64,000 bases of DNA from Synechococcus sp. JA-3-3Ab (GTDB lineage Bacteria > Cyanobacteriota > Cyanobacteriia > Thermostichales > Thermostichaceae), in assembly GCF_000013205.1 (NCBI RefSeq), contig NC_007775.1, forward strand, positions 620,001-684,000, given 5' to 3'. Numbering within the stretch: position 1 is the stretch's first letter; each line of letters starts with the position of its first letter. A program made the position numbers and the translations under genes. The notes beneath the pieces were generated by a model. The model did not search any database. It saw only the letters and a list, made by a program, of their open reading frames with translations, and was not told where the DNA came from. Positions 1-64,000 of the stretch are shown here, piece after piece.

Positions 1-1260
1 CAACTGCGCGGCATCCCCATTGAAGAAATGCCCCAGATCCTGGGCTACCTGAAAGAGGTAGGCCTGACCAGCATCCAGTCGGGCATGGACAACGTGCGCA
101 ACATCACGGGATCCCCTCTGGCCGGTATTGACCCGGATGAGCTGATCGATGTGCGCGGTCTCACCCGCAAGGTGCAGGACATGGTTACCAACAACGGCGA
201 GGGCAACCCTTCCTTCAGCAACCTGCCGCGCAAGTTCAACATCGCCATCTGCGGTTGTCGCGACAACTCCGTGCATGCGGAGATCAACGACCTGGCCTTT
301 GTGCCCGCCTTCAAAAATGGCCGCCTGGGCTTCAACGTCCTGGTGGGCGGCTTTTTCTCGGCTCGCCGCTGCGCCGAGGCAATTGGCCTAGATGTCTGGG
401 TGGATCCCCGCGATGTAGTTCCCCTGTGCGAGGCGGTGCTGCTGGTCTACCGGGATCACGGCCTGCGGGCCAACCGGCAAAAGGCGCGGTTGATGTGGCT
501 CATTGACGAGTGGGGCCTAGAGAAGTTCCGGGCGGCTGTGGAGCGCCAGATAGGCCACCCTCTGCCCAGGGCAGCGGAAAAAGACGAGGTGGTCTGGCAC
601 AAGCGGGATCTGCTGGGGGTGCATGCCCAGAAGCAGCCGGGCCTCAACTTTGTCGGCCTGCATGTGCCGGTGGGGCGGCTCAACGCCCTGGAGATGATGG
701 AGCTGGCCCGCTTGGCGGAGGTGTACGGCTCCGGGGAGCTGCGGCTGACAGTGGAGCAGAACGTGCTCATCCCCAATGTGCCCGACTCCCGAGTGGCCCC
801 GCTCCTCAAAGAGCCGCTCTTGAAGAAGTTCTCCCCCAACCCAGGGCCCTTGCAGCGGGGGTTGGTGTCCTGCACGGGCAACCAGTTCTGCAACTTTGCC
901 CTTATCGAGACCAAAAACCGGGCTGTGGCCTTGATGGAGGAGCTGGAGGCGGAGCTGGAGATCCCCCAAACGGTGCGCATCCACTGGACGGGCTGCCCCA
1001 ACTCCTGCGGCCAACCCCAAGTAGCCGATATCGGCCTTATGGGCACCACTGCTCGCAAGGACGGCAGGGTGGTGGAGGCCGTGGACATCTACATGGGGGG
1101 AGAGGTGGGCAAAGACGCCAAGCTGGGCGAATGCGTGCGCAAAGGGATCCCTTGCGAAGACCTCAAGCCGGTCTTGGTGGAGCTGCTCATTGAACACTTT
1201 GGGGCCAAGCCGCGTCAGCATCCGTCCGCCGCCCAGGCTTCTGTTTTGGTAACCCGCTAG
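1..1260 (+). CDS. nirA: Ferredoxin-nitrite reductase (5' end outside window)
   Basis: Reduces nitrite to ammonium with six electrons from ferredoxin, using a siroheme and a 4Fe-4S cluster, in the cytoplasm. The frame is open from base 1, so the first part of the gene is missing; about 419 codons remain. The cluster/siroheme ligands are visible as CTGNQFC (CX5C) followed about 37 residues later by GCPNSCG (CX3C), the signature of the nitrite/sulfite reductase family. The ferredoxin-type partner and the assignment to nitrite rather than sulfite are supported by the nrtABCD-narB genes directly downstream. It ends in TAG 61 bases before nrtA, so co-transcription is likely. Any NtcA promoter would lie upstream, outside the window. 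Confidence 0.95.
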   Translation, partial: QLRGIPIEEMPQILGYLKEVGLTSIQSGMDNVRNITGSPLAGIDPDELIDVRGLTRKVQDMVTNNGEGNPSFSNLPRKFNIAICGCRDNSVHAEINDLAFVPAFKNGRLGFNVLVGGFFSARRCAEAIGLDVWVDPRDVVPLCEAVLLVYRDHGLRANRQKARLMWLIDEWGLEKFRAAVERQIGHPLPRAAEKDEVVWHKRDLLGVHAQKQPGLNFVGLHVPVGRLNALEMMELARLAEVYGSGELRLTVEQNVLIPNVPDSRVAPLLKEPLLKKFSPNPGPLQRGLVSCTGNQFCNFALIETKNRAVALMEELEAELEIPQTVRIHWTGCPNSCGQPQVADIGLMGTTARKDGRVVEAVDIYMGGEVGKDAKLGECVRKGIPCEDLKPVLVELLIEHFGAKPRQHPSAAQASVLVTR

Positions 1261-1311
1261 CGGTTCTGTTGCCGTCCTGAAAGTTTTTCTTTCTTCGTCG
1301 TTGTAAATCTT

Positions 1312-1316
1312 GGAGG
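1312..1316 (+). promoter_or_regulatory. Ribosome binding site fixing the nrtA start
   Basis: GGAGG lies five bases before the ATG at 1322. An in-frame TTG at 1310 overlaps this site and would add four residues (M-E-V-S), so the ATG is the better start. Confidence 0.7.
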
Positions 1317-1321
1317 TTTCG

Positions 1322-2644
1322 ATGTCTAAGCTGTTCAGCACTTCCTCTCCCGTCTCCCGTCGGCAATTTTTGGCCGGGGTGGCTGCTCTCACGGCTGGGG
1401 CGGCCACGGCTGGGATCCCGCGCGCCCAATCGCAATCCTTGGGCAAAGGCTACTGGGTGGCGCAGGCCGATACTCCCGAAACCACCAGCGCCAAGCTGGG
1501 GTTCATCGCTCTAACCGACGCGGCCCCCCTGATCATCGCCAAAGAAAAGGGGTTCTTTGACAAGTACGGCATGAAGGACGTAGAGGTGGTCAAGCAGGCC
1601 TCTTGGGGCACCACCCGCGACAACTTGGTGCTGGGATCCGCCGCCGGCGGCATCGATGGGGCACACATCCTCACCCCCATGCCCTACCTCATCACCACCG
1701 GCAAAGTTACCGATGGCAAGCCGGTGCCTATGTACATTTTGGCCCGTCTCAATCTGGACGGTCAGGGCATCAGCATTTCCAACCAATATCGGGATTTGCA
1801 AATCGGCCTGGATAGTTCCCCCCTCAAGGCCAAGTTTGCCGAGGTCCGAGCTGCCGGCGGGGATCCCAAATGTGCGATGACCTTCCCCGGCGGTACCCAC
1901 GACCTATGGATGCGCTACTGGCTGGCCGCAGGCGGGATCGATCCCACTAGCGACGTCTCCATCATTGTGGTGCCGCCGCCGCAGATGGTGGCCAATATGA
2001 AATCCAGAACCATGGAAGCCTTCTGTGTGGGCGAGCCTTGGAATGCCCAGCTGGTGAACCAAAAAGAGGGGTATAGTGCCCTCACCACCGGCGAGCTGTG
2101 GAACGGCCACCCGGAAAAGGCCTTTGCCCTGCGGGCCGACTGGGTGGATGCGCACCCGAAAGCCACCCTTGCCCTGTTGAAAGCGGTGCTAGAAGCCCAG
2201 ATCTGGTGCGACCAGATGGAAAACAAAGAGGAGATGTGTCGCATCATCGGCGACCGCCGCTGGCTGGGGGTGCCTGTGCCCGATATCTTGGGCCGTTCTC
2301 GGGGCACTTTTGACTACGGCACCGGCAAGGTCGTTGAAAACAGCCCCCACCTGATGAAGTTCTGGCAGAACTACGCTTCCTACCCCTTCAAGAGCCACGA
2401 TCTCTGGTTCTTGACCGAAAACATCCGCTGGGGCTATCTGCCTGCCGACACCGATACCAAAGCCTTGGTGGAGCGGGTGAATCGGGAAGAACTCTGGCGA
2501 GAAGCTGCCAAAGCCATTGGCCAGCAGGCTGCTATTCCCCCCAGCACCTCCCGCGGCGTGGAAACCTTCTTCGATGGGGTGAAGTTCGATCCCGAAAATC
2601 CTGCCGCCTATCTGGAGAAGTTGGCGATTAAGAAGCTGGCCTAA
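1322..2644 (+). CDS. nrtA: Nitrate/nitrite ABC transporter substrate-binding protein
   Basis: Periplasmic, membrane-anchored nitrate- and nitrite-binding component of the NrtABCD importer. The 440-residue product begins with a twin-arginine type signal (SRRQFLAG at residues 12-19, followed by an Ala-rich hydrophobic stretch), so Tat export is likely. The mature part has the NrtA/CmpA pattern: KLGFIALTDAAPLIIAKEKGFF near residue 60, then PGGTHDLWMRYWLAAGGIDP and VPPPQMVANMK, which recur in the C-terminal half of NrtC. Its place between nirA and nrtBCD supports nitrate rather than bicarbonate (CmpA) as ligand; sequence alone separates the two less surely. Confidence 0.93.
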   Translation: MSKLFSTSSPVSRRQFLAGVAALTAGAATAGIPRAQSQSLGKGYWVAQADTPETTSAKLGFIALTDAAPLIIAKEKGFFDKYGMKDVEVVKQASWGTTRDNLVLGSAAGGIDGAHILTPMPYLITTGKVTDGKPVPMYILARLNLDGQGISISNQYRDLQIGLDSSPLKAKFAEVRAAGGDPKCAMTFPGGTHDLWMRYWLAAGGIDPTSDVSIIVVPPPQMVANMKSRTMEAFCVGEPWNAQLVNQKEGYSALTTGELWNGHPEKAFALRADWVDAHPKATLALLKAVLEAQIWCDQMENKEEMCRIIGDRRWLGVPVPDILGRSRGTFDYGTGKVVENSPHLMKFWQNYASYPFKSHDLWFLTENIRWGYLPADTDTKALVERVNREELWREAAKAIGQQAAIPPSTSRGVETFFDGVKFDPENPAAYLEKLAIKKLA

Positions 2645-2777
2645 CTTGCTGACTTGCCTGAGTTGGTAACTGCCCAGGAGAGAAGGGATCCGCCAACTTC
2701 TACCTAGAGTGTTCAAGTTGAACCCCTTCTCTCTTGGGATCCTCTTAAGTTGACTTCAACCTTACTCCCAGCAAGCC

Positions 2778-3737
2778 ATGAGGATTTTCCACTCTGCCCT
2801 ACAGTTGGGCTACCACCTCTTTCGGATCCTGCTTCCCCTACTGGTTGGCCTAGGCCACTGGCTGCTGAAAACCGGCCAAGGTTCTGTTCTTCAGTCCAGT
2901 ACCGGAATCGGTTCTCCCGCCAGTTCTGCACCTTCTTCTGCTTGGCGGCAAAGAGTCCAAATCCACAAAGCGCTGCGTCGCGTTCTTTTGCCCACCACGG
3001 CCATTTTAATAGTGCTCGTTCTCTGGCAAATTGCCTATAGCCGCCCCGGAGCCAACTTGCCCACCCCTCTCCAGGTTTGGCAGGACACCTGGGATCCCCT
3101 CATTAAAGATCCCTTTTTTGACTATGGCGGCAATGCCAAAGGGCTGTTCTGGCAAATTTGGGCCAGCTTGCGGCGGGTGTTCATTGGGTTTGCCCTGGCC
3201 GGCTTGGTGGGGGTTGTGGGCGGCATGATCATCGGGGTCAATCGCTGGCTGTACGAGGCTTTGGATCCCATTTTTCAGGTGCTGCGCACGGTGCCGCCTT
3301 TGGCCTGGCTGCCGATTTCTTTGGCTGCCTTTCGAGATGCCAACCCTTCCGCCATTTTCGTAATCTTCATTACGGCCCTCTGGCCCATTTTGATCAACAC
3401 CGTTGTCGGCGTACAGCAGATCCCTCAGGACTACCGCAACGTGGCCAGAATTGTGCGCATGTCCGGCTGGAAGTACTTTTTCAAAATCGTTTTCCCGGCA
3501 ACTGTGCCCTACATTTTTACCGGCTTGCGCATTGGGGTGGGCTTGTCTTGGCTGGCCATTGTGGCAGCGGAAATGTTGATTGGCGGTGTGGGCATTGGAT
3601 TTTTCATCTGGGATGCCTGGAATAGCTCCCGCATCAGCGAAATCATTCTGGCTTTGATCTATGTCGGGATGGTGGGTCTTCTGCTGGATCGGATCACGGC
3701 TTGGATTGGCTCGCTGGTGGTGGCTGAGGATCGCTAA
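2778..3737 (+). CDS. nrtB: Nitrate ABC transporter permease
   Basis: Inner-membrane permease of NrtABCD. The 319-residue product has several hydrophobic segments from about residue 70 on and the cytoplasmic EAA-like loop around NVARIVRMSGWKYFFKIVFP, where the ATPases dock. It is about 40 residues longer than the usual NrtB: the first 60 residues, including a Ser/Gly-rich stretch, do not look like the family, so the true start may be further in. No strong ribosome binding site precedes the ATG at 2778. It lies 133 bases after nrtA and 72 before nrtC. Confidence 0.92.
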   Translation: MRIFHSALQLGYHLFRILLPLLVGLGHWLLKTGQGSVLQSSTGIGSPASSAPSSAWRQRVQIHKALRRVLLPTTAILIVLVLWQIAYSRPGANLPTPLQVWQDTWDPLIKDPFFDYGGNAKGLFWQIWASLRRVFIGFALAGLVGVVGGMIIGVNRWLYEALDPIFQVLRTVPPLAWLPISLAAFRDANPSAIFVIFITALWPILINTVVGVQQIPQDYRNVARIVRMSGWKYFFKIVFPATVPYIFTGLRIGVGLSWLAIVAAEMLIGGVGIGFFIWDAWNSSRISEIILALIYVGMVGLLLDRITAWIGSLVVAEDR

Positions 3738-3809
3738 ATGAGCTTGGCCGAGTTTTAGATTGGTTGCTGACAATTTCTCCATGCTCTCAGAAATCATCTC
3801 AGAGGAATC

Positions 3810-5801
3810 ATGAAGACCCAGTCTTACATTGAAGTGGATCATGTCGACAAGGAATTTCTCCTCGACAACGGAGAGATCTACCCTGTCCTGAAAGACATCC
3901 ACCTGGAGATCCAAAAAGGGGAATTTGTCTCGTTGATCGGCCACTCTGGCTGTGGCAAATCGACCCTGCTCAACATCATTGCTGGCCTGGAAAAGCCTTC
4001 CCGAGGGGGCATTCTCCTGGAGGGCCGACAGGTTACGGATCCCGGCCCGGATCGCATGGTGGTGTTTCAGAACTATTCCCTGCTGCCCTGGCTGACGGTG
4101 CGGGAGAACATTGCCCTGGCCGTGGACGAGGTGCTGGGATCCCTTCCCAAAGCGGAGCGGGACCGGATTGTGGCAGAACACATTCGCCGTGTGGGGTTGC
4201 AGGGGGCAGCCGACAAGCGACCGGCCCATCTGTCAGGAGGGATGAAACAGCGGGTAGCCATTGCCCGGGCTTTGGCCATTCGTCCGCGGGTGCTGCTGTT
4301 GGATGAGCCCTTTGGCGCTCTGGATGCCTTGACGCGCGGCAACCTGCAGGAGCAACTGATGGAGATTGCCCAGGCGGAGCAGCTCACCTGTGTCATGGTT
4401 ACCCACGATGTGGATGAGGCCCTCTTGCTTTCGGATCGGGTGGTAATGATGACCAATGGCCCGGAGGCCCGCATTGGCCAGATTTTGCGGATCCCTTTTC
4501 CTCGGCCCCGCCATCGTTTGGAAGTGGTGCGTCACCCCGATTACTACAGCCTGCGGGGAGAGATGATCTACTTTCTCAACCAGCAAAAGCGGGCTCGCCA
4601 GAAAACGCCTATCTCTGTGGCTATTGCCAAGCATGGCCTGGAGAAGGTCAATTTGGAGGTTGGCTTTGTGCCCCTCAACGACTGCGCGCCTCTGGTGGTG
4701 GCCCAGCAAAAGGGCCTGTTTCAAAAGTACGGCCTGGAGCAGGTCACCCTGGTGCGAGAGCCAGGCTGGAAGACCATCTGGGAAGGGATCCGCTCCGGTC
4801 GGCTGGATGCGGCCATGGTGGTGGCCGGGATCCCGTTGGCCTCCACGTTGGGGGTGGGGGGAGTTCCGGTGCCTTTGATTACCGCGCTAACCCTCTCCCG
4901 CGGCGGCAACGCCATTACCTTTGGGCGCAGACTTTTGGAGCGAGGCGTTCAAAGCCTGGCGGATTTTCGCCAATACCTCAACCACACCCCCGACACAGTC
5001 CACACCCTGGGAGTGGTTCATCCGGCTTCCATGCAAAACTTCCTGTTGCGGCACTGGCTGGCCGGTGGGGGGGTGGATCCGGATCGGGACGTTACGTTGA
5101 CGGTGATCCCACCCCCGCAGATGGTGGCCCATCTCAAGGCCGGCAACATCGATGGCTACTGCGTGGGCGAGCCCTGGAACTCCCGCGCCGTGCGGGAACA
5201 GTTGGGATTTATCGTCACCACCACTCCCGAAATCTTGCCCAGCCACATTGAAAAAGTGCTGACAGTGCGCCAGGATTGGTCGCAAAACTACCCCCGCACC
5301 CATGTAGCTCTGGTCAAGGCACTACTGGAAGCTTGCCAATACTGCGATCAGCCGCAGCACCGTTCTGAGATCTTGGAGTGGCTGGCTCAGCCCCAGTATG
5401 TGGGCGTGGCCCTGGAGGATCTGCAGCCGGGGTGGACGGGTATTCTGCAGCGGGGAATTGCCGATGAATCCCAAGCCCTCACCGGTTTTCACCAGTTTGC
5501 CAACGGGCGCAACACCTGTCCCGAAAGGTTGGAACACCTCTGGATCCTGACGCAGATGGCTCGCTGGGGCCTCTGCGCTTTTCCCCGCAATTGGGTTTCG
5601 GTTCTCGACCAAGTTCTGGACAGCAAAACCTACGCCCTAGCCGCTAGAGAACTGGGCCTGCCGGATCGGGCCCATGACCGCGGAGCTTTGCTCTTTGCCG
5701 ATGGATCCCGCTTCGACGGAGAGGATCCCGTTGCTTACCTGGAGTCGGTGGCCATCCGGCAGGATCTGAAGCTGCAGGAGTACCGGCTCAGCGAAGTTTA
5801 G
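3810..5801 (+). CDS. nrtC: Nitrate transporter ATPase fused to an NrtA-like domain
   Basis: ATP-binding subunit of the nitrate importer with a C-terminal solute-binding-like domain, the layout specific to NrtC and CmpC (663 residues). Residues 1-260 are the ABC ATPase: Walker A GHSGCGKST at 44-52, signature LSGGMKQR, Walker B VLLLDEP, and a D-loop ALD. From about residue 280 the protein resembles NrtA (VGFVPLNDCAPLVVAQQKGLF, then HWLAGGGVDPD and VIPPPQMVAHLK). In the family this domain is thought to regulate uptake in response to nitrogen status. AGAGGA at 3801-3806 precedes the ATG. Part of the nirA-nrtABCD run. Confidence 0.95.
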   Translation: MKTQSYIEVDHVDKEFLLDNGEIYPVLKDIHLEIQKGEFVSLIGHSGCGKSTLLNIIAGLEKPSRGGILLEGRQVTDPGPDRMVVFQNYSLLPWLTVRENIALAVDEVLGSLPKAERDRIVAEHIRRVGLQGAADKRPAHLSGGMKQRVAIARALAIRPRVLLLDEPFGALDALTRGNLQEQLMEIAQAEQLTCVMVTHDVDEALLLSDRVVMMTNGPEARIGQILRIPFPRPRHRLEVVRHPDYYSLRGEMIYFLNQQKRARQKTPISVAIAKHGLEKVNLEVGFVPLNDCAPLVVAQQKGLFQKYGLEQVTLVREPGWKTIWEGIRSGRLDAAMVVAGIPLASTLGVGGVPVPLITALTLSRGGNAITFGRRLLERGVQSLADFRQYLNHTPDTVHTLGVVHPASMQNFLLRHWLAGGGVDPDRDVTLTVIPPPQMVAHLKAGNIDGYCVGEPWNSRAVREQLGFIVTTTPEILPSHIEKVLTVRQDWSQNYPRTHVALVKALLEACQYCDQPQHRSEILEWLAQPQYVGVALEDLQPGWTGILQRGIADESQALTGFHQFANGRNTCPERLEHLWILTQMARWGLCAFPRNWVSVLDQVLDSKTYALAARELGLPDRAHDRGALLFADGSRFDGEDPVAYLESVAIRQDLKLQEYRLSEV

Positions 5802-5836
5802 CTTTTGTTACCTTAAACTCTCGATTGGAAAACACC

Positions 5837-6682
5837 ATGATGACCAGTTCTCGCCTATCTTCCTCACCGCTATCTTCTGCTTCTCCGGTTGCAGGACTGC
5901 CCCTTCTTTGTCTTCAGAATGTGGGCAAGACCTACTTCACCTCAGCAGGGCCCTTCGTTGCGCTGGAAAATATCAATCTGGAAGTGGCCGCCGGTGAGTT
6001 TGTTTGCATTATTGGCCACTCCGGTTGCGGCAAATCCACCTTGATCAACATGGTGGCGGGTTTTTCGACTCCCACTTCGGGATCCATCGCCCTCAAGGGC
6101 CAGCCCATCACCTCCCCAGGGCCAGATCGGATGATGGTGTTTCAACATTATTCCCTTTTGCCCTGGCTGACTGCCTTTGAAAATATTTATCTGGTGGTGG
6201 ATCAGGTTTACCCAAACAAATCCCGGCGGGAGAAAAGGGAAATTGTTCAAGAACATCTGGAATTGGTAGGTTTAGCAGAGGCAGCCCACAAGCGGCCCAA
6301 GCAGCTTTCTGGAGGCATGAAGCAAAGGGTAGCCATTGCCCGCGCTCTTGCCGTTCGTCCAGAAGTTTTGCTGTTGGATGAGCCTTTTGGGGCCTTGGAT
6401 GCCATTACCAAGGAAGATCTACAAGATGAGCTGCTGGCCATTTGGCGGGATCACCGCTGCACAGTTTTGATGATTACCCACGACATCGACGAGGCTCTCT
6501 ACTTGTCAGACCGTGTGGTGATGATGACCAACGGCCCCGCTGCCCATATTGGTGAGATCTTGACCATTCCCTTTGAGCGACCGCGCATCCGCTCCCGCAT
6601 TATGGAAATGCCTGAGTTCTACGAATTGCGTAACCGCGCCCTTGACTTCCTCTATCGCCGCTTTGCCCATAGGGAGGATTAA
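5837..6682 (+). CDS. nrtD: Nitrate transporter ATPase subunit
   Basis: Second, single-domain ATPase of NrtABCD, about 281 residues. Walker A GHSGCGKST, signature LSGGMKQR and Walker B VLLLDEPFGALD are intact, followed by the ITHDIDEAL switch region. A TTG at 5825 would add four residues; the ATG at 5837 (or 5840) is preferred. It follows nrtC by 35 bases and pairs with it as the heterodimeric motor. Its closest look-alike would be CmpD of the bicarbonate transporter, but the flanking nirA and narB argue for nitrate. Confidence 0.93.
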   Translation: MMTSSRLSSSPLSSASPVAGLPLLCLQNVGKTYFTSAGPFVALENINLEVAAGEFVCIIGHSGCGKSTLINMVAGFSTPTSGSIALKGQPITSPGPDRMMVFQHYSLLPWLTAFENIYLVVDQVYPNKSRREKREIVQEHLELVGLAEAAHKRPKQLSGGMKQRVAIARALAVRPEVLLLDEPFGALDAITKEDLQDELLAIWRDHRCTVLMITHDIDEALYLSDRVVMMTNGPAAHIGEILTIPFERPRIRSRIMEMPEFYELRNRALDFLYRRFAHRED

Positions 6683-6715
6683 GCTACGAATCAAAACGCT
6701 TGGGGAGGGAAGTTG

Positions 6716-7297
6716 ATGGCCACTGCTCCGGTTCAGGTAGTTCCAACCGATCTCCCAATGGAGGAGCGGGTCTCTAGCTTGCCCAAAACCCTTGCCGACT
6801 ATCTGGCCAATCCAGTTGCCCAAACCAAATGGGTAGATGGCTACATTGTGGAGAAAGTGGGGCAAACCTTAGGGCATGCAAAGATCCAAACCCGACTTCT
6901 CTTCCGTTGGCTCGGTTATGTTGAATGTCAGCCATTGGGGGGTATGGTTTTGGTGAAGGCTCCCGGCCAAACCAAAGGCAGAGTCAGAAGACCTGATGCT
7001 GCCTACTCATCTCCAGATTTAATCCAGCAATTTGGAGAGGATATTGCCACGCTGCTGCAGAGCTATCCTCTGGTTGAGGAGATCTTCTCTCCAACCGACT
7101 GTGGAGAAGATATTTTCCTAAAAGCCCAATAGTATCTCAGCTCCGATGTACTGGAAGTCTGGCTGATTTTTCCCAGAAGCAAATACGTTTTTATCCAAAC
7201 TCAAGATGGCCATCTTTGGCTAGCTGAACAGGACACTGACAAGAGCTAGGTTGTATTACCTGGCTTGGAGATCCAAGTTGCCGCTCTTCTCAGCTAA
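6716..7297 (+). pseudogene. Uma2-type (DUF820) endonuclease gene with two in-frame TAG codons
   Basis: The first 138 codons match the start and middle of the cyanobacterial Uma2 (DUF820, PD-(D/E)XK-like) family: DYLANP, DGYIVEK, GRVRRPDAAY. A TAG at 7130-7132 ends the frame, but reading on in the same frame gives a clear Uma2 C-terminus (YLSSDVLEVWLIFP, then FIQTQDGHLW), a second TAG at 7247-7249, then VVLPGLEIQVAALLS and a TAA at 7295. No frameshift is needed. A strong ribosome binding site (GGGAGGGA, 6703-6710) precedes the ATG. It sits between nrtD and narB. Most likely a recently decayed gene; a truncated product or amber read-through is possible but unproven. Confidence 0.75.
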
Positions 7298-7345
7298 GGG
7301 ATCCAAAATGCGAGAGAATTGGGCGTTTAATAGGGATCCCAACTC

Positions 7346-9493
7346 ATGGTGACCGCGATGGAGCCGGAAAAAGCCGTCATCAAAACCCTATGTCCCTACT
7401 GCGGCGTAGGGTGTGGATTGGAAGCGGTTGCAACAGCCTCAGGTGACTGGAAAATGAGAGGCGACCGGGAGCATCCTTCCAGCTTGGGGATGGTCTGTGT
7501 AAAGGGGGCTACGGTTCTGGAGGCAGTTGGTCGAGATCGGCTGCTCTCTCCCCTGTTTCGGGAGAGCTTGGATCAGCCCTTTCGCCGCATTTCTTGGGAT
7601 CAGGCTTTTGAGGAGATGGTTTCTCGGCTGCGCCGCCTCAAAGACAACCCCCACTCCATGGCTATGTATGGATCGGGGCAGTTGCTCACTGAAGACTATT
7701 ACGTTGCTCAAAAGCTCATTAAGGGCTGCCTGGGCACCAATAATTTTGACACCAACTCGCGCCTGTGCATGTCCTCAGCCGTCTCGGCCTACACCCAATC
7801 CCTGGGATCCGATGGCCCCCCCTGCTGCTACGAGGATCTCGATCTCTGCAATCTGGCTTTTCTGGTGGGCACCAACACAGCAGAGTGCCATCCCATTCTT
7901 TTTAATCGCCTGAAGAAGCGGCACAGGACCGGATCCCCCCTCAAAATAGTGGTAGTGGATCCCCGGCGCACTCAGACAGCAGAAGCTGCCGATCTCCACT
8001 TAAAAATTCGCCCCGGTACGGATATCGATCTTTTCAATGGGATTGCCCATTTGCTGTTGAAGTGGGGATCCATTGCTGCTGATTTTATCGAGGGCTTCAC
8101 CCAAGGTTTTGCTGAATATGCAGCTTTGCTGGCCGATTATGAGCCGCAGATTGTGGCCCAGCGCTGCGGAATTGCCACCGAGGATTTAATCGAAGCAGCC
8201 AAGCTTTGGCAGGGATCCCAAAGGGTTCTCTCCCTTTGGTCGATGGGCCTAAACCAGTCCAGCGAGGGCACCGCCAAGATCACCAGCTTAATCAACCTGC
8301 ATCTCCTGACCGGGCAAATTGGCCGACCGGGGACCGGCCCCTTTTCCTTGACCGGCCAGCCCAATGCCATGGGTGGTCGAGAGGCGGGGGGGTTATCTCA
8401 TCTGCTGCCGGGATATCGGCTGGTGAGCCAGCCCCAGCATCGGGCAGAGGTGGAGCAGGCTTGGGGTTTGCCCGGCGGCTCCATCTCCCCCCACCCAGGA
8501 CTGAGGGCCACCGAGATGATTGCCGCTCTGGAGACGGGATCCCTGCAGTTCTTTTGGATTGTGGCCACCAATCCTTTGGTGAGCTTTCCGGATCTGGAAC
8601 GGGTCAAAAAAGCCCTGAAAAAGTCTCCCTTTACCGTTTACCAAGAGGCTTATTACCCTACAGAAACGGCAGAATATGCCCATTTGCTTTTGCCCGCCTG
8701 CCAGTGGAGCGAGAAAACCGGGGTGATGACCAACTCCGAGCGCAGGGTTACCCTTTGTCAAGCCTTTCGAGACCCCCCTGGCGAAGCCCGACCCGATTGG
8801 GAGATCTTTGCTGAAGTGGGGCGCAGGTTGGGCTTTGCAGCACAATTTTCCTTCCAAACAGCGGCAGAGGTTTATGCAGAATTTGCCGCCCTTACCGCAA
8901 ATCGCCTCTGCGATCACTCCGGCCTCAGCCATGCCCTTTTGGCAGAACAAGGCCCTCAGCAATGGCCTTATCCCAAAGAAAGAACCTCGGCCCCTAAGTC
9001 CACTCGCCTCTACACAGATTGGCGTTTCCCGACCCCCGATGGCCGCGCCCGCTTTATCCCCCACCATTCCCGTGGCCTAGCAGAGCCGCCGGATCCCCAG
9101 TTTCCCTACGTATTAACCACGGGCAGGCTTTACGGCCATTGGCACACCCAAACCCGCACCGGCAGGATTGAAAAAATCAAGCAAATGCACCCCCAACCCT
9201 TTATTGAAATCCATCCTCGCGATGCGGAAAAACTGGGCATCCAAGATGGAGATTGGGTTCAAGTGCGTTCTGCCCGCGGACGGGCCTATTTCCCGGCCAA
9301 GATAACTGCCAACATTGCTCCCGGTACGCTATTTGTACCCATGCACTGGGGATCCCTCTGGGCAGAACAAGCCGAGTGTAATGCCCTTACCCATGACATC
9401 AGTTGTCCCGATTCCGGCCAGCCGGAATTAAAAGCCTGTGCCGTTGCTCTTGAGAAAGCCGACCCACCGCTCAAGCAATCCCCTCAACTCTAG
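7346..9493 (+). CDS. narB: Ferredoxin-dependent assimilatory nitrate reductase
   Basis: Reduces nitrate to nitrite with electrons from ferredoxin. The 715-residue protein is a molybdenum bis-MGD oxidoreductase of the NarB/NasA type: the 4Fe-4S ligands are C16, C19, C23 and C51 (CPYCGVGC...MVCVKG), and the probable molybdenum ligand is the Cys in SRLCMSSAV. The motif [20 protein letters not shown] is typical of cofactor binding, and the C-terminal molydopterin-binding domain begins near [19 protein letters not shown]. It is cytoplasmic, with no signal peptide. It completes the pathway whose next step is NirA, and is followed 24 bases later by a nitrate-reductase-associated protein. Confidence 0.95.
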
Positions 9494-9517
9494 ATTTGGT
9501 TCCTAATCGAGGTTCCC

Positions 9518-10009
9518 ATGACTCTGTTTCAGTTTGAGCAAGATTTTGCCGACTCTCTGCGATGCATCCCCATGACCTTGCGCCTAAAGCTGGATTTGTG
9601 CGGGATCAAGCTCAAGCTCCATCAATGGGCCAAGTTTTCCTTAGAAGAGCGGCGGAAGTGTGTTGATTGGCCCCCTGAATCTCCACAGGATCTAGAAGAA
9701 CTCCGCAACCATCTGCGCCATTTGGTTCGCTCCATCTGCCACGAAGAGGTGCAAGAGATTCCCATTGATCCCCAGCCTGAATGGCAAAATCCCAACCAGA
9801 TCCCAATGGCTGTCCAACAAAAAGCTCAAGACCTGGGGATCCGGCTTGCCCTCGATTTCTGGAGAAACTTGCACGATATCCAGAGATTTGCCTTGCTGAA
9901 GTTGAGCCGATCCCATCACGAAAACAAAAATTTCTTGCCCGCTCTGCGAGAGTTTGGCGTAAACTACCCGGCTCCGACCGCTAAGCGGTACGTAGCGGGC
10001 TTTCAGTAG
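9518..10009 (+). CDS. Nitrate-reductase-associated protein, C-terminus altered by an insertion element
   Basis: The sequence FQFEQDFADSLRCIPMTLRLKLDLCGIKL near the start and the ending LPALREFG match the cyanobacterial nitrate reductase associated family, a small soluble protein of unknown biochemical role usually next to narB. The family normally stops within a few residues of that ending. Here about 17 extra codons (VNYPAPTAKRYVAGFQ) follow, and from 9958 on the DNA is the right end of the tnpB element, also found at 51587-51610. So the stop codon at 10007 appears to come from the insertion. The core domain is complete. The last 29 bases overlap the convergent tnpB. Confidence 0.8.
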   Translation: MTLFQFEQDFADSLRCIPMTLRLKLDLCGIKLKLHQWAKFSLEERRKCVDWPPESPQDLEELRNHLRHLVRSICHEEVQEIPIDPQPEWQNPNQIPMAVQQKAQDLGIRLALDFWRNLHDIQRFALLKLSRSHHENKNFLPALREFGVNYPAPTAKRYVAGFQ

Positions 10010-11258
10010 CCCTGAGCCTGTTCTGCTCTACCAGAGAACAAAACAGGCCCGAACCTCTAGGCTGGTTTACGACAGCCCCCAAAAGCGCAATCACATTCGC
10101 ACCATTCAAATCCGCATCCCCTTCCCATCCACAGTGCCCACACTTGAACGACTTGCCACTGCGGTAGGATTGCGCAGGATCGGGATGGATGTGCAAACAC
10201 CGGTGGCAGGTCTGCGACGTGTAGGCAGGCGGAACAAGAATCAGAGAAACCCCTGCAACCCTCGCCTTGTATTCCAGAAACTGACGTAGTTGGTAGAACG
10301 CCCAACTGTTGGTTCTGCGCCGTTCGGCCTTGTTGCGCGGCTGTTGATTGACCCTTTCCCGGATCCCTGTCAAGTCTTCCAGAGCAATAGCGCTGTTTGT
10401 CGCCTTTGCCCTAGAGACAATAGCTTTGGAGATGCGATGATTGACCCACGCCTGAAAGCGCCTCTCCTTGCCAGACAGCCGTTGCAACAGTTCTCTGCAT
10501 CTGCGCCGCGAACTGCGTGTGCCCTTACTGGCTTTGCGTTGGAGTGCCGCCCTCAGCTTGGAGTAGTGGTCTCGGATTCGGTTCAACTGCTGTCCATTCC
10601 AGTTATCCCCTTCTGACGTATGGGCAATATCCGTCCTGCCCAAATCCACGCCTAGCACTCTATCCGTGCGTTGCGGTGGGGATGGCTCCGCTTCCACACA
10701 GATCTGAATAGAGTAGGAGCCGTCTTTACGCTTGACCAGAGTGGCAGATTTGGGATTGGAGCCCGCCAGCTGTTCTCTCTGGTAGCGGCCAATCGCCAGC
10801 TCAAAGCGCTCCCGACCCTCCACCGTGGTGAGCGACACCGTCCAGTCTTTCTTGCGGAATGAAAAGATACGTGCATCGTAGGTAACGAACCTACGCTTGA
10901 ACTCTTTAACCGGACGGTTGCGCTGTCTCGCCACTTTGCGAGCGCCTGCCACCCGTCTGCACACCTGTTGAGCCAAGTTACTGGACAAGCCGAACCGGGC
11001 TCGAATCTCGTAGTAGCAAAGGGATTGCAGTTTGACCGCGTTGACGATCTTCTCCGGCGTGTTCTGGTTGACCCAGTTCAATGCCTGCACAAAGACATCC
11101 ATCGTCGCGTCCAATTTGGCGGCTTGCGACTGGGATGCCTTGAGCTTACAGGAGACGGTCAGGACTTGGCTCATAAGTTCATTGTACTTCATCAAAGCGC
11201 ATTCCTCCCGGCACTGACCCTACGGGTACAGTGCGGGGCTCCTGCGATTTCTAGCTGA
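9958..11258 (-). mobile_element. IS200/IS605-type element carrying one intact tnpB
   Basis: Limits come from sequence shared with the miniature element at 51495-51610: the left end (11224-11258) matches it over about 35 bases with two differences, and the right end (9958-9981) matches over 24 bases exactly. The left end forms a hairpin with arms GCACTG and CAGTGC (11213-11236). A small dyad CCGCT/AGCGG lies near the right end. There is no tnpA, so it would need a Y1 transposase in trans. Exact cleavage points cannot be fixed from one copy; flanking bases do not show a clear shared target. Confidence 0.75.
9981..11195 (-). CDS. tnpB: TnpB-family RNA-guided nuclease of an IS605-type element
   Basis: The 404-residue protein has the RuvC-like residues of TnpB: D184 in VLGVDLGRTD, E273 in ALEDLTGI and the GDADLNGAN motif (D360/D362). 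The zinc ribbon is complete, with C330-X2-C333 and C352-X2-C355. The frame is uninterrupted, so the protein may be active. In this family TnpB is guided by an omega RNA that overlaps the 3' end of the gene and reads out through the right end of the element. Here that would place a guide in the nitrate-reductase-associated gene at 9957 and below (minus strand). No tnpA accompanies it. Activity is inferred from the intact motifs only. Confidence 0.9.
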   Translation of the reverse strand: MMKYNELMSQVLTVSCKLKASQSQAAKLDATMDVFVQALNWVNQNTPEKIVNAVKLQSLCYYEIRARFGLSSNLAQQVCRRVAGARKVARQRNRPVKEFKRRFVTYDARIFSFRKKDWTVSLTTVEGRERFELAIGRYQREQLAGSNPKSATLVKRKDGSYSIQICVEAEPSPPQRTDRVLGVDLGRTDIAHTSEGDNWNGQQLNRIRDHYSKLRAALQRKASKGTRSSRRRCRELLQRLSGKERRFQAWVNHRISKAIVSRAKATNSAIALEDLTGIRERVNQQPRNKAERRRTNSWAFYQLRQFLEYKARVAGVSLILVPPAYTSQTCHRCLHIHPDPAQSYRSGKSFKCGHCGWEGDADLNGANVIALLGAVVNQPRGSGLFCSLVEQNRLRATESPLRTA

Positions 11259-11634
11259 ATCTATTTGAGAGAGATAGCCTCCTCTGCCATGCGCTGCCCC
11301 AGACGACCACCCCCAACCCCTCTTCCACCCTGGGAGAGGAAATGCCTGCTCTAGGGGATCCGGGTCCGCAACAGTTCAAGTGGGCTAATGGGGGATCCCC
11401 CTCGAGAGGGGAGAGACTCAGCTCAGCAATATCCGTGCCTAGTCAAAGCAGAGGGCTATTGTTAAGGAATCTAAAGTAAAGTTGAGCTTTTGATATCACT
11501 GTTGCCGTCTTGTTACCGAAAGCGCTATCGTCTAAGCATCAAAGCTTTTTTCAAAGCTGCTTTATGGGCCCTGGAGGAGCGACCCCTCTGGGGCTTCTTC
11601 CATCCGGCTGCAGCTGAGAGGGCAAGGGATGGCT
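11259..11634. other. Intergenic stretch without a gene
   Basis: I see no credible coding frame between the left end of the tnpB element and purD. It holds GGATCC-core palindromes (near 11358 and 11393), CT-rich direct stretches resembling the pyrimidine-rich repeat near 59826, and a possible hairpin around 11567-11600 (GCCCTGGAGG ... CCTCTGGGGC) beyond the purD stop. Confidence 0.5.
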
Positions 11635-12930
11635 TTATGGGGTAGGGATCACTCCTCGGCGGACGGCAGGCCCCAGGGCGTGGCTGCCGATGTCAAAACG
11701 GTAGTAGGCCTTGGGAAACTGCACTTGCTCCACAGCTGCGTAGGCTTGGCGCAGGGCCTCGGATAGGGTTGCCCCTTGGCCGGTAAGACAGAGAACGCGC
11801 CCGCCATCGCTCAGGAGCTGCTTGCCTGCCTGGCGGGTACCCGCATGAAACACCAACGCCCCCGTGGTGGCAGCTGCATCCAAGCCGGAGATGGGGATCC
11901 CTCGCTCGTAGGCATCGGGATAGCCTGGGGCTGCCATCACCACGCAGGCGGCATAGCCGGGTTTCCATTTGAGCTGGATTTGGGCCAGCCGTCCTTCTAT
12001 ACAGGCCAGCAGCACCTCGTCCAAAGGGTTTTCCAGCAAGGGCAGGAGGACTTGAGCCTCTGGATCCCCAAAGCGGCAGTTGTACTCCAACACGTAGGGA
12101 TCCCCACTGGGCGTGATCATCAAACCGGCATAGATCACCCCCTGGTAGCGGATGCCCCGCCGTTGCAAAGCCTCCAGGGTGGGATCCAGGATCTGGGTTT
12201 GGATGCGGGCCAACCCTTCTGGAGTGACCAGGTGATCCGCAGGGGCATGAGCTCCCATGCCGCCGGTGTTGGGGCCAGTATCGCCCTCGCCAAGGCGCTT
12301 GTAGTCCTGGGCAGGTGGCAGCGGCACACAGATCTGGCCATCGGTTAGAGCCAAAACCGACACCTCCTGGCCGGGGATAAACTCCTCGATCAGCACCTGA
12401 TCGCCCGGCTTGGCCAGGGCTGCTTCCAGGGCTTGCACGGCTTCTTCCCGGTTTTGGGCAACGGTTACCCCCTTGCCGGCAGCCAGCCCATCTTTTTTGA
12501 TCACCACGGGGTAGCTGCGAGAATTCAGGTGGGCCAGCGCCTCCGACAAGTCGGCAAAGCCTACCGCCGGAGCCGTAGGGATCCCTGCTTCCTGCATCAG
12601 TTGCTTGGCCCAGAGCTTGCTTCCCTCCAGTTGGGCGGCGGCGCGACTGGGGCCAAAAATGGGCAGCCCCGCTGCCTGAAAGGCGTCCACAATTCCCTCC
12701 ACCAGGGGCAGCTCCGGCCCCACCACCGTCAGGCGGATCCCCTGCACGGTAGCAAATCGCACCAGCCCCTCGATGTCGGTGGCCGCCAAAGCCACTGATT
12801 GGCAGCGGGGCATCTGCTGGGCGCCGCCGTTGCCAGGTGCCCAGTAGACCCGAGTAATCTGGGGAGACTGCAGCAGCTTCCAGGCCAGAGCGTGTTCCCG
12901 TCCCCCGGAGCCGATGACCAAAGCCTGCAT
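11635..12930 (-). CDS. purD: Phosphoribosylamine-glycine ligase (GAR synthetase)
   Basis: Second step of purine synthesis: joins glycine to 5-phosphoribosylamine using ATP. The 431-residue product has the PurD N-terminus (MQALVIGSGGREHALAWKL), the ATP-grasp region (VIKKDGLAAGKGV) and the metal-binding stretch EYNCRFGDPEAQ. Length is normal for the family. The gene reads away from the tnpB element and towards it at its 3' end, with 376 bases between. The other purine genes in the window (purN, purQ, purS) lie elsewhere, so there is no purine operon here. Confidence 0.96.
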   Translation of the reverse strand: MQALVIGSGGREHALAWKLLQSPQITRVYWAPGNGGAQQMPRCQSVALAATDIEGLVRFATVQGIRLTVVGPELPLVEGIVDAFQAAGLPIFGPSRAAAQLEGSKLWAKQLMQEAGIPTAPAVGFADLSEALAHLNSRSYPVVIKKDGLAAGKGVTVAQNREEAVQALEAALAKPGDQVLIEEFIPGQEVSVLALTDGQICVPLPPAQDYKRLGEGDTGPNTGGMGAHAPADHLVTPEGLARIQTQILDPTLEALQRRGIRYQGVIYAGLMITPSGDPYVLEYNCRFGDPEAQVLLPLLENPLDEVLLACIEGRLAQIQLKWKPGYAACVVMAAPGYPDAYERGIPISGLDAAATTGALVFHAGTRQAGKQLLSDGGRVLCLTGQGATLSEALRQAYAAVEQVQFPKAYYRFDIGSHALGPAVRRGVIPTP

Positions 12931-13055
12931 TGTGCTATCTCACTTTGTAAACGCCTTGTAAACGCCGCTCTTGTAAACGCCGCTTGGTTATTTTGGGATC
13001 CTTCCCGAACATTCCCCATTAGACCATGTTCCCAAGGGGTTTCAGAGGATCCAGG

Positions 13056-14246
13056 CTAGTTTGACCTCAGGGGACGGCCCCGCCAAGTCCAGTTGCGCCC
13101 GCTGGTGGTGCGGATGGCAGAAGCCAAGATGATAGCCGCCGTCACCCAGCCTCCCACCGCCGTCAGCCACCAGTAGCGCAGGGGCAGGTGGGCCCAACGC
13201 CACAGAAGCAGGCGGATGACCCCTTGGCCCAGGATCCCGGCCAGGCTGGCCGCCAAGACCTGCAGGGATCCGGTGGCCAAGGCCAAGATCAACCCCAGCC
13301 AAGGCAAGCTGCAGAGGCCCAAGACCGTGACCATTGCCAACACGGCCAAGGCCCAGTTGCGCTCCAGGCCCAGGAACCAGTTTTTCGTCCACCCTTCCCA
13401 GAGGGCGGCCCCATTGGCGTACATGCGGCTGCGCACCCGCGGCCCCCCCAGGCAGATCTGCAGGCCGAGGCCGGCCGCTTTGATGCGCTGTCCCAGCGCC
13501 ACATCCTCGATGACCACCTCGGCCACGCCGGCGTGTCCGCCCACTTGCTCGTAGGCGGAGCGGCGAAACAGCATGAACGGCCCGAAGGCAAAGGCTTTGG
13601 GGTTGTCGGGATCGTTCACGGCGGCAAAGTCGTAGCCTGCCGCCAAGATGACCATCATGATGGGCTGCACCAGCCACTCGGCCAGGCAGCCGCACACCAA
13701 CTGCGGCCCCACGCTTACCAGGCCGCTGCCGCTTGCCAGCAAATGTCCTAAGGCGGCTTCGATGGCTCCACTTTCCAGCCGCACGTCGCAGTCGAGAAAG
13801 AGCAGGTAGTCGGGGGGATCAGGCTGGGCGGCTAGGGCGGCAACGGCTTGGGCACAGGCCCAGTTTTTGCCCACCCAGGTCTGGCCTTGGGGGCGGGGAT
13901 CCCCTTTGAGCAGGTGCAGCCGCGGATCCTGTCGCTTGGCGGCCAGTCCCTGGGCCAGCTCCCAGGTGGCATCGGTGGAGTCGTCGTCCACCAGCCACAC
14001 TTGCAAGGGGGCGGCGGTGCTGTCCAGGATGCTGCTCAGGCAGCCCACCACGTTCTCCGCTTCGTTGTAGGCGGGCACGATCACCGCCAGCCGCTCCATG
14101 GCCGCTGCCACTGCTGCCGCTTGCTCCGGCGAGGGATCCCTCAGCCAGGGGGAGGCCCGCAGCGCCCGCCACAGCCGCAGCGCCACCAACGCAATGGCCA
14201 GGGCCGTCGGCGCCAACACCCCCGCCAGGATCTCCGGGATCCCCAC
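13056..14246 (-). CDS. Membrane-associated family 2 glycosyltransferase
   Basis: The 396-residue product is a GT-A fold glycosyltransferase: PAYNEAENVVGCL near residue 57, VDDDSTDAT, the metal-binding DCDVR, and VVIEDVALGQRIK, which matches the ED base motif of processive-type enzymes. One N-terminal and three or four C-terminal hydrophobic segments place it in a membrane. It resembles the hopanoid-associated HpnB and carotenoid CruC groups in layout, but I cannot assign a donor or acceptor. It is 125 bases upstream of purD in the same direction and tail-to-head with the HD hydrolase gene, 67 bases away. Confidence 0.8.
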   Translation of the reverse strand: MGIPEILAGVLAPTALAIALVALRLWRALRASPWLRDPSPEQAAAVAAAMERLAVIVPAYNEAENVVGCLSSILDSTAAPLQVWLVDDDSTDATWELAQGLAAKRQDPRLHLLKGDPRPQGQTWVGKNWACAQAVAALAAQPDPPDYLLFLDCDVRLESGAIEAALGHLLASGSGLVSVGPQLVCGCLAEWLVQPIMMVILAAGYDFAAVNDPDNPKAFAFGPFMLFRRSAYEQVGGHAGVAEVVIEDVALGQRIKAAGLGLQICLGGPRVRSRMYANGAALWEGWTKNWFLGLERNWALAVLAMVTVLGLCSLPWLGLILALATGSLQVLAASLAGILGQGVIRLLLWRWAHLPLRYWWLTAVGGWVTAAIILASAIRTTSGRNWTWRGRPLRSN

Positions 14247-14312
14247 GCTTGCTTCCCTCGCTTAGATACGAACGGCTTTGCCCATGCCCTGGCCCTAGGA
14301 TCTCCCAATCCT

Positions 14313-15602
14313 CTAAGCAGACAGCGCCCCTTCTACGATATCGCTGTAGGGGCGGGGAAAGATCAGCCAAACCTGGCTTTGCGTTTCCACCAAAGCCCGC
14401 ACCAGCGGCGAGAGCTGGGCAATTTCTGCGTAGCCGTCTTCGGTTTTGAGCTGGATCCCTTGGTCGTAAAAGCTGTAGCCCTGGACGTGGGCGGAGCGGA
14501 TTCCCAGATAGCTTTCTGGATCCAAGCCATCTCGCTGCATCTTCTGGCTTAGAGTTGCCACCAGCTCTTGGCGTCGCTCGGCTGGCAAGCGGGTGAGGTT
14601 GCGGGCTTTGAACAGATCCCGCTCCAGGTAGCGCCGCGCCAGATCCGCCAAGATGGGATCCTTCCCCACCATAGCCCAAAAGCGGAAAGGGTAGCTGAAC
14701 ATCACATCGTCAGCGGCCAGGTAGAGGGGCAAAGGCAGCTCGAAGGGATCCCCCTTTTGCGCCGCCAGCGCGGCCCAGCACCAGGCGCTCAGGATGGGAT
14801 CCAACTCGATCTCCCCCTTTTGCAAAAGGATCTGGGCCCGCTTGAAGAGGCGATCCAAAATGAAGCGGGCGCAGAGGCTCTTGGGGTGCTGGTAGACCTG
14901 GGTGTACATGAAGTAGCGCACCACCAGGTAATGTTCGATGGCTCCCAGGCCTTTGCGGGCGGGAATGGAGAGGGATCCCGTCTCCGGGTCGTAGTCCAAC
15001 ACCGTGAGGATGCGATCCAGATCCAGGTGGCCGTATTGGGCGCCGGTGAGCAGGCTGTCGCGCATGAGGTAATCAAAACGGTCGCAGTCCAGTTGGCTGG
15101 CAATGAGCTGCCCCACCAGCGGCAGGGGGAAGCGTTTCTGCCACACCTGCTCCAGTTGAGCGGGCAGTTGCGGGTCGAACTCCGCCAGAAGAGTCGCCAC
15201 CTGGGGATCCTCGCGTACAATGCGGGCCGTCCAGACCTCATGGCGGCAGCCAAAAATCTCCTCCCCTGCATGGCTAAAAGGAGGGTGCCCAATGTCGTGC
15301 AGCAGGGCGGCAACCAGGGTAACGGCGCGGTAGGGGCGCAGCTCCGGGTAGCGGCGGGCCAACTTGTCGAGCAGCCGCCGCGTAACCTGCAGCACCCCCA
15401 CCGAGTGGGTAAAGCGGGATCCCTCGGCCCCGTGGAAGGTCAAAAAAGCGGTGTCCAACTGGCGGATGCGGCGCAGGCGTTGGAAGGCCGGTGTGTCGAT
15501 GAGGCGAATCAGCAGCGCCTCAACCGGATCCCCGCCATCCAGGCTGATGGCGCCGTGCAGGGGATCGTGGTAGGTGCGGGACTTGCAAAAGCGCAGCGCC
15601 AT
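14313..15602 (-). CDS. HD-superfamily phosphohydrolase
   Basis: The 429-residue protein has the HD metal site: H66 in RFTHSVGV, H102-D103 in LLHDIGHPPFSH, and later DCDRFDYLMRDS, the pattern of the dGTPase/SAMHD1-like branch (YHDPLHG near the start). Expected activity is on nucleotide triphosphates, but the substrate is not known. The start at 15602 was chosen because the conserved sequence begins there and GGTGGGAG precedes it closely; an in-frame upstream start at 15707 would add 35 unrelated residues and overlap the divergent lipoprotein gene. Confidence 0.82.
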   Translation of the reverse strand: MALRFCKSRTYHDPLHGAISLDGGDPVEALLIRLIDTPAFQRLRRIRQLDTAFLTFHGAEGSRFTHSVGVLQVTRRLLDKLARRYPELRPYRAVTLVAALLHDIGHPPFSHAGEEIFGCRHEVWTARIVREDPQVATLLAEFDPQLPAQLEQVWQKRFPLPLVGQLIASQLDCDRFDYLMRDSLLTGAQYGHLDLDRILTVLDYDPETGSLSIPARKGLGAIEHYLVVRYFMYTQVYQHPKSLCARFILDRLFKRAQILLQKGEIELDPILSAWCWAALAAQKGDPFELPLPLYLAADDVMFSYPFRFWAMVGKDPILADLARRYLERDLFKARNLTRLPAERRQELVATLSQKMQRDGLDPESYLGIRSAHVQGYSFYDQGIQLKTEDGYAEIAQLSPLVRALVETQSQVWLIFPRPYSDIVEGALSA

Positions 15603-15726
15603 ACTCCCACCATACTCGCCGATTGGCCGATCTTTGGTTAGCCTGTCTGGGGGGCTTCCCGCCCGGCCCGACCCCTGCCCAGTCTTTCCAAAGCTACCCC
15701 CTTGCACCTGCTTTCTTTGCCGACAG

Positions 15727-16782
15727 ATGCAAGCGTCCAGATACCGAAAAAACCGACCTCCAGACCCTCAGACGGCTGGGCTGCTCCTCCTCTCAATCCT
15801 AATTTTGCTGCTCGGATCAGGGCTAGCCGCCTGTTCTGCCGCTTCGAAATCCCCTCTGCCTGCTGTGCCCGGCCCACCCGCCCTCACCCGCTACGTTGCC
15901 CTGGGAGCCAGCGATGCCGTCGGCTTCAACGCCTCCATCTCCTGCGATGGCCCGGCCAACGCGGCCGGCACCCGTCCGCAGCGCTCAGAACCCCTGGACT
16001 GCCCCAATGGAACGGGGTATGTCCCTCGCCTGGCCCGCCTGCTGCCCGGCCCGGTGGAGCTCATCAACTTGGGCCGCTCGGGAGCGGTGCTCAGCCCGGC
16101 CATGCAAGCCCTGCGGGAAGGGATCCCGGCCAACCTGCTCCAGGATCAAGTGCCGCGCATCCCTCCCAATGCTGACCTAATCACCATCTGGGTGGGCGGC
16201 AACGACACCAACGCCATTGTTTTTGCCGCCGCCCAACGGGCCCTGCAGGGGGAGGATCCCTTGCCCTTTGTCGAGCGCCAGATCCAACAATTTGCCGCCG
16301 ACTACCAAACCCTGCTGCAGGCGGTGCACGCCCGCGCCCCCCAAGCCCGCCTGGCAGTGGCCAACCTGCCCAACTTTGCCCTGATCCCCTTGGGCCAGCA
16401 GCAGCCCAGCAGCCTGCGCCGACTGCTGGCTCTGGTCTCCGTCGGCCTCAGCCAACGGGCCATCAACCCCTTGAGCCAGCAAGGGATCCCGGTGGTGGAC
16501 TTGCTCTGCGATCCCCGCTCCTACCGCCGCGAATCCTTCTTTCCCGGCCCGCTGGCCGACGGCTTCCACCCCAACGACCGGGGCTACGCCGACCTGGCCG
16601 AGGCCTTCCTGAGAGCCCTGCAGCAGCCCGTTCCGCCCCAAAACCGCTGCCCGCCCTTTAGCGACGTGGGATCCCTTTCTCCCGAAGCGTTGGCCGCCCT
16701 TGGCAAGGCAGAGCTCTCTTCCAGCAGCTTTCCGGCAGCAGAGCTCAACCCCCCCGGCCTAGGGAAGAAGGAGGAGACCTGA
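15727..16782 (+). CDS. SGNH/GDSL-type hydrolase lipoprotein
   Basis: Predicted secreted esterase or lipase-like enzyme anchored by a lipid. The 351-residue product starts with a signal peptide (LLLLSILILLLGSG) and a lipobox LAAC at residues 33-36. The SGNH blocks are visible: the Ser in GASDAVGF, Gly in LINLGRSGA, Asn in VGGNDTN and the Asp-His pair in DGFHPND. I chose the ATG at 15727 because it sits just before the signal peptide; an earlier in-frame start exists at 15574 but would bury it. Substrate unknown. It converges on the ribonuclease J gene with a 17-base gap. Confidence 0.8.
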   Translation: MQASRYRKNRPPDPQTAGLLLLSILILLLGSGLAACSAASKSPLPAVPGPPALTRYVALGASDAVGFNASISCDGPANAAGTRPQRSEPLDCPNGTGYVPRLARLLPGPVELINLGRSGAVLSPAMQALREGIPANLLQDQVPRIPPNADLITIWVGGNDTNAIVFAAAQRALQGEDPLPFVERQIQQFAADYQTLLQAVHARAPQARLAVANLPNFALIPLGQQQPSSLRRLLALVSVGLSQRAINPLSQQGIPVVDLLCDPRSYRRESFFPGPLADGFHPNDRGYADLAEAFLRALQQPVPPQNRCPPFSDVGSLSPEALAALGKAELSSSSFPAAELNPPGLGKKEET

Positions 16783-16799
16783 GCGCCAGCCACCGGGTC

Positions 16800-18650
16800 T
16801 TACGAAGCCGCCACCGCCGCCGAGGAGCGCCGCCGCCGCCCCAGGGCTATCCGTTCCTGTTCTGTCTTCGTCTCCCCTGTGGGCAGAGCAGTTACAGGTA
16901 CAGACTCCTCCTCAGGCGATTGCACAAAAACCAGCACCGTCGGCTTGCCGGGCAACTGTTCCCGCACAAAGCGGCGCACCACCCGCTCCACTTCTGCCTT
17001 GAGGCCGGCCCAGTCAATATCCAGCCTGCCCCGCTCCAGCGAGCGGGCAAAGCGCGGCCAAGCTTGCTTGAGGGTGTCCTCCAGCAGGGGTTTCAGGTCG
17101 GATCCCTTGAGAGAGGTGCCCTCGCCTGCTAGGCCCAAGCTTTGCACCTGCGGCGTGCAGAGCAACTGGCCCCTGCCATCCAAGCTGATCACCACCGTCA
17201 GCATGCCATCTTTGGCCATCTGCTGGCGCTCTTGCAGCATCTCGTCCATCACCACCCCATCGTGGGAAGCGGCGATCATCTGCAGGCCAGAAGGCACTTT
17301 GTCTACAATGGCAATGCGCTCCTGGTTCACCTCCACCACATCGCCGTTGCCGATGATCACGATGTTTTCCCGCGGGATCCCCATGCTCATCGCCGTTTCG
17401 GCGTGCTTGACGAGCATGCGGTACTCCCCGTGGGTAGGAACAAAGAACTTGGGGCGCGTGAGGGCGATCATCAGCTTTTGGTCTTCCTGACAGCCGTGGC
17501 CGGAGACGTGTAGCCCCTTGTCCTTGCCGTAGATGACATCGGCTCCCAGCTCCATCAGCTTGTCGATGACCCGCGTTACTGCGAGCGTGTTGCCGGGAAT
17601 GGGGTTGGCCGACCAAATCACCGTGTCTCCTGGCTTGATCTGCAACTGCGGATGCTCGCCGTTGGCAATGCGGGTCAGAGCAGCCAGCGGCTCGCCTTGG
17701 GATCCCGTGGTGAGGATGATCACTTTGTCGTCCGGCAGGCTGTTGATGACATGCATCGGCTGCAGCGTCTCGTCCTTGCAGCGGATGTAGCCCAGGCGCC
17801 GCGCGTGAGCCACCACGTTCAACATCGAGCGCCCCAGCAAAGACACCACCCGGCCCTGCTGCTCAGCAATCTGCAACACCAAGTTGAGGCGATGTACCGA
17901 AGAAGCGAAGGTAGTGATGATCACCCGTCCCTTGGCTCCCGCAATCGCCTTGGTAAGGCCTGGCACTACCGAGGCTTCGGAAGGAGTAAACCCGGGCACC
18001 TCGGCGTTGGTGGAGTCGCTAATCAGACACAGCACCCCCTTTTCCCCGTGCTCGGCCAGCCGCTGCAGGTCGAAGCGCTCCCCATCCACCGGTGTGTGGT
18101 CGATCTTGAAGTCGCCCGTCTGGATGACAACACCCACCGGCGTGTGCAGAGCCACCGTGAAGCTGTCGGGAAAAGAGTGGGTATTGCGGATGAATTCGGC
18201 AAAAAAGTTCTTGCTCAGGGGCACGATATCTCGCGGCCCGACCGGGCGCAATTCTGTGCGGTTCAACAGCCCCACCTCGCGCAGCTTGTCCTCCAGCAGC
18301 GCCAGCGCCAAACGCGGGCCATAGATAACCGGAATGTCGAATTCTCGTAGGTGATACGGGATCCCGCCAATGTGATCTTCGTGGCCGTGGGTAACTACCA
18401 TCCCCCGCACCTTGTCCCGGTTTTGCTTGATGTAGGTCATGTCCGGCAGCACGATGTTGATGCCGTGCATGCTCTCATCGGGAAAAGCCAAACCGGCATC
18501 CAGCAGGATGATGTCATCCTCGTAGCGGAAGGCCCAGGTGTTTTTGCCGATCTCCCGCTCGCCTCCTAGCGGGATCATCTGCAGAGAGGAAGTGGGCTTA
18601 GCTGCCGAAGCCGCAGGACGGGAAGCGATCGAAGTAGGTGGTGTTGGCAT
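16800..18650 (-). CDS. rnj: Ribonuclease J
   Basis: Metallo-beta-lactamase type ribonuclease with 5'-3' exonuclease and endonuclease activity in RNA decay and rRNA processing. The 616-residue product has the zinc motif HGHEDHIGG (H88, H90, D92, H93), the beta-CASP region, and the C-terminal domain seen in RNase J. A Ser/Ala-rich leader of about 25 residues precedes the conserved start (MIPLGGEREIGKNT). It is downstream of dapA in the same direction with 253 bases between them, an arrangement known in other bacteria. Confidence 0.94.
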   Translation of the reverse strand: MPTPPTSIASRPAASAAKPTSSLQMIPLGGEREIGKNTWAFRYEDDIILLDAGLAFPDESMHGINIVLPDMTYIKQNRDKVRGMVVTHGHEDHIGGIPYHLREFDIPVIYGPRLALALLEDKLREVGLLNRTELRPVGPRDIVPLSKNFFAEFIRNTHSFPDSFTVALHTPVGVVIQTGDFKIDHTPVDGERFDLQRLAEHGEKGVLCLISDSTNAEVPGFTPSEASVVPGLTKAIAGAKGRVIITTFASSVHRLNLVLQIAEQQGRVVSLLGRSMLNVVAHARRLGYIRCKDETLQPMHVINSLPDDKVIILTTGSQGEPLAALTRIANGEHPQLQIKPGDTVIWSANPIPGNTLAVTRVIDKLMELGADVIYGKDKGLHVSGHGCQEDQKLMIALTRPKFFVPTHGEYRMLVKHAETAMSMGIPRENIVIIGNGDVVEVNQERIAIVDKVPSGLQMIAASHDGVVMDEMLQERQQMAKDGMLTVVISLDGRGQLLCTPQVQSLGLAGEGTSLKGSDLKPLLEDTLKQAWPRFARSLERGRLDIDWAGLKAEVERVVRRFVREQLPGKPTVLVFVQSPEEESVPVTALPTGETKTEQERIALGRRRRSSAAVAAS

Positions 18651-18903
18651 ACTAGCTTTAGATCCTCAACAGTGACAGTCAAACAACAGACGAAAACTGG
18701 TATAGACAAATCCCAGCAAACTTACCCGCAAGGTCATAGGTAAAAGGCGGATTCCGCTGTTGCAATTTACCTCTTTCCCAGTTGGGAAAAAGCAAAAATT
18801 AGAAGGAAAACTGTCTTAATCACAGCTCAAACGCCACAGAAGACCCCCTAACCCTTAAAAAACTCTCGTCATGGTAAAGGTAAAACCTAAGAAAATAATC
18901 GAA

Positions 18904-19824
18904 TCATGAAGCCTTCGCCGTCCTTCGTTCGGATCCCTGCGCTTCAGCCAGGAGGCCCATTTCTTGCAGCACTTGCCGTAAAACCTGTAAAGAACCGCCC
19001 TGGAGAGGCACCAGCGGAGGGCGCACCTGCCCCACTAGCCAACCCTGCATCTCTAGCGCTGCTTTGATCGGAACAGGGTTGGTCTCAATAAACAAAGCCT
19101 TAAACAGCGGAAACAGACGCAAATGATAAGTCAAGGCTTGGTCGTGTTGTCCCCTGCTGTAGCTTTGAATCAATTCCTGCAGTTGCGGCCCAACTAAGTG
19201 GCTAGCTACACTGACCACACCGCTGCCTCCCAAAGATAGGATCGGCAATGTCAGAGAGTCATCTCCTGAGTAGATGCCGAAATGTGAGGGAGTGAGCCGC
19301 CGAATTTCCGAGACTGCGTCCATTATACCACTAGCTTCCTTGATGGCGACAATCGTTTCCAACTCCGCCAATTTCGCCACAGTTTCCGGCTGCAGGCTCA
19401 CCCCCGTCCGACCAGGAATGTTGTAGAGCATGATGGGCAGGTCGCTGGCTTGGGCGATCGCCTTAAAGTGCTGATAGAGGCCAGCTTGGGTGGGTTTGTT
19501 GTAGTAGGGCACCACCTGTAAAGAGCCATCCAAGCCCAATTGGGCAGCTTTTTTGGTGGCTTCAATGGCTTCGCGGGTGGAGTTGGATCCCGTCCCGGCG
19601 ATAACTTTAGCCCGACCGGCCACCGCATCTCGCACCACGCGGAACAGTTCGTACTCCTCTTGCCAGGTTAGGGTGGGAGACTCGCCGGTGGTGCCACAGA
19701 CCACGAGACCATCGCTGCCATGGGTTACCAAGTAATCGGCCAAACGAGCGGCTTCTTCGTAGTTAAGCTCCCCCTCAGGTGTAAAGGGAGTCACCATTGC
19801 CGTCAGCACGCGACCGAAATTCAC
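18904..19824 (-). CDS. dapA: 4-hydroxy-tetrahydrodipicolinate synthase
   Basis: Condenses pyruvate and aspartate semialdehyde in the lysine/diaminopimelate pathway. Motifs: GTTGESPTL, the Tyr in [15 protein letters not shown], and the Schiff-base Lys in [10 protein letters not shown] chose the GTG at 19824 because GGGGAGAGG lies 6 bases upstream and the product (306 residues, [14 protein letters not shown]) then has the family length; in-frame starts further up (19881, 19860) add residues with no similarity. It is followed by rnj. Confidence 0.94.
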
Positions 19825-20131
19825 AGGTTGCCTCTCCCCATCAACCACACCGCTCGCCATCGCCGGTCTGTGACCCCGCAAAATCCAATGCTGCGGGCTA
19901 GAGCCTTGATTATCCCCTTATCATAGCCGCCTTTGGGCCAGGGATCCCGTTTGGCCGAGGGGGCTGCTTGCCAAGGCCCGGCTCACCGGTTGCTTCAGAC
20001 CGGCTAAAAAGGAGATAACCTAGAGAGGGCAGACCGTTTGAACCCAGAATGTACGGCTGCTCACCAACTCTGCCTCCAGTCGTGGGGTCAGCAGCCTTCT
20101 TGCTTTCGACCTTTGAGCTTCGAGGATTGCG
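19825..20131. other. Divergent intergenic region, dapA / nitroreductase
   Basis: About 300 bases between two divergent genes. No coding frame is convincing. It must hold both promoters, but I cannot place -35/-10 pairs with confidence. A GGGATCCC palindrome lies near 19942, and a short dyad ACCGGTTG...CAGACCGGC around 19986-20004. Confidence 0.4.
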
Positions 20132-20758
20132 ATGGACGCCCTAGCCGCCCTAAAAGCGCGCATCTCCGCCGACAAGTTCGATCCCAGCCGCTCTTTATCG
20201 GAGATGGAGATCCAAGAGCTGGTTGCCTATGCTACGGAAGCCCCCTCTTCCTTCAACATCCAGCATTGGCGGTTTGTTGCCGTCGCCGATCCTGCAGATA
20301 AAGAGCGCCTCAAGGCCCTGGCCTACAACCAGCAGAAGGTGGCGGATGCGGCGGTGGTGTTTATCATCTTGGGGGATCTGAAGGGCTATGAGAAGCTGCC
20401 TGAGATCGCCCAAAGGGCCGTTGCCGCCGGGATCCTCCCTGCTGAGCGGGCGGAAAGTTGGGTAAGCATGGCCCAAGCCACCTACGCCAACAACCCCACC
20501 TTGGCGCGGGACGAGGCGATTCGCTCCGGGGCGCTGGCGGCCATGGCACTGATGATCGCGGCGCAGGCGAAGGGTTTGGTGAGCGGGCCGATGATCGGCT
20601 TTGACCCTGAAGGGGTCAAGCGAGAGTTTGGGATTGCCGATCGCTACGTGCCGGTGATGCTGCTGGCGGTGGGCTACCCTGCGCCCGGCAACTTGCCGCG
20701 CAAGCCTCGCTTGGGGGTGGATGAAGTTCTGGCCTTTGGGCGAGGGCGGGAGTTTTAG
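20132..20758 (+). CDS. Nitroreductase-family flavoprotein
   Basis: FMN-dependent NAD(P)H oxidoreductase fold. The 208-residue product shows the family pattern [15 protein letters not shown] near residue 35, [26 protein letters not shown], and a C-terminal [20 protein letters not shown]. Such enzymes reduce nitro groups, quinones or flavins; the physiological substrate cannot be read from the sequence. It stands alone, followed by an insertion element starting about 20 bases after its stop. Confidence 0.85.
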
Positions 20759-20843
20759 CTAATCCGCCGTTCGCGCTAGCGGGACGTAGTCCTGGAAGCC
20801 CCGCTCTGTACCCCCCTATATCCCAGCCCCCCAGCCCCCCAGT

Positions 20844-20861
20844 CCCCCCGTATACGGGGGG
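20844..20861. repeat. GC-palindrome CCCCCCGTATACGGGGGG, copy 1
   Basis: Perfect 18-base palindrome flanked by further C- and G-runs. The same sequence occurs at 51553-51570 and, with one change that breaks the symmetry, at 55204-55221. All three are inside IS605-type remains. Confidence 0.85.
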
Positions 20862-20949
20862 ATATAGGGGGGCGGAGGGATGTAGGGGGGCGGGCCGGCC
20901 AGAGTCGGGATGAGAGGCGGGAGCGTTCAACAGGTACGATGCATTCATC

Positions 20950-21884
20950 ATGAGAACCGCTTACCAGTACCGCTTGCGCCCTACTGCTAGCCAAGTCGCC
21001 CTGATGGGTGAGTGGCTGGAGCTGCTGCGTAGGCAGTACAACTATCGCCTGGCAGAACGGTTCAACGGGTGGGAGCAAAATCGCTGCAACAGCCACGCTT
21101 GCCCGTTGACAGTCTGCCATCTGCCTGTGTTGAAAGACAAGCCCACCTTCGACTCACAGAAACGAGACTTGGTAAACACAAAGGCTCTCTTCCCCGAATA
21201 CCAAGCGATTCATTCCCAGGTGCTCCAAGACTGCCTACAGCGGGTGCAAAGGGCCTTTGACCGATGGCTAAAAGGCGACTGTAACGGCAAGCGGGCAGGC
21301 AGGCCTAGGTTTAAGGGAGTAGGGCGGTATCGCTCCTTCACCTTCCCTCAGATGAAGCAGGACTGCATTCGAGGGCAGTTTATCCATCTGCCCAAGGTTG
21401 GGCCGGTCAAGCTGGTCCAACACCGCCCTTTGCCCGACGGTTTTACAAAGTAGCCAACCAGCGCAAAGATTTTCACTACAAGATGGCAAAGAAGTTGTTA
21501 AGTAAGGGGAAGCACATTGCTCATGAGGCGCTTACTATTAGGGGTCTGGCTAGAAGCAGACTAGCCAAATCTGTTGATGATGCCGGGTGGGGTGAGTTCC
21601 TGCAAATTTTGGCAGCCAAGGCTGAAAGAGCTGGGCTGTTGACGATTGCAGGGGATCCCCGCGGCAGCAGTCAAGGGTGCTCGGGGTGTGGTCGAGATGT
21701 GCCCAAAAAGCTGCATGAGCGGTGGCACGATTGTCCGCACTGTGGGTTGAGGATTGGCAGGGATCACAACTCGGCGAGGGTCATCAAATCCAGAGCGGTG
21801 GGGCGTCCCGTTCTTCAAGCTCAGGAAATGTCCTGCTATTGGGCAGGAGTCACTGGGAAGCCCGCACTCTATGCGTCAGCATGA
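20950..21884 (+). pseudogene. tnpB with the central RuvC-I part deleted
   Basis: Codons from 20950 to about 21446 give the normal N-terminal half of a cyanobacterial TnpB ([19 protein letters not shown], then [10 protein letters not shown] and [13 protein letters not shown]). The frame then shifts, and from about 21448 the sequence continues as [18 protein letters not shown] through the C-terminal part (GCSGCGRDVPKKLHERWHDCPHCG, zinc ribbon; RDHNSARVI, third RuvC motif). The roughly 100 residues that normally lie between, with the first catalytic Asp, are missing. One deletion explains both the loss and the frame change. The product cannot be an active nuclease. Confidence 0.88.
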
Positions 21885-21897
21885 GTGCGGGAGTACG

Positions 21898-22929
21898 TCA
21901 CGAAGCCAGAAAATTGACCAGCTTTTGCAGGCGATCCCAGGCAGCGCCGCTGGCAAGGATCTCCCGCGCTTGGGCAATTCCGGATCCCCAATCGGGAACG
22001 GCTCCGGCCACCTGCAGGGCCAAAGCGGCATTGAGGGCCACCACATCCCGCTGGGCAGGCGCTCCGGATCCTTGGAGAACTTGGGCGAGGATGGCGGCAT
22101 TTTCCGCCAAGTTCCCCCCCTGGAGGGCCTGGACAGGTGCGGGCGTAAGATCGTAATCTCGCGGGTTCAAAACTTCTGTTCGTACCAGCCCACCGGAAAG
22201 GATGCCCAGATCGGTGGGCTGATCCAACCCGGCCTCGTCCAGACCTTCGCGGCTGTGCAACACCACGGCCCTTTCCCGCCCCAACAGACGCAAGGCCTCG
22301 GCCATCACCGGCACCAGCTCCGGGGCATAAACCCCGATCACCTGGCGGTTGGGATAGAGGGGATTGACCAGGGGCCCCAAGAGATTAAAGACAGTGCGAA
22401 CTTTAAGGGCGCGGCGGTAGGGGATCACCGCCCGCATGGCCGGGTGCCAGTGGGGGGCAAAGAGAAAGGTGATGCCCACTTCCGCCACCGCCGCCCGCAC
22501 TTGCTCTGGCTCAGCGCTCAGGTTCACCCCCAACGCCTCCAGCACGTCCGCCGAGCCAACCTTGCCAGAAGCAGAGCGGTTGCCGTGCTTCACGACTGGG
22601 ATCCCGGCAGCGCTGACCACGAAGGCCACGGCAGTGGAAATGTTAAACGTGCCGGCCCCATCTCCCCCGGTGCCGCAAGTATCCACCAACAGGGGCAGAT
22701 CCAGGGGGGATCCCAGGGAAGCTCGCTGCAGCACCCGCGCCATGCCGGCCAGTTCACTGGCGCTGACCCCCTTGGCTTGCAGGGCCGCCAAAATCGCTCC
22801 CGACACCACATCCGGCACTTGGTTGTGCAGCCAGCCGTTCATCAACTGTTCGGCTTGGGCTTCGCTCAGAGATTGCCGCTCCAGCAACTGTCCCAAAAGC
22901 TGGGGCCAAAGGTCAGCCGTTTCCGTCAT
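21898..22929 (-). CDS. trpD: Anthranilate phosphoribosyltransferase
   Basis: Second step of the tryptophan branch: transfers phosphoribose from PRPP to anthranilate. The 343-residue product has the PRPP/Mg motif [17 protein letters not shown] and the anthranilate site [21 protein letters not shown]. Length is normal. The stop codon TGA (21898-21900) lies at the very end of the neighbouring insertion element, which may have supplied it. No other trp gene is adjacent, as is common in cyanobacteria. Confidence 0.95.
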
Positions 22930-22958
22930 GGGGCGGGATCCGGGTTTTCAGCAAGCCC

Positions 22959-23759
22959 TCATCCTAGCATAGGTCTGCGGGGGCTCTTTCGGCCAAAGCG
23001 GCTAGAGATCGCGCAGCCAAGGGTCCGAGACAGGGGCAGCCGCCGCCAGATCCCTTCGCTCCCCGTGGGATCCAACAAACGCCAGGCCAGCAACCCTGCT
23101 GCCGAGAAGAAAGCCAAAGCCAGCAGCAGCGCCAGGGAGTTTTGCACGCTTTTCCAGGCGAATCCAACCTGAGATCTCCGTTGAACAGGTCGGGAGCCCT
23201 TTTGAGCGGGGGAGGGTGGTTTTGCAGAAGTTGGGGAGGGGGGCAACGGAGCAGCGGGAATGGGAGGCCCTGGCAGCCGCTTCCAAGCCATAGCCACAGC
23301 CTGGGGGCGCTGGCGCTGGCGCATCCACCGGTTGAGCTCGGCCAGAGAGATGGCACAGAGGTTGGCAAGGCCCAGCCCCTGCACTCGCTCGACCAAGGGT
23401 CGGTCGTTGCTCACCACCACCACCAGGGATCCCGGCTGCTGTTGGGCCAGGGCATAGGCACACTCGGCAATGGCCTGCTCTAGGCGGACTCGCAGCGACT
23501 GCTCGCCGGCGTTGACTTCACCCACCAGGGCGCGGGCTTCTGAGACGGCAAATCCCAAACGGGGCCAGTGGCGCAAGAAGGCGCGCGCTGTCGATTCTTC
23601 TTGGGGGTCGATGGCCTGTCGGGTTAGGCGTTCTAGCTCCGCCATCACCGCCTGGGGCAGCACACACACCCCAAAACGGGCCCATTCCTGCCACAGAGCC
23701 GGGCGACCGGCCAGGATCGCAGAGCTGTCGAAAACGAGCAACGGCGAGATTTCGGCCAT
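22959..23759 (-). CDS. PIN-domain protein with C-terminal membrane segment
   Basis: The N-terminal 130 residues look like a PIN nuclease domain: VFDSSAIL (first Asp), VMAELERL (Glu), and VVVVSNDRPLVERV (later Asp). A Pro/Ser-rich linker follows, then one hydrophobic segment (LALLLALAFFSAAGLLAW) near residue 215 and a basic tail. Cyanobacteria carry several such membrane-tethered PIN proteins of unknown role. No antitoxin-like gene is next to it, so a toxin-antitoxin role is not supported. A TTG at 23789 overlapping the purN stop would add ten residues and allow translational coupling; the ATG at 23759 lacks a clear ribosome binding site. Confidence 0.65.
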   Translation of the reverse strand: MAEISPLLVFDSSAILAGRPALWQEWARFGVCVLPQAVMAELERLTRQAIDPQEESTARAFLRHWPRLGFAVSEARALVGEVNAGEQSLRVRLEQAIAECAYALAQQQPGSLVVVVSNDRPLVERVQGLGLANLCAISLAELNRWMRQRQRPQAVAMAWKRLPGPPIPAAPLPPSPTSAKPPSPAQKGSRPVQRRSQVGFAWKSVQNSLALLLALAFFSAAGLLAWRLLDPTGSEGIWRRLPLSRTLGCAISSRFGRKSPRRPMLG

Positions 23760-23785
23760 AGGGGGCGCCAGCGGCGGGCTCACCC

Positions 23786-24448
23786 TCAATTGTGCAGCTT
23801 CTCCGAGAACTTGGGGAGGCGGGATCCCTCGGCCAAACAGAGGCGGATGGCCAGCGGGTAGAGGCGGTGTTCCTGGGCCTGGATGCGCCGGTAAAGGGAT
23901 TCCACCGTATCTTCCGGCAAAACCGGTACGGCTGCTTGCGCCACAATGGGGCCGCTATCCATTTCCAACGTGACCCGGTGGACGGTGCAGCCGGTGATTT
24001 TCACGCCGTACTCCAGCGCCTGCTCCACCGCCCGCAGGCCCTTGAAGCTGGGCAAGAGGCTGGGGTGGAGGTTTAAAACCCGCTCCGGATAGGCAGACAG
24101 CAACACTTGGGTCACCAAACGCATCCAGCCGGCCATGATCACCCACTCCACCTGATACTCCTGGAGCACTTGCAAGATGGCCGCGTCCAGCGCCTCCCGG
24201 CTGGCATAGTGCCGATGGTTGAGCAGAATACAAGGGATCCCTCTTCGCCGCGCCCGCTGCCGCACGTAGGCGTCTGGATTGTTGGTGATCACGACGGCAA
24301 TTTGCGCCCGTAGCTCGCCAGCATCGATGGCTTGGGCGATGGCCTCGAAGTTGCTGCCGTTGCCGGAAGCCAAGATGCCCAGGATCCCCGGCTGGGGAGG
24401 AGCCGGGATCTCGCCGGGGTCTGGCCAGAGGAGGTTAGGCAAGTCCAT
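23786..24448 (-). CDS. purN: Phosphoribosylglycinamide formyltransferase
   Basis: Third step of purine synthesis: formyl transfer from 10-formyl-tetrahydrofolate to GAR. The 220-residue product has the family pattern ILASGNGSNFEAI, ITNNPDAYV, and the catalytic NLHPSLLPSFKG region with the distal TVHRVTLEMDSGPIVAQ. I start at the ATG 24448; a TTG at 24538 would add 30 residues without similarity. Its stop overlaps a possible TTG start of the PIN-domain gene downstream. Confidence 0.93.
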   Translation of the reverse strand: MDLPNLLWPDPGEIPAPPQPGILGILASGNGSNFEAIAQAIDAGELRAQIAVVITNNPDAYVRQRARRRGIPCILLNHRHYASREALDAAILQVLQEYQVEWVIMAGWMRLVTQVLLSAYPERVLNLHPSLLPSFKGLRAVEQALEYGVKITGCTVHRVTLEMDSGPIVAQAAVPVLPEDTVESLYRRIQAQEHRLYPLAIRLCLAEGSRLPKFSEKLHN

Positions 24449-25186
24449 ACGAAAAACTCGAGGGAGAGTCCGCAGCCCCGCTATTTTAGACCCAGCCGGA
24501 TTTGGCTGCGACCTGCTCTTGTCGGAGAGAGAGTCCAAAAACTAGGCTGCCACTGATGCTATCCAGCCTGTCCAGCACCGCTCAAACCCTGGGCAAGGAG
24601 CTGAAAGCGCTGAACTGAATTGTGCAAAAGCACGAGGTGCTGATCGCAGAAACTGATGCTGGCTCCCCGAGGAGCTCTGGCTCGCTTTGACAGGCGCAGC
24701 GGTGCTATCGAGCTCCGCCCGGCTTAGCTGCAGGAGGAAACGGGAGAGCATGACTCTAGTCAATAATAAGCTCAACTATACTGAAAATAATGTATAATAT
24801 GTTCAGTACGGATTACTATCAGTTGATCTTTCTGTTTACTTTCGAGTCTGCCAACATGGTAGCCAAAGCAAAGCAGAAAATTGGTAGTAAGACGACACGG
24901 AAACTGCGCTTTGGGTATTCTACTCAAAGCTTTGCGGGATACCGCCATTCTGTTTGGAAACAAACAGAATGCTATCGCTGCATAGTTGAACAGTGATGTT
25001 CAGCAGTGTTCAGCGTAAATGTATCAGATACGCCAAGAAATGCTGCGGATGTGGCAAGGGATCTGCAATTGGTGGCGGGATTTTCTGGAGTTTCTGCAAA
25101 GATAGGCCAAGCCAATTCCAGGAACTGGGCCTGGATCTTTCGCGGGCTGGTCTAAATTGGGAAAGCATTGACCTTGGTGTGAGAGC
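24449..25186. other. Long spacer with hairpin and repeats, no firm gene
   Basis: About 740 bases. The stretch 24760-25015 is AT-rich compared with its surroundings, which may mean a foreign or regulatory segment. It contains TATAAT at 24793-24798, a hairpin at 24946-24971, and the direct repeat GTTCAGC-AGT-GTTCAGC at about 24998-25014. A small open frame (24790-24996, 68 codons, basic C-terminal half) and a 28-codon frame (25019-25105, MYQIRQEMLRMW...) lie here; neither has a good ribosome binding site or a family I know. Confidence 0.5.
24946..24971. repeat. Perfect 11-bp inverted repeat with GAAA loop
   Basis: CATTCTGTTTG, then GAAA, then CAAACAGAATG. In RNA this would be a stable stem with a GNRA tetraloop. 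No T-run follows on either strand, so it is not a simple terminator. Confidence 0.8.
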
Positions 25187-25657
25187 ATGGCTCCCTTGAG
25201 AAAGCGACAGCGGCGATTTTGGCTTTTTGGCCTGATCGTCCTTCTGGTCGGATTGATGGGATCCCTGACGCAAGCGCAGCAAAGCCTCACCCAGGCCCAG
25301 TTGGAGCAGGCCCAATACGTGCGCAGTTGCGGCACTTGCCATGTGGCGCTGCCCGCTCAGGTGTTGCCCACCGAAACCTGGCGACGGCTGCTACAGGATC
25401 CCAACCACTACGGCCAGCAGATCCAGCCCCTGACCGGCGTGGCTTTACAACTGGCTTGGGGCTATTTGCGGCCTAATTCCCGTCCCCTGCGCCAAGGGGA
25501 ACCGGTGCCCTATCGCCTGGCCGAGTCTCGCTACTTCCGCGCTTTGCACCCGCAAGTAGACTTTCCCAACCCAGTGCGGGTGAGCGGCTGTGTGGATTGT
25601 CACCCCAAGGTCGATGCGGGAGACTTTGCCAGCCTCTCGCCGGAATGGCAATCTTGA
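25187..25657 (+). CDS. Small diheme c-type cytochrome
   Basis: The 156-residue product has a signal anchor ([17 protein letters not shown] at about 11-27) and two heme-binding motifs, CGTCH at 48-52 and CVDCH at 135-139. It should face the thylakoid lumen or periplasm. It looks like the diheme cytochrome c family known from cyanobacterial genomes, whose electron partner is unknown. Its stop lies 16 bases before the aat start, so the two are probably co-transcribed. Confidence 0.82.
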
Positions 25658-25673
25658 GAGGCGCAGAGACAGC

Positions 25674-26252
25674 ATGCAGGTAGATATAGGCGCTATTCTG
25701 ACCGGATATGCCCAGGGCTACTTCCTCATGGCGGACGAAGAAACCGGATCCCTGGCCTGGTATGGCACCGAGCAGCACGCGCTGATCCCTTTGGACGAGC
25801 GGTTTCACTGTCCCCGTTCGCTGCGGCCTTTGGTGCGCGGCAGTTGCTTTCAGGTGCGGATCAACGGCGCTTTTGAGCAAGTGGTGGAGGGCTGTGCCGC
25901 TCGCCCCCAAACTTGGATTAGCTCGGAATTAAAGCAGATCTACCTTGCCCTGCACCAAGCGGGGTTTGCCCACAGCTTTGAAACCTGGCAGGGAGACACC
26001 CTAGCAGGCGGGATCCTGGGCATTGCTTTGGGGGCGGCCTTTATCGGCGAATCGATGTTTTACCGCATTCCCAACGCTTCGAAGGTGGCGCTGGTCAAGC
26101 TGGTGGAACACCTGCGGGAGCGGGGCTTTCGCCTTTTTGACGCCCAGTTGATGAACCCGCACCTGGCTCGCTTTGGGGCTTTTCTCATGGACGGACGGGA
26201 TTACCAGGAGCTGTTGCAGCAGTGCCTGCGGATCCCTTGCCGGTTTGACTGA
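25674..26252 (+). CDS. aat: Leucyl/phenylalanyl-tRNA-protein transferase
   Basis: Adds Leu or Phe from aminoacyl-tRNA to proteins with N-terminal Lys or Arg, marking them for Clp degradation (N-end rule). The 192-residue product has the typical segments [63 protein letters not shown] and [14 protein letters not shown]. The start at 25674 was chosen at the conserved beginning ([15 protein letters not shown]). It follows the diheme cytochrome gene by 16 bases. Confidence 0.92.
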
Positions 26253-26343
26253 GCCAGCGCCCTGGGGGGCAGGGGGTATTTATCAAGAGGGGTGGATTGG
26301 GCTAGGTTAAAGGTAGTGTTCAGCTTTTGTTCCGGCCATCCCG

Positions 26344-26526
26344 ATGTCGCAGCCCTCTCCTGTCAGCTCCACCCCTGTTGAGAAGGGATCCTCGCCTCAG
26401 GTGAGCTATACCCGCCTGGCCATGCGCAACATGGTGCGTAAAGGCAAAACCTCCCTCCTGCACTTCACTCTGACAACAGCGGGGTTGCTGGCAGTGTTGG
26501 TAGGGCTGGCGTATCTGTTTCACTGA
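26344..26526 (+). CDS. psb34: Psb34-like photosystem II assembly protein (DUF3285)
   Basis: The 60-residue product has the family core VSYTRLAMRNMVRKGKTSLLHFTLTTAGLLAVLVGLAYLF: a basic amphipathic stretch then one transmembrane helix. Psb34 is a single-helix thylakoid protein that binds photosystem II assembly intermediates near CP47. The first 18 residues (Ser/Pro-rich) are variable. It stands alone between aat and sasA. Confidence 0.8.
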   Translation: MSQPSPVSSTPVEKGSSPQVSYTRLAMRNMVRKGKTSLLHFTLTTAGLLAVLVGLAYLFH

Positions 26527-26672
26527 GTTTCACTGCCTTTGATGTTCCCTCCTAAACTTTTCCCAAAGTTAAGTGTTAGGAAGGTAAAGGACGGGCAGCG
26601 AGGGAGCCGGGTTTCGTTGGCGGCAACCTCTGCTGCTGCAGACCTCATCTTTGGCCCTTGGGACTTTTGCCT

Positions 26673-27806
26673 ATGCAAACTTCGCTAGATCGCACCTCCA
26701 CCCGTTCTGGCATTCGCCTGCTGTTGTTTGCTCAGGGTCGAGCCAATATCGAGGAACTGGCGGAGCAATTGCGTCGGCACATCCAGGGGCTGCCGGGCCA
26801 GCATCCTGCCCATCTGAAGGTGGTACCGCTGGAGGAGCACCCCTACCTAGCAGAGCACTACAAGTTGGTGGTGACGCCAGCCTTGGTGAAAGCAGAACCC
26901 CTGCCGGCTCAGGTCTTGGCGGGCGAAGATCTGGCGACGCAGTTGGAAGTGTGGTGGCCCCGCTGGCAGGGTCAGGCGGCTTTGGTTTCCTACCAGGAAG
27001 AGGCGGGTCAAGATCCTGCTCCTCCCCCGACCACCGAGGCGTTGTTGCAAATGTCGGAAGAGGTGTTTTCGCTGCGCCAGGAGCGCGCCCAACTGCGGGA
27101 GCAGTTGGACTTCAAAGACCGCGTTCTGGCCATGCTGGTGCACGATTTGCGCAGCCCCCTGACGGCTACAGCCCTGGCGGTCGAAACCCTACAGCAAGGG
27201 CGAGAAGGATCCCTGGACAAGGCGGTGGAGCGGCAGTTGTTCGAGCATGCCCGCCAGCAATTGCGCAAGATGGACAGCATGATCACCGATATTCTCGAGT
27301 CGGCCCGTGGCAGTGCCTCGGAGCTGCGGATTCGAGCCGTGGAAACTCAGTTGGCCAGCCTATGCCAGCCAGTGATCGAGGAGCTACTGCCTCGCATCCA
27401 AGCCAAGCAATTGCAGTTTCAAGCCGATATTCCGGTGGATCTGCCCACAGTTCACGTGGATCCCGACAAGATCCGCCAGGTTATTTTCAACCTGTTGGAC
27501 AATGCCATCAAGTACACTCCCGCCGGGGGATCCATCCGCCTCAACATCCTCCACCGCACCAGCCAAAAGGTACAGGTGACCGTCAGCGACACCGGCCCTG
27601 GGATCCCGGAAGCCGAGCAAGAGAACATCTTCTCCGATGCGGTGCGCCTATCCCGCGACCAACAGCAGGAAGGCTATGGCATTGGCCTTTCCCTTTGCCG
27701 TCGCATCGTGCGCGCCCACTATGGCCAGATTTGGGTGGAATCGATCCTGGGCAAGGGCAGCAGTTTTCATTTCACCTTGCCGGTGTATCGACTCTGCGGT
27801 CGCTAG
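26673..27806 (+). CDS. sasA: Circadian clock output histidine kinase SasA
   Basis: Sensor kinase that binds KaiC through a KaiB-like N-terminal domain and phosphorylates RpaA to drive rhythmic transcription. Residues 13-100 are the thioredoxin-like KaiB-type domain ([22 protein letters not shown]). The kinase has the H box with H157 ([15 protein letters not shown]), N box [10 protein letters not shown]1 DTGPGIP and G2 [13 protein letters not shown]. No membrane segments. The start at 26673 is the ATG before the KaiB-like domain. The last 35 bases overlap the convergent cupS gene. Confidence 0.93.
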
Positions 27807-28272
27807 CCAAGCTTTGGCCCTCGCTTTTCCCTGTTTCTCCCGAGAGCATGATCGGCCAGAACCAGTGGGGGCGCATCAGGATCACGGTGTCGATGACGTG
27901 AATGATGCCGTTGTCCGCCTCGATATCCGCCTGGATAACGGTGGCATTGTTCACCTCAAACACGTCCCCCTCGATAAACAAATCGATGGGGGATCCCTCT
28001 ACCGAGCCTACACGCTGGTACTTGGCCAAATCCGCCTTTTTCAGGCGACCGGGCACCACGTGGTAACACAAAATGCGAGTCAATTGGGGGATGTTTTGCA
28101 CTAGGGTGGTGACGGTGCCGGGGGGCAACTTGGCAAAAGCCGCATCGGTGGGCGCAAAAACAGTGAAAGGGCCAGGGCCTTTCAAAGTATCCACCAAGTT
28201 TGCCGCCTTCACGGCTGTAACCAAGGTGGAAAAACCCTCAGCAGAAACTGCAATATCGACAATATCAGGCAT
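27772..28272 (-). CDS. cupS: CupS, fasciclin-domain subunit of the CO2-uptake NDH-1MS complex
   Basis: The 166-residue product is one fasciclin domain ([66 protein letters not shown]). On its own this could be any fasciclin protein, but it follows ndhF3-ndhD3-cupA on the same strand, which is where cupS lies in other cyanobacteria; CupS is known to have this fold and to associate with CupA. An extra tail of about 30 residues after the domain runs over the end of the convergent sasA gene. Start at ATG 28272; TTG 28278 is possible. A spacer of 134 bases separates it from cupA. Confidence 0.85.
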
Positions 28273-28406
28273 GGCCAAGATCCTTGTTTTGCTGAAGTGG
28301 GAATAAAGGTCTGGACGGCAGGTTCAGAAGAGCAGTTGGGTCCAAGCAGGATCGGGAAAAGGGAAAGCCAAAACCGACCACCTGAAATCGGCGTAATTGT
28401 CCTCAA

Positions 28407-29717
28407 CTAGCGGTAGTTTTGATCCTGAATATAGGAGAGGCGGGCTGCCTCGCGGATGCCGTATTCCGGTCGGGTGAAGCGATTGAGCTGTCCCTCAAAA
28501 TAACGGCGGTTCATCATCAAATGCCGCGGGTTGGGATCGTCCAGAGGATACAAGAAAGCGGCTCTCCCCGCCTGGATCACGGCTGAAGTAACGTTGTACA
28601 TGGAGCGCTGGAAGCTGATCCCAAGCTGGATCAGCATGTCGTCTTCACCACGGCAATGCTTGCGGTAATACTCCACCAAATACTGGGGCAAAAAGTGGTA
28701 CATATCCTGGTGCAAAAGGGTCGGCGGGATCCCGGCACTGGCCACGGGAAACTTGTCGGCGTAGAGAACCCCGTAGTGAAAGTCCAACTGGTTAACGGGC
28801 ACTTGGTTGGCCTGGGCGTTATAGGACTTGGTGCCGCGGAAGGGAGAAGAGCGATAAAACACCGCCTCTACGTAGGGGAAAGCCGCCTCGTATAGCCAGG
28901 TAAATCCCTTGGATTTGGGCACAATATCGTACCATTCTCCGCGGATGCGCACCCGGTGATAAATGGGCCGTCCGGCAACGGCGAAGATCCCCCTGACCAA
29001 GAAGTTCATCGCCTCCGGCACGCTGGTAATTTTGCCCTCGTCGTAGAGATCGCTCATTTCAAAGAAAACCGGCGCCATCACCTCCCAAAAGAGTCCCAGC
29101 ACTGAATACATGGTGGCCTGGCGGCATAGCTCTAAAAACATGTCTGGGAAGAGCTTGTATAGCCCCATCAACAGAGGGTTGCCTTGGCAGTAGGCGCGGA
29201 TGGCGCGGTCGGCATTTTGCTTGTATTCTTCCGAATCCATATAGGGATCCAGCAGGCCCCCCATATCCCGGTGCCAGAGCATGGCCCGCATACATTCTTC
29301 GGCAAATTCCATGTTGATGCGGTCATGCCAAAGGTGATGCAAAATCCGCGGCAGCTTGCGCTTGAGCTCCCCTTTTTCCATGAACTCCAGCAGTTCCGGG
29401 TGGGCCGTAGCGGGGCCGCGCCAAATGCGCAAATCGGCATTATCCCCCGCGTAGTGGTTGGCCAGCTTCAAATATTCTTCGGGAATGATGAACTTAAAAA
29501 AGGGCAAGGGATCCACAAACACCTGCTCGGCAATGTAGAGCAGATCGCGCCAGTAAAAGTCCATCGGCACCGCATAGGCTTTGTAGAGGCCGATAATTTG
29601 CATCAGGTTTTCCGGCGTATCCGGCAGCATCGATCCCCCTGCCTCGAGGCGATGCACCACCTCGGCAAAGGGATGGGTGGAAGGGGGGAGCTTGGGCGTA
29701 ACCAGGGTCGTCGTCAT
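28407..29717 (-). CDS. cupA: CO2 hydration protein CupA (ChpY type)
   Basis: Peripheral subunit of NDH-1MS that converts CO2 to bicarbonate on the cytoplasmic side. The 436-residue protein matches the CupA/CupB family (PENLMQIIGLYKAYAVPMDFYWRDLLYIAEQVF near residue 40; RILHHLWHDRINMEFAEECMRAMLWH, with the conserved His and Glu). The pairing with ndhD/ndhF and the cupS gene behind it favours CupA (inducible, high affinity) over CupB. The ATG at 29717 has GGAG at a good distance; a TTG at 29732 would add five residues. Third gene in ndhF3-ndhD3-cupA-cupS. Confidence 0.92.
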   Translation of the reverse strand: MTTTLVTPKLPPSTHPFAEVVHRLEAGGSMLPDTPENLMQIIGLYKAYAVPMDFYWRDLLYIAEQVFVDPLPFFKFIIPEEYLKLANHYAGDNADLRIWRGPATAHPELLEFMEKGELKRKLPRILHHLWHDRINMEFAEECMRAMLWHRDMGGLLDPYMDSEEYKQNADRAIRAYCQGNPLLMGLYKLFPDMFLELCRQATMYSVLGLFWEVMAPVFFEMSDLYDEGKITSVPEAMNFLVRGIFAVAGRPIYHRVRIRGEWYDIVPKSKGFTWLYEAAFPYVEAVFYRSSPFRGTKSYNAQANQVPVNQLDFHYGVLYADKFPVASAGIPPTLLHQDMYHFLPQYLVEYYRKHCRGEDDMLIQLGISFQRSMYNVTSAVIQAGRAAFLYPLDDPNPRHLMMNRRYFEGQLNRFTRPEYGIREAARLSYIQDQNYR

Positions 29718-29762
29718 GGAAAAAGTCTCCAACTCTTCACTGCCTTCGGCTAGGGGAGAAAG

Positions 29763-31292
29763 TCATGAGCTTGCGTTGTCCATCAGGGATCCCTGCAGCA
29801 AACTGGAGGGAGAAGAATGTTCGGCTTCCGCGATGACAAGCGTCTGGGCTTGAGCCACCTGGGTGGATAGAGTAAAGGCCAAGGTTTGGGGCCATTTCAC
29901 CAGGTTCATGGGCTGGATCCCAAACCAGACGATCAAGGCAGTTAAAAGAAAGCCCGGGATCCGCTCCCAACCTTGCACCCGGGGGTAGTAGGCGGTGCGG
30001 TTGTCCAATTTGCCGAAGCAGGTGCGGTTGAGCAAAATCACAAAATACACCGCCGTCAAGCCGGTGCCGCAGATGCTGAGCAACGTGGGCAACGGAAAAT
30101 CTTGGTAGCTGCCCTGGAAGATCAAAAACTCGGCCACAAAGCCCACCAAGCCCGGGATCCCGGCGCTGGCCATGCCGCCCAAGATCAACAGGGCACTCAC
30201 CGTGGGCAGGCCGCGCAGGGGATTGAGCAGGCCGTTGATCACGTTGAGATCCCGCGTTCCCACCTTGCGCTCCACCAGGCCCACCAGATCAAACAGCAGC
30301 GCCAGAATCAGGCCGTGGGAGACCATCTGCACCATCGCCCCCGTCAGGCTAATCGGCGTGGCCGCCGCCATACCCAGCAGGATGTAGCCCATATGGCCGA
30401 TGGAGCTGTAGGCCACCATGCGCTTGATGTCTTTTTGGGCGATGGCCGCCAAAGCCCCCGACAGCACAGCAATAGCCCCCCACCAGGCCAGCAGCCCACT
30501 CAGATCGGCCCAAACCTGGGGAAACAACTGCAGCCCAAAGCGAAACAGACCATAGGTGCCCAACTTGGAGAGCACCCCTCCCAGCAGCACCGCCACCGGC
30601 GGGGAAGACTCGCCGTAGGCGTCGGGCAGCCAGGTGTGGAAGGGCACCAGCGGCATCTTGATGCCAAAGGCCACAATCAAAGCCAACAGGGCCAGGGTTT
30701 GGGCAGCGGGGCCCAGGGAGCTGATGCGAATCTCGGCCAGCTCAAAAGTATGGGGATCCCCCAGCCAGTAGACGGCCAGAAACGCCCCCAACAGGAAGAC
30801 GGCGGAAACAGCGGTGTAGATCAAAAACTTGATGGCGGCATAATCCCGCTTGGGGCTGCCCCAGATGGAAATGAGCAAGTAGATCGGGATCAGCACCAGC
30901 TCGTAAAAGAGGAAAAACAACAGCAGGTTCTGGGCGGCAAAAGCCCCGTTGACCGACCCACTCATCAGCAGAATGCAGCCGTAAAAGAGATTGGGCCGCT
31001 TGGTCTCCGGCTCAGCCGTCAAAATGGCGATGAGAGTGAGCAGCCCGTTCAGGGCCACCATCAACAAAGCCAGCCCGTCCAAGCCCAGGGAGTAGCTCAG
31101 CCCGATTTGCGGGATCCAATCCCACCGCTGCTCCCACTGAAAGCCGGTCGCCTGCACGTCGAAGCGGGTAAACAGAAATAGCGAGATGGCCAACGGGATC
31201 CCGGCCAAGACCACCGCCAGCTTGCGCCCTCCCAAGCCCAGGAACAGCAGCAGGGATCCCAAAATCGGCAACACAATCAAGGCACTCAGCAT
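29763..31292 (-). CDS. ndhD3: NAD(P)H dehydrogenase subunit NdhD3
   Basis: Proton-pumping antiporter-like membrane subunit specific to the CO2-uptake form of NDH-1. The 509-residue product has about 14 hydrophobic segments and the Mrp-type core (ELVLIPIYLLISIWG with the buried Glu; KLGTYGLFRF with the key Lys; GHMGYILLGMAA). Assignment to the D3 type rests on context: it is flanked by ndhF3 and cupA. Forty bases separate it from ndhF3 upstream and 45 from cupA downstream, so the three are surely one transcript. Confidence 0.93.
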   Translation of the reverse strand: MLSALIVLPILGSLLLFLGLGGRKLAVVLAGIPLAISLFLFTRFDVQATGFQWEQRWDWIPQIGLSYSLGLDGLALLMVALNGLLTLIAILTAEPETKRPNLFYGCILLMSGSVNGAFAAQNLLLFFLFYELVLIPIYLLISIWGSPKRDYAAIKFLIYTAVSAVFLLGAFLAVYWLGDPHTFELAEIRISSLGPAAQTLALLALIVAFGIKMPLVPFHTWLPDAYGESSPPVAVLLGGVLSKLGTYGLFRFGLQLFPQVWADLSGLLAWWGAIAVLSGALAAIAQKDIKRMVAYSSIGHMGYILLGMAAATPISLTGAMVQMVSHGLILALLFDLVGLVERKVGTRDLNVINGLLNPLRGLPTVSALLILGGMASAGIPGLVGFVAEFLIFQGSYQDFPLPTLLSICGTGLTAVYFVILLNRTCFGKLDNRTAYYPRVQGWERIPGFLLTALIVWFGIQPMNLVKWPQTLAFTLSTQVAQAQTLVIAEAEHSSPSSLLQGSLMDNASS

Positions 31293-31332
31293 GGTCTTTT
31301 CCCTCTTTCTTAAGGACTCCGTCCCCCTCTGC

Positions 31333-33168
31333 CTAGAGAATTAGCCAGCCCAGCAGGGCCACCCCCACCACAATCGTCAGCACATAGGCCTGCAACTGGC
31401 CGGAGGTGGTGTATTTCAAAACCTGACCTCCTGCCAGCACAACTAAGCTGGTCAAATTCACCACGCCGTCCACCACGTAGCGGTCAAAGAGGGCCGTAAC
31501 CTCAGAAATGATGCGCACCACAAACACCACGCTGGCGCGGTAGAGCTTGGGGGTGTAGAAGTCGTTGGCCAGCAGATCCTGCCAGTCGGCCAAGAAAGCC
31601 CAGTCCACTGGCCGCCGCCCCCGCGGCAGGTACAGCCAGGCTCCCAACGCGATGCCCGCCAAGCTGGATCCGGCCATCACCGCAATCGGGATCCCCTGCA
31701 GAGCCGGCAAGAGATCCAAGGCCGCCAGAATCATCGGCACATGCAGCGTCACCCCCATCATGGCCGTGCTGGGCAACATCATCGGCCAGTGCACCTCTGG
31801 GGAGCGCTCGCTCATCTGCTGCGGCTTGCCTCCCCAAACCAGGCCGAATACCCGCGTCAGCCCCAGCGCCGTTACCGCGTTGGTGACCAGCACCACTGCC
31901 GCCCACAGCCCCTGCCCCGATTGCGCCAACTGCTGCCACAGATCCGTCAGCACCCAGAAGGAGCCGAAAGGCGGCAGGGCCACCATGCCGGCCATCCCCG
32001 TCAAAAAGCACAGGCCGGAAATGGGCCGCCGCGACCACAAGCCCCCCAGATAGCGCAGATCCTGGGTAATGCTGTTCCAGATCACCATGCCCAGCGCCAT
32101 CACCAGCAAGGCCATCGCCGGCGCATAGGTGAGCAGCAGTTGGTAGGCCTGTTGCGTGTGTCCTGTGCCCACCGCTACAAAGATCAAGCCCATGTAGGCG
32201 CTCACCAGGTAGGACAAGGCCCGCTTGGCATCAATTTGGGCCAGGGCCACCAGGGATCCCCCCACTGCCGTCAGCCCCCCGATCACCAGCATCAGCCGCA
32301 ACACCGTCGGGGAAAGCTCATAGAGCGGCTGCAGCCGAATCAACACCCAAGCTCCTGTGCCCACCACCACCGCATTGCGCAAGATCGTAGAGGGGATCGG
32401 CCCTTCCATCGCCTCATCCAGCCACAGATGCAGAGGGAACTGGGCACACTTGCCCACAGGGCCGGCCAGCAACCCCAGCCCCACCAAGGCGATCAAGTTC
32501 GGATCCACAGAGATAGCTCCTGCCTGCACCGACTTTGCCCAAGCCGTCAAGTCCTCAAACTCCCAGGATCCCGTCAAAGGATAGATGGCGATGACCCCCA
32601 TCAAGAGCAACAGGTCGCCGATGCGCTTGGTTAGAAAAGCATCCCGGGCCCCAGTTACCACCAGCGATTGGTTAAACCAAAAGCCCACCAACAGGTAGGT
32701 GCCCAGAGTCAAAATCTCCAGGATGACGTAGCTGAAAAACAAAGAGTCGCACAGAGCCAGAGCGCACATCCCCCCCTCAAACAGGCCCAGCAGCGAGAAG
32801 AACCGCGCCCAGCCCCAGTCCATTTCCATGTAGCCAAAGCCGTAGATCTGGGCCGCCAGGTTTAGCCCCGTCACCACGGCGCAGGCCCCCAGCGTTAGCG
32901 ATGAAACCTGCAGCGGCAGCTCCAACACCAGATCCCCTACCTGCAGCCAGGGCAGCCGAATCACCTGCGCCGGCTGATCCCAAATCGCCACCAGCGCCCC
33001 CACACTGTGCAAGAACGCCACCAAGGTCAGCAGCGCATTTAGATAGCCCGCCGGTCGGGGGCCGGTGCGCCGGGTGATCCCAGGGGACCAAATCAACGCC
33101 CCCAGCCACGCCACTAGCGCATAGAGGGGAATTAACCACGCGGTTCTGACCAGCCCGTCCAAACTCAT
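31333..33168 (-). CDS. ndhF3: NAD(P)H dehydrogenase subunit NdhF3
   Basis: Distal membrane arm subunit of NDH-1MS, an NuoL/NdhF-type protein of 611 residues with many transmembrane helices. Typical segments are LEILTLGTYLLVGFWFNQ, KCAQFPLHLWLDEAMEGPIPSTILRNAVVVG and KRALSYLVSAYMGLIFVAVG. First gene of the ndhF3-ndhD3-cupA-cupS cassette, which in other cyanobacteria is induced by inorganic carbon limitation through the LysR-type regulator CcmR (NdhR). A matching dyad lies 73 bases upstream of the start. Confidence 0.93.
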   Translation of the reverse strand: MSLDGLVRTAWLIPLYALVAWLGALIWSPGITRRTGPRPAGYLNALLTLVAFLHSVGALVAIWDQPAQVIRLPWLQVGDLVLELPLQVSSLTLGACAVVTGLNLAAQIYGFGYMEMDWGWARFFSLLGLFEGGMCALALCDSLFFSYVILEILTLGTYLLVGFWFNQSLVVTGARDAFLTKRIGDLLLLMGVIAIYPLTGSWEFEDLTAWAKSVQAGAISVDPNLIALVGLGLLAGPVGKCAQFPLHLWLDEAMEGPIPSTILRNAVVVGTGAWVLIRLQPLYELSPTVLRLMLVIGGLTAVGGSLVALAQIDAKRALSYLVSAYMGLIFVAVGTGHTQQAYQLLLTYAPAMALLVMALGMVIWNSITQDLRYLGGLWSRRPISGLCFLTGMAGMVALPPFGSFWVLTDLWQQLAQSGQGLWAAVVLVTNAVTALGLTRVFGLVWGGKPQQMSERSPEVHWPMMLPSTAMMGVTLHVPMILAALDLLPALQGIPIAVMAGSSLAGIALGAWLYLPRGRRPVDWAFLADWQDLLANDFYTPKLYRASVVFVVRIISEVTALFDRYVVDGVVNLTSLVVLAGGQVLKYTTSGQLQAYVLTIVVGVALLGWLIL

Positions 33169-33520
33169 AATCCTCCTTACGGCCAGGAATCCCGCCTGAC
33201 CCCATCGCCTACTGAGATCCTGTAAAAAATCTTAAGAGGCATCCTAGTGGCAAACTAGGATAGACAAAAATCAAGTTTTCCGATGAAGGCTATAGATTTC
33301 TAGCTAGGGAAGCGGAAACCTTCTCGCAGGCAACACAGACAGGCAGGAACCGTTGCCGGAGGGCTCCAGGTGGAGAGGGCCTCGGCCAAGGGACAGCTTG
33401 GCGCAAAAAGTAGAGGGATCCCCTTTTCCAGCGGGGATCCCCGTCGAGCTTTGGATGTCATCGTCGACTGTGAGCCTTGGTTCCTCAGCAGGAGGTAAGA
33501 CTTGCCTTCATGGGCCTAGG
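33169..33520. other. Spacer between ndhF3 and psbM
   Basis: Both flanking genes are on the minus strand, so this holds the ndhF3 promoter and the psbM 3' region. Apart from the dyad at 33241-33261 I see GGGATCCCC-type palindromes near 33416 and 33434 and no coding frame worth calling. Confidence 0.5.
33241..33261 (-). promoter_or_regulatory. Inverted repeat with T-N11-A box upstream of ndhF3
   Basis: Perfect 8-bp arms ATCCTAGT and ACTAGGAT around GGCAA. The inner part TAG-N7-CTA is a T-N11-A dyad as bound by LysR-type regulators. It is 73 bases before the ndhF3 start, so a CcmR/NdhR operator is a reasonable inference; the match to that regulator's own consensus has not been tested. Confidence 0.5.
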
Positions 33521-33628
33521 TCAGCTCTCCGACTTGCTGGAAGTCTGCACGTACAAGATCACCAGGAAGATCGAGGGCACCAGAATAACCAAAATGGTGG
33601 CCAAAAGGCCCAGGTAGTTCGTCTCCAT
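33521..33628 (-). CDS. psbM: Photosystem II reaction centre protein M
   Basis: A 35-residue single-helix protein: [18 protein letters not shown] at the start, then [17 protein letters not shown]. The Asn-x-Leu-Gly start, the helix and the ILYVQT end are the PsbM signature. PsbM lies at the photosystem II dimer interface. Read on the minus strand from ATG 33626-33628 to TGA 33521-33523. The ferredoxin gene upstream and psbB beyond it make this a photosystem II locus. Confidence 0.93.
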
Positions 33629-33708
33629 AGCTGCACACGCCGCAAACCCAACTGGCAGCTAGCATACCATTCTCAGGTACGCCTTGCCCAAAAGCGGCCA
33701 AGCCGGCT

Positions 33709-34367
<659 letters not shown>

Positions 34368-35900
34368 ATGGGACTACCGTGGTACCGGGTCCACACCGTT
34401 GTATTAAATGACCCAGGTCGCCTGATCGCGGTACACCTGATGCACACTGCGCTGGTGGCAGGTTGGGCCGGATCGATGGCGCTGTATGAAACGGCTATTT
34501 TCGATCCATCGGATCCTGTCCTGAATCCGATGTGGCGTCAGGGCATGTTCGTCATGCCATTCATGGTGCGTCTGGGGGTGGTCAACTCCTGGGGCGGCTG
34601 GAATATCTACGGCGAGAGCGTGGCCAATCCCGGCTTCTGGACGTTTGAAGGGGTAGCCACTGCTCACATTGTTTTGTCTGGCTTGCTCTTTTTGGCCGCC
34701 TGCTGGCACTGGGTGTACTGGGATCTGGAGCTGTTCCGGGATCCCCGTACCGGCGAGCCGGCTTTGGACTTGCCGAAGATTTTTGGGATCCACCTGCTCT
34801 TGGCCGGGATCCTTTGTTTCGGCTTTGGGGCTTTTCACCTGACGGGGGTGTTTGGCCCAGGGATGTGGGTCAGCGACCCCTACGCGACGACAGGGCATGT
34901 GCAGCCGGTGGCGCCGGAGTGGGGGCCGGCAGGGTTTAACCCCTACAACGCTGGCGGGGTGGTGGCCCACCACATTGCCGCGGGCATCGTGGGCATCATT
35001 GCCGGCCTGTTTCACATTACAGTACGCCCACCCCAACGCCTCTACAAGGCTCTGCGCATGGGGAACATTGAGAGCGTGCTCTCCAGCTCGATTGCGGCCG
35101 TGTTTTTTGCCGGCTTTGTGGTGGCCGGGACGATGTGGTACGGCAGTGCCACCACTCCTGTGGAGCTGTTTGGCCCCACCCGCTACCAATGGGACTCCGG
35201 CTATTTCAACCAGGAAATTAACCGGCGCGTCAATGCCGCTATGGAGGCCGGGATGACCCGCAGCGAGGCCTACAATTCTCTCCCCAAGTCGCTGCTCTTC
35301 TACGATTACGTGGGTAACAGCCCGGCCAAGGGTGGTTTGTTCCGGGCTGGTCCGATGAACAAGGGAGACGGTATTGCTATCGAGTGGCTGGGCTACCCCG
35401 TCTTCCGGGACCGTGAAAGTCGGGAGCTGACGGTGCAACGCATGCCCAACTTCTTCGAGACGTTCCCCGTCATCCTGCGGGACGCCGATGGCGTGGTGCG
35501 GGCGGACATTCCCTTCCGGCGCGCCGAGTCACGCTACAGCTTTGAGCAGGTGGGCGTGACGGTGGAGTTCTACGGCGGCAAGCTGGACGGTCAGGTGTTC
35601 ACTGACCCGCCAACGGTTAAAAAGTATGCCCGTATGGCTCAGTTGGGCCAGCTCTTCGAGTTCGACCGCGAAACGCCTAAGGCCGACGGCACTTTCCACA
35701 CCAGCCCCCGCGGTTGGTTTACCTTCGCCCACGCGGTCTTTGCGCTGCTGTTCTTCTTCGGGCACATCTGGCACGGCGCCCGTACTCTCTTCCGGGATGT
35801 GTTCGCCGGTATTGACCCGAACATGAGCGAGGAAATGGTGGAATTCGGCGTCTTCCAGAAAGTGGGGGATCCCACCACGCGCAAGGTGCAAGAAGCGTAA
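34368..35900 (+). CDS. psbB: Photosystem II CP47 chlorophyll protein
   Basis: Core antenna of photosystem II that binds chlorophyll a and passes energy to the reaction centre. The 510-residue product starts [19 protein letters not shown] and has six transmembrane helices with the chlorophyll-binding His residues ([53 protein letters not shown]) and a large lumenal loop between helices five and six. GGAGG at 34353-34357 precedes the ATG at 34368. psbT follows 113 bases later on the same strand. Confidence 0.97.
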
Positions 35901-36003
35901 GGCTTTCTCGCGGGATGACCGCCGGCACTCTGTTTCTCTGGGGAGAGGGGGTGCTGGCGGCTTTGAGCTAATCTGGAATCAAGCCCCCTTAGGATTCTGA
36001 TTT

Positions 36004-36008
36004 GGAGG
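36004..36008 (+). promoter_or_regulatory. Ribosome binding site of psbT
   Basis: GGAGG five bases before the psbT ATG; it supports this very short gene. Confidence 0.7.
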
Positions 36009-36013
36009 TTGGT

Positions 36014-36112
36014 ATGGAAGCCATCACCTACACCTTTATTCTGTTTTTGACGCTGGGCCTTCTGTTTTTTGCCGTCGCCTTTCGCGAAACTCCTAGGATT
36101 CAGAAGAAGTAA
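36014..36112 (+). CDS. psbT: Photosystem II reaction centre protein T
   Basis: A 32-residue single-helix protein, [18 protein letters not shown] at the start and [14 protein letters not shown] at the end, matching PsbT, which sits at the dimer interface near D1 and helps stabilise the acceptor side. psbB-psbT is the usual order in cyanobacteria and chloroplasts. A terminator follows at 36197, so the two genes probably end one transcript. Confidence 0.95.
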
Positions 36113-36196
36113 CCTGCGCCAGGGGCTGCTGTTGTCGGCTTGCTGAGAGTGTTGAGTGGGTTGAGGCGGCCAAAAGAGACGGCAGTTGTACCCCGT

Positions 36197-36235
36197 ACAA
36201 GGCCGGAAAAATCCCCGGCCTTGTTTTTGTTTTGT
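36197..36235 (+). terminator. Rho-independent terminator after psbT
   Basis: GC-rich stem ACAAGGCCGG / CCGGCCTTGT with a short A-rich loop, followed by a T-rich run (TTTTGTTTTG). Good shape for intrinsic termination of psbB-psbT. Confidence 0.85.
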
Positions 36236-36509
36236 TTTCAGAGGGCGCTCGGTTCCAGGCTGGTAGAGTACCCCCCAGGCAACCCAGCAAAGCTGTTTTC
36301 AAAACGGTAGCTGTCCTCTCCTGCTGGCAGAGGGGGTAGCTACTGGCGCTACTTTATTGAGCTTTATTGAGATTTGTTATCAGTATTTTGGAGGGGGAGC
36401 TCTTGTCCCACTGCTCGAATGGGATGGCTAGAATTGCTTCGGGATGGTTTCCAGAACTACGGGGATTGCTGCGGCTCGAGTTCGCAACCAAGTCAACTTC
36501 AGGTTAGCG
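36236..36509. other. Spacer before the receiver-domain gene
   Basis: No coding frame. It has a direct repeat TTTATTGAG (about 36353 and 36363) and a G-rich stretch GGAGGGGGAG near 36391. Promoter for the response regulator probably lies here. Confidence 0.35.
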
Positions 36510-36917
36510 ATGGCAACAGTGCTGCTGGTGGAAGACGATCCAATTAACGCCCGCGTTTTCGACAAAGTGTTGCGGCGGCGAGGCGGGTTTGAGGTCTTTC
36601 ACAGCCAGGATGTGGAGGAGATCCTACGGCTGGCGCAGGCGCACGAGGTGGACGTGATTTTGCTGGATGTCTCCCTTTCTCAAAGCACCTTTCGTGGCGA
36701 GGCCGTGGACGGGATCCGCATTGCCCAACTGCTGAAGGGGGATCCCAAAAGCAGCTCCATTCCCATCATTTTGGTGACGGCCCATGCCATGCGGGGCGAC
36801 CGCGAGGCCTTTTTGGCTCAAAGTGGGGCCAATGGCTACATCGCCAAGCCGGTGGTGGATCACGAGGAGATGGTGAACCAGGTGCGCAGGGTGTTGGCTC
36901 AGGCCCAGCAGGGCTAA
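36510..36917 (+). CDS. Single-domain response regulator (CheY-like)
   Basis: The 135-residue protein is only a receiver domain: acidic pair E8-D9-D10 region (LLVEDDP), phospho-acceptor D53 (VILLDVSL), T90 (VTAHA) and K113 (IAKPV). There is no output domain, so it must act by protein contact. It has an unusual longer loop ([16 protein letters not shown]) after the phospho-Asp. No kinase is adjacent; sasA, 9 kb away, has RpaA as its known target. Start at ATG 36510; an earlier ATG at 36444 adds unrelated residues. Its stop overlaps that of purQ by four bases. Confidence 0.85.
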
Positions 36918-37591
36918 CCGGCCAGGCTTTGGACAATGGACTGCCAAAAGGGGATCCCATCCTGCCCCGGCAAGTCGGGATCCGCCGCCCGCTCCGGGTG
37001 AGGCATCAGGCCGAGGATGCGACCGCTAGGGTCACAAATGCCGGCGATGTTGTCCACCGAGCCATTGGGCGCGACCGGAGCATAGCGAAAGACGATCTGC
37101 CCCCTGTCCTGCAACTGCTTGAGGGTATCGGCATCGCAGACGTAGCGGCCTTCCCCATGGGCGATGGGCAGGGTCAGGGTGGCTCCGCAAGGGTAAGCGC
37201 TGGTCCAGGGCAGGTCTTGCCGCTCCACGCGGATCCCTACCCGGTCGCAGATAAAGTGCAGGTTGGCGTTGCGCACCAGCGCCCCCGGCAGCAGACCGGC
37301 TTCTGTCAAGATCTGGAAGCCGTTGCAAATGCCCAGGACATAGCCCCCCCGCGCCCCATGCTCGGCCAGGGATCCCATCACTGGCGCAAAACGGGCCAGC
37401 GCCCCAGCTCGTAGATAATCCCCGTAGCTGAAGCCCCCTGGCAGCACCACCACATCCAGCCCCGATAAATCGGTTTCCCGGTGCCAGATGAGTCGCGTCG
37501 GGCAGCCCAAGAGGCCGCGGGTTACCCAGGCCACGTCGCGGTCACAATTGGAACCGGGGAAAACGACAATGCCAAACCTTACCTTAGCCAT
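36914..37591 (-). CDS. purQ: Phosphoribosylformylglycinamidine synthase, glutaminase subunit
   Basis: Class I glutamine amidotransferase that feeds ammonia to PurL in the fourth step of purine synthesis. The 225-residue product has the catalytic Cys in [20 protein letters not shown] and the His-Glu pair in LMPHPERAA; the start [19 protein letters not shown] is typical. The ATG at 37591 is preferred to one at 37615. purS lies just upstream in the same direction, 52 bases away; purL is not in the window. Confidence 0.95.
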
Positions 37592-37643
37592 GGGGATCCC
37601 TTGCTGTGAAAACAAAAAGGTGGTGAGGGCTAGGCGTGAGCAA

Positions 37644-37901
37644 TCAACTCTCTACAGGATCCACTTGGATTTGATAGGTCTCGATGACCGGATTGGCCAG
37701 CAGTTGCTCGCACAGCTCGTTCACCTGCTCTCGGGCAGTTTCGGCGTCAGGGGCCTCTAGCCGCAGTTGGATGTGTTTGCCAATGCGCACTCCCTGCACC
37801 TGGGTATGCCCTAACCGATGCAAGCTAGCCTGGAGAGCAGCCCCAGCAGGATCAAGTACCGAGGGGCGCAGGTGGATCTGAATCTGGGCCTGGAACTGCA
37901 T
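37644..37901 (-). CDS. purS: Phosphoribosylformylglycinamidine synthase subunit PurS
   Basis: Small subunit that bridges PurL and PurQ in the FGAM synthase complex of bacteria. The 85-residue product has the family layout ([49 protein letters not shown]). First gene of a purS-purQ pair on the minus strand; divergent from the ABC-2 permease gene 59 bases away. Confidence 0.93.
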
Positions 37902-37960
37902 AGAATAAAGCTGGACTTCTACAAGTGTATAGCTGGATGTCGCTTGCTTGAGGTCAGCTT

Positions 37961-38734
37961 ATGGATGCGGCGCGCGTCGTGGCCATTGCCCAGAATGTTT
38001 TCCGGGAAACGATTCGGGATCGCGTTCTCTATCTGGTGATGGTGTTTGCGGTGGCCATGTTGGGAGCCATCGTTTTGATCCCCCAGGTAGCCAACCAGGC
38101 CCACAACAAGATCATTGCCGATCTGGGTCTGGCCGCTATCCACTTCCTGGCGCTGGTGGTGGCTATTTTCGTCGGCACCGGGCTGGTGAATAAAGAGATC
38201 GAGAGGCGCACGGTCTATGTGCTGATTGCCAAGCCCATGAGCCGGGCGGAGTTTATTGTCGGCAAGCATCTGGGCCTGTCGGCTTTGCTGTCGGTGCTGC
38301 TGGTCATAATGACGGCCGTCTTTTTGCTCAGCCTGCTGTTGGTGCAGGCCCCCATTTCCCCCTGGGCCATTCTCTGGGCAGTAGTTTTCACCTTTTTGGA
38401 ACTGGTGCTGATTGTGGCGGCAGCGCTGCTGTTTGGGGTTTTTACCTCTCCAATTTTGGCCACCCTCTACACCATTGCCCTGTTCATTATGGGCCACGCC
38501 AGCCGCGCCCTGCTGCAGTTAAGCAAGCTGGTGGAAGACGCAGGTTTTGGCAAGGTGTTCGAGGTCATTTACTTGGTCTTGCCGGATCTGGAGCGCTTTA
38601 ATCTAAGAGATGCTGCCGTTTACGGCCAAATTCCTCCGCCCACCCAGCTCCTTGGTGACGCGCTTTACGGTCTGATCTACACCGTTTTGCTGCTCATTTT
38701 GACGGTGCTGGTGTTTGCCCGGCGTGAGTTCTAA
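37961..38734 (+). CDS. ABC-2 type transporter permease
   Basis: The 257-residue protein has six hydrophobic segments and the start of ABC-2 permeases (IAQNVFRETIRDRVLYLVMVFAVAML), followed by KEIERRTVYVLIAKPMSRAEFIVGKHLGL, a motif of the NosY/YhaP-like group. It should form the membrane part of an exporter, but no ATPase gene is next to it. Similar lone permeases occur in most cyanobacteria. GAGG precedes the ATG. comB follows 46 bases later on the same strand. Confidence 0.82.
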   Translation: MDAARVVAIAQNVFRETIRDRVLYLVMVFAVAMLGAIVLIPQVANQAHNKIIADLGLAAIHFLALVVAIFVGTGLVNKEIERRTVYVLIAKPMSRAEFIVGKHLGLSALLSVLLVIMTAVFLLSLLLVQAPISPWAILWAVVFTFLELVLIVAAALLFGVFTSPILATLYTIALFIMGHASRALLQLSKLVEDAGFGKVFEVIYLVLPDLERFNLRDAAVYGQIPPPTQLLGDALYGLIYTVLLLILTVLVFARREF

Positions 38735-38780
38735 TAAGCTCTCGTGGGGCTCTAGTTGAACCTTTTTTGCTCCCTCTCTC

Positions 38781-39509
38781 ATGCAACTTTTCCACTTCCA
38801 CACCCCTGAGCAAGTCCCTCCGGCAGGGATCCCAGCCTGCGCAGTGGCCATCGACGTGCTGCGGGCCACCACCACCATCGCCGCAGCTCTGGCGGCAGGG
38901 GCAGAGGCCGTTGAGGTGTTTGCCGACTTGCAGTCCTTGCAAGCGGCCAGCCGGAGCTGGCCGGCCTCCAAACGGCTCTTGGCCGGGGAGCGAGGCGGCA
39001 AAACGGTGACGGGATTTGACCTAGGCAACTCCCCCCGCGAGTACACCCCAGAGCGCGTGCGGGACCAGCGCATCTTCATGAGTACCACCAACGGCACCCG
39101 CACCCTGCAGCGCTTAGAAAGGATCCCGGTGGTGATCACGGCGGCCCTGGTGAACTTGGGAGCGGTAGTGGAGTTTCTCAGGCGAGGAGCTTTTGCCGAG
39201 GTGTGGCTGGTGGGATCCGGCTGGGAAGGGGCGTTTGCTTTGGAAGACACCGCCTGTGCCGGGGCAGTTCTGCATCGCCTGGGCTGCTCGTGGGAGCAGT
39301 TGGGCAACGACGAGGCAGTAGCCGCCCTGGCCCTCTACCAAACTTGGCAAGACAATCTCCTGGGCCTGTTGCGGCGCTCCAGCCATGGGCAGCGGCTGCT
39401 GGCAATTAGCCCCGAAAACGACAGCGACCTGGCCTATTGTGCCAAGTTGGATCGGCTCTCAGTGGTGCCCCAGCAGGTTCAGCCCGGAGTTTTGGCCCTC
39501 GCCGGCTAG
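38781..39509 (+). CDS. comB: 2-phosphosulfolactate phosphatase family protein
   Basis: The 242-residue protein has the ComB pattern: AVAIDVLRATTTIAAALAAGAEAVEVF, LAGERGGKTVTGFDLGNSP, STTNGTRTL and a final DSDLAYCAKLD. In methanogens ComB makes sulfolactate for coenzyme M; cyanobacteria lack that pathway, so the true substrate here is unknown. It follows the ABC-2 permease and overlaps the stop codon of the convergent small gene by four bases. Confidence 0.88.
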   Translation: MQLFHFHTPEQVPPAGIPACAVAIDVLRATTTIAAALAAGAEAVEVFADLQSLQAASRSWPASKRLLAGERGGKTVTGFDLGNSPREYTPERVRDQRIFMSTTNGTRTLQRLERIPVVITAALVNLGAVVEFLRRGAFAEVWLVGSGWEGAFALEDTACAGAVLHRLGCSWEQLGNDEAVAALALYQTWQDNLLGLLRRSSHGQRLLAISPENDSDLAYCAKLDRLSVVPQQVQPGVLALAG

Positions 39510-39790
39510 CTGGCCTGGGGTGTCTTGTCGGCAACAGCCAAAGCCTTCTGGTGCAGCCACTCCTGCCATTCTCCCGGGATCAGCTTGCTGTGAAACGCAT
39601 CTCCAGAGACAAACATATCCCGCTGGTTTTGGGCCAAAACAAAAATGGAGCGGCGGTCGAAATGGGAGGTGAGCTTGTAGAGGGTGTAGGGGCCTTCGGA
39701 GTAGAGGGTCAACGTTTCCTGATCCAGGCCGTGGCGGCTGCTTTGGCCGCAGGCCCGCAGGATCATGTTGATCAATTGTTCGTAGTACAT
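39506..39790 (-). CDS. Small conserved-looking protein of unknown function
   Basis: A 94-residue soluble protein (MYYEQLINMILRACGQSSRHGLDQETLTLYSEGPYTLYKLTSHF...). Composition is normal for a folded protein and there is no signal or membrane segment. I do not recognise the family. GAAGGG lies three bases before the ATG at 39790; a TTG at 39844 or GTG at 39829 would lengthen it by up to 18 residues. It is convergent with comB and divergent from argC. Confidence 0.65.
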   Translation of the reverse strand: MYYEQLINMILRACGQSSRHGLDQETLTLYSEGPYTLYKLTSHFDRRSIFVLAQNQRDMFVSGDAFHSKLIPGEWQEWLHQKALAVADKTPQAS

Positions 39791-39996
39791 ATAACCCTTC
39801 CCGACGAGGTAGGGAACATCCCTGGGCACGACCTCAACAGCCAAGGCGGCTGCTGAGGCCCGAGCGGCTCGCGTGAGCCCAGTATAACTCCCGGCTCAGG
39901 CAACACTGAGCCCAACAGAGCAGGTGAGTTCAACCAAGGCAGCGGCAAATGCGATAAATAGTAAGGCAAGCCGTCAATTTTGTGCAGGCAGCCCCC

Positions 39997-41103
39997 ATGG
40001 CCACTACGGCGCCTCGTTCTCTTCCTCCCACCGATCCCGTCCGTGTCGCCATTGTCGGGGCCTCCGGGTATGGAGGGGTGCAGTTAGCGCGGCTGCTCAG
40101 CGAACACCCCGGCGCGCAGATCACCTACCTGGCCGGTCAAGACAGCGCCGGCAAACGCTACGGGGATCTCTATCCTCACTTGGCCCAGGCGGTGGATTTG
40201 ACCATCCAGCCTGTGGATGTGGAGGCCATTGCTGCTAGCAGCGACGTTGTCTTTTTGTCTCTGCCCAACGGCCTGGCGGCAGACCTGGCGCCGCCTTTGC
40301 TGGCCAAAGGGTGCAAAGTTCTCGATCTCTCAGCAGACTACCGCTTTCGCAACCTGGCCACCTACCAATCCTGGTATCGCTTGGGGCAGACGGATCCCAA
40401 CTGGCCTAGCCCTGCCTATCGCCAGGCCAACGAGCAGGCGGTTTACGGGCTGCCAGAACTCTACCGGGAGGCCATCGCCCAAGCGCAACTGGTAGCCTGC
40501 CCCGGCTGCTACCCCACGGCCTCCCTGTTGGCGGTTGCCCCTCTGCTGCGGCAGGGGTTGGTGGAGCTGGACAGCCTGATTTTCGATGCCAAATCGGGCG
40601 TCTCGGGGGCGGGCCGCACCCCCAAGCTGGGATCCCTATTTGCCGAGGTGGACAGCTCGCTAGGCGCCTATGGCGTGGCCCAACACCGGCACACACCCGA
40701 GATCGAGCAGGCCTGCTCCGACCTCACCCACACCCCCATCACCGTGCAATTTACGCCCCACCTGGTGCCGATGGTGCGGGGCATCCACGTGACCTTGTAC
40801 GCCAACCTGCGGGATCCCGGCCTTGTGGGCGAAGATCTCATCACCATTTACAACGCCTTCTATCGCCAATCCCCCTGGGTCAAGGTGCTGCCCCGCGGCG
40901 TTTACCCGCAAACCAAGTGGGTTGCCGGCACCAACACCTGCATGATTGGGGTGGAAGTGGATACCCGCACCAACCGAGTCATTGTCCTGTCGGTCATCGA
41001 CAACCTCATGAAGGGACAAGCCGGGCAAGCGGTGCAATGCCTCAACCTAATGATGGGGTGGCCGGAAACCTTGGGCCTACCACAGCTCGCCTTTTACCCC
41101 TAG
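39997..41103 (+). CDS. argC: N-acetyl-gamma-glutamyl-phosphate reductase
   Basis: Third step of arginine synthesis: NADPH-dependent reduction of N-acetylglutamyl phosphate. The product (368 residues from the ATG at 39997) has the nucleotide-binding start [20 protein letters not shown], the catalytic Cys in [14 protein letters not shown] and the conserved [13 protein letters not shown] at 39982 is an alternative start. No other arg gene is adjacent. It is followed within 40 bases by a gene of unknown function on the same strand. Confidence 0.95.
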
Positions 41104-41141
41104 CTATAATGCCGGTAATGCCCCTGAGGCCAAGTTTGCCC

Positions 41142-42572
41142 ATGCCTGAGTTCTTCTCCCCCAATCTCGATCCCAACGCTGCCCCACCTGCCGCGCCGGC
41201 GAACTCTCCACCTTCTAGGGCCGGGGATCTGAACTGGGAGGAGCTGTGGCGGCAACTGGAGGCGGGCTGGCAGGAGCTGCCCCGACGCTCCGAAGAAACA
41301 GTGCAGCAGACCCTAGCTCGTTGGCAACTGGAGTGGGGCGGCTTGTGCCGCGAGGCGCGAGATCGGCTGCAGGCAACTCTAGACAAAGCCAGAGCCACAA
41401 CCTCTCCAGAGCCCCTCCCGCGAGAGCTGCAAGCGCTTTTGCCTCTGCTCAACCCCTGCCAATGGGAGGTGGTCATCGGCTCTCTGGAACGGGCCGCCGA
41501 CCGAGCCTGGGTGGCCAGCCTGCTGTATCACAGCCTGCAGGAGCCACCACACCCCGAAGCAGCCACCAACGGCATCCCTGCCTGGGCGGGGGCCTTGACC
41601 TCTGAGCAGCGCTCTACCTTGGAGGCGATGAGCCTGCGGGCCTATGGCAACAGCCGCCTACCTTTGGTGATGGACAAAAGCGGCGAGATCCAAGTGGAAG
41701 CCTCAGCCGCCCTCTTGGCCGCCCTTATTGCTGTCGAGATCGGCAGCGTGGGATCCGCAGGCGCCCTCTCTTTGCTGGGCACACCGGAGCTGCGCAAGCT
41801 CTTGAATGCCGAGGGCAAGCTGCGGCGCAGCGTCTTAAAACAGGGGCGAACTGCCCTCACAGAAGAGGAATGGCAAACTCTGCGCCAGTGGCTTGATCCC
41901 AAGGGATCCCCCCCCGACTGGTACCTCTCCCTCACCCAAGTGGGGATCCAAACCACCCAAGTGGGGGACTATCTGGCGCGGCGGCTGCGGGAGTTTTTCC
42001 AAAGCGAATGGATCAAGCTGGTGATCCCGCCCCTGTACCACTTGGTTATCGACGCCGTGCGGCTGTTGACGGGAGAAGTGTTTCTCAGCGTGGGCACAAC
42101 CCTAGAATCGGCTTTGGAGTCGGCAGAGGCGGGGCGACGCCTGGAGTTGCTGCTGCAAGCTTTGCCCCAGGCCCGGCACATTCCCAGTCCCAAGCGCATC
42201 CAAGCCGCTCTTCCCGCCGTTGTGGAGGCTGCTGAGACAACCCTCAGGCCGCTCTTGGCGCGCCAGTTGATGACGGTGGCCGACATCTTCGACCCGCCCA
42301 TTCGCAACGAAAGCCTCAACGAATTGGGGCGGCAACTCAACCTCTGGAATCCCTTGCAGTTTTTGCTCACCTGGGGTACGTCTGGCTGGCTGGGCGCTCT
42401 GCTAGATGAGATCAAAAAATTGCAGCAAACCTACCCGGAAATGCCCTTGTGGGAGAGCTATCGGCAAGGGGTTGAGACGGCAGTGCAAGCGCCTCGAGTG
42501 ATGGATCAGGCGGAAGCCTTGCGCCTTACCGCCAAGAGCTTGGATCCCAAGATAGAACCGTCGGACGACTAA
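41142..42572 (+). CDS. Large protein of unknown function
   Basis: A soluble, mostly helical protein of about 476 residues, Pro/Ala-rich for the first 30. The middle part (EIQVEASAALLAALIAVEIGSVGSAGALSLLG; GRTALTEEEWQTLRQWLD) and the end (NLWNPLQFLLTWGTSGWLGALLDEIKKLQQ) look like a folded cyanobacterial protein, possibly of the Ycf55-like DUF3685 group, but I cannot confirm it. Two earlier in-frame ATGs (41109, 41118) are possible; TATAAT at 41105-41110 overlaps the first, which is why I use 41142. Same strand as argC, gap 38 bases. Confidence 0.6.
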   Translation: MPEFFSPNLDPNAAPPAAPANSPPSRAGDLNWEELWRQLEAGWQELPRRSEETVQQTLARWQLEWGGLCREARDRLQATLDKARATTSPEPLPRELQALLPLLNPCQWEVVIGSLERAADRAWVASLLYHSLQEPPHPEAATNGIPAWAGALTSEQRSTLEAMSLRAYGNSRLPLVMDKSGEIQVEASAALLAALIAVEIGSVGSAGALSLLGTPELRKLLNAEGKLRRSVLKQGRTALTEEEWQTLRQWLDPKGSPPDWYLSLTQVGIQTTQVGDYLARRLREFFQSEWIKLVIPPLYHLVIDAVRLLTGEVFLSVGTTLESALESAEAGRRLELLLQALPQARHIPSPKRIQAALPAVVEAAETTLRPLLARQLMTVADIFDPPIRNESLNELGRQLNLWNPLQFLLTWGTSGWLGALLDEIKKLQQTYPEMPLWESYRQGVETAVQAPRVMDQAEALRLTAKSLDPKIEPSDD

Positions 42573-42802
42573 CCTAGCGCAGGCGTACCCTACCCCCTCA
42601 GCCGAAGTGCCCCCATCTGCGGGCGTATTCAGCATCGCATAGGGCACAAACTTAAGGCCGAAAAGTCCCAAAAAGTTGGACTTAAAATCTCAGCTTGGTT
42701 GATATCCTAAAAGCAGACAGACATAGAAACAATACAATTGTTCTTTTGGTAGCTATAGACTTTTTTCTATCTTCTGGCGATTCTCGAGGGAGTTGCTCTC
42801 CG

Positions 42803-43885
42803 GTGGCAGAGTGCTTTAAGCAAAACGGCTCAACGGACTGGGGATCCCTGCCCCATGGCGGCTATCACTGGGATGGCTGTGCCGAGCCGTTTTTCGAGGG
42901 CTGGTACAGCCGGGTCACTTTACCTGGGGATCCGCCCCTCAGCTTTGCCTTCATGTACGCCATCGACCCCAGGCGGGGAGGCATGGCGCAGGTGTTGGGG
43001 CCAGAGGAGGAGCTGCATTGGCGCACCTTCCCCAATCCACAGCGCTTCTGGGCCAGTTGGCGGCACCTGGCCTTGGGGCACGCTGGCGGGCCAGGCGAGA
43101 GCTGGCGAGGGCTGCAGGAGCCCCTCACCTTCTTCCAACACACCGCCAGCGGCTACCAATACACCGCCCGCCTCAACCAGGGGATCCTGCCAGATCCTGT
43201 CAGAGGCGAGGCCATCCGCTGGCTCTATCGCATTCAACTCTGCTCTGCCTACGGGATCCCGCCGCGGGCCACCATGGGAGCCTGGTCTTATCTGCCCATC
43301 TTCGAGCCGGGCTGGCAGATCCTGATGAGCCACGGCCTGGCCAGCGGCTGGGTGGAGTGGCGGGGCAGGCGCTTCGAATTCGAGCAGGCCCCCGCCTACG
43401 CCGAAAAAAACTGGGGACAAAGCTTCCCTCGCCGCTGGTTTTGGATCCAGTGCAACGCCTTTCCCAACCATTCCGGCCTCAGCCTCACCTGCGCCGGAGC
43501 CGAGCGGCAGGTGCTCACCCGCCCCGAAGAAGTCGCCCTGATCAGCCTGCACGGCGGGGGATCCCAGCCTTTTTTGGAGTGGCGGCCCGGCCAAGCTCGG
43601 CTAACCTGGCAGGTGGATCCCTGGGGATCCTGGCAGGTGCGCGGCGAAGACGCCCGTTGGTGCATCCAACTGGAAGGTCACACCCAGCGGCCTGGGCAAA
43701 CCGTCTTCACCCCTGGCCCGGAAGGGATGCGGCGCAACTGCCGCGACACCCTGGCCGGCCATCTGCAGGTGCGGCTGTGGCAGCGCAACGGCCAGGTCTG
43801 GACGCAGGTGCTTGCGGCCAGCAGCTCCCAAGCCGGCCTCGAGGTGGGGGGAGAAGTTCCGCGATCCTGGCCAGGGCATTGTTGA
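42803..43885 (+). CDS. Tocopherol cyclase
   Basis: Closes the chromanol ring in vitamin E synthesis. The conserved start HGGYHWDGCAEPFFEGWYSRVTLP, the region AYAEKNWGQSFPRRWFWIQCNAF and the DTLAGHLQVRLWQ end match the VTE1/Slr1737 family. From the GTG at 42803, preceded by GAGGGAG at 42786-42792, the product is 360 residues, close to the family length; an in-frame TTG at 42695 would add 36 residues of no evident function. It stands alone, followed by tRNA-Arg. Confidence 0.87.
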   Translation: MAECFKQNGSTDWGSLPHGGYHWDGCAEPFFEGWYSRVTLPGDPPLSFAFMYAIDPRRGGMAQVLGPEEELHWRTFPNPQRFWASWRHLALGHAGGPGESWRGLQEPLTFFQHTASGYQYTARLNQGILPDPVRGEAIRWLYRIQLCSAYGIPPRATMGAWSYLPIFEPGWQILMSHGLASGWVEWRGRRFEFEQAPAYAEKNWGQSFPRRWFWIQCNAFPNHSGLSLTCAGAERQVLTRPEEVALISLHGGGSQPFLEWRPGQARLTWQVDPWGSWQVRGEDARWCIQLEGHTQRPGQTVFTPGPEGMRRNCRDTLAGHLQVRLWQRNGQVWTQVLAASSSQAGLEVGGEVPRSWPGHC

Positions 43886-44035
43886 ACGTTGGCGGATATC
43901 TACACCCCCGTTGGACTTCCCAAAAAACGCTCTTGTGCTAAAATACCTAAGCCACATTGATAAGCTTCCATCTCTGGATAGGAGAGACGGGTCTTCAACC
44001 GTGGCTGTTTCGCTTTTCTTGCAGGTAGATAGCTT

Positions 44036-44109
44036 GCGCCTGTAGCTCAGTGGACTAGAGCACGTGGCTACGGACCACGGTGTCGGGAGTTCAAATCTCT
44101 CCAGGCGCG
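44036..44109 (+). tRNA. tRNA-Arg (anticodon ACG)
   Basis: Cloverleaf of 74 bases: acceptor GCGCCTG / CAGGCGC, D arm GCTC/GAGC, anticodon arm CGTGG-CTACGGA-CCACG with anticodon ACG, T arm GGGAG-TTCAAAT-CTCTC, discriminator G. CCA is not encoded. The ACG anticodon would be edited to ICG. Confidence 0.96.
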
Positions 44110-44116
44110 TTACGAT

Positions 44117-44138
44117 CCCAGATGATTTTTCGTCTGGG
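44117..44138 (+). terminator. Hairpin after tRNA-Arg
   Basis: Stem CCCAGATG / CGTCTGGG (one T-G pair) around a T-rich loop, eight bases after the tRNA. It lacks a strong T-run, so it may end the tRNA transcript or protect its 3' end. Confidence 0.4.
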
Positions 44139-44158
44139 GTATTTACCGTCCCTTAGTT

Positions 44159-44186
44159 GGCCTGAATCCTGTGTTAGGATTAGGCC
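44159..44186 (+). promoter_or_regulatory. Hairpin in the clpC leader
   Basis: GGCCT-G-AATCCT / AGGATT-AGGCC: eleven base pairs with one bulged G and a GTGTT loop, 43 bases before the clpC start. It could be a leader structure or an operator dyad. Confidence 0.5.
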
Positions 44187-44228
44187 TATCAAGTCCGCCT
44201 TGATGCAGGCGTAGGGAGCCCGAGGATC

Positions 44229-46703
<2,475 letters not shown>

Positions 46704-46743
46704 AGCTGCCGCCTCCCCTTCAGGTTCTGGTTCTTAGGAAGAC

Positions 46744-46773
46744 AAGGGATCCGCTGCTGTTCTCGGATCCCTT
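46744..46773 (+). terminator. Hairpin after clpC built from GGATCC palindromes
   Basis: AAGGGATCCG, ten-base loop, CGGATCCCTT. It extends by flanking GACAAG/CTTGTC-like bases. No T-run follows; both arms hold the genome-wide GGATCC core. Confidence 0.5.
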
Positions 46774-46851
46774 GCTCTTGTCCTTCATCTGTGCTGTCGT
46801 TCTAGGAAGTTGTCTCTAGAGTCAAGGGATTGGCCGTAGGAGAACTTTGGC

Positions 46852-47484
46852 ATGGTGCAATCGACCTACTACTATGGCGGCGCTCCGGTTCGGACTCCGC
46901 CTCCCGATTTGGCTTCGCTGCTGCTGCAAGAGCGCATTGTCTATCTGGGTCTGCCCCTGGCCGAGGAGGCGAATGCCAACGTCACCAAGCTGATTGTGGA
47001 ACAATTGCTGTATTTGCAGTACGAGGATCGGGAAAAGCCGATCAAGATGTACATCAACTCGACGGGCACCTACAGCTACGACACGGCAGCTTTTGCCATT
47101 CTGGATACGATGAACTACATCAAGCCGCCGGTGCATACCATCTGCATTGGCAATGCCATTGGCATGGCGGCCATGCTGTTGGCGGCGGGCGCCAAGGGGT
47201 TCCGGGCCAGTTTGCCCAATGCCACGATCGTGCTGCATCAGCCGTATGGGGGCACCCGTGGACAGGCCAGCGATATTGAAATTCGCACCCGCGAGATCTT
47301 GACCTTGCGCAACATGATGCTGGAGGAATTATCTCGCAGCACGGGCCAGCCCATAGAGCGCATCAAGAAGGATACGGAGCGGCTGTTTTTCATGACTCCG
47401 GAAGAGGCCAAAGCCTACGGTCTTATCGATCAGGTGTTGACCAGCTCCAAAGCCCTGCCGAAGTTGGCAACAGCCAAAAGCTGA
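46852..47484 (+). CDS. clpR: ClpR, proteolytically inactive ClpP homologue
   Basis: The 210-residue product is ClpP-like throughout ([37 protein letters not shown]), but the active-site segment GQAASMG is replaced by GNAIGMA, so the catalytic Ser is Gly104. The His in LHQPYGG (H129) remains. This is the ClpR type, which in cyanobacteria forms a mixed ring with ClpP3 and works with ClpC. GGAG precedes the ATG. It is 148 bases after clpC and in the same direction as the Uma2 and clpP genes. Confidence 0.93.
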   Translation: MVQSTYYYGGAPVRTPPPDLASLLLQERIVYLGLPLAEEANANVTKLIVEQLLYLQYEDREKPIKMYINSTGTYSYDTAAFAILDTMNYIKPPVHTICIGNAIGMAAMLLAAGAKGFRASLPNATIVLHQPYGGTRGQASDIEIRTREILTLRNMMLEELSRSTGQPIERIKKDTERLFFMTPEEAKAYGLIDQVLTSSKALPKLATAKS

Positions 47485-47501
47485 AGCAGAGGGATCCGTC
47501 G

Positions 47502-48083
47502 ATGGTTCAGGTCCCTGTACAGCCTTTAACGGCGGAGGAGTACCTACGCCTCAAAAGCTGGCCTTATGAAGGACGGCTTGAACTTGAAGACGGGTATATT
47601 CGGGAAGTGCCAACTGAGGAGCGCATTAACACCCTCATTGAGCTGTTTCTGATTGCGGAATTGCTCAAGTTTTTGCCCGTCCAACGCCTGAGCTTGGGCC
47701 AAGTTGAGGTCGAAGTGCCCGCAGCCAAGGCTCGGTTTCGCAACCCAGATGTGATGGTTTTACATCCTGACCATGTGAGCTTGCTGGGGAACGGTCGCGG
47801 AACCCTTCGGCTGCCCATGCCCCCGCCGCTGCTGGTGGTGGAAGTGGTTTCTCCTGGAATAGACAATGAAAAACGTGATTATCAAGACAAGCGCAAAGAC
47901 TATGCTGCCCGTGGGATCCTGGAATACTGGATTGTGGATCCCGCCAAGCAGTCGGTGTCGCGCTGGGTTGGCGGGGAATACGAAGACGAGGTTAAAACCG
48001 GCCCTGAACGCATTGTTTCCTCGGTTTTGCCCCAGCTAGATTTAAGCGCGCAAGACCTCTTGCAAGCGCATCGTTCTGTGTAG
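47502..48083 (+). CDS. Uma2-family (DUF820) putative endonuclease
   Basis: The 193-residue protein has the family layout: PLTAEEYLRLKSWPYEGRLELEDGYIREVP at the start, RFRNPDVMVL, LLVVEVVSPGIDNEKRDYQDKRKDYAARGILEYWIVDP (the PD-(D/E)XK-like core), and a short C-terminal strand region. Cyanobacteria encode many Uma2 proteins of unknown role. This one is complete and lies between clpR and clpP, 17 and 27 bases from them, so it should be co-transcribed with the protease genes. A broken relative is at 6716-7297. Confidence 0.87.
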   Translation: MVQVPVQPLTAEEYLRLKSWPYEGRLELEDGYIREVPTEERINTLIELFLIAELLKFLPVQRLSLGQVEVEVPAAKARFRNPDVMVLHPDHVSLLGNGRGTLRLPMPPPLLVVEVVSPGIDNEKRDYQDKRKDYAARGILEYWIVDPAKQSVSRWVGGEYEDEVKTGPERIVSSVLPQLDLSAQDLLQAHRSV

Positions 48084-48110
48084 TGTTCTGTACTTTGCCA
48101 GGAGAAACTT

Positions 48111-48722
48111 ATGCCGATTGGAGTGCCTCGCGTTCCCTACCGTCTGCCCGGTGAGCCCTACAGCCAGTGGATCAGCCTCGACGACCGCCTGTACCAAGAG
48201 CGGATCTTGTTTATCGGCGAGCCCATCGACGACAACCTGGCCAATACCATCGTGGGGGTGATGCTCTACCTCAACTCCCAGGATCCGCAAAAGGATATTG
48301 TGATGTACATCAACTCTCCTGGTGGCTCTGTAACGGCGGGCATGGCCATTTACGACACCATGAACCACGTCAAGCCCGACATTGTTACCGTTTGCGTGGG
48401 CCAAGCAGCCTCGATGGGGGCCTTCTTGCTGGCTGCCGGCACCAAGGGAAAACGCTTTGCCCTGCCCCACTCCCGCATCATGCTGCACCAGCCTTCCCTG
48501 GGGATGATCCAAGGTCAGGCCAGCGATATCGAAATTCGCGCCCGCGAAACTTTGCGGGTCAAGCGGCGTATGAATGAGCTCTTGGCGCAAATGACTGGCC
48601 AGCCGCTGGAGAAAATCGAGCGGGATGTGGAGCGGGATTTCTACCTCTCGGCTACGGAAGCCCAAGCCTACGGCATTGTAGACCGAGTGATCCAAGAGCG
48701 CTCGGAAGCAATGGCCGGCTAA
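48111..48722 (+). CDS. clpP: ATP-dependent Clp protease proteolytic subunit
   Basis: Serine protease ring subunit. The 203-residue product has the catalytic triad Ser101 (GQAASMGAF), His126 (MLHQPSLG) and Asp176 (RDVERDF), and the [10 protein letters not shown] segment. With clpR upstream it matches the clpP3-clpR pair of cyanobacteria, partner of ClpC. The intervening Uma2 gene is the odd element of the operon. It starts 27 bases after that gene with AGGAG nearby. Confidence 0.95.
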
Positions 48723-48946
48723 GGGGGATTTTGGCTCGCTGCAAAAAGACGGCCTGGGCAAGATCCCGAGTAAGATTAGGGAGCTGAGGACTGGCTCGCT
48801 GTGGTTTGACCGTTTGACGGGCCTGGATTCCGGCAGGTGTGATGTTCCCCGGCTTATACGGTACTGGTTCTAGGGTGCTGGGAGAGGGGCTGAGGATCCC
48901 TGGGGTAGCTAGGATAAGGCGGAGTGGACCGAGAGATTTGCATCCG

Positions 48947-49264
48947 GTGAACCGAAAGCATTGGGTCAAAAGGAGCAGTGGATGGGCCAGTCTGCTGGTG
49001 TTCCTGCTGTATCCGCCGAATCAGGCCTTGGCTTTGCCCCCGGCTTCTGAAATCCCTGAGGAGGTGCTGCGGGCGCAGCCAGATTTGCAGGCTCGCTCTC
49101 CGGTCGATAATCAGCCCCTCACCGCTGGCGAAGCTCTGCAACTCCAGGCAGCCCTGGCAGCCCGGCCCGAAACCGGATCTGTTTCTCCAGAGGTGGAGCG
49201 GCTGATCTTTTTGCTCAAGCTGCGCAGGGGTTTCCGCGACCTGTTTCCTTTTTTGTTCCCATAG
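48947..49264 (+). CDS. Small secreted protein of unknown function
   Basis: About 105 residues from a GTG start: a basic N-terminus, hydrophobic signal (WASLLVFLLYPPNQALA, likely cut after ALA), then a short soluble part rich in Pro and Leu (PPASEIPEEVLRAQPDLQARSPVDNQPLTAGEALQLQAALA...LIFLLKLRRGFRDLFPFLFP). I believe similar short proteins exist in other cyanobacteria, but I know no function. The start is uncertain; TTG 48938 or the ATG upstream near 48839 are alternatives. No neighbours suggest a role. Confidence 0.55.
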   Translation: MNRKHWVKRSSGWASLLVFLLYPPNQALALPPASEIPEEVLRAQPDLQARSPVDNQPLTAGEALQLQAALAARPETGSVSPEVERLIFLLKLRRGFRDLFPFLFP

Positions 49265-49297
49265 CCCTCCTAGCTAGCCCAACAGTTTTCCGAACCC

Positions 49298-49897
49298 TTA
49301 GGGGCGAGGGGGAAATACCACAGGGATCCTTTTCTGGTAGCGGTAAGGGCCGGCGCGGGATCCCCAAGTTTGTTGGCCGGTGGTGGCGTCGAAGCCGCGA
49401 TCCCAGGTGATGAATTCCTGGGCTGTGAGGTCAAACTCGATGTGGATGTAGGTGCTGTCGCCGGGGTTGAGGCGGCAGCCACCGCCCGGCAGCATCTGGC
49501 CGTGGTAGCAGTCTGCGCGCTTTTCTACGAGGATGCGACAACCGGGCAAATGCTGCAAGTCAGACAGAGAAAGCTGCGCCAAGCGCTGCAGATCCTGAGA
49601 GGCACCTGCCCAAGCCGCTTGATCCCGCAACTTATAGTTCTCGATCCGCAAGGGATCCGCCAATACCTGCAGCACCCGGCTGCGGTAAAACCGGCCCGGC
49701 GTGTGCTCGTTAAATTGCTCGGTAAAAAAGCCGATTCCTTCTGAAAACAGGTGGGGAAGGCGCACGTACCAAAGGCTCACCGGTACAAACCACACCGGTT
49801 CTGCCATGGCTTGGGCGCGGTTGCTGTAGTAACCTTCCAGCCAATCGGCAAAAGTATTGAGGTCGGAATCGGAAGTTGCCGCAGCAGAAGCTGTCAT
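49298..49897 (-). CDS. CpcT/CpeT-type phycobiliprotein chromophore lyase
   Basis: Attaches phycocyanobilin to a Cys of phycocyanin or phycoerythrocyanin beta subunits in this family. The 199-residue product has the typical pattern FADWLEGYYSNRAQAMAEPVWFVPVSLWYVRLP, FFTEQF, PGRFYRSRVLQV and GCRILVEKRADCYHGQMLPGGGCRLNPGDSTYIHIEFDLT. Length fits CpcT. I start at the ATG 49897. No phycobiliprotein gene is adjacent, so the target subunit is inferred only from family. Confidence 0.88.
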   Translation of the reverse strand: MTASAAATSDSDLNTFADWLEGYYSNRAQAMAEPVWFVPVSLWYVRLPHLFSEGIGFFTEQFNEHTPGRFYRSRVLQVLADPLRIENYKLRDQAAWAGASQDLQRLAQLSLSDLQHLPGCRILVEKRADCYHGQMLPGGGCRLNPGDSTYIHIEFDLTAQEFITWDRGFDATTGQQTWGSRAGPYRYQKRIPVVFPPRP

Positions 49898-50059
49898 ATG
49901 CAAGAAGGAGGATCGCCTGTCTTCGGGATTTCTCGATCCTAGGGTTATTCTCACCCCTAACCCTGCTTCCGGAGGGAGAAGGTTGGGTGCCGAACCGGAG
50001 GGCTCAGTGTTGAGGAGCTTGCTCTGCTGAAGGCAATTTTTCTTCTACTATAGAAAGCT

Positions 50060-51454
50060 ATGACAAAACTCACCCCCAGCTCCAGCTACAGCATTGCTCT
50101 ACGTCTGCGCCTGCCCAACCAGCCAGGAGCGCTGGCCCGTGTTACCCAAGCTATTGCCGAGGTGGGAGGCAGCCTCAGCCAGATCGACCTCATCCACCAA
50201 TCGGCAGCCGAAACGGTGCGGGAAATCTGCGTGGATGCCGTTAGCAGCGAGCATGCCGAGCAAATTCGCGCCGCTGTTGCCTCTTTGCCCAACGTAAAAG
50301 TGGAGCGGGTGGTGGATCGCACCTTTGAGCTGCACCGGGGGGGAAAGCTACAGGTGGTGGCCAAAAGCCGCCTGGAGAGCGCCGCCGATCTGGCCATGGC
50401 CTATACCCCGGGCGTGGGTCGGGTGGCGCTGGAAATTGCCGCCGATCCCAGCGCTGTGTATGAATACACCATCAAGGGCAATTGCGTTGGCATCGTAACC
50501 GATGGCAGCGCCGTGCTGGGCCTGGGGAATATCGGCCCGGAGGCGGCTCTGCCAGTGATGGAGGGAAAAGCAGCCCTGTTCAAACGCTTTGCTGATATCG
50601 ATGCTTTCCCGCTCTGCCTGGCCACCCAGGAGGTGGGGGAAATTGTGGAGACGGTGGTGCGCCTGGCGCCGGGGTTTGGCGGCTTCAACCTGGAGGACAT
50701 CAGCGCCCCCCGCTGCTTTGCCATCGAGTTGCAGCTCAAGGCCCGTCTCAACCTGCCGGTGTTCCACGACGATCAGCATGGCACCGCCATTGTGGTGCTG
50801 GCAGCGTTGTTGAATGCCTTGAAGGTGGTTAAAAAAAGCCTAGAGGAGGTGCGCATTGTCCTCAACGGGGCAGGAGCAGCCGGTATTGCGGTAACTCAAC
50901 TGCTGCGACGGGCCGGGGCCAGACATATCCTGGTCTGCGACCGCCAAGGGATCCTCAGCCGCTCCCGCGCCGACCTCACCCCCGAGAAAGCTGCCGTTGC
51001 CGTTGAGGAGAGCGGATCCCTGGCAGAGGCTTTGGTGGGAGCAGATGTGTTCATCGGGGTGAGCGTGGCCAATGCTTTGACACCAGAGATGGTGGAGAAA
51101 ATGGCGCCGGATCCCATTGTCTTTGCCTTGGCCAACCCGGTGCCAGAGATCCAGCCCGAGCTGGTGGCAGATCGAGTCGCCGTGATGGCCACCGGGCGCA
51201 GCGACTACCCCAACCAGATCAACAATGTGCTGGCCTTCCCAGGGGTGTTCCGCGGCGCTCTCGATTGCCGCGCCAAGCAGATCAACACTGAGATGTGCCT
51301 GGCTGCCGCCCAGGCCATTGCCAATTTGATCCCACCGGAAGATTTGGATCCCCAGTGGATCATTCCCTCGGTCTTCGATGGGCGGGTAGTTCCTCAGGTG
51401 GCTGCCGCCGTGATCCAAGCTGCCCGCCAAACAGGAGTGGCCGGGATCCCTTGA
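50060..51454 (+). CDS. Malic enzyme with N-terminal ACT domain
   Basis: Oxidative decarboxylation of malate to pyruvate and CO2 with NAD(P). Residues 10-85 are an ACT-like regulatory domain (SIALRLRLPNQPGALARVTQAIAEVGGSL), followed by the malic enzyme core: AYTPGVGRVALEIAADP, catalytic Lys in QLKARLNLPVFHDDQHGTAIVVLAA, and the NAD site VLNGAGAAGIAVTQLL. This two-domain form of 464 residues is common in cyanobacteria. The miniature insertion element begins 41 bases after its stop. Confidence 0.93.
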   Translation: MTKLTPSSSYSIALRLRLPNQPGALARVTQAIAEVGGSLSQIDLIHQSAAETVREICVDAVSSEHAEQIRAAVASLPNVKVERVVDRTFELHRGGKLQVVAKSRLESAADLAMAYTPGVGRVALEIAADPSAVYEYTIKGNCVGIVTDGSAVLGLGNIGPEAALPVMEGKAALFKRFADIDAFPLCLATQEVGEIVETVVRLAPGFGGFNLEDISAPRCFAIELQLKARLNLPVFHDDQHGTAIVVLAALLNALKVVKKSLEEVRIVLNGAGAAGIAVTQLLRRAGARHILVCDRQGILSRSRADLTPEKAAVAVEESGSLAEALVGADVFIGVSVANALTPEMVEKMAPDPIVFALANPVPEIQPELVADRVAVMATGRSDYPNQINNVLAFPGVFRGALDCRAKQINTEMCLAAAQAIANLIPPEDLDPQWIIPSVFDGRVVPQVAAAVIQAARQTGVAGIP

Positions 51455-51494
51455 GGGTTCCCCCTGGCCAAAAGCGGGTGGAAGGCAGCAGGCC

Positions 51495-51610
51495 TCAGCT
51501 AGAAGCCGCAGGAGCCCCGCACTGTACCCCCCTCAATCCCCCCGCCCCCCTGCCCCCCGTATACGGGGGGTTGGGGGGGAAGGGGGGCGGTCGGAGCCGG
51601 GTAGTTTACG
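51495..51610 (+). mobile_element. Non-coding miniature IS605-type element (MITE-like)
   Basis: About 116 bases with no frame. Its left 35 bases match the left end of the tnpB element at 11224-11258 (shared AGGAGCCCCGCACTGTACCC), and its last 24 bases (51587-51610) match that element's right end at 9958-9981 exactly. The middle holds the palindrome CCCCCCGTATACGGGGGG (51553-51570) and long C and G runs. It lies between the malic enzyme and DUF1614 genes. It fits a deletion derivative that could be moved by a TnpA in trans. Confidence 0.8.
51553..51570. repeat. GC-palindrome CCCCCCGTATACGGGGGG, copy 2
   Basis: Same 18 bases as at 20844-20861. It is followed by GGTTGGGGGGG, a G-run pattern that could also form quadruplexes. 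Confidence 0.85.
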
Positions 51611-51833
51611 ATTTGCTTTTGCGGAGATCCGCACTATCAAATTGCTCTATCCACAACTCCCAGCAATCGGCGCGCCGGTTGCAAAGTTGCTCAAGATATT
51701 TCTTTGGGCTCTGACAGAGTTAACCGGAGACTTGCTTGTTATTTTTGTTACAAGATCGGGGATCCTCTCTACCTAGAGTCGAGGAAGCCGGACTAAGTCC
51801 TGATAGGCTGGAGGAAAGTTTGGGATCCCTGCC

Positions 51834-52505
51834 ATGTTCTACTTGCCGGTCTCGCTGTTGCTGTTTTTGATGCTGGTGCTGCTGCTGCCTTTCCTCTGGC
51901 TGGGGCTGGCGGTGGATGTGGTGGCGTTGGCGGTGGGCAAGTTGGGGTTCTCGCGGGAGGGGGCGCTGTTGCTGCTGCTGGCTATCCTGGCGGGCAGCTC
52001 GGTCAATATTCCCCTGTATCGTGTGAAGTGCGAGGTAACGCTGGTGGAAGACCTGGCCAGCCTGTGGATACGGCAATTTTGGGGGATCCCGTTGGCCAAG
52101 ATCTCTCAGGAGACCGTGGTTGCTCTGAACGTGGGCGGGGGGCTGATCCCGGTGCTCTTGGCCCTGTATCAATTTGGCCGGGCCGATGGGCTGTTGATCC
52201 TGGCCGTAACGGCGCTGGTGACTGTGGTCAGCTACTATGCTTCCCACGTGGTGCCCGGAATCGGCATTCAGATGAATCCCTTGACCGCCCCGGCTACGGC
52301 AGCCTTGGCCGCCATGTTCTGGGCTGGAGATCAGGCGCCGGCGGTGGCCTTTGCTGGCGGGGTTTTGGGCACGGTGATCGGAGCGGATCTGCTGCACTTG
52401 CCGGAGGTGCTGCGGCGCAATTGCTCGGGCATTCTCAGCATTGGCGGGGCCGGGGTTTTCGATGGCATTGCTCTCTGTGGCCTGTTTGCCCTGTTGCTGA
52501 GCTAA
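51834..52505 (+). CDS. DUF1614-family membrane protein
   Basis: The 223-residue protein has about six hydrophobic segments and ends FDGIALCGLFALLLS. Features of the DUF1614 family are GSSVNIPLYRV, LNVGGGLIPVLLALYQF and GGVLGTVIGADLLHL. The function is unknown; its wide spread in cyanobacteria and archaea suggests a small-molecule or lipid role, which is a guess. It ends four bases inside the convergent caspase-like gene. Confidence 0.82.
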   Translation: MFYLPVSLLLFLMLVLLLPFLWLGLAVDVVALAVGKLGFSREGALLLLLAILAGSSVNIPLYRVKCEVTLVEDLASLWIRQFWGIPLAKISQETVVALNVGGGLIPVLLALYQFGRADGLLILAVTALVTVVSYYASHVVPGIGIQMNPLTAPATAALAAMFWAGDQAPAVAFAGGVLGTVIGADLLHLPEVLRRNCSGILSIGGAGVFDGIALCGLFALLLS

Positions 52506-54634
52506 ACCAGCAAATAGGTGAGGGAAAGGGTAACAGCCTGGCCGGGATCCAGCCAGCGCAAGTCGGGATCCCCTTCGGGGGCACGCTGGGTCAACTCCTC
52601 GAGGAGAATTTGCGTCCATTCCAGCGGCCCATTGAGCAACAGCGGCGAACGGGCTACCCCCAGCTTGCGGGCCATGGTTTTGAGGGCTTCCAAGCTGGCC
52701 GACAAGGGGCGAGTGCTGGCCACAAACAGCAGCTCGGTCAGCCCCTGGGCATGGCAGGTGAGCAGATCGGGATTGACGGCAGAGCGCGAATTGCCAGCCA
52801 TCTCAGGCAGAGGTGGCAAAGTCAGGCTGCTCTTGGCCTCCAGGCGCAGCGGCAGGGCAAAGTCCTCCTGGGGCATGGGGGCCAGCAGGTGCAGTTGCCC
52901 GCTGGAATCGACCATCAACAGGTACCCGAACAGATCCTGCTCGCCCTCGTTGCGCAGAGTGAGATAGAGGGGATCCCCGCGCATAAAGCGTGGCATGCCT
53001 GGCTCGCCAGGAGCAGCGGCCCCTTGGGCAAGCCGTGACCCCCGCAAGGGTTTGCCCTTGGTGGACAATTCCCCCACCACCGCCAGCGGCGAGATTGCCG
53101 CGTTGAGGGTAGCCCGCAGGCGCTTGGCCGCCAGCAGATGGGCCAGACGGGGCACCAGCCGCTGCACTGCCGTAGCGGCAGCTTCCCCAGCCGGCCCGCA
53201 GGAATTGAGCAGCAATTCTCGCCCCGGCCAAAAGAGGCTGTAGCTGTTGACTTCCAGGGGTTTGGGCAGAGCGTCCAATTGAAAGGCGGCGGCCATTTCG
53301 GGGGTGATGCGGCCCAGCAGGCAATCCACCTGGCGCTCGCGCGGGTTGGCCGTCTCCATCCAGCTGTAGCCGGCGATGGCGTTGGTCAGATCTACTTTTT
53401 CAACGCGGCCTAAGTTGTCTTCCAGACCCACCAAAAGCTTGAGGCTGCTGGAGAGGCTGCGCAACTGCTCCCGCACCAGCGTGCCCACGGGGGGAAATTG
53501 ACCTTCCCCGTTGGCCGGCTGCACCTGTGCCAACAGGCCGCTGCGAGAACGAATCAGCAGCGGCACCGGCGAGGCGGTGGAAGGCTCGGCAGCAATGGGA
53601 ACCAAAAGAGTACCTGGCTGCAAGCCGCAGAGTGCCGCCGGTGGGATCCCACCCAGCCACACCTGGGCCCGATTCCCCTTCACTTCCTGGATGGCGCCGC
53701 TGACTCCCACCTGAGGGGGGGTGAGGAAGTAGGGCGGGATGCGCCGAGCCGTTTCTTTGCCCTCCAGGATGGGGCGCTGACAAGCAAACAGGCCCAGCTC
53801 CCGCTGACCGGCCACTTGGTTGAAGGCTATCAGCAGGCGGGTGGCAGGTGTGGTCTCCCACAGGTACTGCGTCAACAGGTAGGTGAGTATCCCTGCATGA
53901 AATCCCGGCCAAGCGGCTTCTGCCGCCAAATCTTGGGGGGTGGTGGCGGCAATTAACAACCCCTTGGGCGGAGAGGGCCAAATCTGCTGCACTTCACCAG
54001 AAGGCAGGCGACCGGGAGCCACCGCCTCTGGGGAGGTAGAGGCTACTTCCTTGGGGACTTTCGGCGGGCGGGAGCGCAGTTGCAAGTTGCCCCGTACTGC
54101 GGGTGCAACATAGGTAAAGCCACAATCGAGTACGGTCGTGAGCTGGGCTGTGCCCAAGCTTTGCACAAGCTGGAAAAAGCGCTCCAGACCCATAGCCGCC
54201 GCTTCTTCAGGGCCAGCCAACAGCAGCGCCGGCTGCCAGCGCTCGGGCGAAGATCCCGCCCGCCATTGGCCGTAGCCGCTAAACTGCACCACTACCGTTT
54301 CAGCCGTCTGACTTGCACTTCCCAAGTGCTCGGCAAAGGCTGACTGGATCGCGCTTGAAGTGGCAGCTCCATCGGTGAGGATGAGAATGTCTGCCGGGTC
54401 AAAGCCAAAGCGATACCGCAGCAGCTCCCGCTGCAGCTCCACATCCGTGACACACCCCTGTAACGGGGATCCCTCGCCGGGGTAGCGGTTAATGCCTATC
54501 AAGAGAGCCAACTTGCGGGAGCTGGCCGCCAAAGCTTGCCCGTAGCGCTCAGCCTGACCCACCAACCAGCCGGGAGAGAGACCAAGGCCGGCAGCAACCA
54601 GGAGTAACTTTTGTAGAAAAGACCGCCTTTCCAT
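52502..54634 (-). CDS. Caspase-like (orthocaspase) protein lacking the catalytic dyad
   Basis: The 710-residue protein starts with a twin-arginine-like signal (RRSFLQKLLLVAAGLGL). Residues 40-280 fit a caspase fold of the prokaryotic orthocaspase type (KLALLIGINRYPGEGSPLQGCVTDVEL). The catalytic His of SGHG is Tyr121 (QFSGYGQ), and where D-x-C-H/F-S-G is expected the sequence is DCGFTY at 170-175, so the Cys position is Gly172. The rest, about 400 residues, is a C-terminal part of unknown kind ending in a DUF4384-like region (GDPLYLTLRNEGEQDLFGYLLMVDSSGQLHLLAP). Inactive members of this family are known in cyanobacteria. Role unknown; export by Tat is inferred. Confidence 0.75.
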   Translation of the reverse strand: MERRSFLQKLLLVAAGLGLSPGWLVGQAERYGQALAASSRKLALLIGINRYPGEGSPLQGCVTDVELQRELLRYRFGFDPADILILTDGAATSSAIQSAFAEHLGSASQTAETVVVQFSGYGQWRAGSSPERWQPALLLAGPEEAAAMGLERFFQLVQSLGTAQLTTVLDCGFTYVAPAVRGNLQLRSRPPKVPKEVASTSPEAVAPGRLPSGEVQQIWPSPPKGLLIAATTPQDLAAEAAWPGFHAGILTYLLTQYLWETTPATRLLIAFNQVAGQRELGLFACQRPILEGKETARRIPPYFLTPPQVGVSGAIQEVKGNRAQVWLGGIPPAALCGLQPGTLLVPIAAEPSTASPVPLLIRSRSGLLAQVQPANGEGQFPPVGTLVREQLRSLSSSLKLLVGLEDNLGRVEKVDLTNAIAGYSWMETANPRERQVDCLLGRITPEMAAAFQLDALPKPLEVNSYSLFWPGRELLLNSCGPAGEAAATAVQRLVPRLAHLLAAKRLRATLNAAISPLAVVGELSTKGKPLRGSRLAQGAAAPGEPGMPRFMRGDPLYLTLRNEGEQDLFGYLLMVDSSGQLHLLAPMPQEDFALPLRLEAKSSLTLPPLPEMAGNSRSAVNPDLLTCHAQGLTELLFVASTRPLSASLEALKTMARKLGVARSPLLLNGPLEWTQILLEELTQRAPEGDPDLRWLDPGQAVTLSLTYLLV

Positions 54635-54861
54635 GTCAACCCTGTGGGCTGCCTCGCTGGCGTAACAGCCACCCTGTTGGCGAACGAGCCACAGCTCAAC
54701 TCTGCACCGGATCTGTTGCTGCCTATTTCAGGATATCCCCACCCCTCCAGCTTTTTCGAGGGATCGGGTGACAGTTTTTGGCGTTTCGTTTACATTCTTG
54801 GCGGGATCCCGCCTCAAGTCCTTTCCGTCTGGGGATACCGACGCCAAGGCCGCTTAGGAGT

Positions 54862-55312
54862 TCAGCTAGAAACGGCAGGAGGCCCGCCCTTTTCCTCCTG
54901 TACACGGGGGATACGGGAGCGTGTCAATCAACAGCCGCGCAGCAAAACAGAGCGTTGGCGGTCGAACAGTTGGCGTTTTCTCAACTGAGGCAGTTTCTGC
55001 ACTCCAAGGCGGTGGGGCCGGGGTCAAGGTTGTGGTGGTGCCGCCTGCCGACAGTTTGCAAACCGGCCACCGATGTTTATGGCTTGGCCAGCAGGAAGGG
55101 AAGCGTTTTCGTTGTGTGAACCCGGCCTGGGGCTGGGAAGGGGAGGCAGATTTTAACGGTGCCAATGTGATTGCGGTTTTGGGGGCTGCTGTAAGCCGGC
55201 CTGCCCCCCGTACACGGGGGGTGTGGGGGGCCCTTGGTTGGCTTGCCAACTGCAGGGCTACCCAAAGCCTGCACTCTATGTGTCAGCATGAGTGCGGGCA
55301 ATTTACAAAATA
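54862..55312 (+). mobile_element. Decayed IS605-type element: left end joined to tnpB 3' part and right-end hairpin
   Basis: From 54862 the left-end sequence TCAGCTAGAAA recurs, then GTACACGGGGG. From 54915 codons match the intact TnpB (RERVNQQPRSKTERWRSNSW), continuing with several frameshifts to EADFNGANVIAVLGA near 55145-55190. At 55204-55221 comes CCCCCCGTACACGGGGGG, then a hairpin (55268-55298) like the right end at 21861-21891. The N-terminal two thirds of tnpB are missing. It lies in the space between two divergent genes. Confidence 0.75.
55204..55221. repeat. GC-palindrome variant, copy 3
   Basis: CCCCCCGTACACGGGGGG, one base different from the copies at 20844 and 51553, which breaks the central palindrome. 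Confidence 0.75.
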
Positions 55313-56173
55313 GGGCAAGTGAGCCCCCCGTTCCGGCCAATGGCAGCGGAGGAAAGGGATTACGATGAACCCAGCCAAAACTAGACAGCACAGGCTGTAG
55401 TAGAGGTGAAAGCTCCCGATGGGATCCACCTGTTCCACTACCCCTCCTCCCAGGGATCCCAGCGCTAGAGCCAGGATATTGTTCAAAGCATGGGCCAGGA
55501 TGGGTAAGCTCAAGGAGCGTGCTTTCAGGTAGAGCAGCCCCATCACCAGGCCAAACACCGTCAGCCCAAGTGGGTTAGGGTGCAGTAGGCCAAAGACCAC
55601 GGAAGAAGCCAGCAGGCCTCTGTCAAGCCCCCACTTGAGGCTCCAGCGGTGGAGCAAAATGCCGCGAAACAGCCATTCCTCCGTTATGGGGGCCACCACT
55701 GCAATCGAGAGCCAGCGCAACCCCTGGTACACCTGCGGCCAGGCTGTCTCCCCCTCCTCTTCCCCCAGGGAGTCCAGCATCGACTCCGCCAGCTCCGGGA
55801 AAGACAGCGACACCCAGTAGAGCATCAGCAAAGTGGTGCCCATGGAGAGCACAACCAAAGCCGGCACTACCCGCAGCAGGGATCCCCAGGGAATCACAGC
55901 TCGCCAGTTGCCCCACAGCCGCCTCATCTGCAAATGGGCTCGTCGCCCGCGCTGCCAGCTCCAGATACAAGTGAGCACAAACGTGACGCAATAGACAACG
56001 TAGGCCAGCACCGGATCGTCCGAGGGCAGAGGCAACAGCCTGGCCAAAGCGACAACCCCCAGACCCACCCCCCCGTTGATCGACAGGAAAGCCAGCAGCA
56101 GATAGCGGGCCTTCAGCGCTGAAAATCCGGCTGAACCCGGCTCGGCAGGCGGCAAGGCGGGGGATCTGGACAT
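55283..56173 (-). CDS. CPBP-family intramembrane metalloprotease (CAAX-type)
   Basis: The 296-residue membrane protein has the Abi/CPBP motifs: TEEWLFRGILLH (EExxxR), FGLLHPN and HALNN, on predicted helices; an N-terminal soluble stretch of 20 residues precedes them. In this family the enzyme may cleave prenylated or other membrane proteins; substrate unknown. The last residues (VNCPHSC) and the stop are encoded by the right-end hairpin of the neighbouring decayed insertion element, so the natural C-terminus has been replaced. Confidence 0.82.
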   Translation of the reverse strand: MSRSPALPPAEPGSAGFSALKARYLLLAFLSINGGVGLGVVALARLLPLPSDDPVLAYVVYCVTFVLTCIWSWQRGRRAHLQMRRLWGNWRAVIPWGSLLRVVPALVVLSMGTTLLMLYWVSLSFPELAESMLDSLGEEEGETAWPQVYQGLRWLSIAVVAPITEEWLFRGILLHRWSLKWGLDRGLLASSVVFGLLHPNPLGLTVFGLVMGLLYLKARSLSLPILAHALNNILALALGSLGGGVVEQVDPIGSFHLYYSLCCLVLAGFIVIPFLRCHWPERGAHLPYFVNCPHSC

Positions 56174-56303
56174 AAAAAAGTAAGAGGTAGGAGTTTTCCC
56201 ATCTTATAAGGGTGGGGGAGAGAGCACCGACTTTGGAAAGCCAATCCTCCGGGCAAGCTACCTCGTGGAAGGGGAAAGCCCCCCTCTTCAAAGGGAGAGG
56301 AGG

Positions 56304-57014
56304 TCACTGCTTGCGCTGAATCCAATAGGTGGTAAATAGCTCGCCACTGGCCTGTTTCTGGATTTTGCCCCCCAAGTCGGCGATGCGCCGCTCCCACTCC
56401 TGTAGGGGCGTGAGAATCGGCTCGCTGCCTTTGAAGAGCTCAATCAACCCCCACTGTTCGGCCCACACCGACTCAGGATTGACCACTTCGATAATCACTG
56501 GCGCAGCCGGACGCAACACCCGCCTCAGTTCTGCCCAAACCGCGTCAAAGTAGTCTATCGGGTAGTAGTACAAAAATCCTGTAGCAATGGCCAGATCGAA
56601 CTGCTCTGGCCCGTAGTTTTCCAGGTGATGGGCGGATCCCTGCTGCATCGACTTGAACAGCTTGGAGTTAAGCTGCGGTGCCCGCGAGCGCACAAAGCGC
56701 ACGATCCCCCCGCTCAGCTCATGGCCGTAAAAGTAGGCCTGCCAATCGTTCCAGGGATAGGTCAGGAAACTCACTCCACAGCCCAGATCCAAGCAGGCTT
56801 CCCGCTTTTTGGGGGCGCGCAATTGCCAAAAGGGGATCCCCAGGCGTTCCTGGAGGTGATCCCGCTTTTGGGCTTGCCAAAAGGGCAACTGTTCCAGGTC
56901 GGGGGGAAGCTGCCAACTGGCCCGACCCAACTGCACCTCCAGCTCCCGGTTGAAGCGGGCGGCTACGGCGGCAAGATAGGGATCCCAGCGTTCCCCGCTT
57001 TGCGGTAGCTCCAT
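56304..57014 (-). CDS. Class I SAM-dependent methyltransferase
   Basis: The 236-residue protein has the SAM-binding motif I ACLDLGCGVSFLTYP, then FDLAIATGFLYYYPIDYFDAVWAELRRVLRP, which matches motifs of the UbiE/COQ5-like fold, and ends with a short basic tail. No substrate can be named. A conserved N-terminal part of 70 residues before the fold suggests a specific cyanobacterial group. It lies 49 bases downstream of the nucleotidyltransferase gene, same direction, and may be co-transcribed. Confidence 0.8.
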   Translation of the reverse strand: MELPQSGERWDPYLAAVAARFNRELEVQLGRASWQLPPDLEQLPFWQAQKRDHLQERLGIPFWQLRAPKKREACLDLGCGVSFLTYPWNDWQAYFYGHELSGGIVRFVRSRAPQLNSKLFKSMQQGSAHHLENYGPEQFDLAIATGFLYYYPIDYFDAVWAELRRVLRPAAPVIIEVVNPESVWAEQWGLIELFKGSEPILTPLQEWERRIADLGGKIQKQASGELFTTYWIQRKQ

Positions 57015-57063
57015 CTTTGGCCGGCTCTGTTGTGGAGGCTTGGGCGCTTAACTGGCCTTTAAC

Positions 57064-58011
57064 CTAGACTACCAGGAGGCCCGGCCCATAGGCCCCCGGC
57101 TGCAGGGATCCATTGACCCAACTGTAGCTGCCGAGGATGGTGCCGGCGGGGACTTGAGCTTGGGAGCCCAAGCGCGTGTAAGCGCCGATGTAGCAGGGCG
57201 CGTGCAATTGAACGTCAGGGTGGATCTCGGCGGTCTTGTGAACCCATACCCCTGGCGCCCGTTCTTCCACATCCTCGAGAGGGAAATCCCTCATCCGGCT
57301 CAGGAGAATGTCCAGTTGGCCGTGGTAGTAGCTGGCCGGCGTGCCCAGATCCCGCCAGTAGCCAGTGTGCAGGTAGGCTTGCAGCCGTCGCCCCTGCCGC
57401 AGCAAGTCGGGGAAGATACGCCGCTCGAAGCTGAGGGGATCCCCGCTGGGGTAGTCTTTGAAAATAGCCGGATCGAGGACATAGGTACCAGCGTTGATGG
57501 TGTTGGTGGTGAGGGTGAGGGCTTCGGCAGCAGTGGGCTTTTCCCGAAAGGATTGGATCCGGCCCCCTTCCCCTACCTCCACCAGGCCGTAGGCGGTGAC
57601 GTCCTCCACCTGGGCGAGGGTGAGGGTGGCGACGGCCCCGCTCTGCAGGTGGCAGTGTATCAAATCTAATAAATCCAGATCGGTGAGGATATCGGCATTG
57701 AAGACCACTAAGGGATCCCCGCTGAAGTAGGGTTGGGCCAGCACCAAAGCTCCCGCTGTATCTAGCGGCGTCTCCTCGACGACGTAGCGGAGCTTTACCC
57801 CCCAAGCAGTGCCATCTCCCAGAGCCGCCTCGATCTGTCTGCCCAGATACCCCACGCTGAGCAAAATGTCCGTCAGGCCGGCCCGGCGGCAGCGCCCGAT
57901 CAGCCAGTGTAAAAAAGGCACCTCTAGCAACGGCAGCAGAGGCTTCGGTTGCCACAAGGTCAGCGGCCGTAAGCGAGTTCCTTGCCCCCCTGCCAAAATC
58001 ACCGCCTGCAT
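57064..58011 (-). CDS. Sugar-1-phosphate nucleotidyltransferase
   Basis: Transfers a nucleotidyl group onto a sugar phosphate. The 315-residue product starts MQAVILAGGQGTRLRPLT and contains the metal-binding VFNADILTDLD, EKPTAAE and a final left-handed helix part (IHPDVQLHAPCYIGAYTRLGSQAQVPAGTILGSY) in the RmlA/ManC-like manner. Mannose-1-phosphate guanylyltransferase is a likely but unproven identity. Start at ATG 58011, the beginning of the fold; an ATG-free extension upstream was rejected. Confidence 0.83.
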   Translation of the reverse strand: MQAVILAGGQGTRLRPLTLWQPKPLLPLLEVPFLHWLIGRCRRAGLTDILLSVGYLGRQIEAALGDGTAWGVKLRYVVEETPLDTAGALVLAQPYFSGDPLVVFNADILTDLDLLDLIHCHLQSGAVATLTLAQVEDVTAYGLVEVGEGGRIQSFREKPTAAEALTLTTNTINAGTYVLDPAIFKDYPSGDPLSFERRIFPDLLRQGRRLQAYLHTGYWRDLGTPASYYHGQLDILLSRMRDFPLEDVEERAPGVWVHKTAEIHPDVQLHAPCYIGAYTRLGSQAQVPAGTILGSYSWVNGSLQPGAYGPGLLVV

Positions 58012-58142
58012 AGCTATCCCCAACCCATTTTCCCAGCCTAGATGGTAGGGGAAAAGGATCCAGCCTGCCACAGCCAACTGGCTGAGGCCAGAGGCAGGGA
58101 GAGCCCCCCTTTGCCGCTGTTCTGCTGGGCAGCGAAGGCCCG

Positions 58143-59594
58143 CTAGGCTGGCGGCGACGTCTGGGGATCCCGGTAGGCGGCCAGGATGGCCTGGGCAGCC
58201 AACTGGCCAGAGAGGGTGGCTCCTTCCATGCTGTCGATATAGTCTTGGGCGGTGTAGCTGCCGGCAAGGAAGAAGTTGGGCACGGGAGTTTTCTGCTGCG
58301 GCCGATAGGGCTCCATGCCTGGCGCCTCGCGGTAGAGAGAGTGGGCCAGCTTGACCACGCTGTACCAGGTCAGGTTCAGTTGCCGCGAGGAGGGAAAGAG
58401 CTCATGCACTTGGTGCAGCACGTGCTGGGCAATGGCCTCGTTGGACATGGAGATGAAGGGATCCCCCGGCGTGAGCACACACTGCAGCAGGGATCCCTGG
58501 CCGGGTTTGTAGTAGTCGGCGGGGCTGGTGAGAGCCAGATCGGCAAAGCAGGAGAAATCGGCATCGGGGGTGTAGAGGAGGTTGTCGATGCCAACTGGCT
58601 GCGGGTGGTCAGCGGCGCGTTTGGCCCGGCCCTTCAGCTCCGTCACCCAGCCGTCGAAGCGCAATTGCACCGTTGCCACGGGTACGGATTCCAGCTTGTA
58701 GAGGTTGTCGAACTGGGGCCACTGCCGCCACACCTGGGGGATCAGCCGTTTCGCCCCTTCCACGGCTGTTGCACACACGTACACATCCGCTTCCACCCGC
58801 TCGCCATTGGCCAAGACCAGACCGGTTACTGCGTAGGGAGGAGAGTCGCTGACTTCAATGCGGCTGACCCCTCTGCGGGTGTAAACCTGGCCGCCGCGGG
58901 CTTGCAGGTAGCGGACGATGGGCTGGGTGAGGTAGTTGTCCGGGGATCCCTTGAGGAGGTTGAGCTTGGAGGCATCGGTTTTGCTGGCAAACATCTGAAA
59001 AATGGTCAGCATGCAGCGGGCGGAAATCTGCTCCGTATCGATGAAGCCCAGGGCATAGGCAATCGGGTTCCACATCCGCTTCAGGCTGGCCTCGGATCCC
59101 CCGTGGCGGCGGAACCACTCGGCAAAGCTCATCCGATCCAAAGCGCGAATCTGCCGCATCGCCCCCTCGTAGTCCAGCAGGCCGCGAATCAGAGGGCTGG
59201 TGCCCAGCGCCAGGGCGTTGCGCAGCTTATCGGCCCAAGAGAGCTGCTCGGTGGCAAAAAAAGCCTTGAGGCCGTTGAAGGGCGCCCCTAGCGGGAAGCG
59301 AAAATCGAGGCTGGCCACCTGCCCCCCGCGGTTGACAAAGGTGTGGGTGTGTTGCTTGGGCAGCAGGTTCTCGTAGGCCCCCACCTTCTTCATCAGGGCA
59401 AACAGGTTGCTGTAGTTGCAGAAAAAAACGTGCAGCCCCATCTCGATGTGGTTGCCCTCGGCATCCTGCCAGGAGCCCACCTTGCCGCCCACAAAGGGCC
59501 GCGCCTCGTAGATCTGCACCTGGTGCCCCGCTTCCACCAAATCCACCCCTGTGACCAAGCCGGCCAACCCGGCCCCGATAATGGCTACCCGCAT
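58143..59594 (-). CDS. zds: Zeta-carotene desaturase (CrtQ/Zds type)
   Basis: Introduces two double bases into zeta-carotene on the way to lycopene. The 483-residue flavoprotein starts [26 protein letters not shown] (FAD site) and has the family end [21 protein letters not shown]. The plant-type desaturase pattern ([38 protein letters not shown]) is clear and separates it from phytoene desaturase and bacterial CrtI. tRNA-Gly lies upstream of it on the other strand. It is followed downstream by the nucleotidyltransferase gene, 131 bases away. Confidence 0.94.
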
Positions 59595-59692
59595 CGTGAT
59601 CCCCTCAAATGAGCTCAGCCAAAGGCTGAGGCAACTGCAAAGAAAGATAAACTTCTCTCATTCTGGAACAAAATGCGCCAGGGATCCCTGGC

Positions 59693-59722
59693 TTGACAAA
59701 CGACCGCAAAACTTGCCATGAT
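59693..59722 (+). promoter_or_regulatory. Promoter of tRNA-Gly
   Basis: TTGACA at 59693-59698 and CATGAT at 59717-59722, 18 bases apart and 11 bases before the tRNA. The -35 is perfect, the -10 is fair. Confidence 0.6.
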
Positions 59723-59733
59723 AGATGTCCGAT

Positions 59734-59805
59734 GCGGATGTAGCTCAGTGGTAGAGCTTCTCGTTGCCAACGAGACGGTCGCGCGTTCGAATCGCGTCAT
59801 CCGCT
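59734..59805 (+). tRNA. tRNA-Gly (anticodon GCC)
   Basis: 72-base cloverleaf: acceptor GCGGATG / CATCCGC, D arm GCTC/GAGC, anticodon arm TCTCG-TTGCCAA-CGAGA with anticodon GCC, T arm GCGCG-TTCGAAT-CGCGT, discriminator T. No CCA encoded. Confidence 0.97.
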
Positions 59806-59825
59806 TTTCGATCCCTCACCCCCGT

Positions 59826-59848
59826 CCCCTCTCCCAAGGGGAGAGGGG
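59826..59848. terminator. Hairpin between tRNA-Gly and the VanY-like gene
   Basis: CCCCTCTCCC, AAG, GGGAGAGGGG: ten perfect base pairs between two convergent transcripts. The CCCCTCTCCC motif with preceding CTCACCCCCG is a widespread pyrimidine-rich bacterial repeat. Little T follows, so efficiency as a terminator is uncertain. Confidence 0.55.
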
Positions 59849-59853
59849 AGGTG

Positions 59854-60588
59854 TTAGCGCTTGTAGAAGGTCTCCAGGCTGTGGCGGTCGCCCACAAAGC
59901 GCCAGTGCCAAGGTTCGTAGTTCACCCCCTGCGGATTGTTTCTGGGGAAAGACAGCTCAAAGCCAAAACGGGCGGCATTTCTCTCCAGCCACCGGAAGGC
60001 AGGGGTGGTCTCAAAGGCTTCTTGAGTGTCCCACTGAGGAAACTGGGCATCGCCAATATCAATGGCGTAGCCGGTGTGGTGCTCGCTGTAGCCGGGGGGA
60101 GCGCTGAGCGCAGCCCGTTCTTCCGGTCGCAAGGCTCGCGATTGGGCCAGTTGAAAAAACAAAAACTCCTGCTCCGCTATCGAGCGAAACCCAGAGATAG
60201 GGACAAGGCGGATCCCGTCGGCTTGGGCTGCTTCACTCATGCGCAGGTAGCTCTCGGCAGCCGCCTGGCGCAGGCGCACCTCTCGACCGTGGTAGCTGCC
60301 CACCACCCGTAGGCTATCTGCGGGGGCCTCGGAATAGGCATAGTGCCCCAGCAGCAAGACCCGCTCATTCTGCTCAGTTGGCTGCGCCAGAGGGGGCTGA
60401 CCGGCTTTTTCGAGGACTGGGGAATCTGCTGGGGATCCCGCCAATCTCTCCAGCCACCACGCCATCCAGAGCAGCAAGCCAACTATGGCCAGCCCTACGC
60501 CCAGCCACAGGCCCCACGAAGCTGAGGAACCTTGCGCTTTTTCCGCACCAGATGGCTGGCGACGCGCAACCGGAATGTCGTCGTTCAT
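59854..60588 (-). CDS. VanY-like D-alanyl-D-alanine carboxypeptidase
   Basis: Zinc peptidase that trims peptidoglycan stem peptides. The 244-residue product has one membrane anchor (WGLWLGVGLAIVGLLLWMAWWL, about 25-48), a linker, and the LAS/VanY core with the metal site SGFRSIAEQEFLFF ... SEHHTGYAIDIGD and EPWHWRF. It faces the periplasm. Start at 60588 (MNDDIPVARR). Unrelated neighbours; PrxQ follows in the same direction 39 bases upstream of it. Confidence 0.87.
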   Translation of the reverse strand: MNDDIPVARRQPSGAEKAQGSSASWGLWLGVGLAIVGLLLWMAWWLERLAGSPADSPVLEKAGQPPLAQPTEQNERVLLLGHYAYSEAPADSLRVVGSYHGREVRLRQAAAESYLRMSEAAQADGIRLVPISGFRSIAEQEFLFFQLAQSRALRPEERAALSAPPGYSEHHTGYAIDIGDAQFPQWDTQEAFETTPAFRWLERNAARFGFELSFPRNNPQGVNYEPWHWRFVGDRHSLETFYKR

Positions 60589-60627
60589 GCGCAAGGGCTG
60601 GGATCTCAGAGAGGAACCGAAGAGATT

Positions 60628-61065
60628 TTACAAACCCAAGTCGGCCAAAATATCGCGGGCGTGGGTTTCGGTGTTGATGTTCTGATAGACCTTGGCAATT
60701 TTGCCCTCGGCGTCGATGACGTAGGTCACCCGCTTGGCGTAGCCGCCTCCATCCACATCGTAGGCGCGGGCGATCACCCCACTGGTATCCACCAGCAGAG
60801 GGAAAGGCAAGTTGTACTTCTCGGCAAACTTTTGGTGAGAGGCCTGGTCGTCCATGCTCACCCCCAACACCACCACGTTTTTGCTTTGATAATCAGCGTA
60901 GGCGTCGCGGAAGCCGCAGGCCTCTTTGGTGCAGCCAGGGGTGTCGTCTTTAGGGTAAAAGTAGAGGACAACGGTTTTCCCGGTAAAATCAGCCAGAGAA
61001 ACTTGGTTGCCGTGGGTGTCGGTCGTGTTGAACCCTGGAGCAACGGTGCCAACAGCGAGAACCAT
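60628..61065 (-). CDS. Peroxiredoxin of the Bcp/PrxQ type
   Basis: Thiol peroxidase for hydrogen and organic peroxides. The 145-residue product has the peroxidatic C45 in DDTPGCTKEACGFRD and the resolving C50 four residues later, the PrxQ arrangement. Start at ATG 61065 (MVLAVGTVAPGF); an earlier ATG at 61089 adds eight residues. It sits between the VanY-like and HD genes, all on the minus strand, 70 bases from the HD gene. Confidence 0.93.
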   Translation of the reverse strand: MVLAVGTVAPGFNTTDTHGNQVSLADFTGKTVVLYFYPKDDTPGCTKEACGFRDAYADYQSKNVVVLGVSMDDQASHQKFAEKYNLPFPLLVDTSGVIARAYDVDGGGYAKRVTYVIDAEGKIAKVYQNINTETHARDILADLGL

Positions 61066-61135
61066 AGACAGGTGACCTGAAGAGTGCAAGAGAGAAAGCT
61101 GCCCTCAGCATTTTCTTCAGCCCTGGTCGTCTCTG

Positions 61136-61759
61136 TCAAGCTGTTGCCGGCCCCGACCCGGCTGCCCGTTGCAACTCGACCACCAGCTCTTGGAACTCCA
61201 CTGCCAGCCTAGAAGGCAGCCGTCGCCCCAGGATCTCCGCCAGCGACCGGTAGTACCACAGGGATCCCTCTTTGCCGCCGGAGAAGCGCTCCCAGAGCTG
61301 ATCCCCCAGTTGGCGAAAGTCGCGTAGGATGCAGCGGACGTTGTGCAGCTTGTCGGAGGCGGCCACCAGCAAAACCGAGGCATCTGCGGTTTCCAAGTGC
61401 TTGAGATAGGCCACTTTGCGCTCTTTCCAGTCTTCTTTGGGCTCGCCCAGGGAGCTATCGCTGTCGGTGTCCGTGCATCCCAGGACGATCTGCAGCACCC
61501 GTTCTCCGAAGTGCTCCCGCAGCTCCCGTTCAATCTGAGCCCGCGGCTCGCCGCTGTAGCGGGGGCCATCCTCCAGGCTGTCGTGGAGGAGGGCAGCAAT
61601 GGCCTCATCTTCGTCGGCGCCATGCTCCAGGGCGATGGACGCCACCGCCAGCAGGTGGCTGAGGTAGGGGATCCTTGTTCCCTTGCGGGTTTGAGCGGCA
61701 TGCCAGCGGTAGGCGTAGCGCATGGCCTCGGCAAACCGCGGCGTCAACTGGGTAGACAT
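61136..61759 (-). CDS. HD-domain phosphohydrolase, RelA/SpoT-hydrolase-like
   Basis: The 207-residue protein has a HD site in RKGTRIPYLSHLLAVASIALEHGADEDEAIAALLHDSLED and a later SDKLHNVRCILRDF, the layout of the (p)ppGpp hydrolase domain without synthetase. It could hydrolyse (p)ppGpp like the small alarmone hydrolases, but this is inference. GGAGAGAT precedes the ATG at 61759. Upstream is the decayed tnpB fragment. Confidence 0.8.
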   Translation of the reverse strand: MSTQLTPRFAEAMRYAYRWHAAQTRKGTRIPYLSHLLAVASIALEHGADEDEAIAALLHDSLEDGPRYSGEPRAQIERELREHFGERVLQIVLGCTDTDSDSSLGEPKEDWKERKVAYLKHLETADASVLLVAASDKLHNVRCILRDFRQLGDQLWERFSGGKEGSLWYYRSLAEILGRRLPSRLAVEFQELVVELQRAAGSGPATA

Positions 61760-61800
61760 AGGTATCTCTCCGGTCGAGGTTGGCAGTTGAGGGGATTGGT

Positions 61801-62190
61801 ATTGGTAGGAAATCGTATCCAGAAAGCCTCTATTCCAAACCAAGCTTTGACCTGGTTGCCGAGCGGCACTCTGACTTTTGCTTCTTGGAACTTAAGCCAC
61901 TTTTTCGGGTATGCTACTGAGAACATCCCCTTCTTACGGTAGCGCGGCAGGTTTGGTCTTAAACTCATTCCTTCTTGCCAGGAGAGCCTCAGCTTTTTCT
62001 TAGAGCTACTGAGTGCCTCAGCTACAGACTTACACGTCTGTTGTGCGGCGGAAACATACATTGCGATAAAGTGCTTGTTTTGGGTTCTGGCCATCTCAGC
62101 ACAAAGCTCACCATAGCTTGCCCATCGCTTCGTTTTGAAATAGACTTGTCTCGCATCGTACAGAGCACAGTTGCTTATTAGACTGTTGAC
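61801..62190 (-). pseudogene. N-terminal fragment of a tnpB
   Basis: Minus-strand codons from 62190 give SNCALYDARQVYFKTKRWASY, then AQQTCKSVAEAL, LPRYRKKGMFSVAYPKKWLKFQEAKVRVPLGNQVKAWFGI, the usual first 130 residues of a cyanobacterial IS605-type TnpB. The match ends near 61801, just upstream of the HD gene, and a stop codon precedes it. The catalytic domains are missing. It is a different subfamily from the intact copy at 9981. Confidence 0.75.
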
Positions 62191-63430
62191 ACAACTCTAA
62201 TAGGGGGACTAGCTCCCTGTTCTTGACTCGAACCTGCTGACAGCCGTACTCCATCATTGTTGATGAGCAGTATGATAACTACAGTCTGACATGAGTAAGC
62301 GATAATGCGAGAGGAAAGTCAACGGTACAATCACTACAACCATGCTGTGGGGCTAGCGGTTGTTTATCTCATTTTTTGGCCAAAGAGAAGGAAAAAGGTC
62401 TTGGTAGGAGAAGTCAGGAAGAGGTTGTTTGAGCTATGAAACTATATCAACGACCCCCATCATGGGTAAGCGACTAAAGTGGCTAGCGGGCTTTTCCGCC
62501 CTGCACTCAAGTGCGGGGCTACCAAGCTATCCTTTTGTGTGCAGGTGGGGACCGGCCCGCAGGGCCTGGATCACCGGAGCCAGCTCGATGGCTGCGGGCC
62601 GCGTACCCAAGATCACAGAAACCAGGGGAAGGGTGGCCATAGGCTCATGGGCAGCGGCACCTGTAGAGGCTGGAAAGAGCTGATCCACTCCGCGCAGCTC
62701 ATTGGGGTGAGCCTCTTAAAAACACAGGCAGCATAGGGCAGCGTTTTCCCAAGGTCACAAGCTGCCAGGATGGGGACTCTACTCAGTCAGGCTGCGAGCA
62801 GAACCCGGAAGAGGTTGTGCTCTCTTGTTCGCTTACCCCGATCTTAACTCCCCATCTGCTCCGCTGATCGTTCACCGAATATGCCAGAAAAAGGTTGACG
62901 GGATCCCCTTCCTTCAACTAGCCTAAAAAGGGCTGAAGAGATCCTCTTCGGGCTGTCCGGGTTGTTCCGGTTCAACTCTTTCGGAGGAAAACGTTCAACA
63001 ACATGGACGCTTCTGGCAGTTGTAGCACCGGCCAGCGGAGATCGCTCTTAGGAGCTCAAGTCCTTGGAGATCTGCGCCTTCCTGGTGCCTTCCATTTTCC
63101 CGCTGACAGCCTCAGTCGTCGCTTGAGAGGATCCCGTTTCGCCAACGCGAAGGGACAGGAGAGCTTTCTCAAATAGCTTCTGGCTTGGGTGGCTCTCTCG
63201 GTCGGCGACGAACAGATGGGCTGAGCAGAGCTCGACCTGAGCATCGGAAAAGGGAAAAGCAGGAGTGCTTCAAAGGGGACTTCCCCTAGCCTTGGGTTTT
63301 GTATTTGTTGTTCGTGGGCCAGGGGGAACCCTTTGGATTCCCTTTTATCGACTTGGGCTTGTGGGCGTCGAGTCGGGCCTAAGACGTTGAGAGGCGTTCA
63401 GCTTCAGGGCTCCCATGAGCCTCGGAGCAG
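62191..63430. other. Gene-poor decayed region before mgtE
   Basis: About 1.2 kb where I find only a truncated wecB-like start (62527-62640), a short hairpin GCACT-CA-AGTGC with AGTGCGGGGCT as in the IS left end (62508-62524), and short frames without family. Base composition is uneven, partly AT-rich (62200-62420). It looks like repeated insertion and deletion. Confidence 0.55.
62527..62640 (-). pseudogene. Start of a UDP-GlcNAc 2-epimerase (wecB-like) gene, truncated
   Basis: Read on the minus strand from ATG 62640 the product begins MATLPLVSVILGTRPAAIEL and continues APVIQALRAGPHLHTK before a TAG. This is the first 35 residues of the WecB family (VSVILGTRPEAIKLAPVIQAL). The break falls next to the insertion-like hairpin at 62508-62524. 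A GTG at 62688 is an alternative, upstream start. The remaining about 340 codons are absent. Confidence 0.7.
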
Positions 63431-63431
63431 G

Positions 63432-63476
63432 GGTTGGTCGTTGCCCTCCGGGTCTTTTATCCGGCTGACTCCAACC
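63432..63476 (+). promoter_or_regulatory. Structured leader just before mgtE
   Basis: GGTTGGTC at one end pairs with GACTCCAACC-type bases at the other, enclosing CCGG ... CCGG. The stem ends three bases before the GGAGG ribosome binding site (63480-63484), so it could control mgtE translation. It does not match the M-box riboswitch that I know. Confidence 0.4.
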
Positions 63477-63490
63477 TTCGGAGGTTTGTT

Positions 63491-64000
63491 ATGCAGCAAA
63501 ACATTCTTCGCGATCTTCTCTCTCCTGCCTCTTTGGAAGCCGCCAAGCGAGCGGCTAACCGCGCCCCTATTGCCGAGCTGGTGCAGCAGTTGATGGAGAT
63601 TTCTCCGCGGCAGCGGGTACTGGCTTTTCGGTTGCTGGAAAAAGACAAGGCCATGGCGGTATTTGAGTATTTGCGGCCTGAAGAACAGGCCGATCTCATC
63701 CGCAGCATGGAAAACCCAGAGGTGATCCGGCTGGTGGAAGCATTACCCCCAGACGAGCGGGTGCGCCTGTTTGAGGAGCTGCCGGCCAAAGTTACCAAGC
63801 GGCTGATCGCCAACCTCAGCCCAGAAGCCCGCGAAGCCGTGAATATCCTGCTGAACTACCCGGAGCGCAGTGCCGGTCGGCTGATGAACCTGCGCTACTT
63901 GGCGGTGCGCGATACCCTCACCGTCGGGGCAGCTTTGGCCAGTGTGCGCGACTCCCAACTGGGGGATGACGAGCTGGATGTGATCTTTGTGGTCGATGAC
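63491..64000 (+). CDS. mgtE: Magnesium transporter MgtE (3' end outside window)
   Basis: Gated Mg2+ channel of the inner membrane. The first 170 codons are present: the N-terminal helical MgtE_N domain (AELVQQLMEISPRQRVLAFRLLEKDKAMAVFEYLRPEEQADLI...LLNYPERSAGRLMNLRYLAVRDTLTVG) and the beginning of the first CBS domain (DELDVIFVVDD). The membrane part would lie beyond the window. GGAGG lies six bases before the ATG at 63491. Confidence 0.93.
   Translation, partial: MQQNILRDLLSPASLEAAKRAANRAPIAELVQQLMEISPRQRVLAFRLLEKDKAMAVFEYLRPEEQADLIRSMENPEVIRLVEALPPDERVRLFEELPAKVTKRLIANLSPEAREAVNILLNYPERSAGRLMNLRYLAVRDTLTVGAALASVRDSQLGDDELDVIFVVDD

Follow-up and report, generated by a model that had tools for sequence, protein, structure and literature searches.

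A gene-less remnant of a TnpB-type (IS200/IS605) element with a long G/C palindrome between its outer ends

The window analyzed here is a stretch of 64,000 nt, corresponding to positions 620001-684000 of a genome searched as a single contig of 2,932,766 bp. Between a malic-enzyme gene and a DUF1614 gene, a miniature element lies 41 bases past the malic-enzyme stop codon. Both native hairpins of the transposon that it resembles are cut to one (outer) arm each, and a C/G-run palindrome (GCP) lies between the two arms. When its ends were compared with the tnpB element of the same window, 33 of 35 bases were shared at the left end (with 11224-11258, minus strand) and 24 of 24 at the right end, which reproduced the shared ends claimed in an earlier note on this DNA; in shuffled sequences, no end match was obtained by chance with up to three mismatches allowed. 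Stretches of 20 and 23 bases from both ends occurred in the window in the miniature and the tnpB element, and nowhere else. The same note had placed the element at 51495-51610, and this extent was narrowed to 51499-51609 (111 bp). The leading TCAG represents the target, given that the flanks of parent elements join cleanly after it, and the final G at 51610 is flank, because the other copies end in GTTTAC. The stretch 51499-51609 is a gene-less remnant of a TnpB-type (IS200/IS605) element, in which a long G/C palindrome connects the two outer ends. The features are collected in Table 1.

Table 1. Coordinates of the miniature, its neighbors, the intact parent element and the other GCP cores of the window.
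Feature	Position in the window	Strand	Basis or remark
Malic-enzyme gene	50060-51454		Neighbor of the miniature
TCAG target sequence, 5' of the element	51495-51498	+	Present once, without duplication; parent flanks join after one TCAG; G004 empty site 402/402
Left end: CTAGAAGCC.. guide region plus left-hairpin outer (5') arm, CCCCGCACTGTACC	51499-51528	+	Match to parent 11258-11224(-)
GCP, C/G-run palindrome, core CCCCCCGTATACGGGGGG at 51553-51570	51529-51587	+	60 genome places, 0 in five congeners; inverted repeats
Right end: right-hairpin outer (3') arm plus terminal TAGTTTAC	51588-51609	+	Exact match to parent 9959-9980(-)
DUF1614 gene	51834-52505		Neighbor of the miniature
Intact parent, w-type, TnpB-only IS200/IS605 element	9959-11254	-	Target TCAG at 11255-11258
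Parent tnpB gene	9981-11192	-	PF07282 + PF01385
Parent left hairpin, CCCCGCACTG-T-ACCC gta GGGT CAGTGC-c-GGG	11207-11238	-	Unpaired T in the 5' arm
Parent right hairpin	9967-9999	-	Close copy folded; miniature keeps its 3' arm only
GCP core within a D-type tnpB element, at its left end	20844-20861	+	tnpB split into two ORFs, 20950-21453 and 21483-21884
GCP core directly after a w-type tnpB remnant	55204-55221	+	Hits of the remnant at 54908-55196

The location so close to a stop codon and the strong inverted repeat would also suit a host feature after the malic-enzyme gene, such as a terminator or a REP-like processing site, for which the likeness to a transposon would be of no consequence. Such an origin is highly improbable given that 57 of the 59 end bases match the transposon and that the unit recurs in other contexts; moreover, no T-run is present, and no RNA-family match was found at the element. 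A later role as a terminator is possible for the miniature, without explaining its origin. The DNA fold of the whole miniature was no better than that of shuffled sequences, because the C- and G-runs can pair in many registers.

The full-length elements with these ends, designated w-type, are approximately 1.3 kb long, and tnpB (PF07282 + PF01385) is their sole gene. The nine copies that were read were 78–94% alike; each had an open stretch of 405–418 codons, was preceded by TCAG and carried the terminal sequence GTAGTTTAC. Strong hairpins with an unpaired T in the 5' arm were found at both ends (z of -3.35 at the left end and -3.46 at the other). When the flanks of three copies were joined after one TCAG, in-frame XdhC, GAF and Cas1 domains were obtained, and the joined flanks of a fourth copy gave an open small gene. 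At the GAF site, an empty locus identical at 402 of 402 positions was present in the sister genome G004 (3,046,682 bp), as well as a 99%-identical empty locus in G003. Therefore, w-type elements enter 3' of TCAG and leave no duplication, in keeping with other IS200/IS605 elements; at least the insertion at the GAF site looks recent.

The flanks compared at the latter element (2170431-2172130 of the genome vs 2846421-2846822 of G004) were identical at all 402 positions, whereas the other compared flanks were ~75–90% alike, and this identity suggests a recent gene exchange between the two species that preceded the w-type insertion. The w-type elements at genome positions 893362-894638 and 994252-995546 break a cas1 gene and an XdhC-type gene, and G004 also holds an element of the w-type family at the XdhC site, at the same TCAG.

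The core of the palindrome (CCCCCGTATACGGGGG) was found at 60 places in the genome with up to two mismatches, compared with 2 places for the reversed control. With at most one mismatch, it occurred at 56 places here, at 0 in all five congeners and at 2 among the other relatives searched; the events involving GCP therefore happened in one lineage, and close strains could reveal their order. Approximately 46 of the 60 places belong to or adjoin IS200/IS605-type elements (24 w-type, 13 C-type with tnpA and tnpB, 8 D-type and 1 other) and 14 lie elsewhere, although these 46 do not stand for 46 independent insertions, as many were copied along with the host element. Filled and empty pairs within near-identical C-type elements revealed that GCP enters tnpB at two sites, with an insert of 29 bp at one and of ~40–68 bp at the other, and no target duplication was recognizable at the two pairs. 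The units vary in their C-runs and are variable in length. GCP is, then, an independent dispersed repeat that does not belong to the parent transposon. Both w-type and D-type elements have it at the tip of the left hairpin, flanked by the two arms, but in opposite orientations, which suggests that it reached the same structure separately in the two types. Within the window, the core is present at 51553, 20844 and 55204, with the latter two in a D-type tnpB element and directly after a w-type tnpB remnant, respectively; the earlier note had already placed it in two other IS605-type remains. Four GCPs outside tnpB elements (genome positions 116034, 550218, 1941071 and 2087313) have a common flank resembling ACCTTGGCGGCGCAG, which is perhaps another small repeat carrying GCP.

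Eight two-ended copies of the miniature, of 93–141 bp including TCAG, were found in the genome: m671 (the copy at 51495-51610 in the window), m1363, m2602, m850, m1362, m2025, m1467 and m32. A ninth relative of 210 bp (569148-569357) retains a tnpB scrap and the right hairpin. The proposed check for further copies outside tnpB elements was thus borne out, with seven more two-ended copies and the 210-bp form, and the flanks of the eight two-ended copies were unrelated to one another. TCAG precedes six of the eight, and TCAT and TGAG precede the remaining two. In the general plan, GCP separates the outer arms of the left and right hairpins, and both inner arms are absent; the left-hairpin arm is shortened in m1362, m1467 and m32. 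One internal arrangement, TTGGGGGGGAAGGG without the CTG of related full-length right ends, is common to m671, m1363, m2602, m850 and m1362, and it is absent from the surviving full-length elements.

The near-identical copies expected in the earlier note were not observed: the copies were ~75–94% identical to m671, and any movement is therefore not recent, given differences of 6–25%. Clean empty sites had likewise been expected. For m32, m850 and m2602, recognizable orthologous intergenic regions without the element were found in sister species. In the five congeners, flanks were found for several miniatures, with the intergenic DNA too diverged to locate the joint, and no base-exact empty site was obtained for any miniature; the one base-exact empty site was that of a full-length parent (402/402).

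The genome has intact Y1 TnpA genes, and 13 full-length C-type TnpA matches were found. The C-type elements were rejected as a source acting on w-type ends given that their own ends differ, and the TnpA at 457222 was rejected as a w-type partner given that no w-type ends surround the gene. No TnpA inside an element with the ends of the miniature was found in the genome. The suggestion that the element is a mobile miniature is favored by the further copies and the intact Y1 TnpA genes, and disfavored by the one-armed hairpins and the want of a TnpA with these ends.

In G004, 49 right-end matches of the w-type family were found, and also ten miniatures of 220–243 bp with the same family ends, located after TCAG, most of which were nearly identical. 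The ends and the TCAG target are those of m671; unlike m671, these miniatures have both complete hairpins, a different core with a remnant of the tnpB region, no GCP and nearly identical sequences in most copies. The single intact TnpA match in G004 adjoins a D-like tnpB and was rejected as the w-type partner. Given the near identity of these miniatures, their position after TCAG and the one intact TnpA, it is very likely that miniatures of the w-type family are mobile within the genus and that TnpA is provided in trans. The GCP-bearing form of 115 bp may itself have moved as well, and the spread of the GCP miniatures was probably mediated by TnpA in trans.

GCP was present at both ends of three full-length-sized elements (88301-89612, 1762534-1763744 and 2435457-2436759), and in these double-GCP elements, the copy on the right-end (RE) side takes the place of the right hairpin's inner arm together with the adjoining upstream region. 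The left half of GCP in m671, m1363, m2602, m1362 and m1467 is of the RE-side kind, with an edit distance of 1–2 to the closest RE-side copies, compared with 7–12 to the left-end (LE) side. In m2025, a left half of the LE-side kind (a distance of 3 to the closest copies of that side, compared with 7–10 to RE-side copies) is combined with an RE-side outer right end. The two kinds of hybrid junction fit the products expected from joining at different points. GCP was also found at other internal deletion joints (569293, 2404675 and 2711405).

The favored reading, with a probability of roughly 0.6, is that the miniature descends from a TnpB-only IS200/IS605 (IS1341-like) element as a non-autonomous, terminal-only derivative that arose through a GCP–GCP deletion of the core and then spread. 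In an older w-type subfamily, GCP would first have settled in the near-terminal hairpins, in the left one at its tip and at the right end in place of the inner part. A deletion between the two GCPs of one element would then have removed tnpB together with both inner hairpin arms and left a unit of left arm, GCP and right arm. One or more of these units would have multiplied, most likely because a Y1 TnpA encoded elsewhere acted on them in trans as single-stranded DNA, with insertion 3' of TCAG without duplication. We infer the deletion events, the movement of the miniature itself and the identity of the moving TnpA.

The internal arrangement common to five copies favors the spread of a finished miniature. 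Among the observations against the favored reading, m32 carries GCP in the other orientation, which a simple deletion between known GCPs fails to explain, and both subterminal hairpins are one-armed, although TnpA would be expected to need them. Pure decay, in which each miniature is a separate in situ deletion of the core of a resident full-length element between its two GCPs or C-runs and none moved as a miniature, is consistent with GCP at the other internal deletion joints, with junctions of at least two kinds, and with the truncated hairpins and the divergence of the copies. We regard it as possible but rather unlikely, given that similar deletions would have to have occurred several times, in a full-length lineage since lost, to account for five copies with one arrangement that no surviving full-length element has. 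It is improbable that GCP was inserted into already small, two-ended miniatures (like those of 221 bp in G004) and replaced their core. GCP does insert alone, and G004 has GCP-free miniatures of the same family; against this, no GCP-free short miniature was seen in the present genome, and full-length elements have matching RE-side GCP halves.

The proposed derivation of the miniature from a double-GCP element has a counterpart in Haloquadratum walsbyi, in which PATEs and terminal-only IS605/IS1341-type elements formed by repeat-mediated deletion of the core, and in which SMR-A repeats insert without duplication in the near-terminal palindromes of those elements (PMC3119063). Like these PATEs and terminal-only elements, the miniature is gene-less and has the ends of a TnpB transposon, whose full-length copies insert at a short target without duplication, and it would have formed by repeat-mediated core deletion, possibly with mobilization in trans afterwards (PMC3119063). 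Unlike the Haloquadratum elements, which delete via their own two near-terminal palindromes, the repeat at the joint is the foreign GCP, and one arm of each native hairpin is retained. With respect to the PATE-like class, shared ends (33/35 and 24/24) and several copies at unrelated sites (eight and the 210-bp form) were found, whereas the near-terminal palindromes were not intact, with one arm left of each native hairpin. The miniature works like, or derives from, PATE-like elements and is not a standard PATE. Classification as a classical MITE was rejected, as the terminal bases of the two ends do not form inverted repeats and no duplication surrounds the parents.

GCP resembles SMR-A in that it is small, is present in tens of copies, has an inverted-repeat structure, makes no target duplication and strongly prefers the near-terminal palindromes of IS605-type elements (PMC3119063). 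It occupies such palindromes at the left-hairpin tip in w-type and D-type elements, and no duplication was recognizable at the two filled and empty pairs. The constant length and defined terminal inverted repeats of the class were lacking: SMR-A is ~110 bp long with defined terminal inverted repeats (PMC3119063), whereas GCP is one C/G-run palindrome of 29 to about 70 bp. The present case follows the Haloquadratum scheme, with a repeat that is built differently. REP/REPIN units with TnpA-REP are likewise palindromic and non-autonomous, with a presumed dependence on a Y1-type transposase; unlike those, the units described here carry the ends of tnpB elements (PMC8266576, PMC3116915).

Here, a bacterium combines TnpB-type transposons with a small palindromic repeat that inserts in their hairpins and with gene-less, end-to-end remnants that would have arisen through this repeat; within the literature searched, such a combination was detailed elsewhere only for a haloarchaeon. 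The miniature can also serve to test how small a part of an IS200/IS605 end suffices for single-strand transposition. Insertion sequences in these strains were reportedly treated by Nelson et al. 2011 and cyanobacterial small repeats by Elhai et al. 2008; both likely bear on priority, and an earlier description of these units is possible.

In a collection of 84,980 species, the 29-base GCP pattern gave no match and the 18-base core was found in 40 stretches; no core was found in viral contigs. With at most one mismatch, multiple copies of the core were present in the MAG JAUQPW01 (42 places), the Anaerolineae MAG JAHCIP01 (16) and the Thiotrichaceae MAG JAABRD01 (179), compared with 0 for the reversed control in these multi-copy MAGs. 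The palindromes outside the genome were found by searching for the GCP core itself, and those of different genomes may be convergent. It is conceivable, if unlikely, that palindromes of the form C6-N(3-6)-C6-GTATAC-G6-N(3-6)-G6 are recurrent genome parasites across phyla that settle in transposon ends and take over the cores of miniatures. A palindrome of this kind may replace the hairpins of an element as the single-strand recognition structure, or may disarm the transposon as a hot spot for deletions. In the unrelated JAUQPW01 (contigs of isolate JZ-2), CCCCCCGTATACGGGGGG with further C6/G6 runs forms the core of an inverted-repeat MITE of 95–190 bp, with the ends ..TTAGTAGGTG / CACCTACTAA.. 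and at least 18 copies.

Follow-up and report, generated by a model that had tools for sequence, protein, structure and literature searches.

A dyad-less orthocaspase with a Tat-like N-terminus in Synechococcus sp. JA-3-3Ab and its cyanobacterial relatives

Our analysis of a 64,000-nucleotide stretch of DNA from Synechococcus sp. JA-3-3Ab (contig NC_007775.1, positions 620,001 to 684,000; hereafter the window, with a GC content of 59.4%) indicates that the gene at 52502-54634 on the minus strand almost certainly encodes a pseudo-orthocaspase that belongs to the broad Tyr-Ser/Tyr-Gly family of cyanobacteria. The frame is open over 710 codons, as the original prediction had it, and full-length relatives exist; we refer to the 710-residue product as P0001. 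Taking the evidence as a whole, we think the best explanation is, on balance, that P0001 is exported and acts as a non-cleaving binder, in signalling or as a scaffold under stress. The protein is already known as a published member of its family and the combination of its features is not new. What we add is modest, and concerns the history of the N-terminus and a C-terminal block that is conserved mainly in the dyad-less group.

An ortholog 80% identical to P0001, in genome G177 of the same genus, is one that we take to be, very probably, WP_011432265.1 of strain JA-2-3B'a(2-13). WP_011432265.1 of Synechococcus JA-2-3B'a(2-13) is listed as a Tyr-Gly pseudo-orthocaspase by Klemencic et al. (2019; PMC6426788, Table 1), so that this sister strain has the same dyad replacement as P0001, and a 2021 survey (PMC8283722) places the strain among those with pseudo-variants only. 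Klemencic et al. also describe pseudo-orthocaspases in nearly all cyanobacteria, with light-regulated expression. Moreover, Jiang et al. (2010; PMC2853523, Tables 1 and 2) give one metacaspase for JA-3-3Ab itself, of the type cbMC alpha-other with H-Y and C-G. That entry, gene 637872245, has the same substitution pair as P0001 and is the sole caspase homologue listed for the genome, in which we likewise find one caspase-domain match; it is very probably this very gene.

Our comparisons draw on 101 loci. Four of them did not enter the alignment of 97 rows, which includes the window's own: L001, L095 and L096, whose genes are already represented by L005 and L006, and L087, which was weak. The counts then passed over the broken L081 and L085, the incompletely read L056, and L097-L101, which bear the dyad but are distant and lack RRx[FLW][LIV] at the corresponding position; this left 89 rows. 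Seventy of these are without an intact His-Cys dyad, including three that keep one of its residues (L054, Tyr-Cys; L070 and L076, His-Gly), and 19 have the dyad, three of them being short (L086, L088 and L093, 300-405 aa). Since the rows were chosen by similarity to P0001, N-terminus included, they are not representative of all orthocaspases.

The caspase-like domain that had been predicted is indeed kept: residues 40-260 (53855..54517, minus strand) match Pfam Peptidase_C14 (PF00656) with an E-value of 1.9e-9, scoring 38 bits where the cut-off is 21.4, and a profile match to metacaspase structures agrees with this, which gives P0001 the p20-type domain of the orthocaspase class. The predicted replacement of both catalytic residues also stands. 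Tyr121 (54272..54274) aligns with the His of FSGHG in the dyad-bearing relatives (19 rows, 18 of them in a second alignment), and Gly172 (54119..54121) aligns with the Cys of LDSC (LDSCHSG) in the same relatives in the 97-row alignment. A 25-row profile made from both kinds of sequence places the two motifs on SGHG and DSCHSG of the yeast metacaspase 4f6o, with an E-value of 1.9e-27; a profile built from dyad-less rows alone put the Cys motif in the wrong place on 4f6p. A pseudo-orthocaspase is a p20 protein with at least one dyad residue replaced, and in P0001 both are, so we do not file it as an active orthocaspase; His and Cys are both present in 19/19 of the dyad-bearing rows.

Could an intact His-Cys pair lie elsewhere in the domain? 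We tabulated all five His and seven Cys of P0001 as candidates and found no replacement pair among them across the 70 and 19 rows, which leaves the original observation standing. Cys61 is conserved in 62/70 dyad-less and 16/19 dyad-bearing rows and His103 in 64/70 and 17/19, and residues kept about equally where the dyad is present are not replacements for it. Judged from the residues, then, P0001 has probably lost proteolysis. Other replacements also occur at low frequency among the 97 rows: Phe-Ser three times, Cys-Ser and His-Gly twice each, and Leu-Gly, Tyr-Cys, Leu-Ser and Tyr-Arg once each (rows L007, L013, L083, L009, L012, L037, L054, L060, L070, L076 and L077), with one more Tyr-Arg in L111.

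The p20 domain resembles that of solved metacaspases from yeast (4f6o), Arabidopsis (6w8s and 8a53) and Candida (7qp0), with profile E-values down to 1.9e-27 and a weak model of the domain. These metacaspases have a p10 part and, unlike P0001, the dyad (engineered mutants of it being among the entries), and neither the Tat-like N-terminus nor the C-terminal part of P0001 aligned to them; residues from about 222 to 260 weakly resemble p10 elements of yeast Mca1 (the second domain of 4f6o, 9.0 bits). Structure prediction gave a mean pLDDT of 33.5 for the full protein, which was discarded, and a weak 46.7 for p20 alone. We used the p20 model for one fold search only, in which the best 21 rows were metacaspases, and with TM-scores by query length of 0.26-0.36 this counts as weak support.

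Four residues are invariant in 89/89 rows: Asp64, Ser119, Gly122 and Asp170. Klemencic et al. (PMC6426788) point out a conserved acidic pocket that is kept in their pseudo-orthocaspase models, and they give the pocket residues of TbMC2, which we used for the assignment of Asp64 (54443..54445, minus strand), by its spacing from Cys61, and of Asp170 (54125..54127, minus strand), two before the Cys position. Both are invariant in 70/70 and 19/19 rows and would belong to the pocket for basic residues, a pocket that we judge by sequence because the structure models are weak. That P0001 is a binder that does not cleave is, as a claim of its own, a possibility we hold at somewhat below even.

The N-terminus of P0001 (residues 1-36; 54527..54634, minus strand) has the features of Tat substrates, namely an Arg-Arg motif (RR-x-F-L-Q, within MERRSFLQ at residues 1-8), a hydrophobic stretch and an A-x-A sequence (A-L-A at residues 34-36, before a possible cleavage point). 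The original prediction had called a twin-arginine-like N-terminus unusual for the family. This turned out to be wrong: RRx[FLW][LIV] is present in 89/89 rows, in the 70 without an intact dyad as in the 19 with one, so that Arg3-Arg4 (54623..54628) is invariant in both, and Arg-Arg recurs in 7/7 additional rows outside the 89 (L106-L112, all dyad-less). A Tat-like N-terminus is, moreover, published, since PMC6426788 notes for the Tyr-Ser variants an N-terminal RR with A-x-A that resembles a Tat signal. Where that paper describes the N-terminal extension as the most striking difference between Tyr-Ser variants and presumably active ones, here the extension is common to dyad-bearing and dyad-less rows; in the full-text literature searched we found no report of a Tat-like N-terminus in dyad-bearing sisters, only PMC6426788 being matched. 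The Tat model TIGR01409 gives P0001 13.9 bits, below its cut-off of 16.7, and so we call the protein Tat-like rather than filing it as a Tat substrate; the same model matches 1/37 members of our alignment A2 at E-values up to 0.01, and the NCBIfam model caspase_w_EACC1 matches 18/37 members of A2 at the same threshold, but not P0001. The genome has two matches each to TatC- and TatA-type genes. From its sequence, we consider export of P0001 by Tat probable.

The C-terminal part (residues 261-710; 52505..53854, minus strand), with a dN/dS of 0.11-0.39 depending on part, pair and method, has no solved homologue in a profile search against solved structures, where the matches were weak and the best had an E-value of 0.025. 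To look for features of the dyad-less group we call a position specific if it is conserved in at least 65/70 dyad-less rows and agrees in at most 9/19 dyad-bearing rows. Twelve positions are specific in this sense (239, 411, 412, 414, 415, 417, 437, 465, 485, 504, 523 and 700), with mild changes at 239 (Glu/Asp) and 504 (Lys/Arg), and P0001 itself deviates at two of the twelve, having Val instead of Ile at 411 and Ala instead of Trp at 700. Five of them fall in residues 411-417 (I/V-E-x-V-D-x-T; 53384..53404, minus strand), a segment conserved mainly in the dyad-less group, where Glu412 and Asp415 are present in 70/70 rows. Position 412 is a gap in 13 of the 19 dyad-bearing rows, including the three short ones, and since part of the segment is gapped in most of these rows it may have been gained in one group or lost in the other. 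Further on, residues 553-642 (52709..52978, minus strand) weakly resemble DUF4384 (13.9 bits, the cut-off being 27), a model found in 28/37 members of alignment A3 at E-values up to 0.05, the best being 2.9e-9. CusF, GRDP_C, DUF1240 and DUF6193 were rejected as C-terminal domains, each being matched by just 1/37 members.

Purifying selection acts on all parts of the protein. The original prediction had proposed comparing silent with replacing changes, and in the six pairs formed by the P0001 gene and three close relatives the whole-gene dN/dS is 0.13-0.18 by NG86 and 0.195-0.237 by YN00, with no part of the protein above 0.40. Three full-length relatives of 74-82% identity carry the same Tyr-Gly pair, and these relatives together with the low whole-gene ratio exclude chance. 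The family is also widely kept. P0001 is matched in 81 of the 194 genomes of the phylum and in 77 of the 89 genomes of the window's class, and the 12 others all carry the family code f20, a family of small genomes that are presumably picocyanobacteria. We read stretches from all 77 matching genomes of the class and found a dyad-less copy in 76 of them, the exception being G121, whose match has an internal stop (L113, where only a weak fragment was read). Among 70 genomes that were typed, every family copy read is dyad-less in 53 and both kinds occur in 16, the remaining one (G097) having a dyad-bearing copy and a second copy later read as Tyr-Ser. Of the dyad-bearing copies in these 16 genomes, that of G066 (L085) is broken, and those of G008 and G172 and one of the two in G118 are short. 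What is counted here are relatives of P0001 rather than all orthocaspases, and the dyad-less copy is not universal, since some strains named in PMC8283722 have true orthocaspases and no others. Among plasmid records, a protein search gave ten with a match, all cyanobacterial and below 60% identity, five of which cover at least 80% of P0001.

These data bear on whether P0001 still does anything at all, and whether what it does might still be catalysis. If a former protease gene were decaying here, without function, the loss of the catalytic residues would be expected, as would relatives in pieces, and there are some of these elsewhere (L081 in G062 and L085 in G066, broken by in-frame stops or split, in genomes that both have an intact family copy). 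In this lineage, however, the dN/dS values refute decay, the frame is intact in the P0001 gene and its three close relatives, and a dyad-less copy persists in nearly every matching genome of the class, so that we give this account practically no weight. A second rival is a cryptic enzyme, in which another residue such as Cys171 or Tyr121 takes over from the lost dyad. All four rows of the lineage (P0001, L002, L003 and L006) have Cys171 next to the position of the former nucleophile, and Tyr121 is kept in 61 of the 70 dyad-less rows. Yet position 171 is Cys in 8/70 of these rows and Thr in 54, and related rows vary at both sites of the dyad, with Phe in three rows and Cys, Leu and His in two each at position 121, and Ser in 53, Gly in 15 and Cys and Arg in one each at position 172. 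In comparing the 70 rows with the 19 we also saw no His restricted to the dyad-less rows that could serve as a catalytic partner. We therefore regard a cryptic enzyme as very improbable.

A non-cleaving P0001 might, on the other hand, be exported without being released, held in the membrane by its own N-terminus and acting as a tethered scaffold on the outer or lumenal face. That TIGR01409 falls below its cut-off makes N-terminal cleavage uncertain, and residues 10-26 are mostly hydrophobic, both of which fit such an anchor. Against it, the A-L-A at residues 34-36 fits a site for signal peptidase, and according to PMC6426788 relatives have the A-x-A too. On this evidence we find a permanent anchor unlikely, if distinctly less so than a cryptic enzyme, and keep to an exported binder that does not cleave.

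The eight neighbouring genes, by Pfam a malic enzyme, a DUF1614 protein, an Rce1-like protein, a methyltransferase, a nucleotidyl transferase, an amine oxidase, CpeT and ClpP, indicate no single pathway. The PADLOC 'caspase' profile matches residues 43-172 of P0001 with an E-value of 5.2e-16; no defence family was found by Pfam among the eight neighbours examined, and we therefore claim no defence role. The neighbours are arranged in the same order in L096, L002 and L003. The DUF1614 membrane-protein gene (51834-52505, plus strand) converges with the P0001 gene, the two having four bases in common (52502-52505). For the upstream Rce1-like protease gene (55283-56173), the match extends over 287-291 residues in both L002 and L003 but is confined to residues 1-119 in L096 (G177, L096:13740-14096), a copy that may be broken or changed.

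How did the dyad-less group arise? In a tree of the 89 rows over 495 columns, with the dyad columns removed, a single branch parts dyad-bearing from dyad-less rows (SH-aLRT 100). A tree of p20 alone, with 97 rows, likewise puts its 73 dyad-less rows in one group (SH-aLRT 100). It was rooted on five dyad-bearing rows without the RR motif. Its rows exclude L081, L085 and L113, which are broken, as well as L073, L076, L077, L108 and L111, which have long branches or are closely related to rows that do; L073, L076 and L077 were in the 495-column tree. The 19 RR-bearing rows with the dyad are not a single clade on the p20-only tree, an arrangement that its starred branches do not force, and both trees are quick ones without bootstraps, long branches being flagged. 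Since the RR motif is common to both groups it probably predates the loss of catalysis, and since, in addition, the outgroup bears the dyad, the simplest account is one loss of the dyad in a motif-bearing ancestor. Against a single origin counts the finding, in the much larger sets of PMC6426788 and PMC8283722, that variants other than Tyr-Ser and Tyr-Asn are scattered over the tree. The original prediction had suggested a selected, non-proteolytic role: purifying selection, the presence in 76 of 77 genomes and the one dyad-less group on two trees all support its being selected, while its being non-proteolytic is read from the residues.

What might such a protein do? Tat would carry P0001, already folded, to the periplasm or the thylakoid lumen, where the dead p20 domain could still grip Arg- or Lys-bearing segments of a partner without cutting them. 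The C-terminal part, with its conserved block, would then relay the binding as a scaffold or sensor in oxidative or light stress. Binding and signalling by P0001 are suggested here by the family literature. In Synechocystis sp. PCC 6803 the orthocaspase SyOC (sll0148) is, like P0001, a Tyr-Gly protein and the only orthocaspase of a unicellular cyanobacterium; it differs in having a deletion phenotype, in another species, its deletion raising tolerance of H2O2, and it is down-regulated under H2O2 (Lema et al. 2021; PMC7889975).

More generally, and still tentatively, we propose a joint reading in which the N-terminus was Tat-like before catalysis was lost. An orthocaspase that was already exported would have lost its dyad once in cyanobacteria, and its descendant, with what would be a C-terminal site of its own (residues 411-417, Asp437, Tyr465 and Lys504), would have become nearly universal outside f20 and would now work, in the periplasm or lumen, as a receptor-like binder, with active exported sisters persisting in some genomes. 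If the N-terminus does predate the dead active site, it does not mark the pseudoenzyme, and the 16 genomes with both copies would permit a direct comparison of the two roles.
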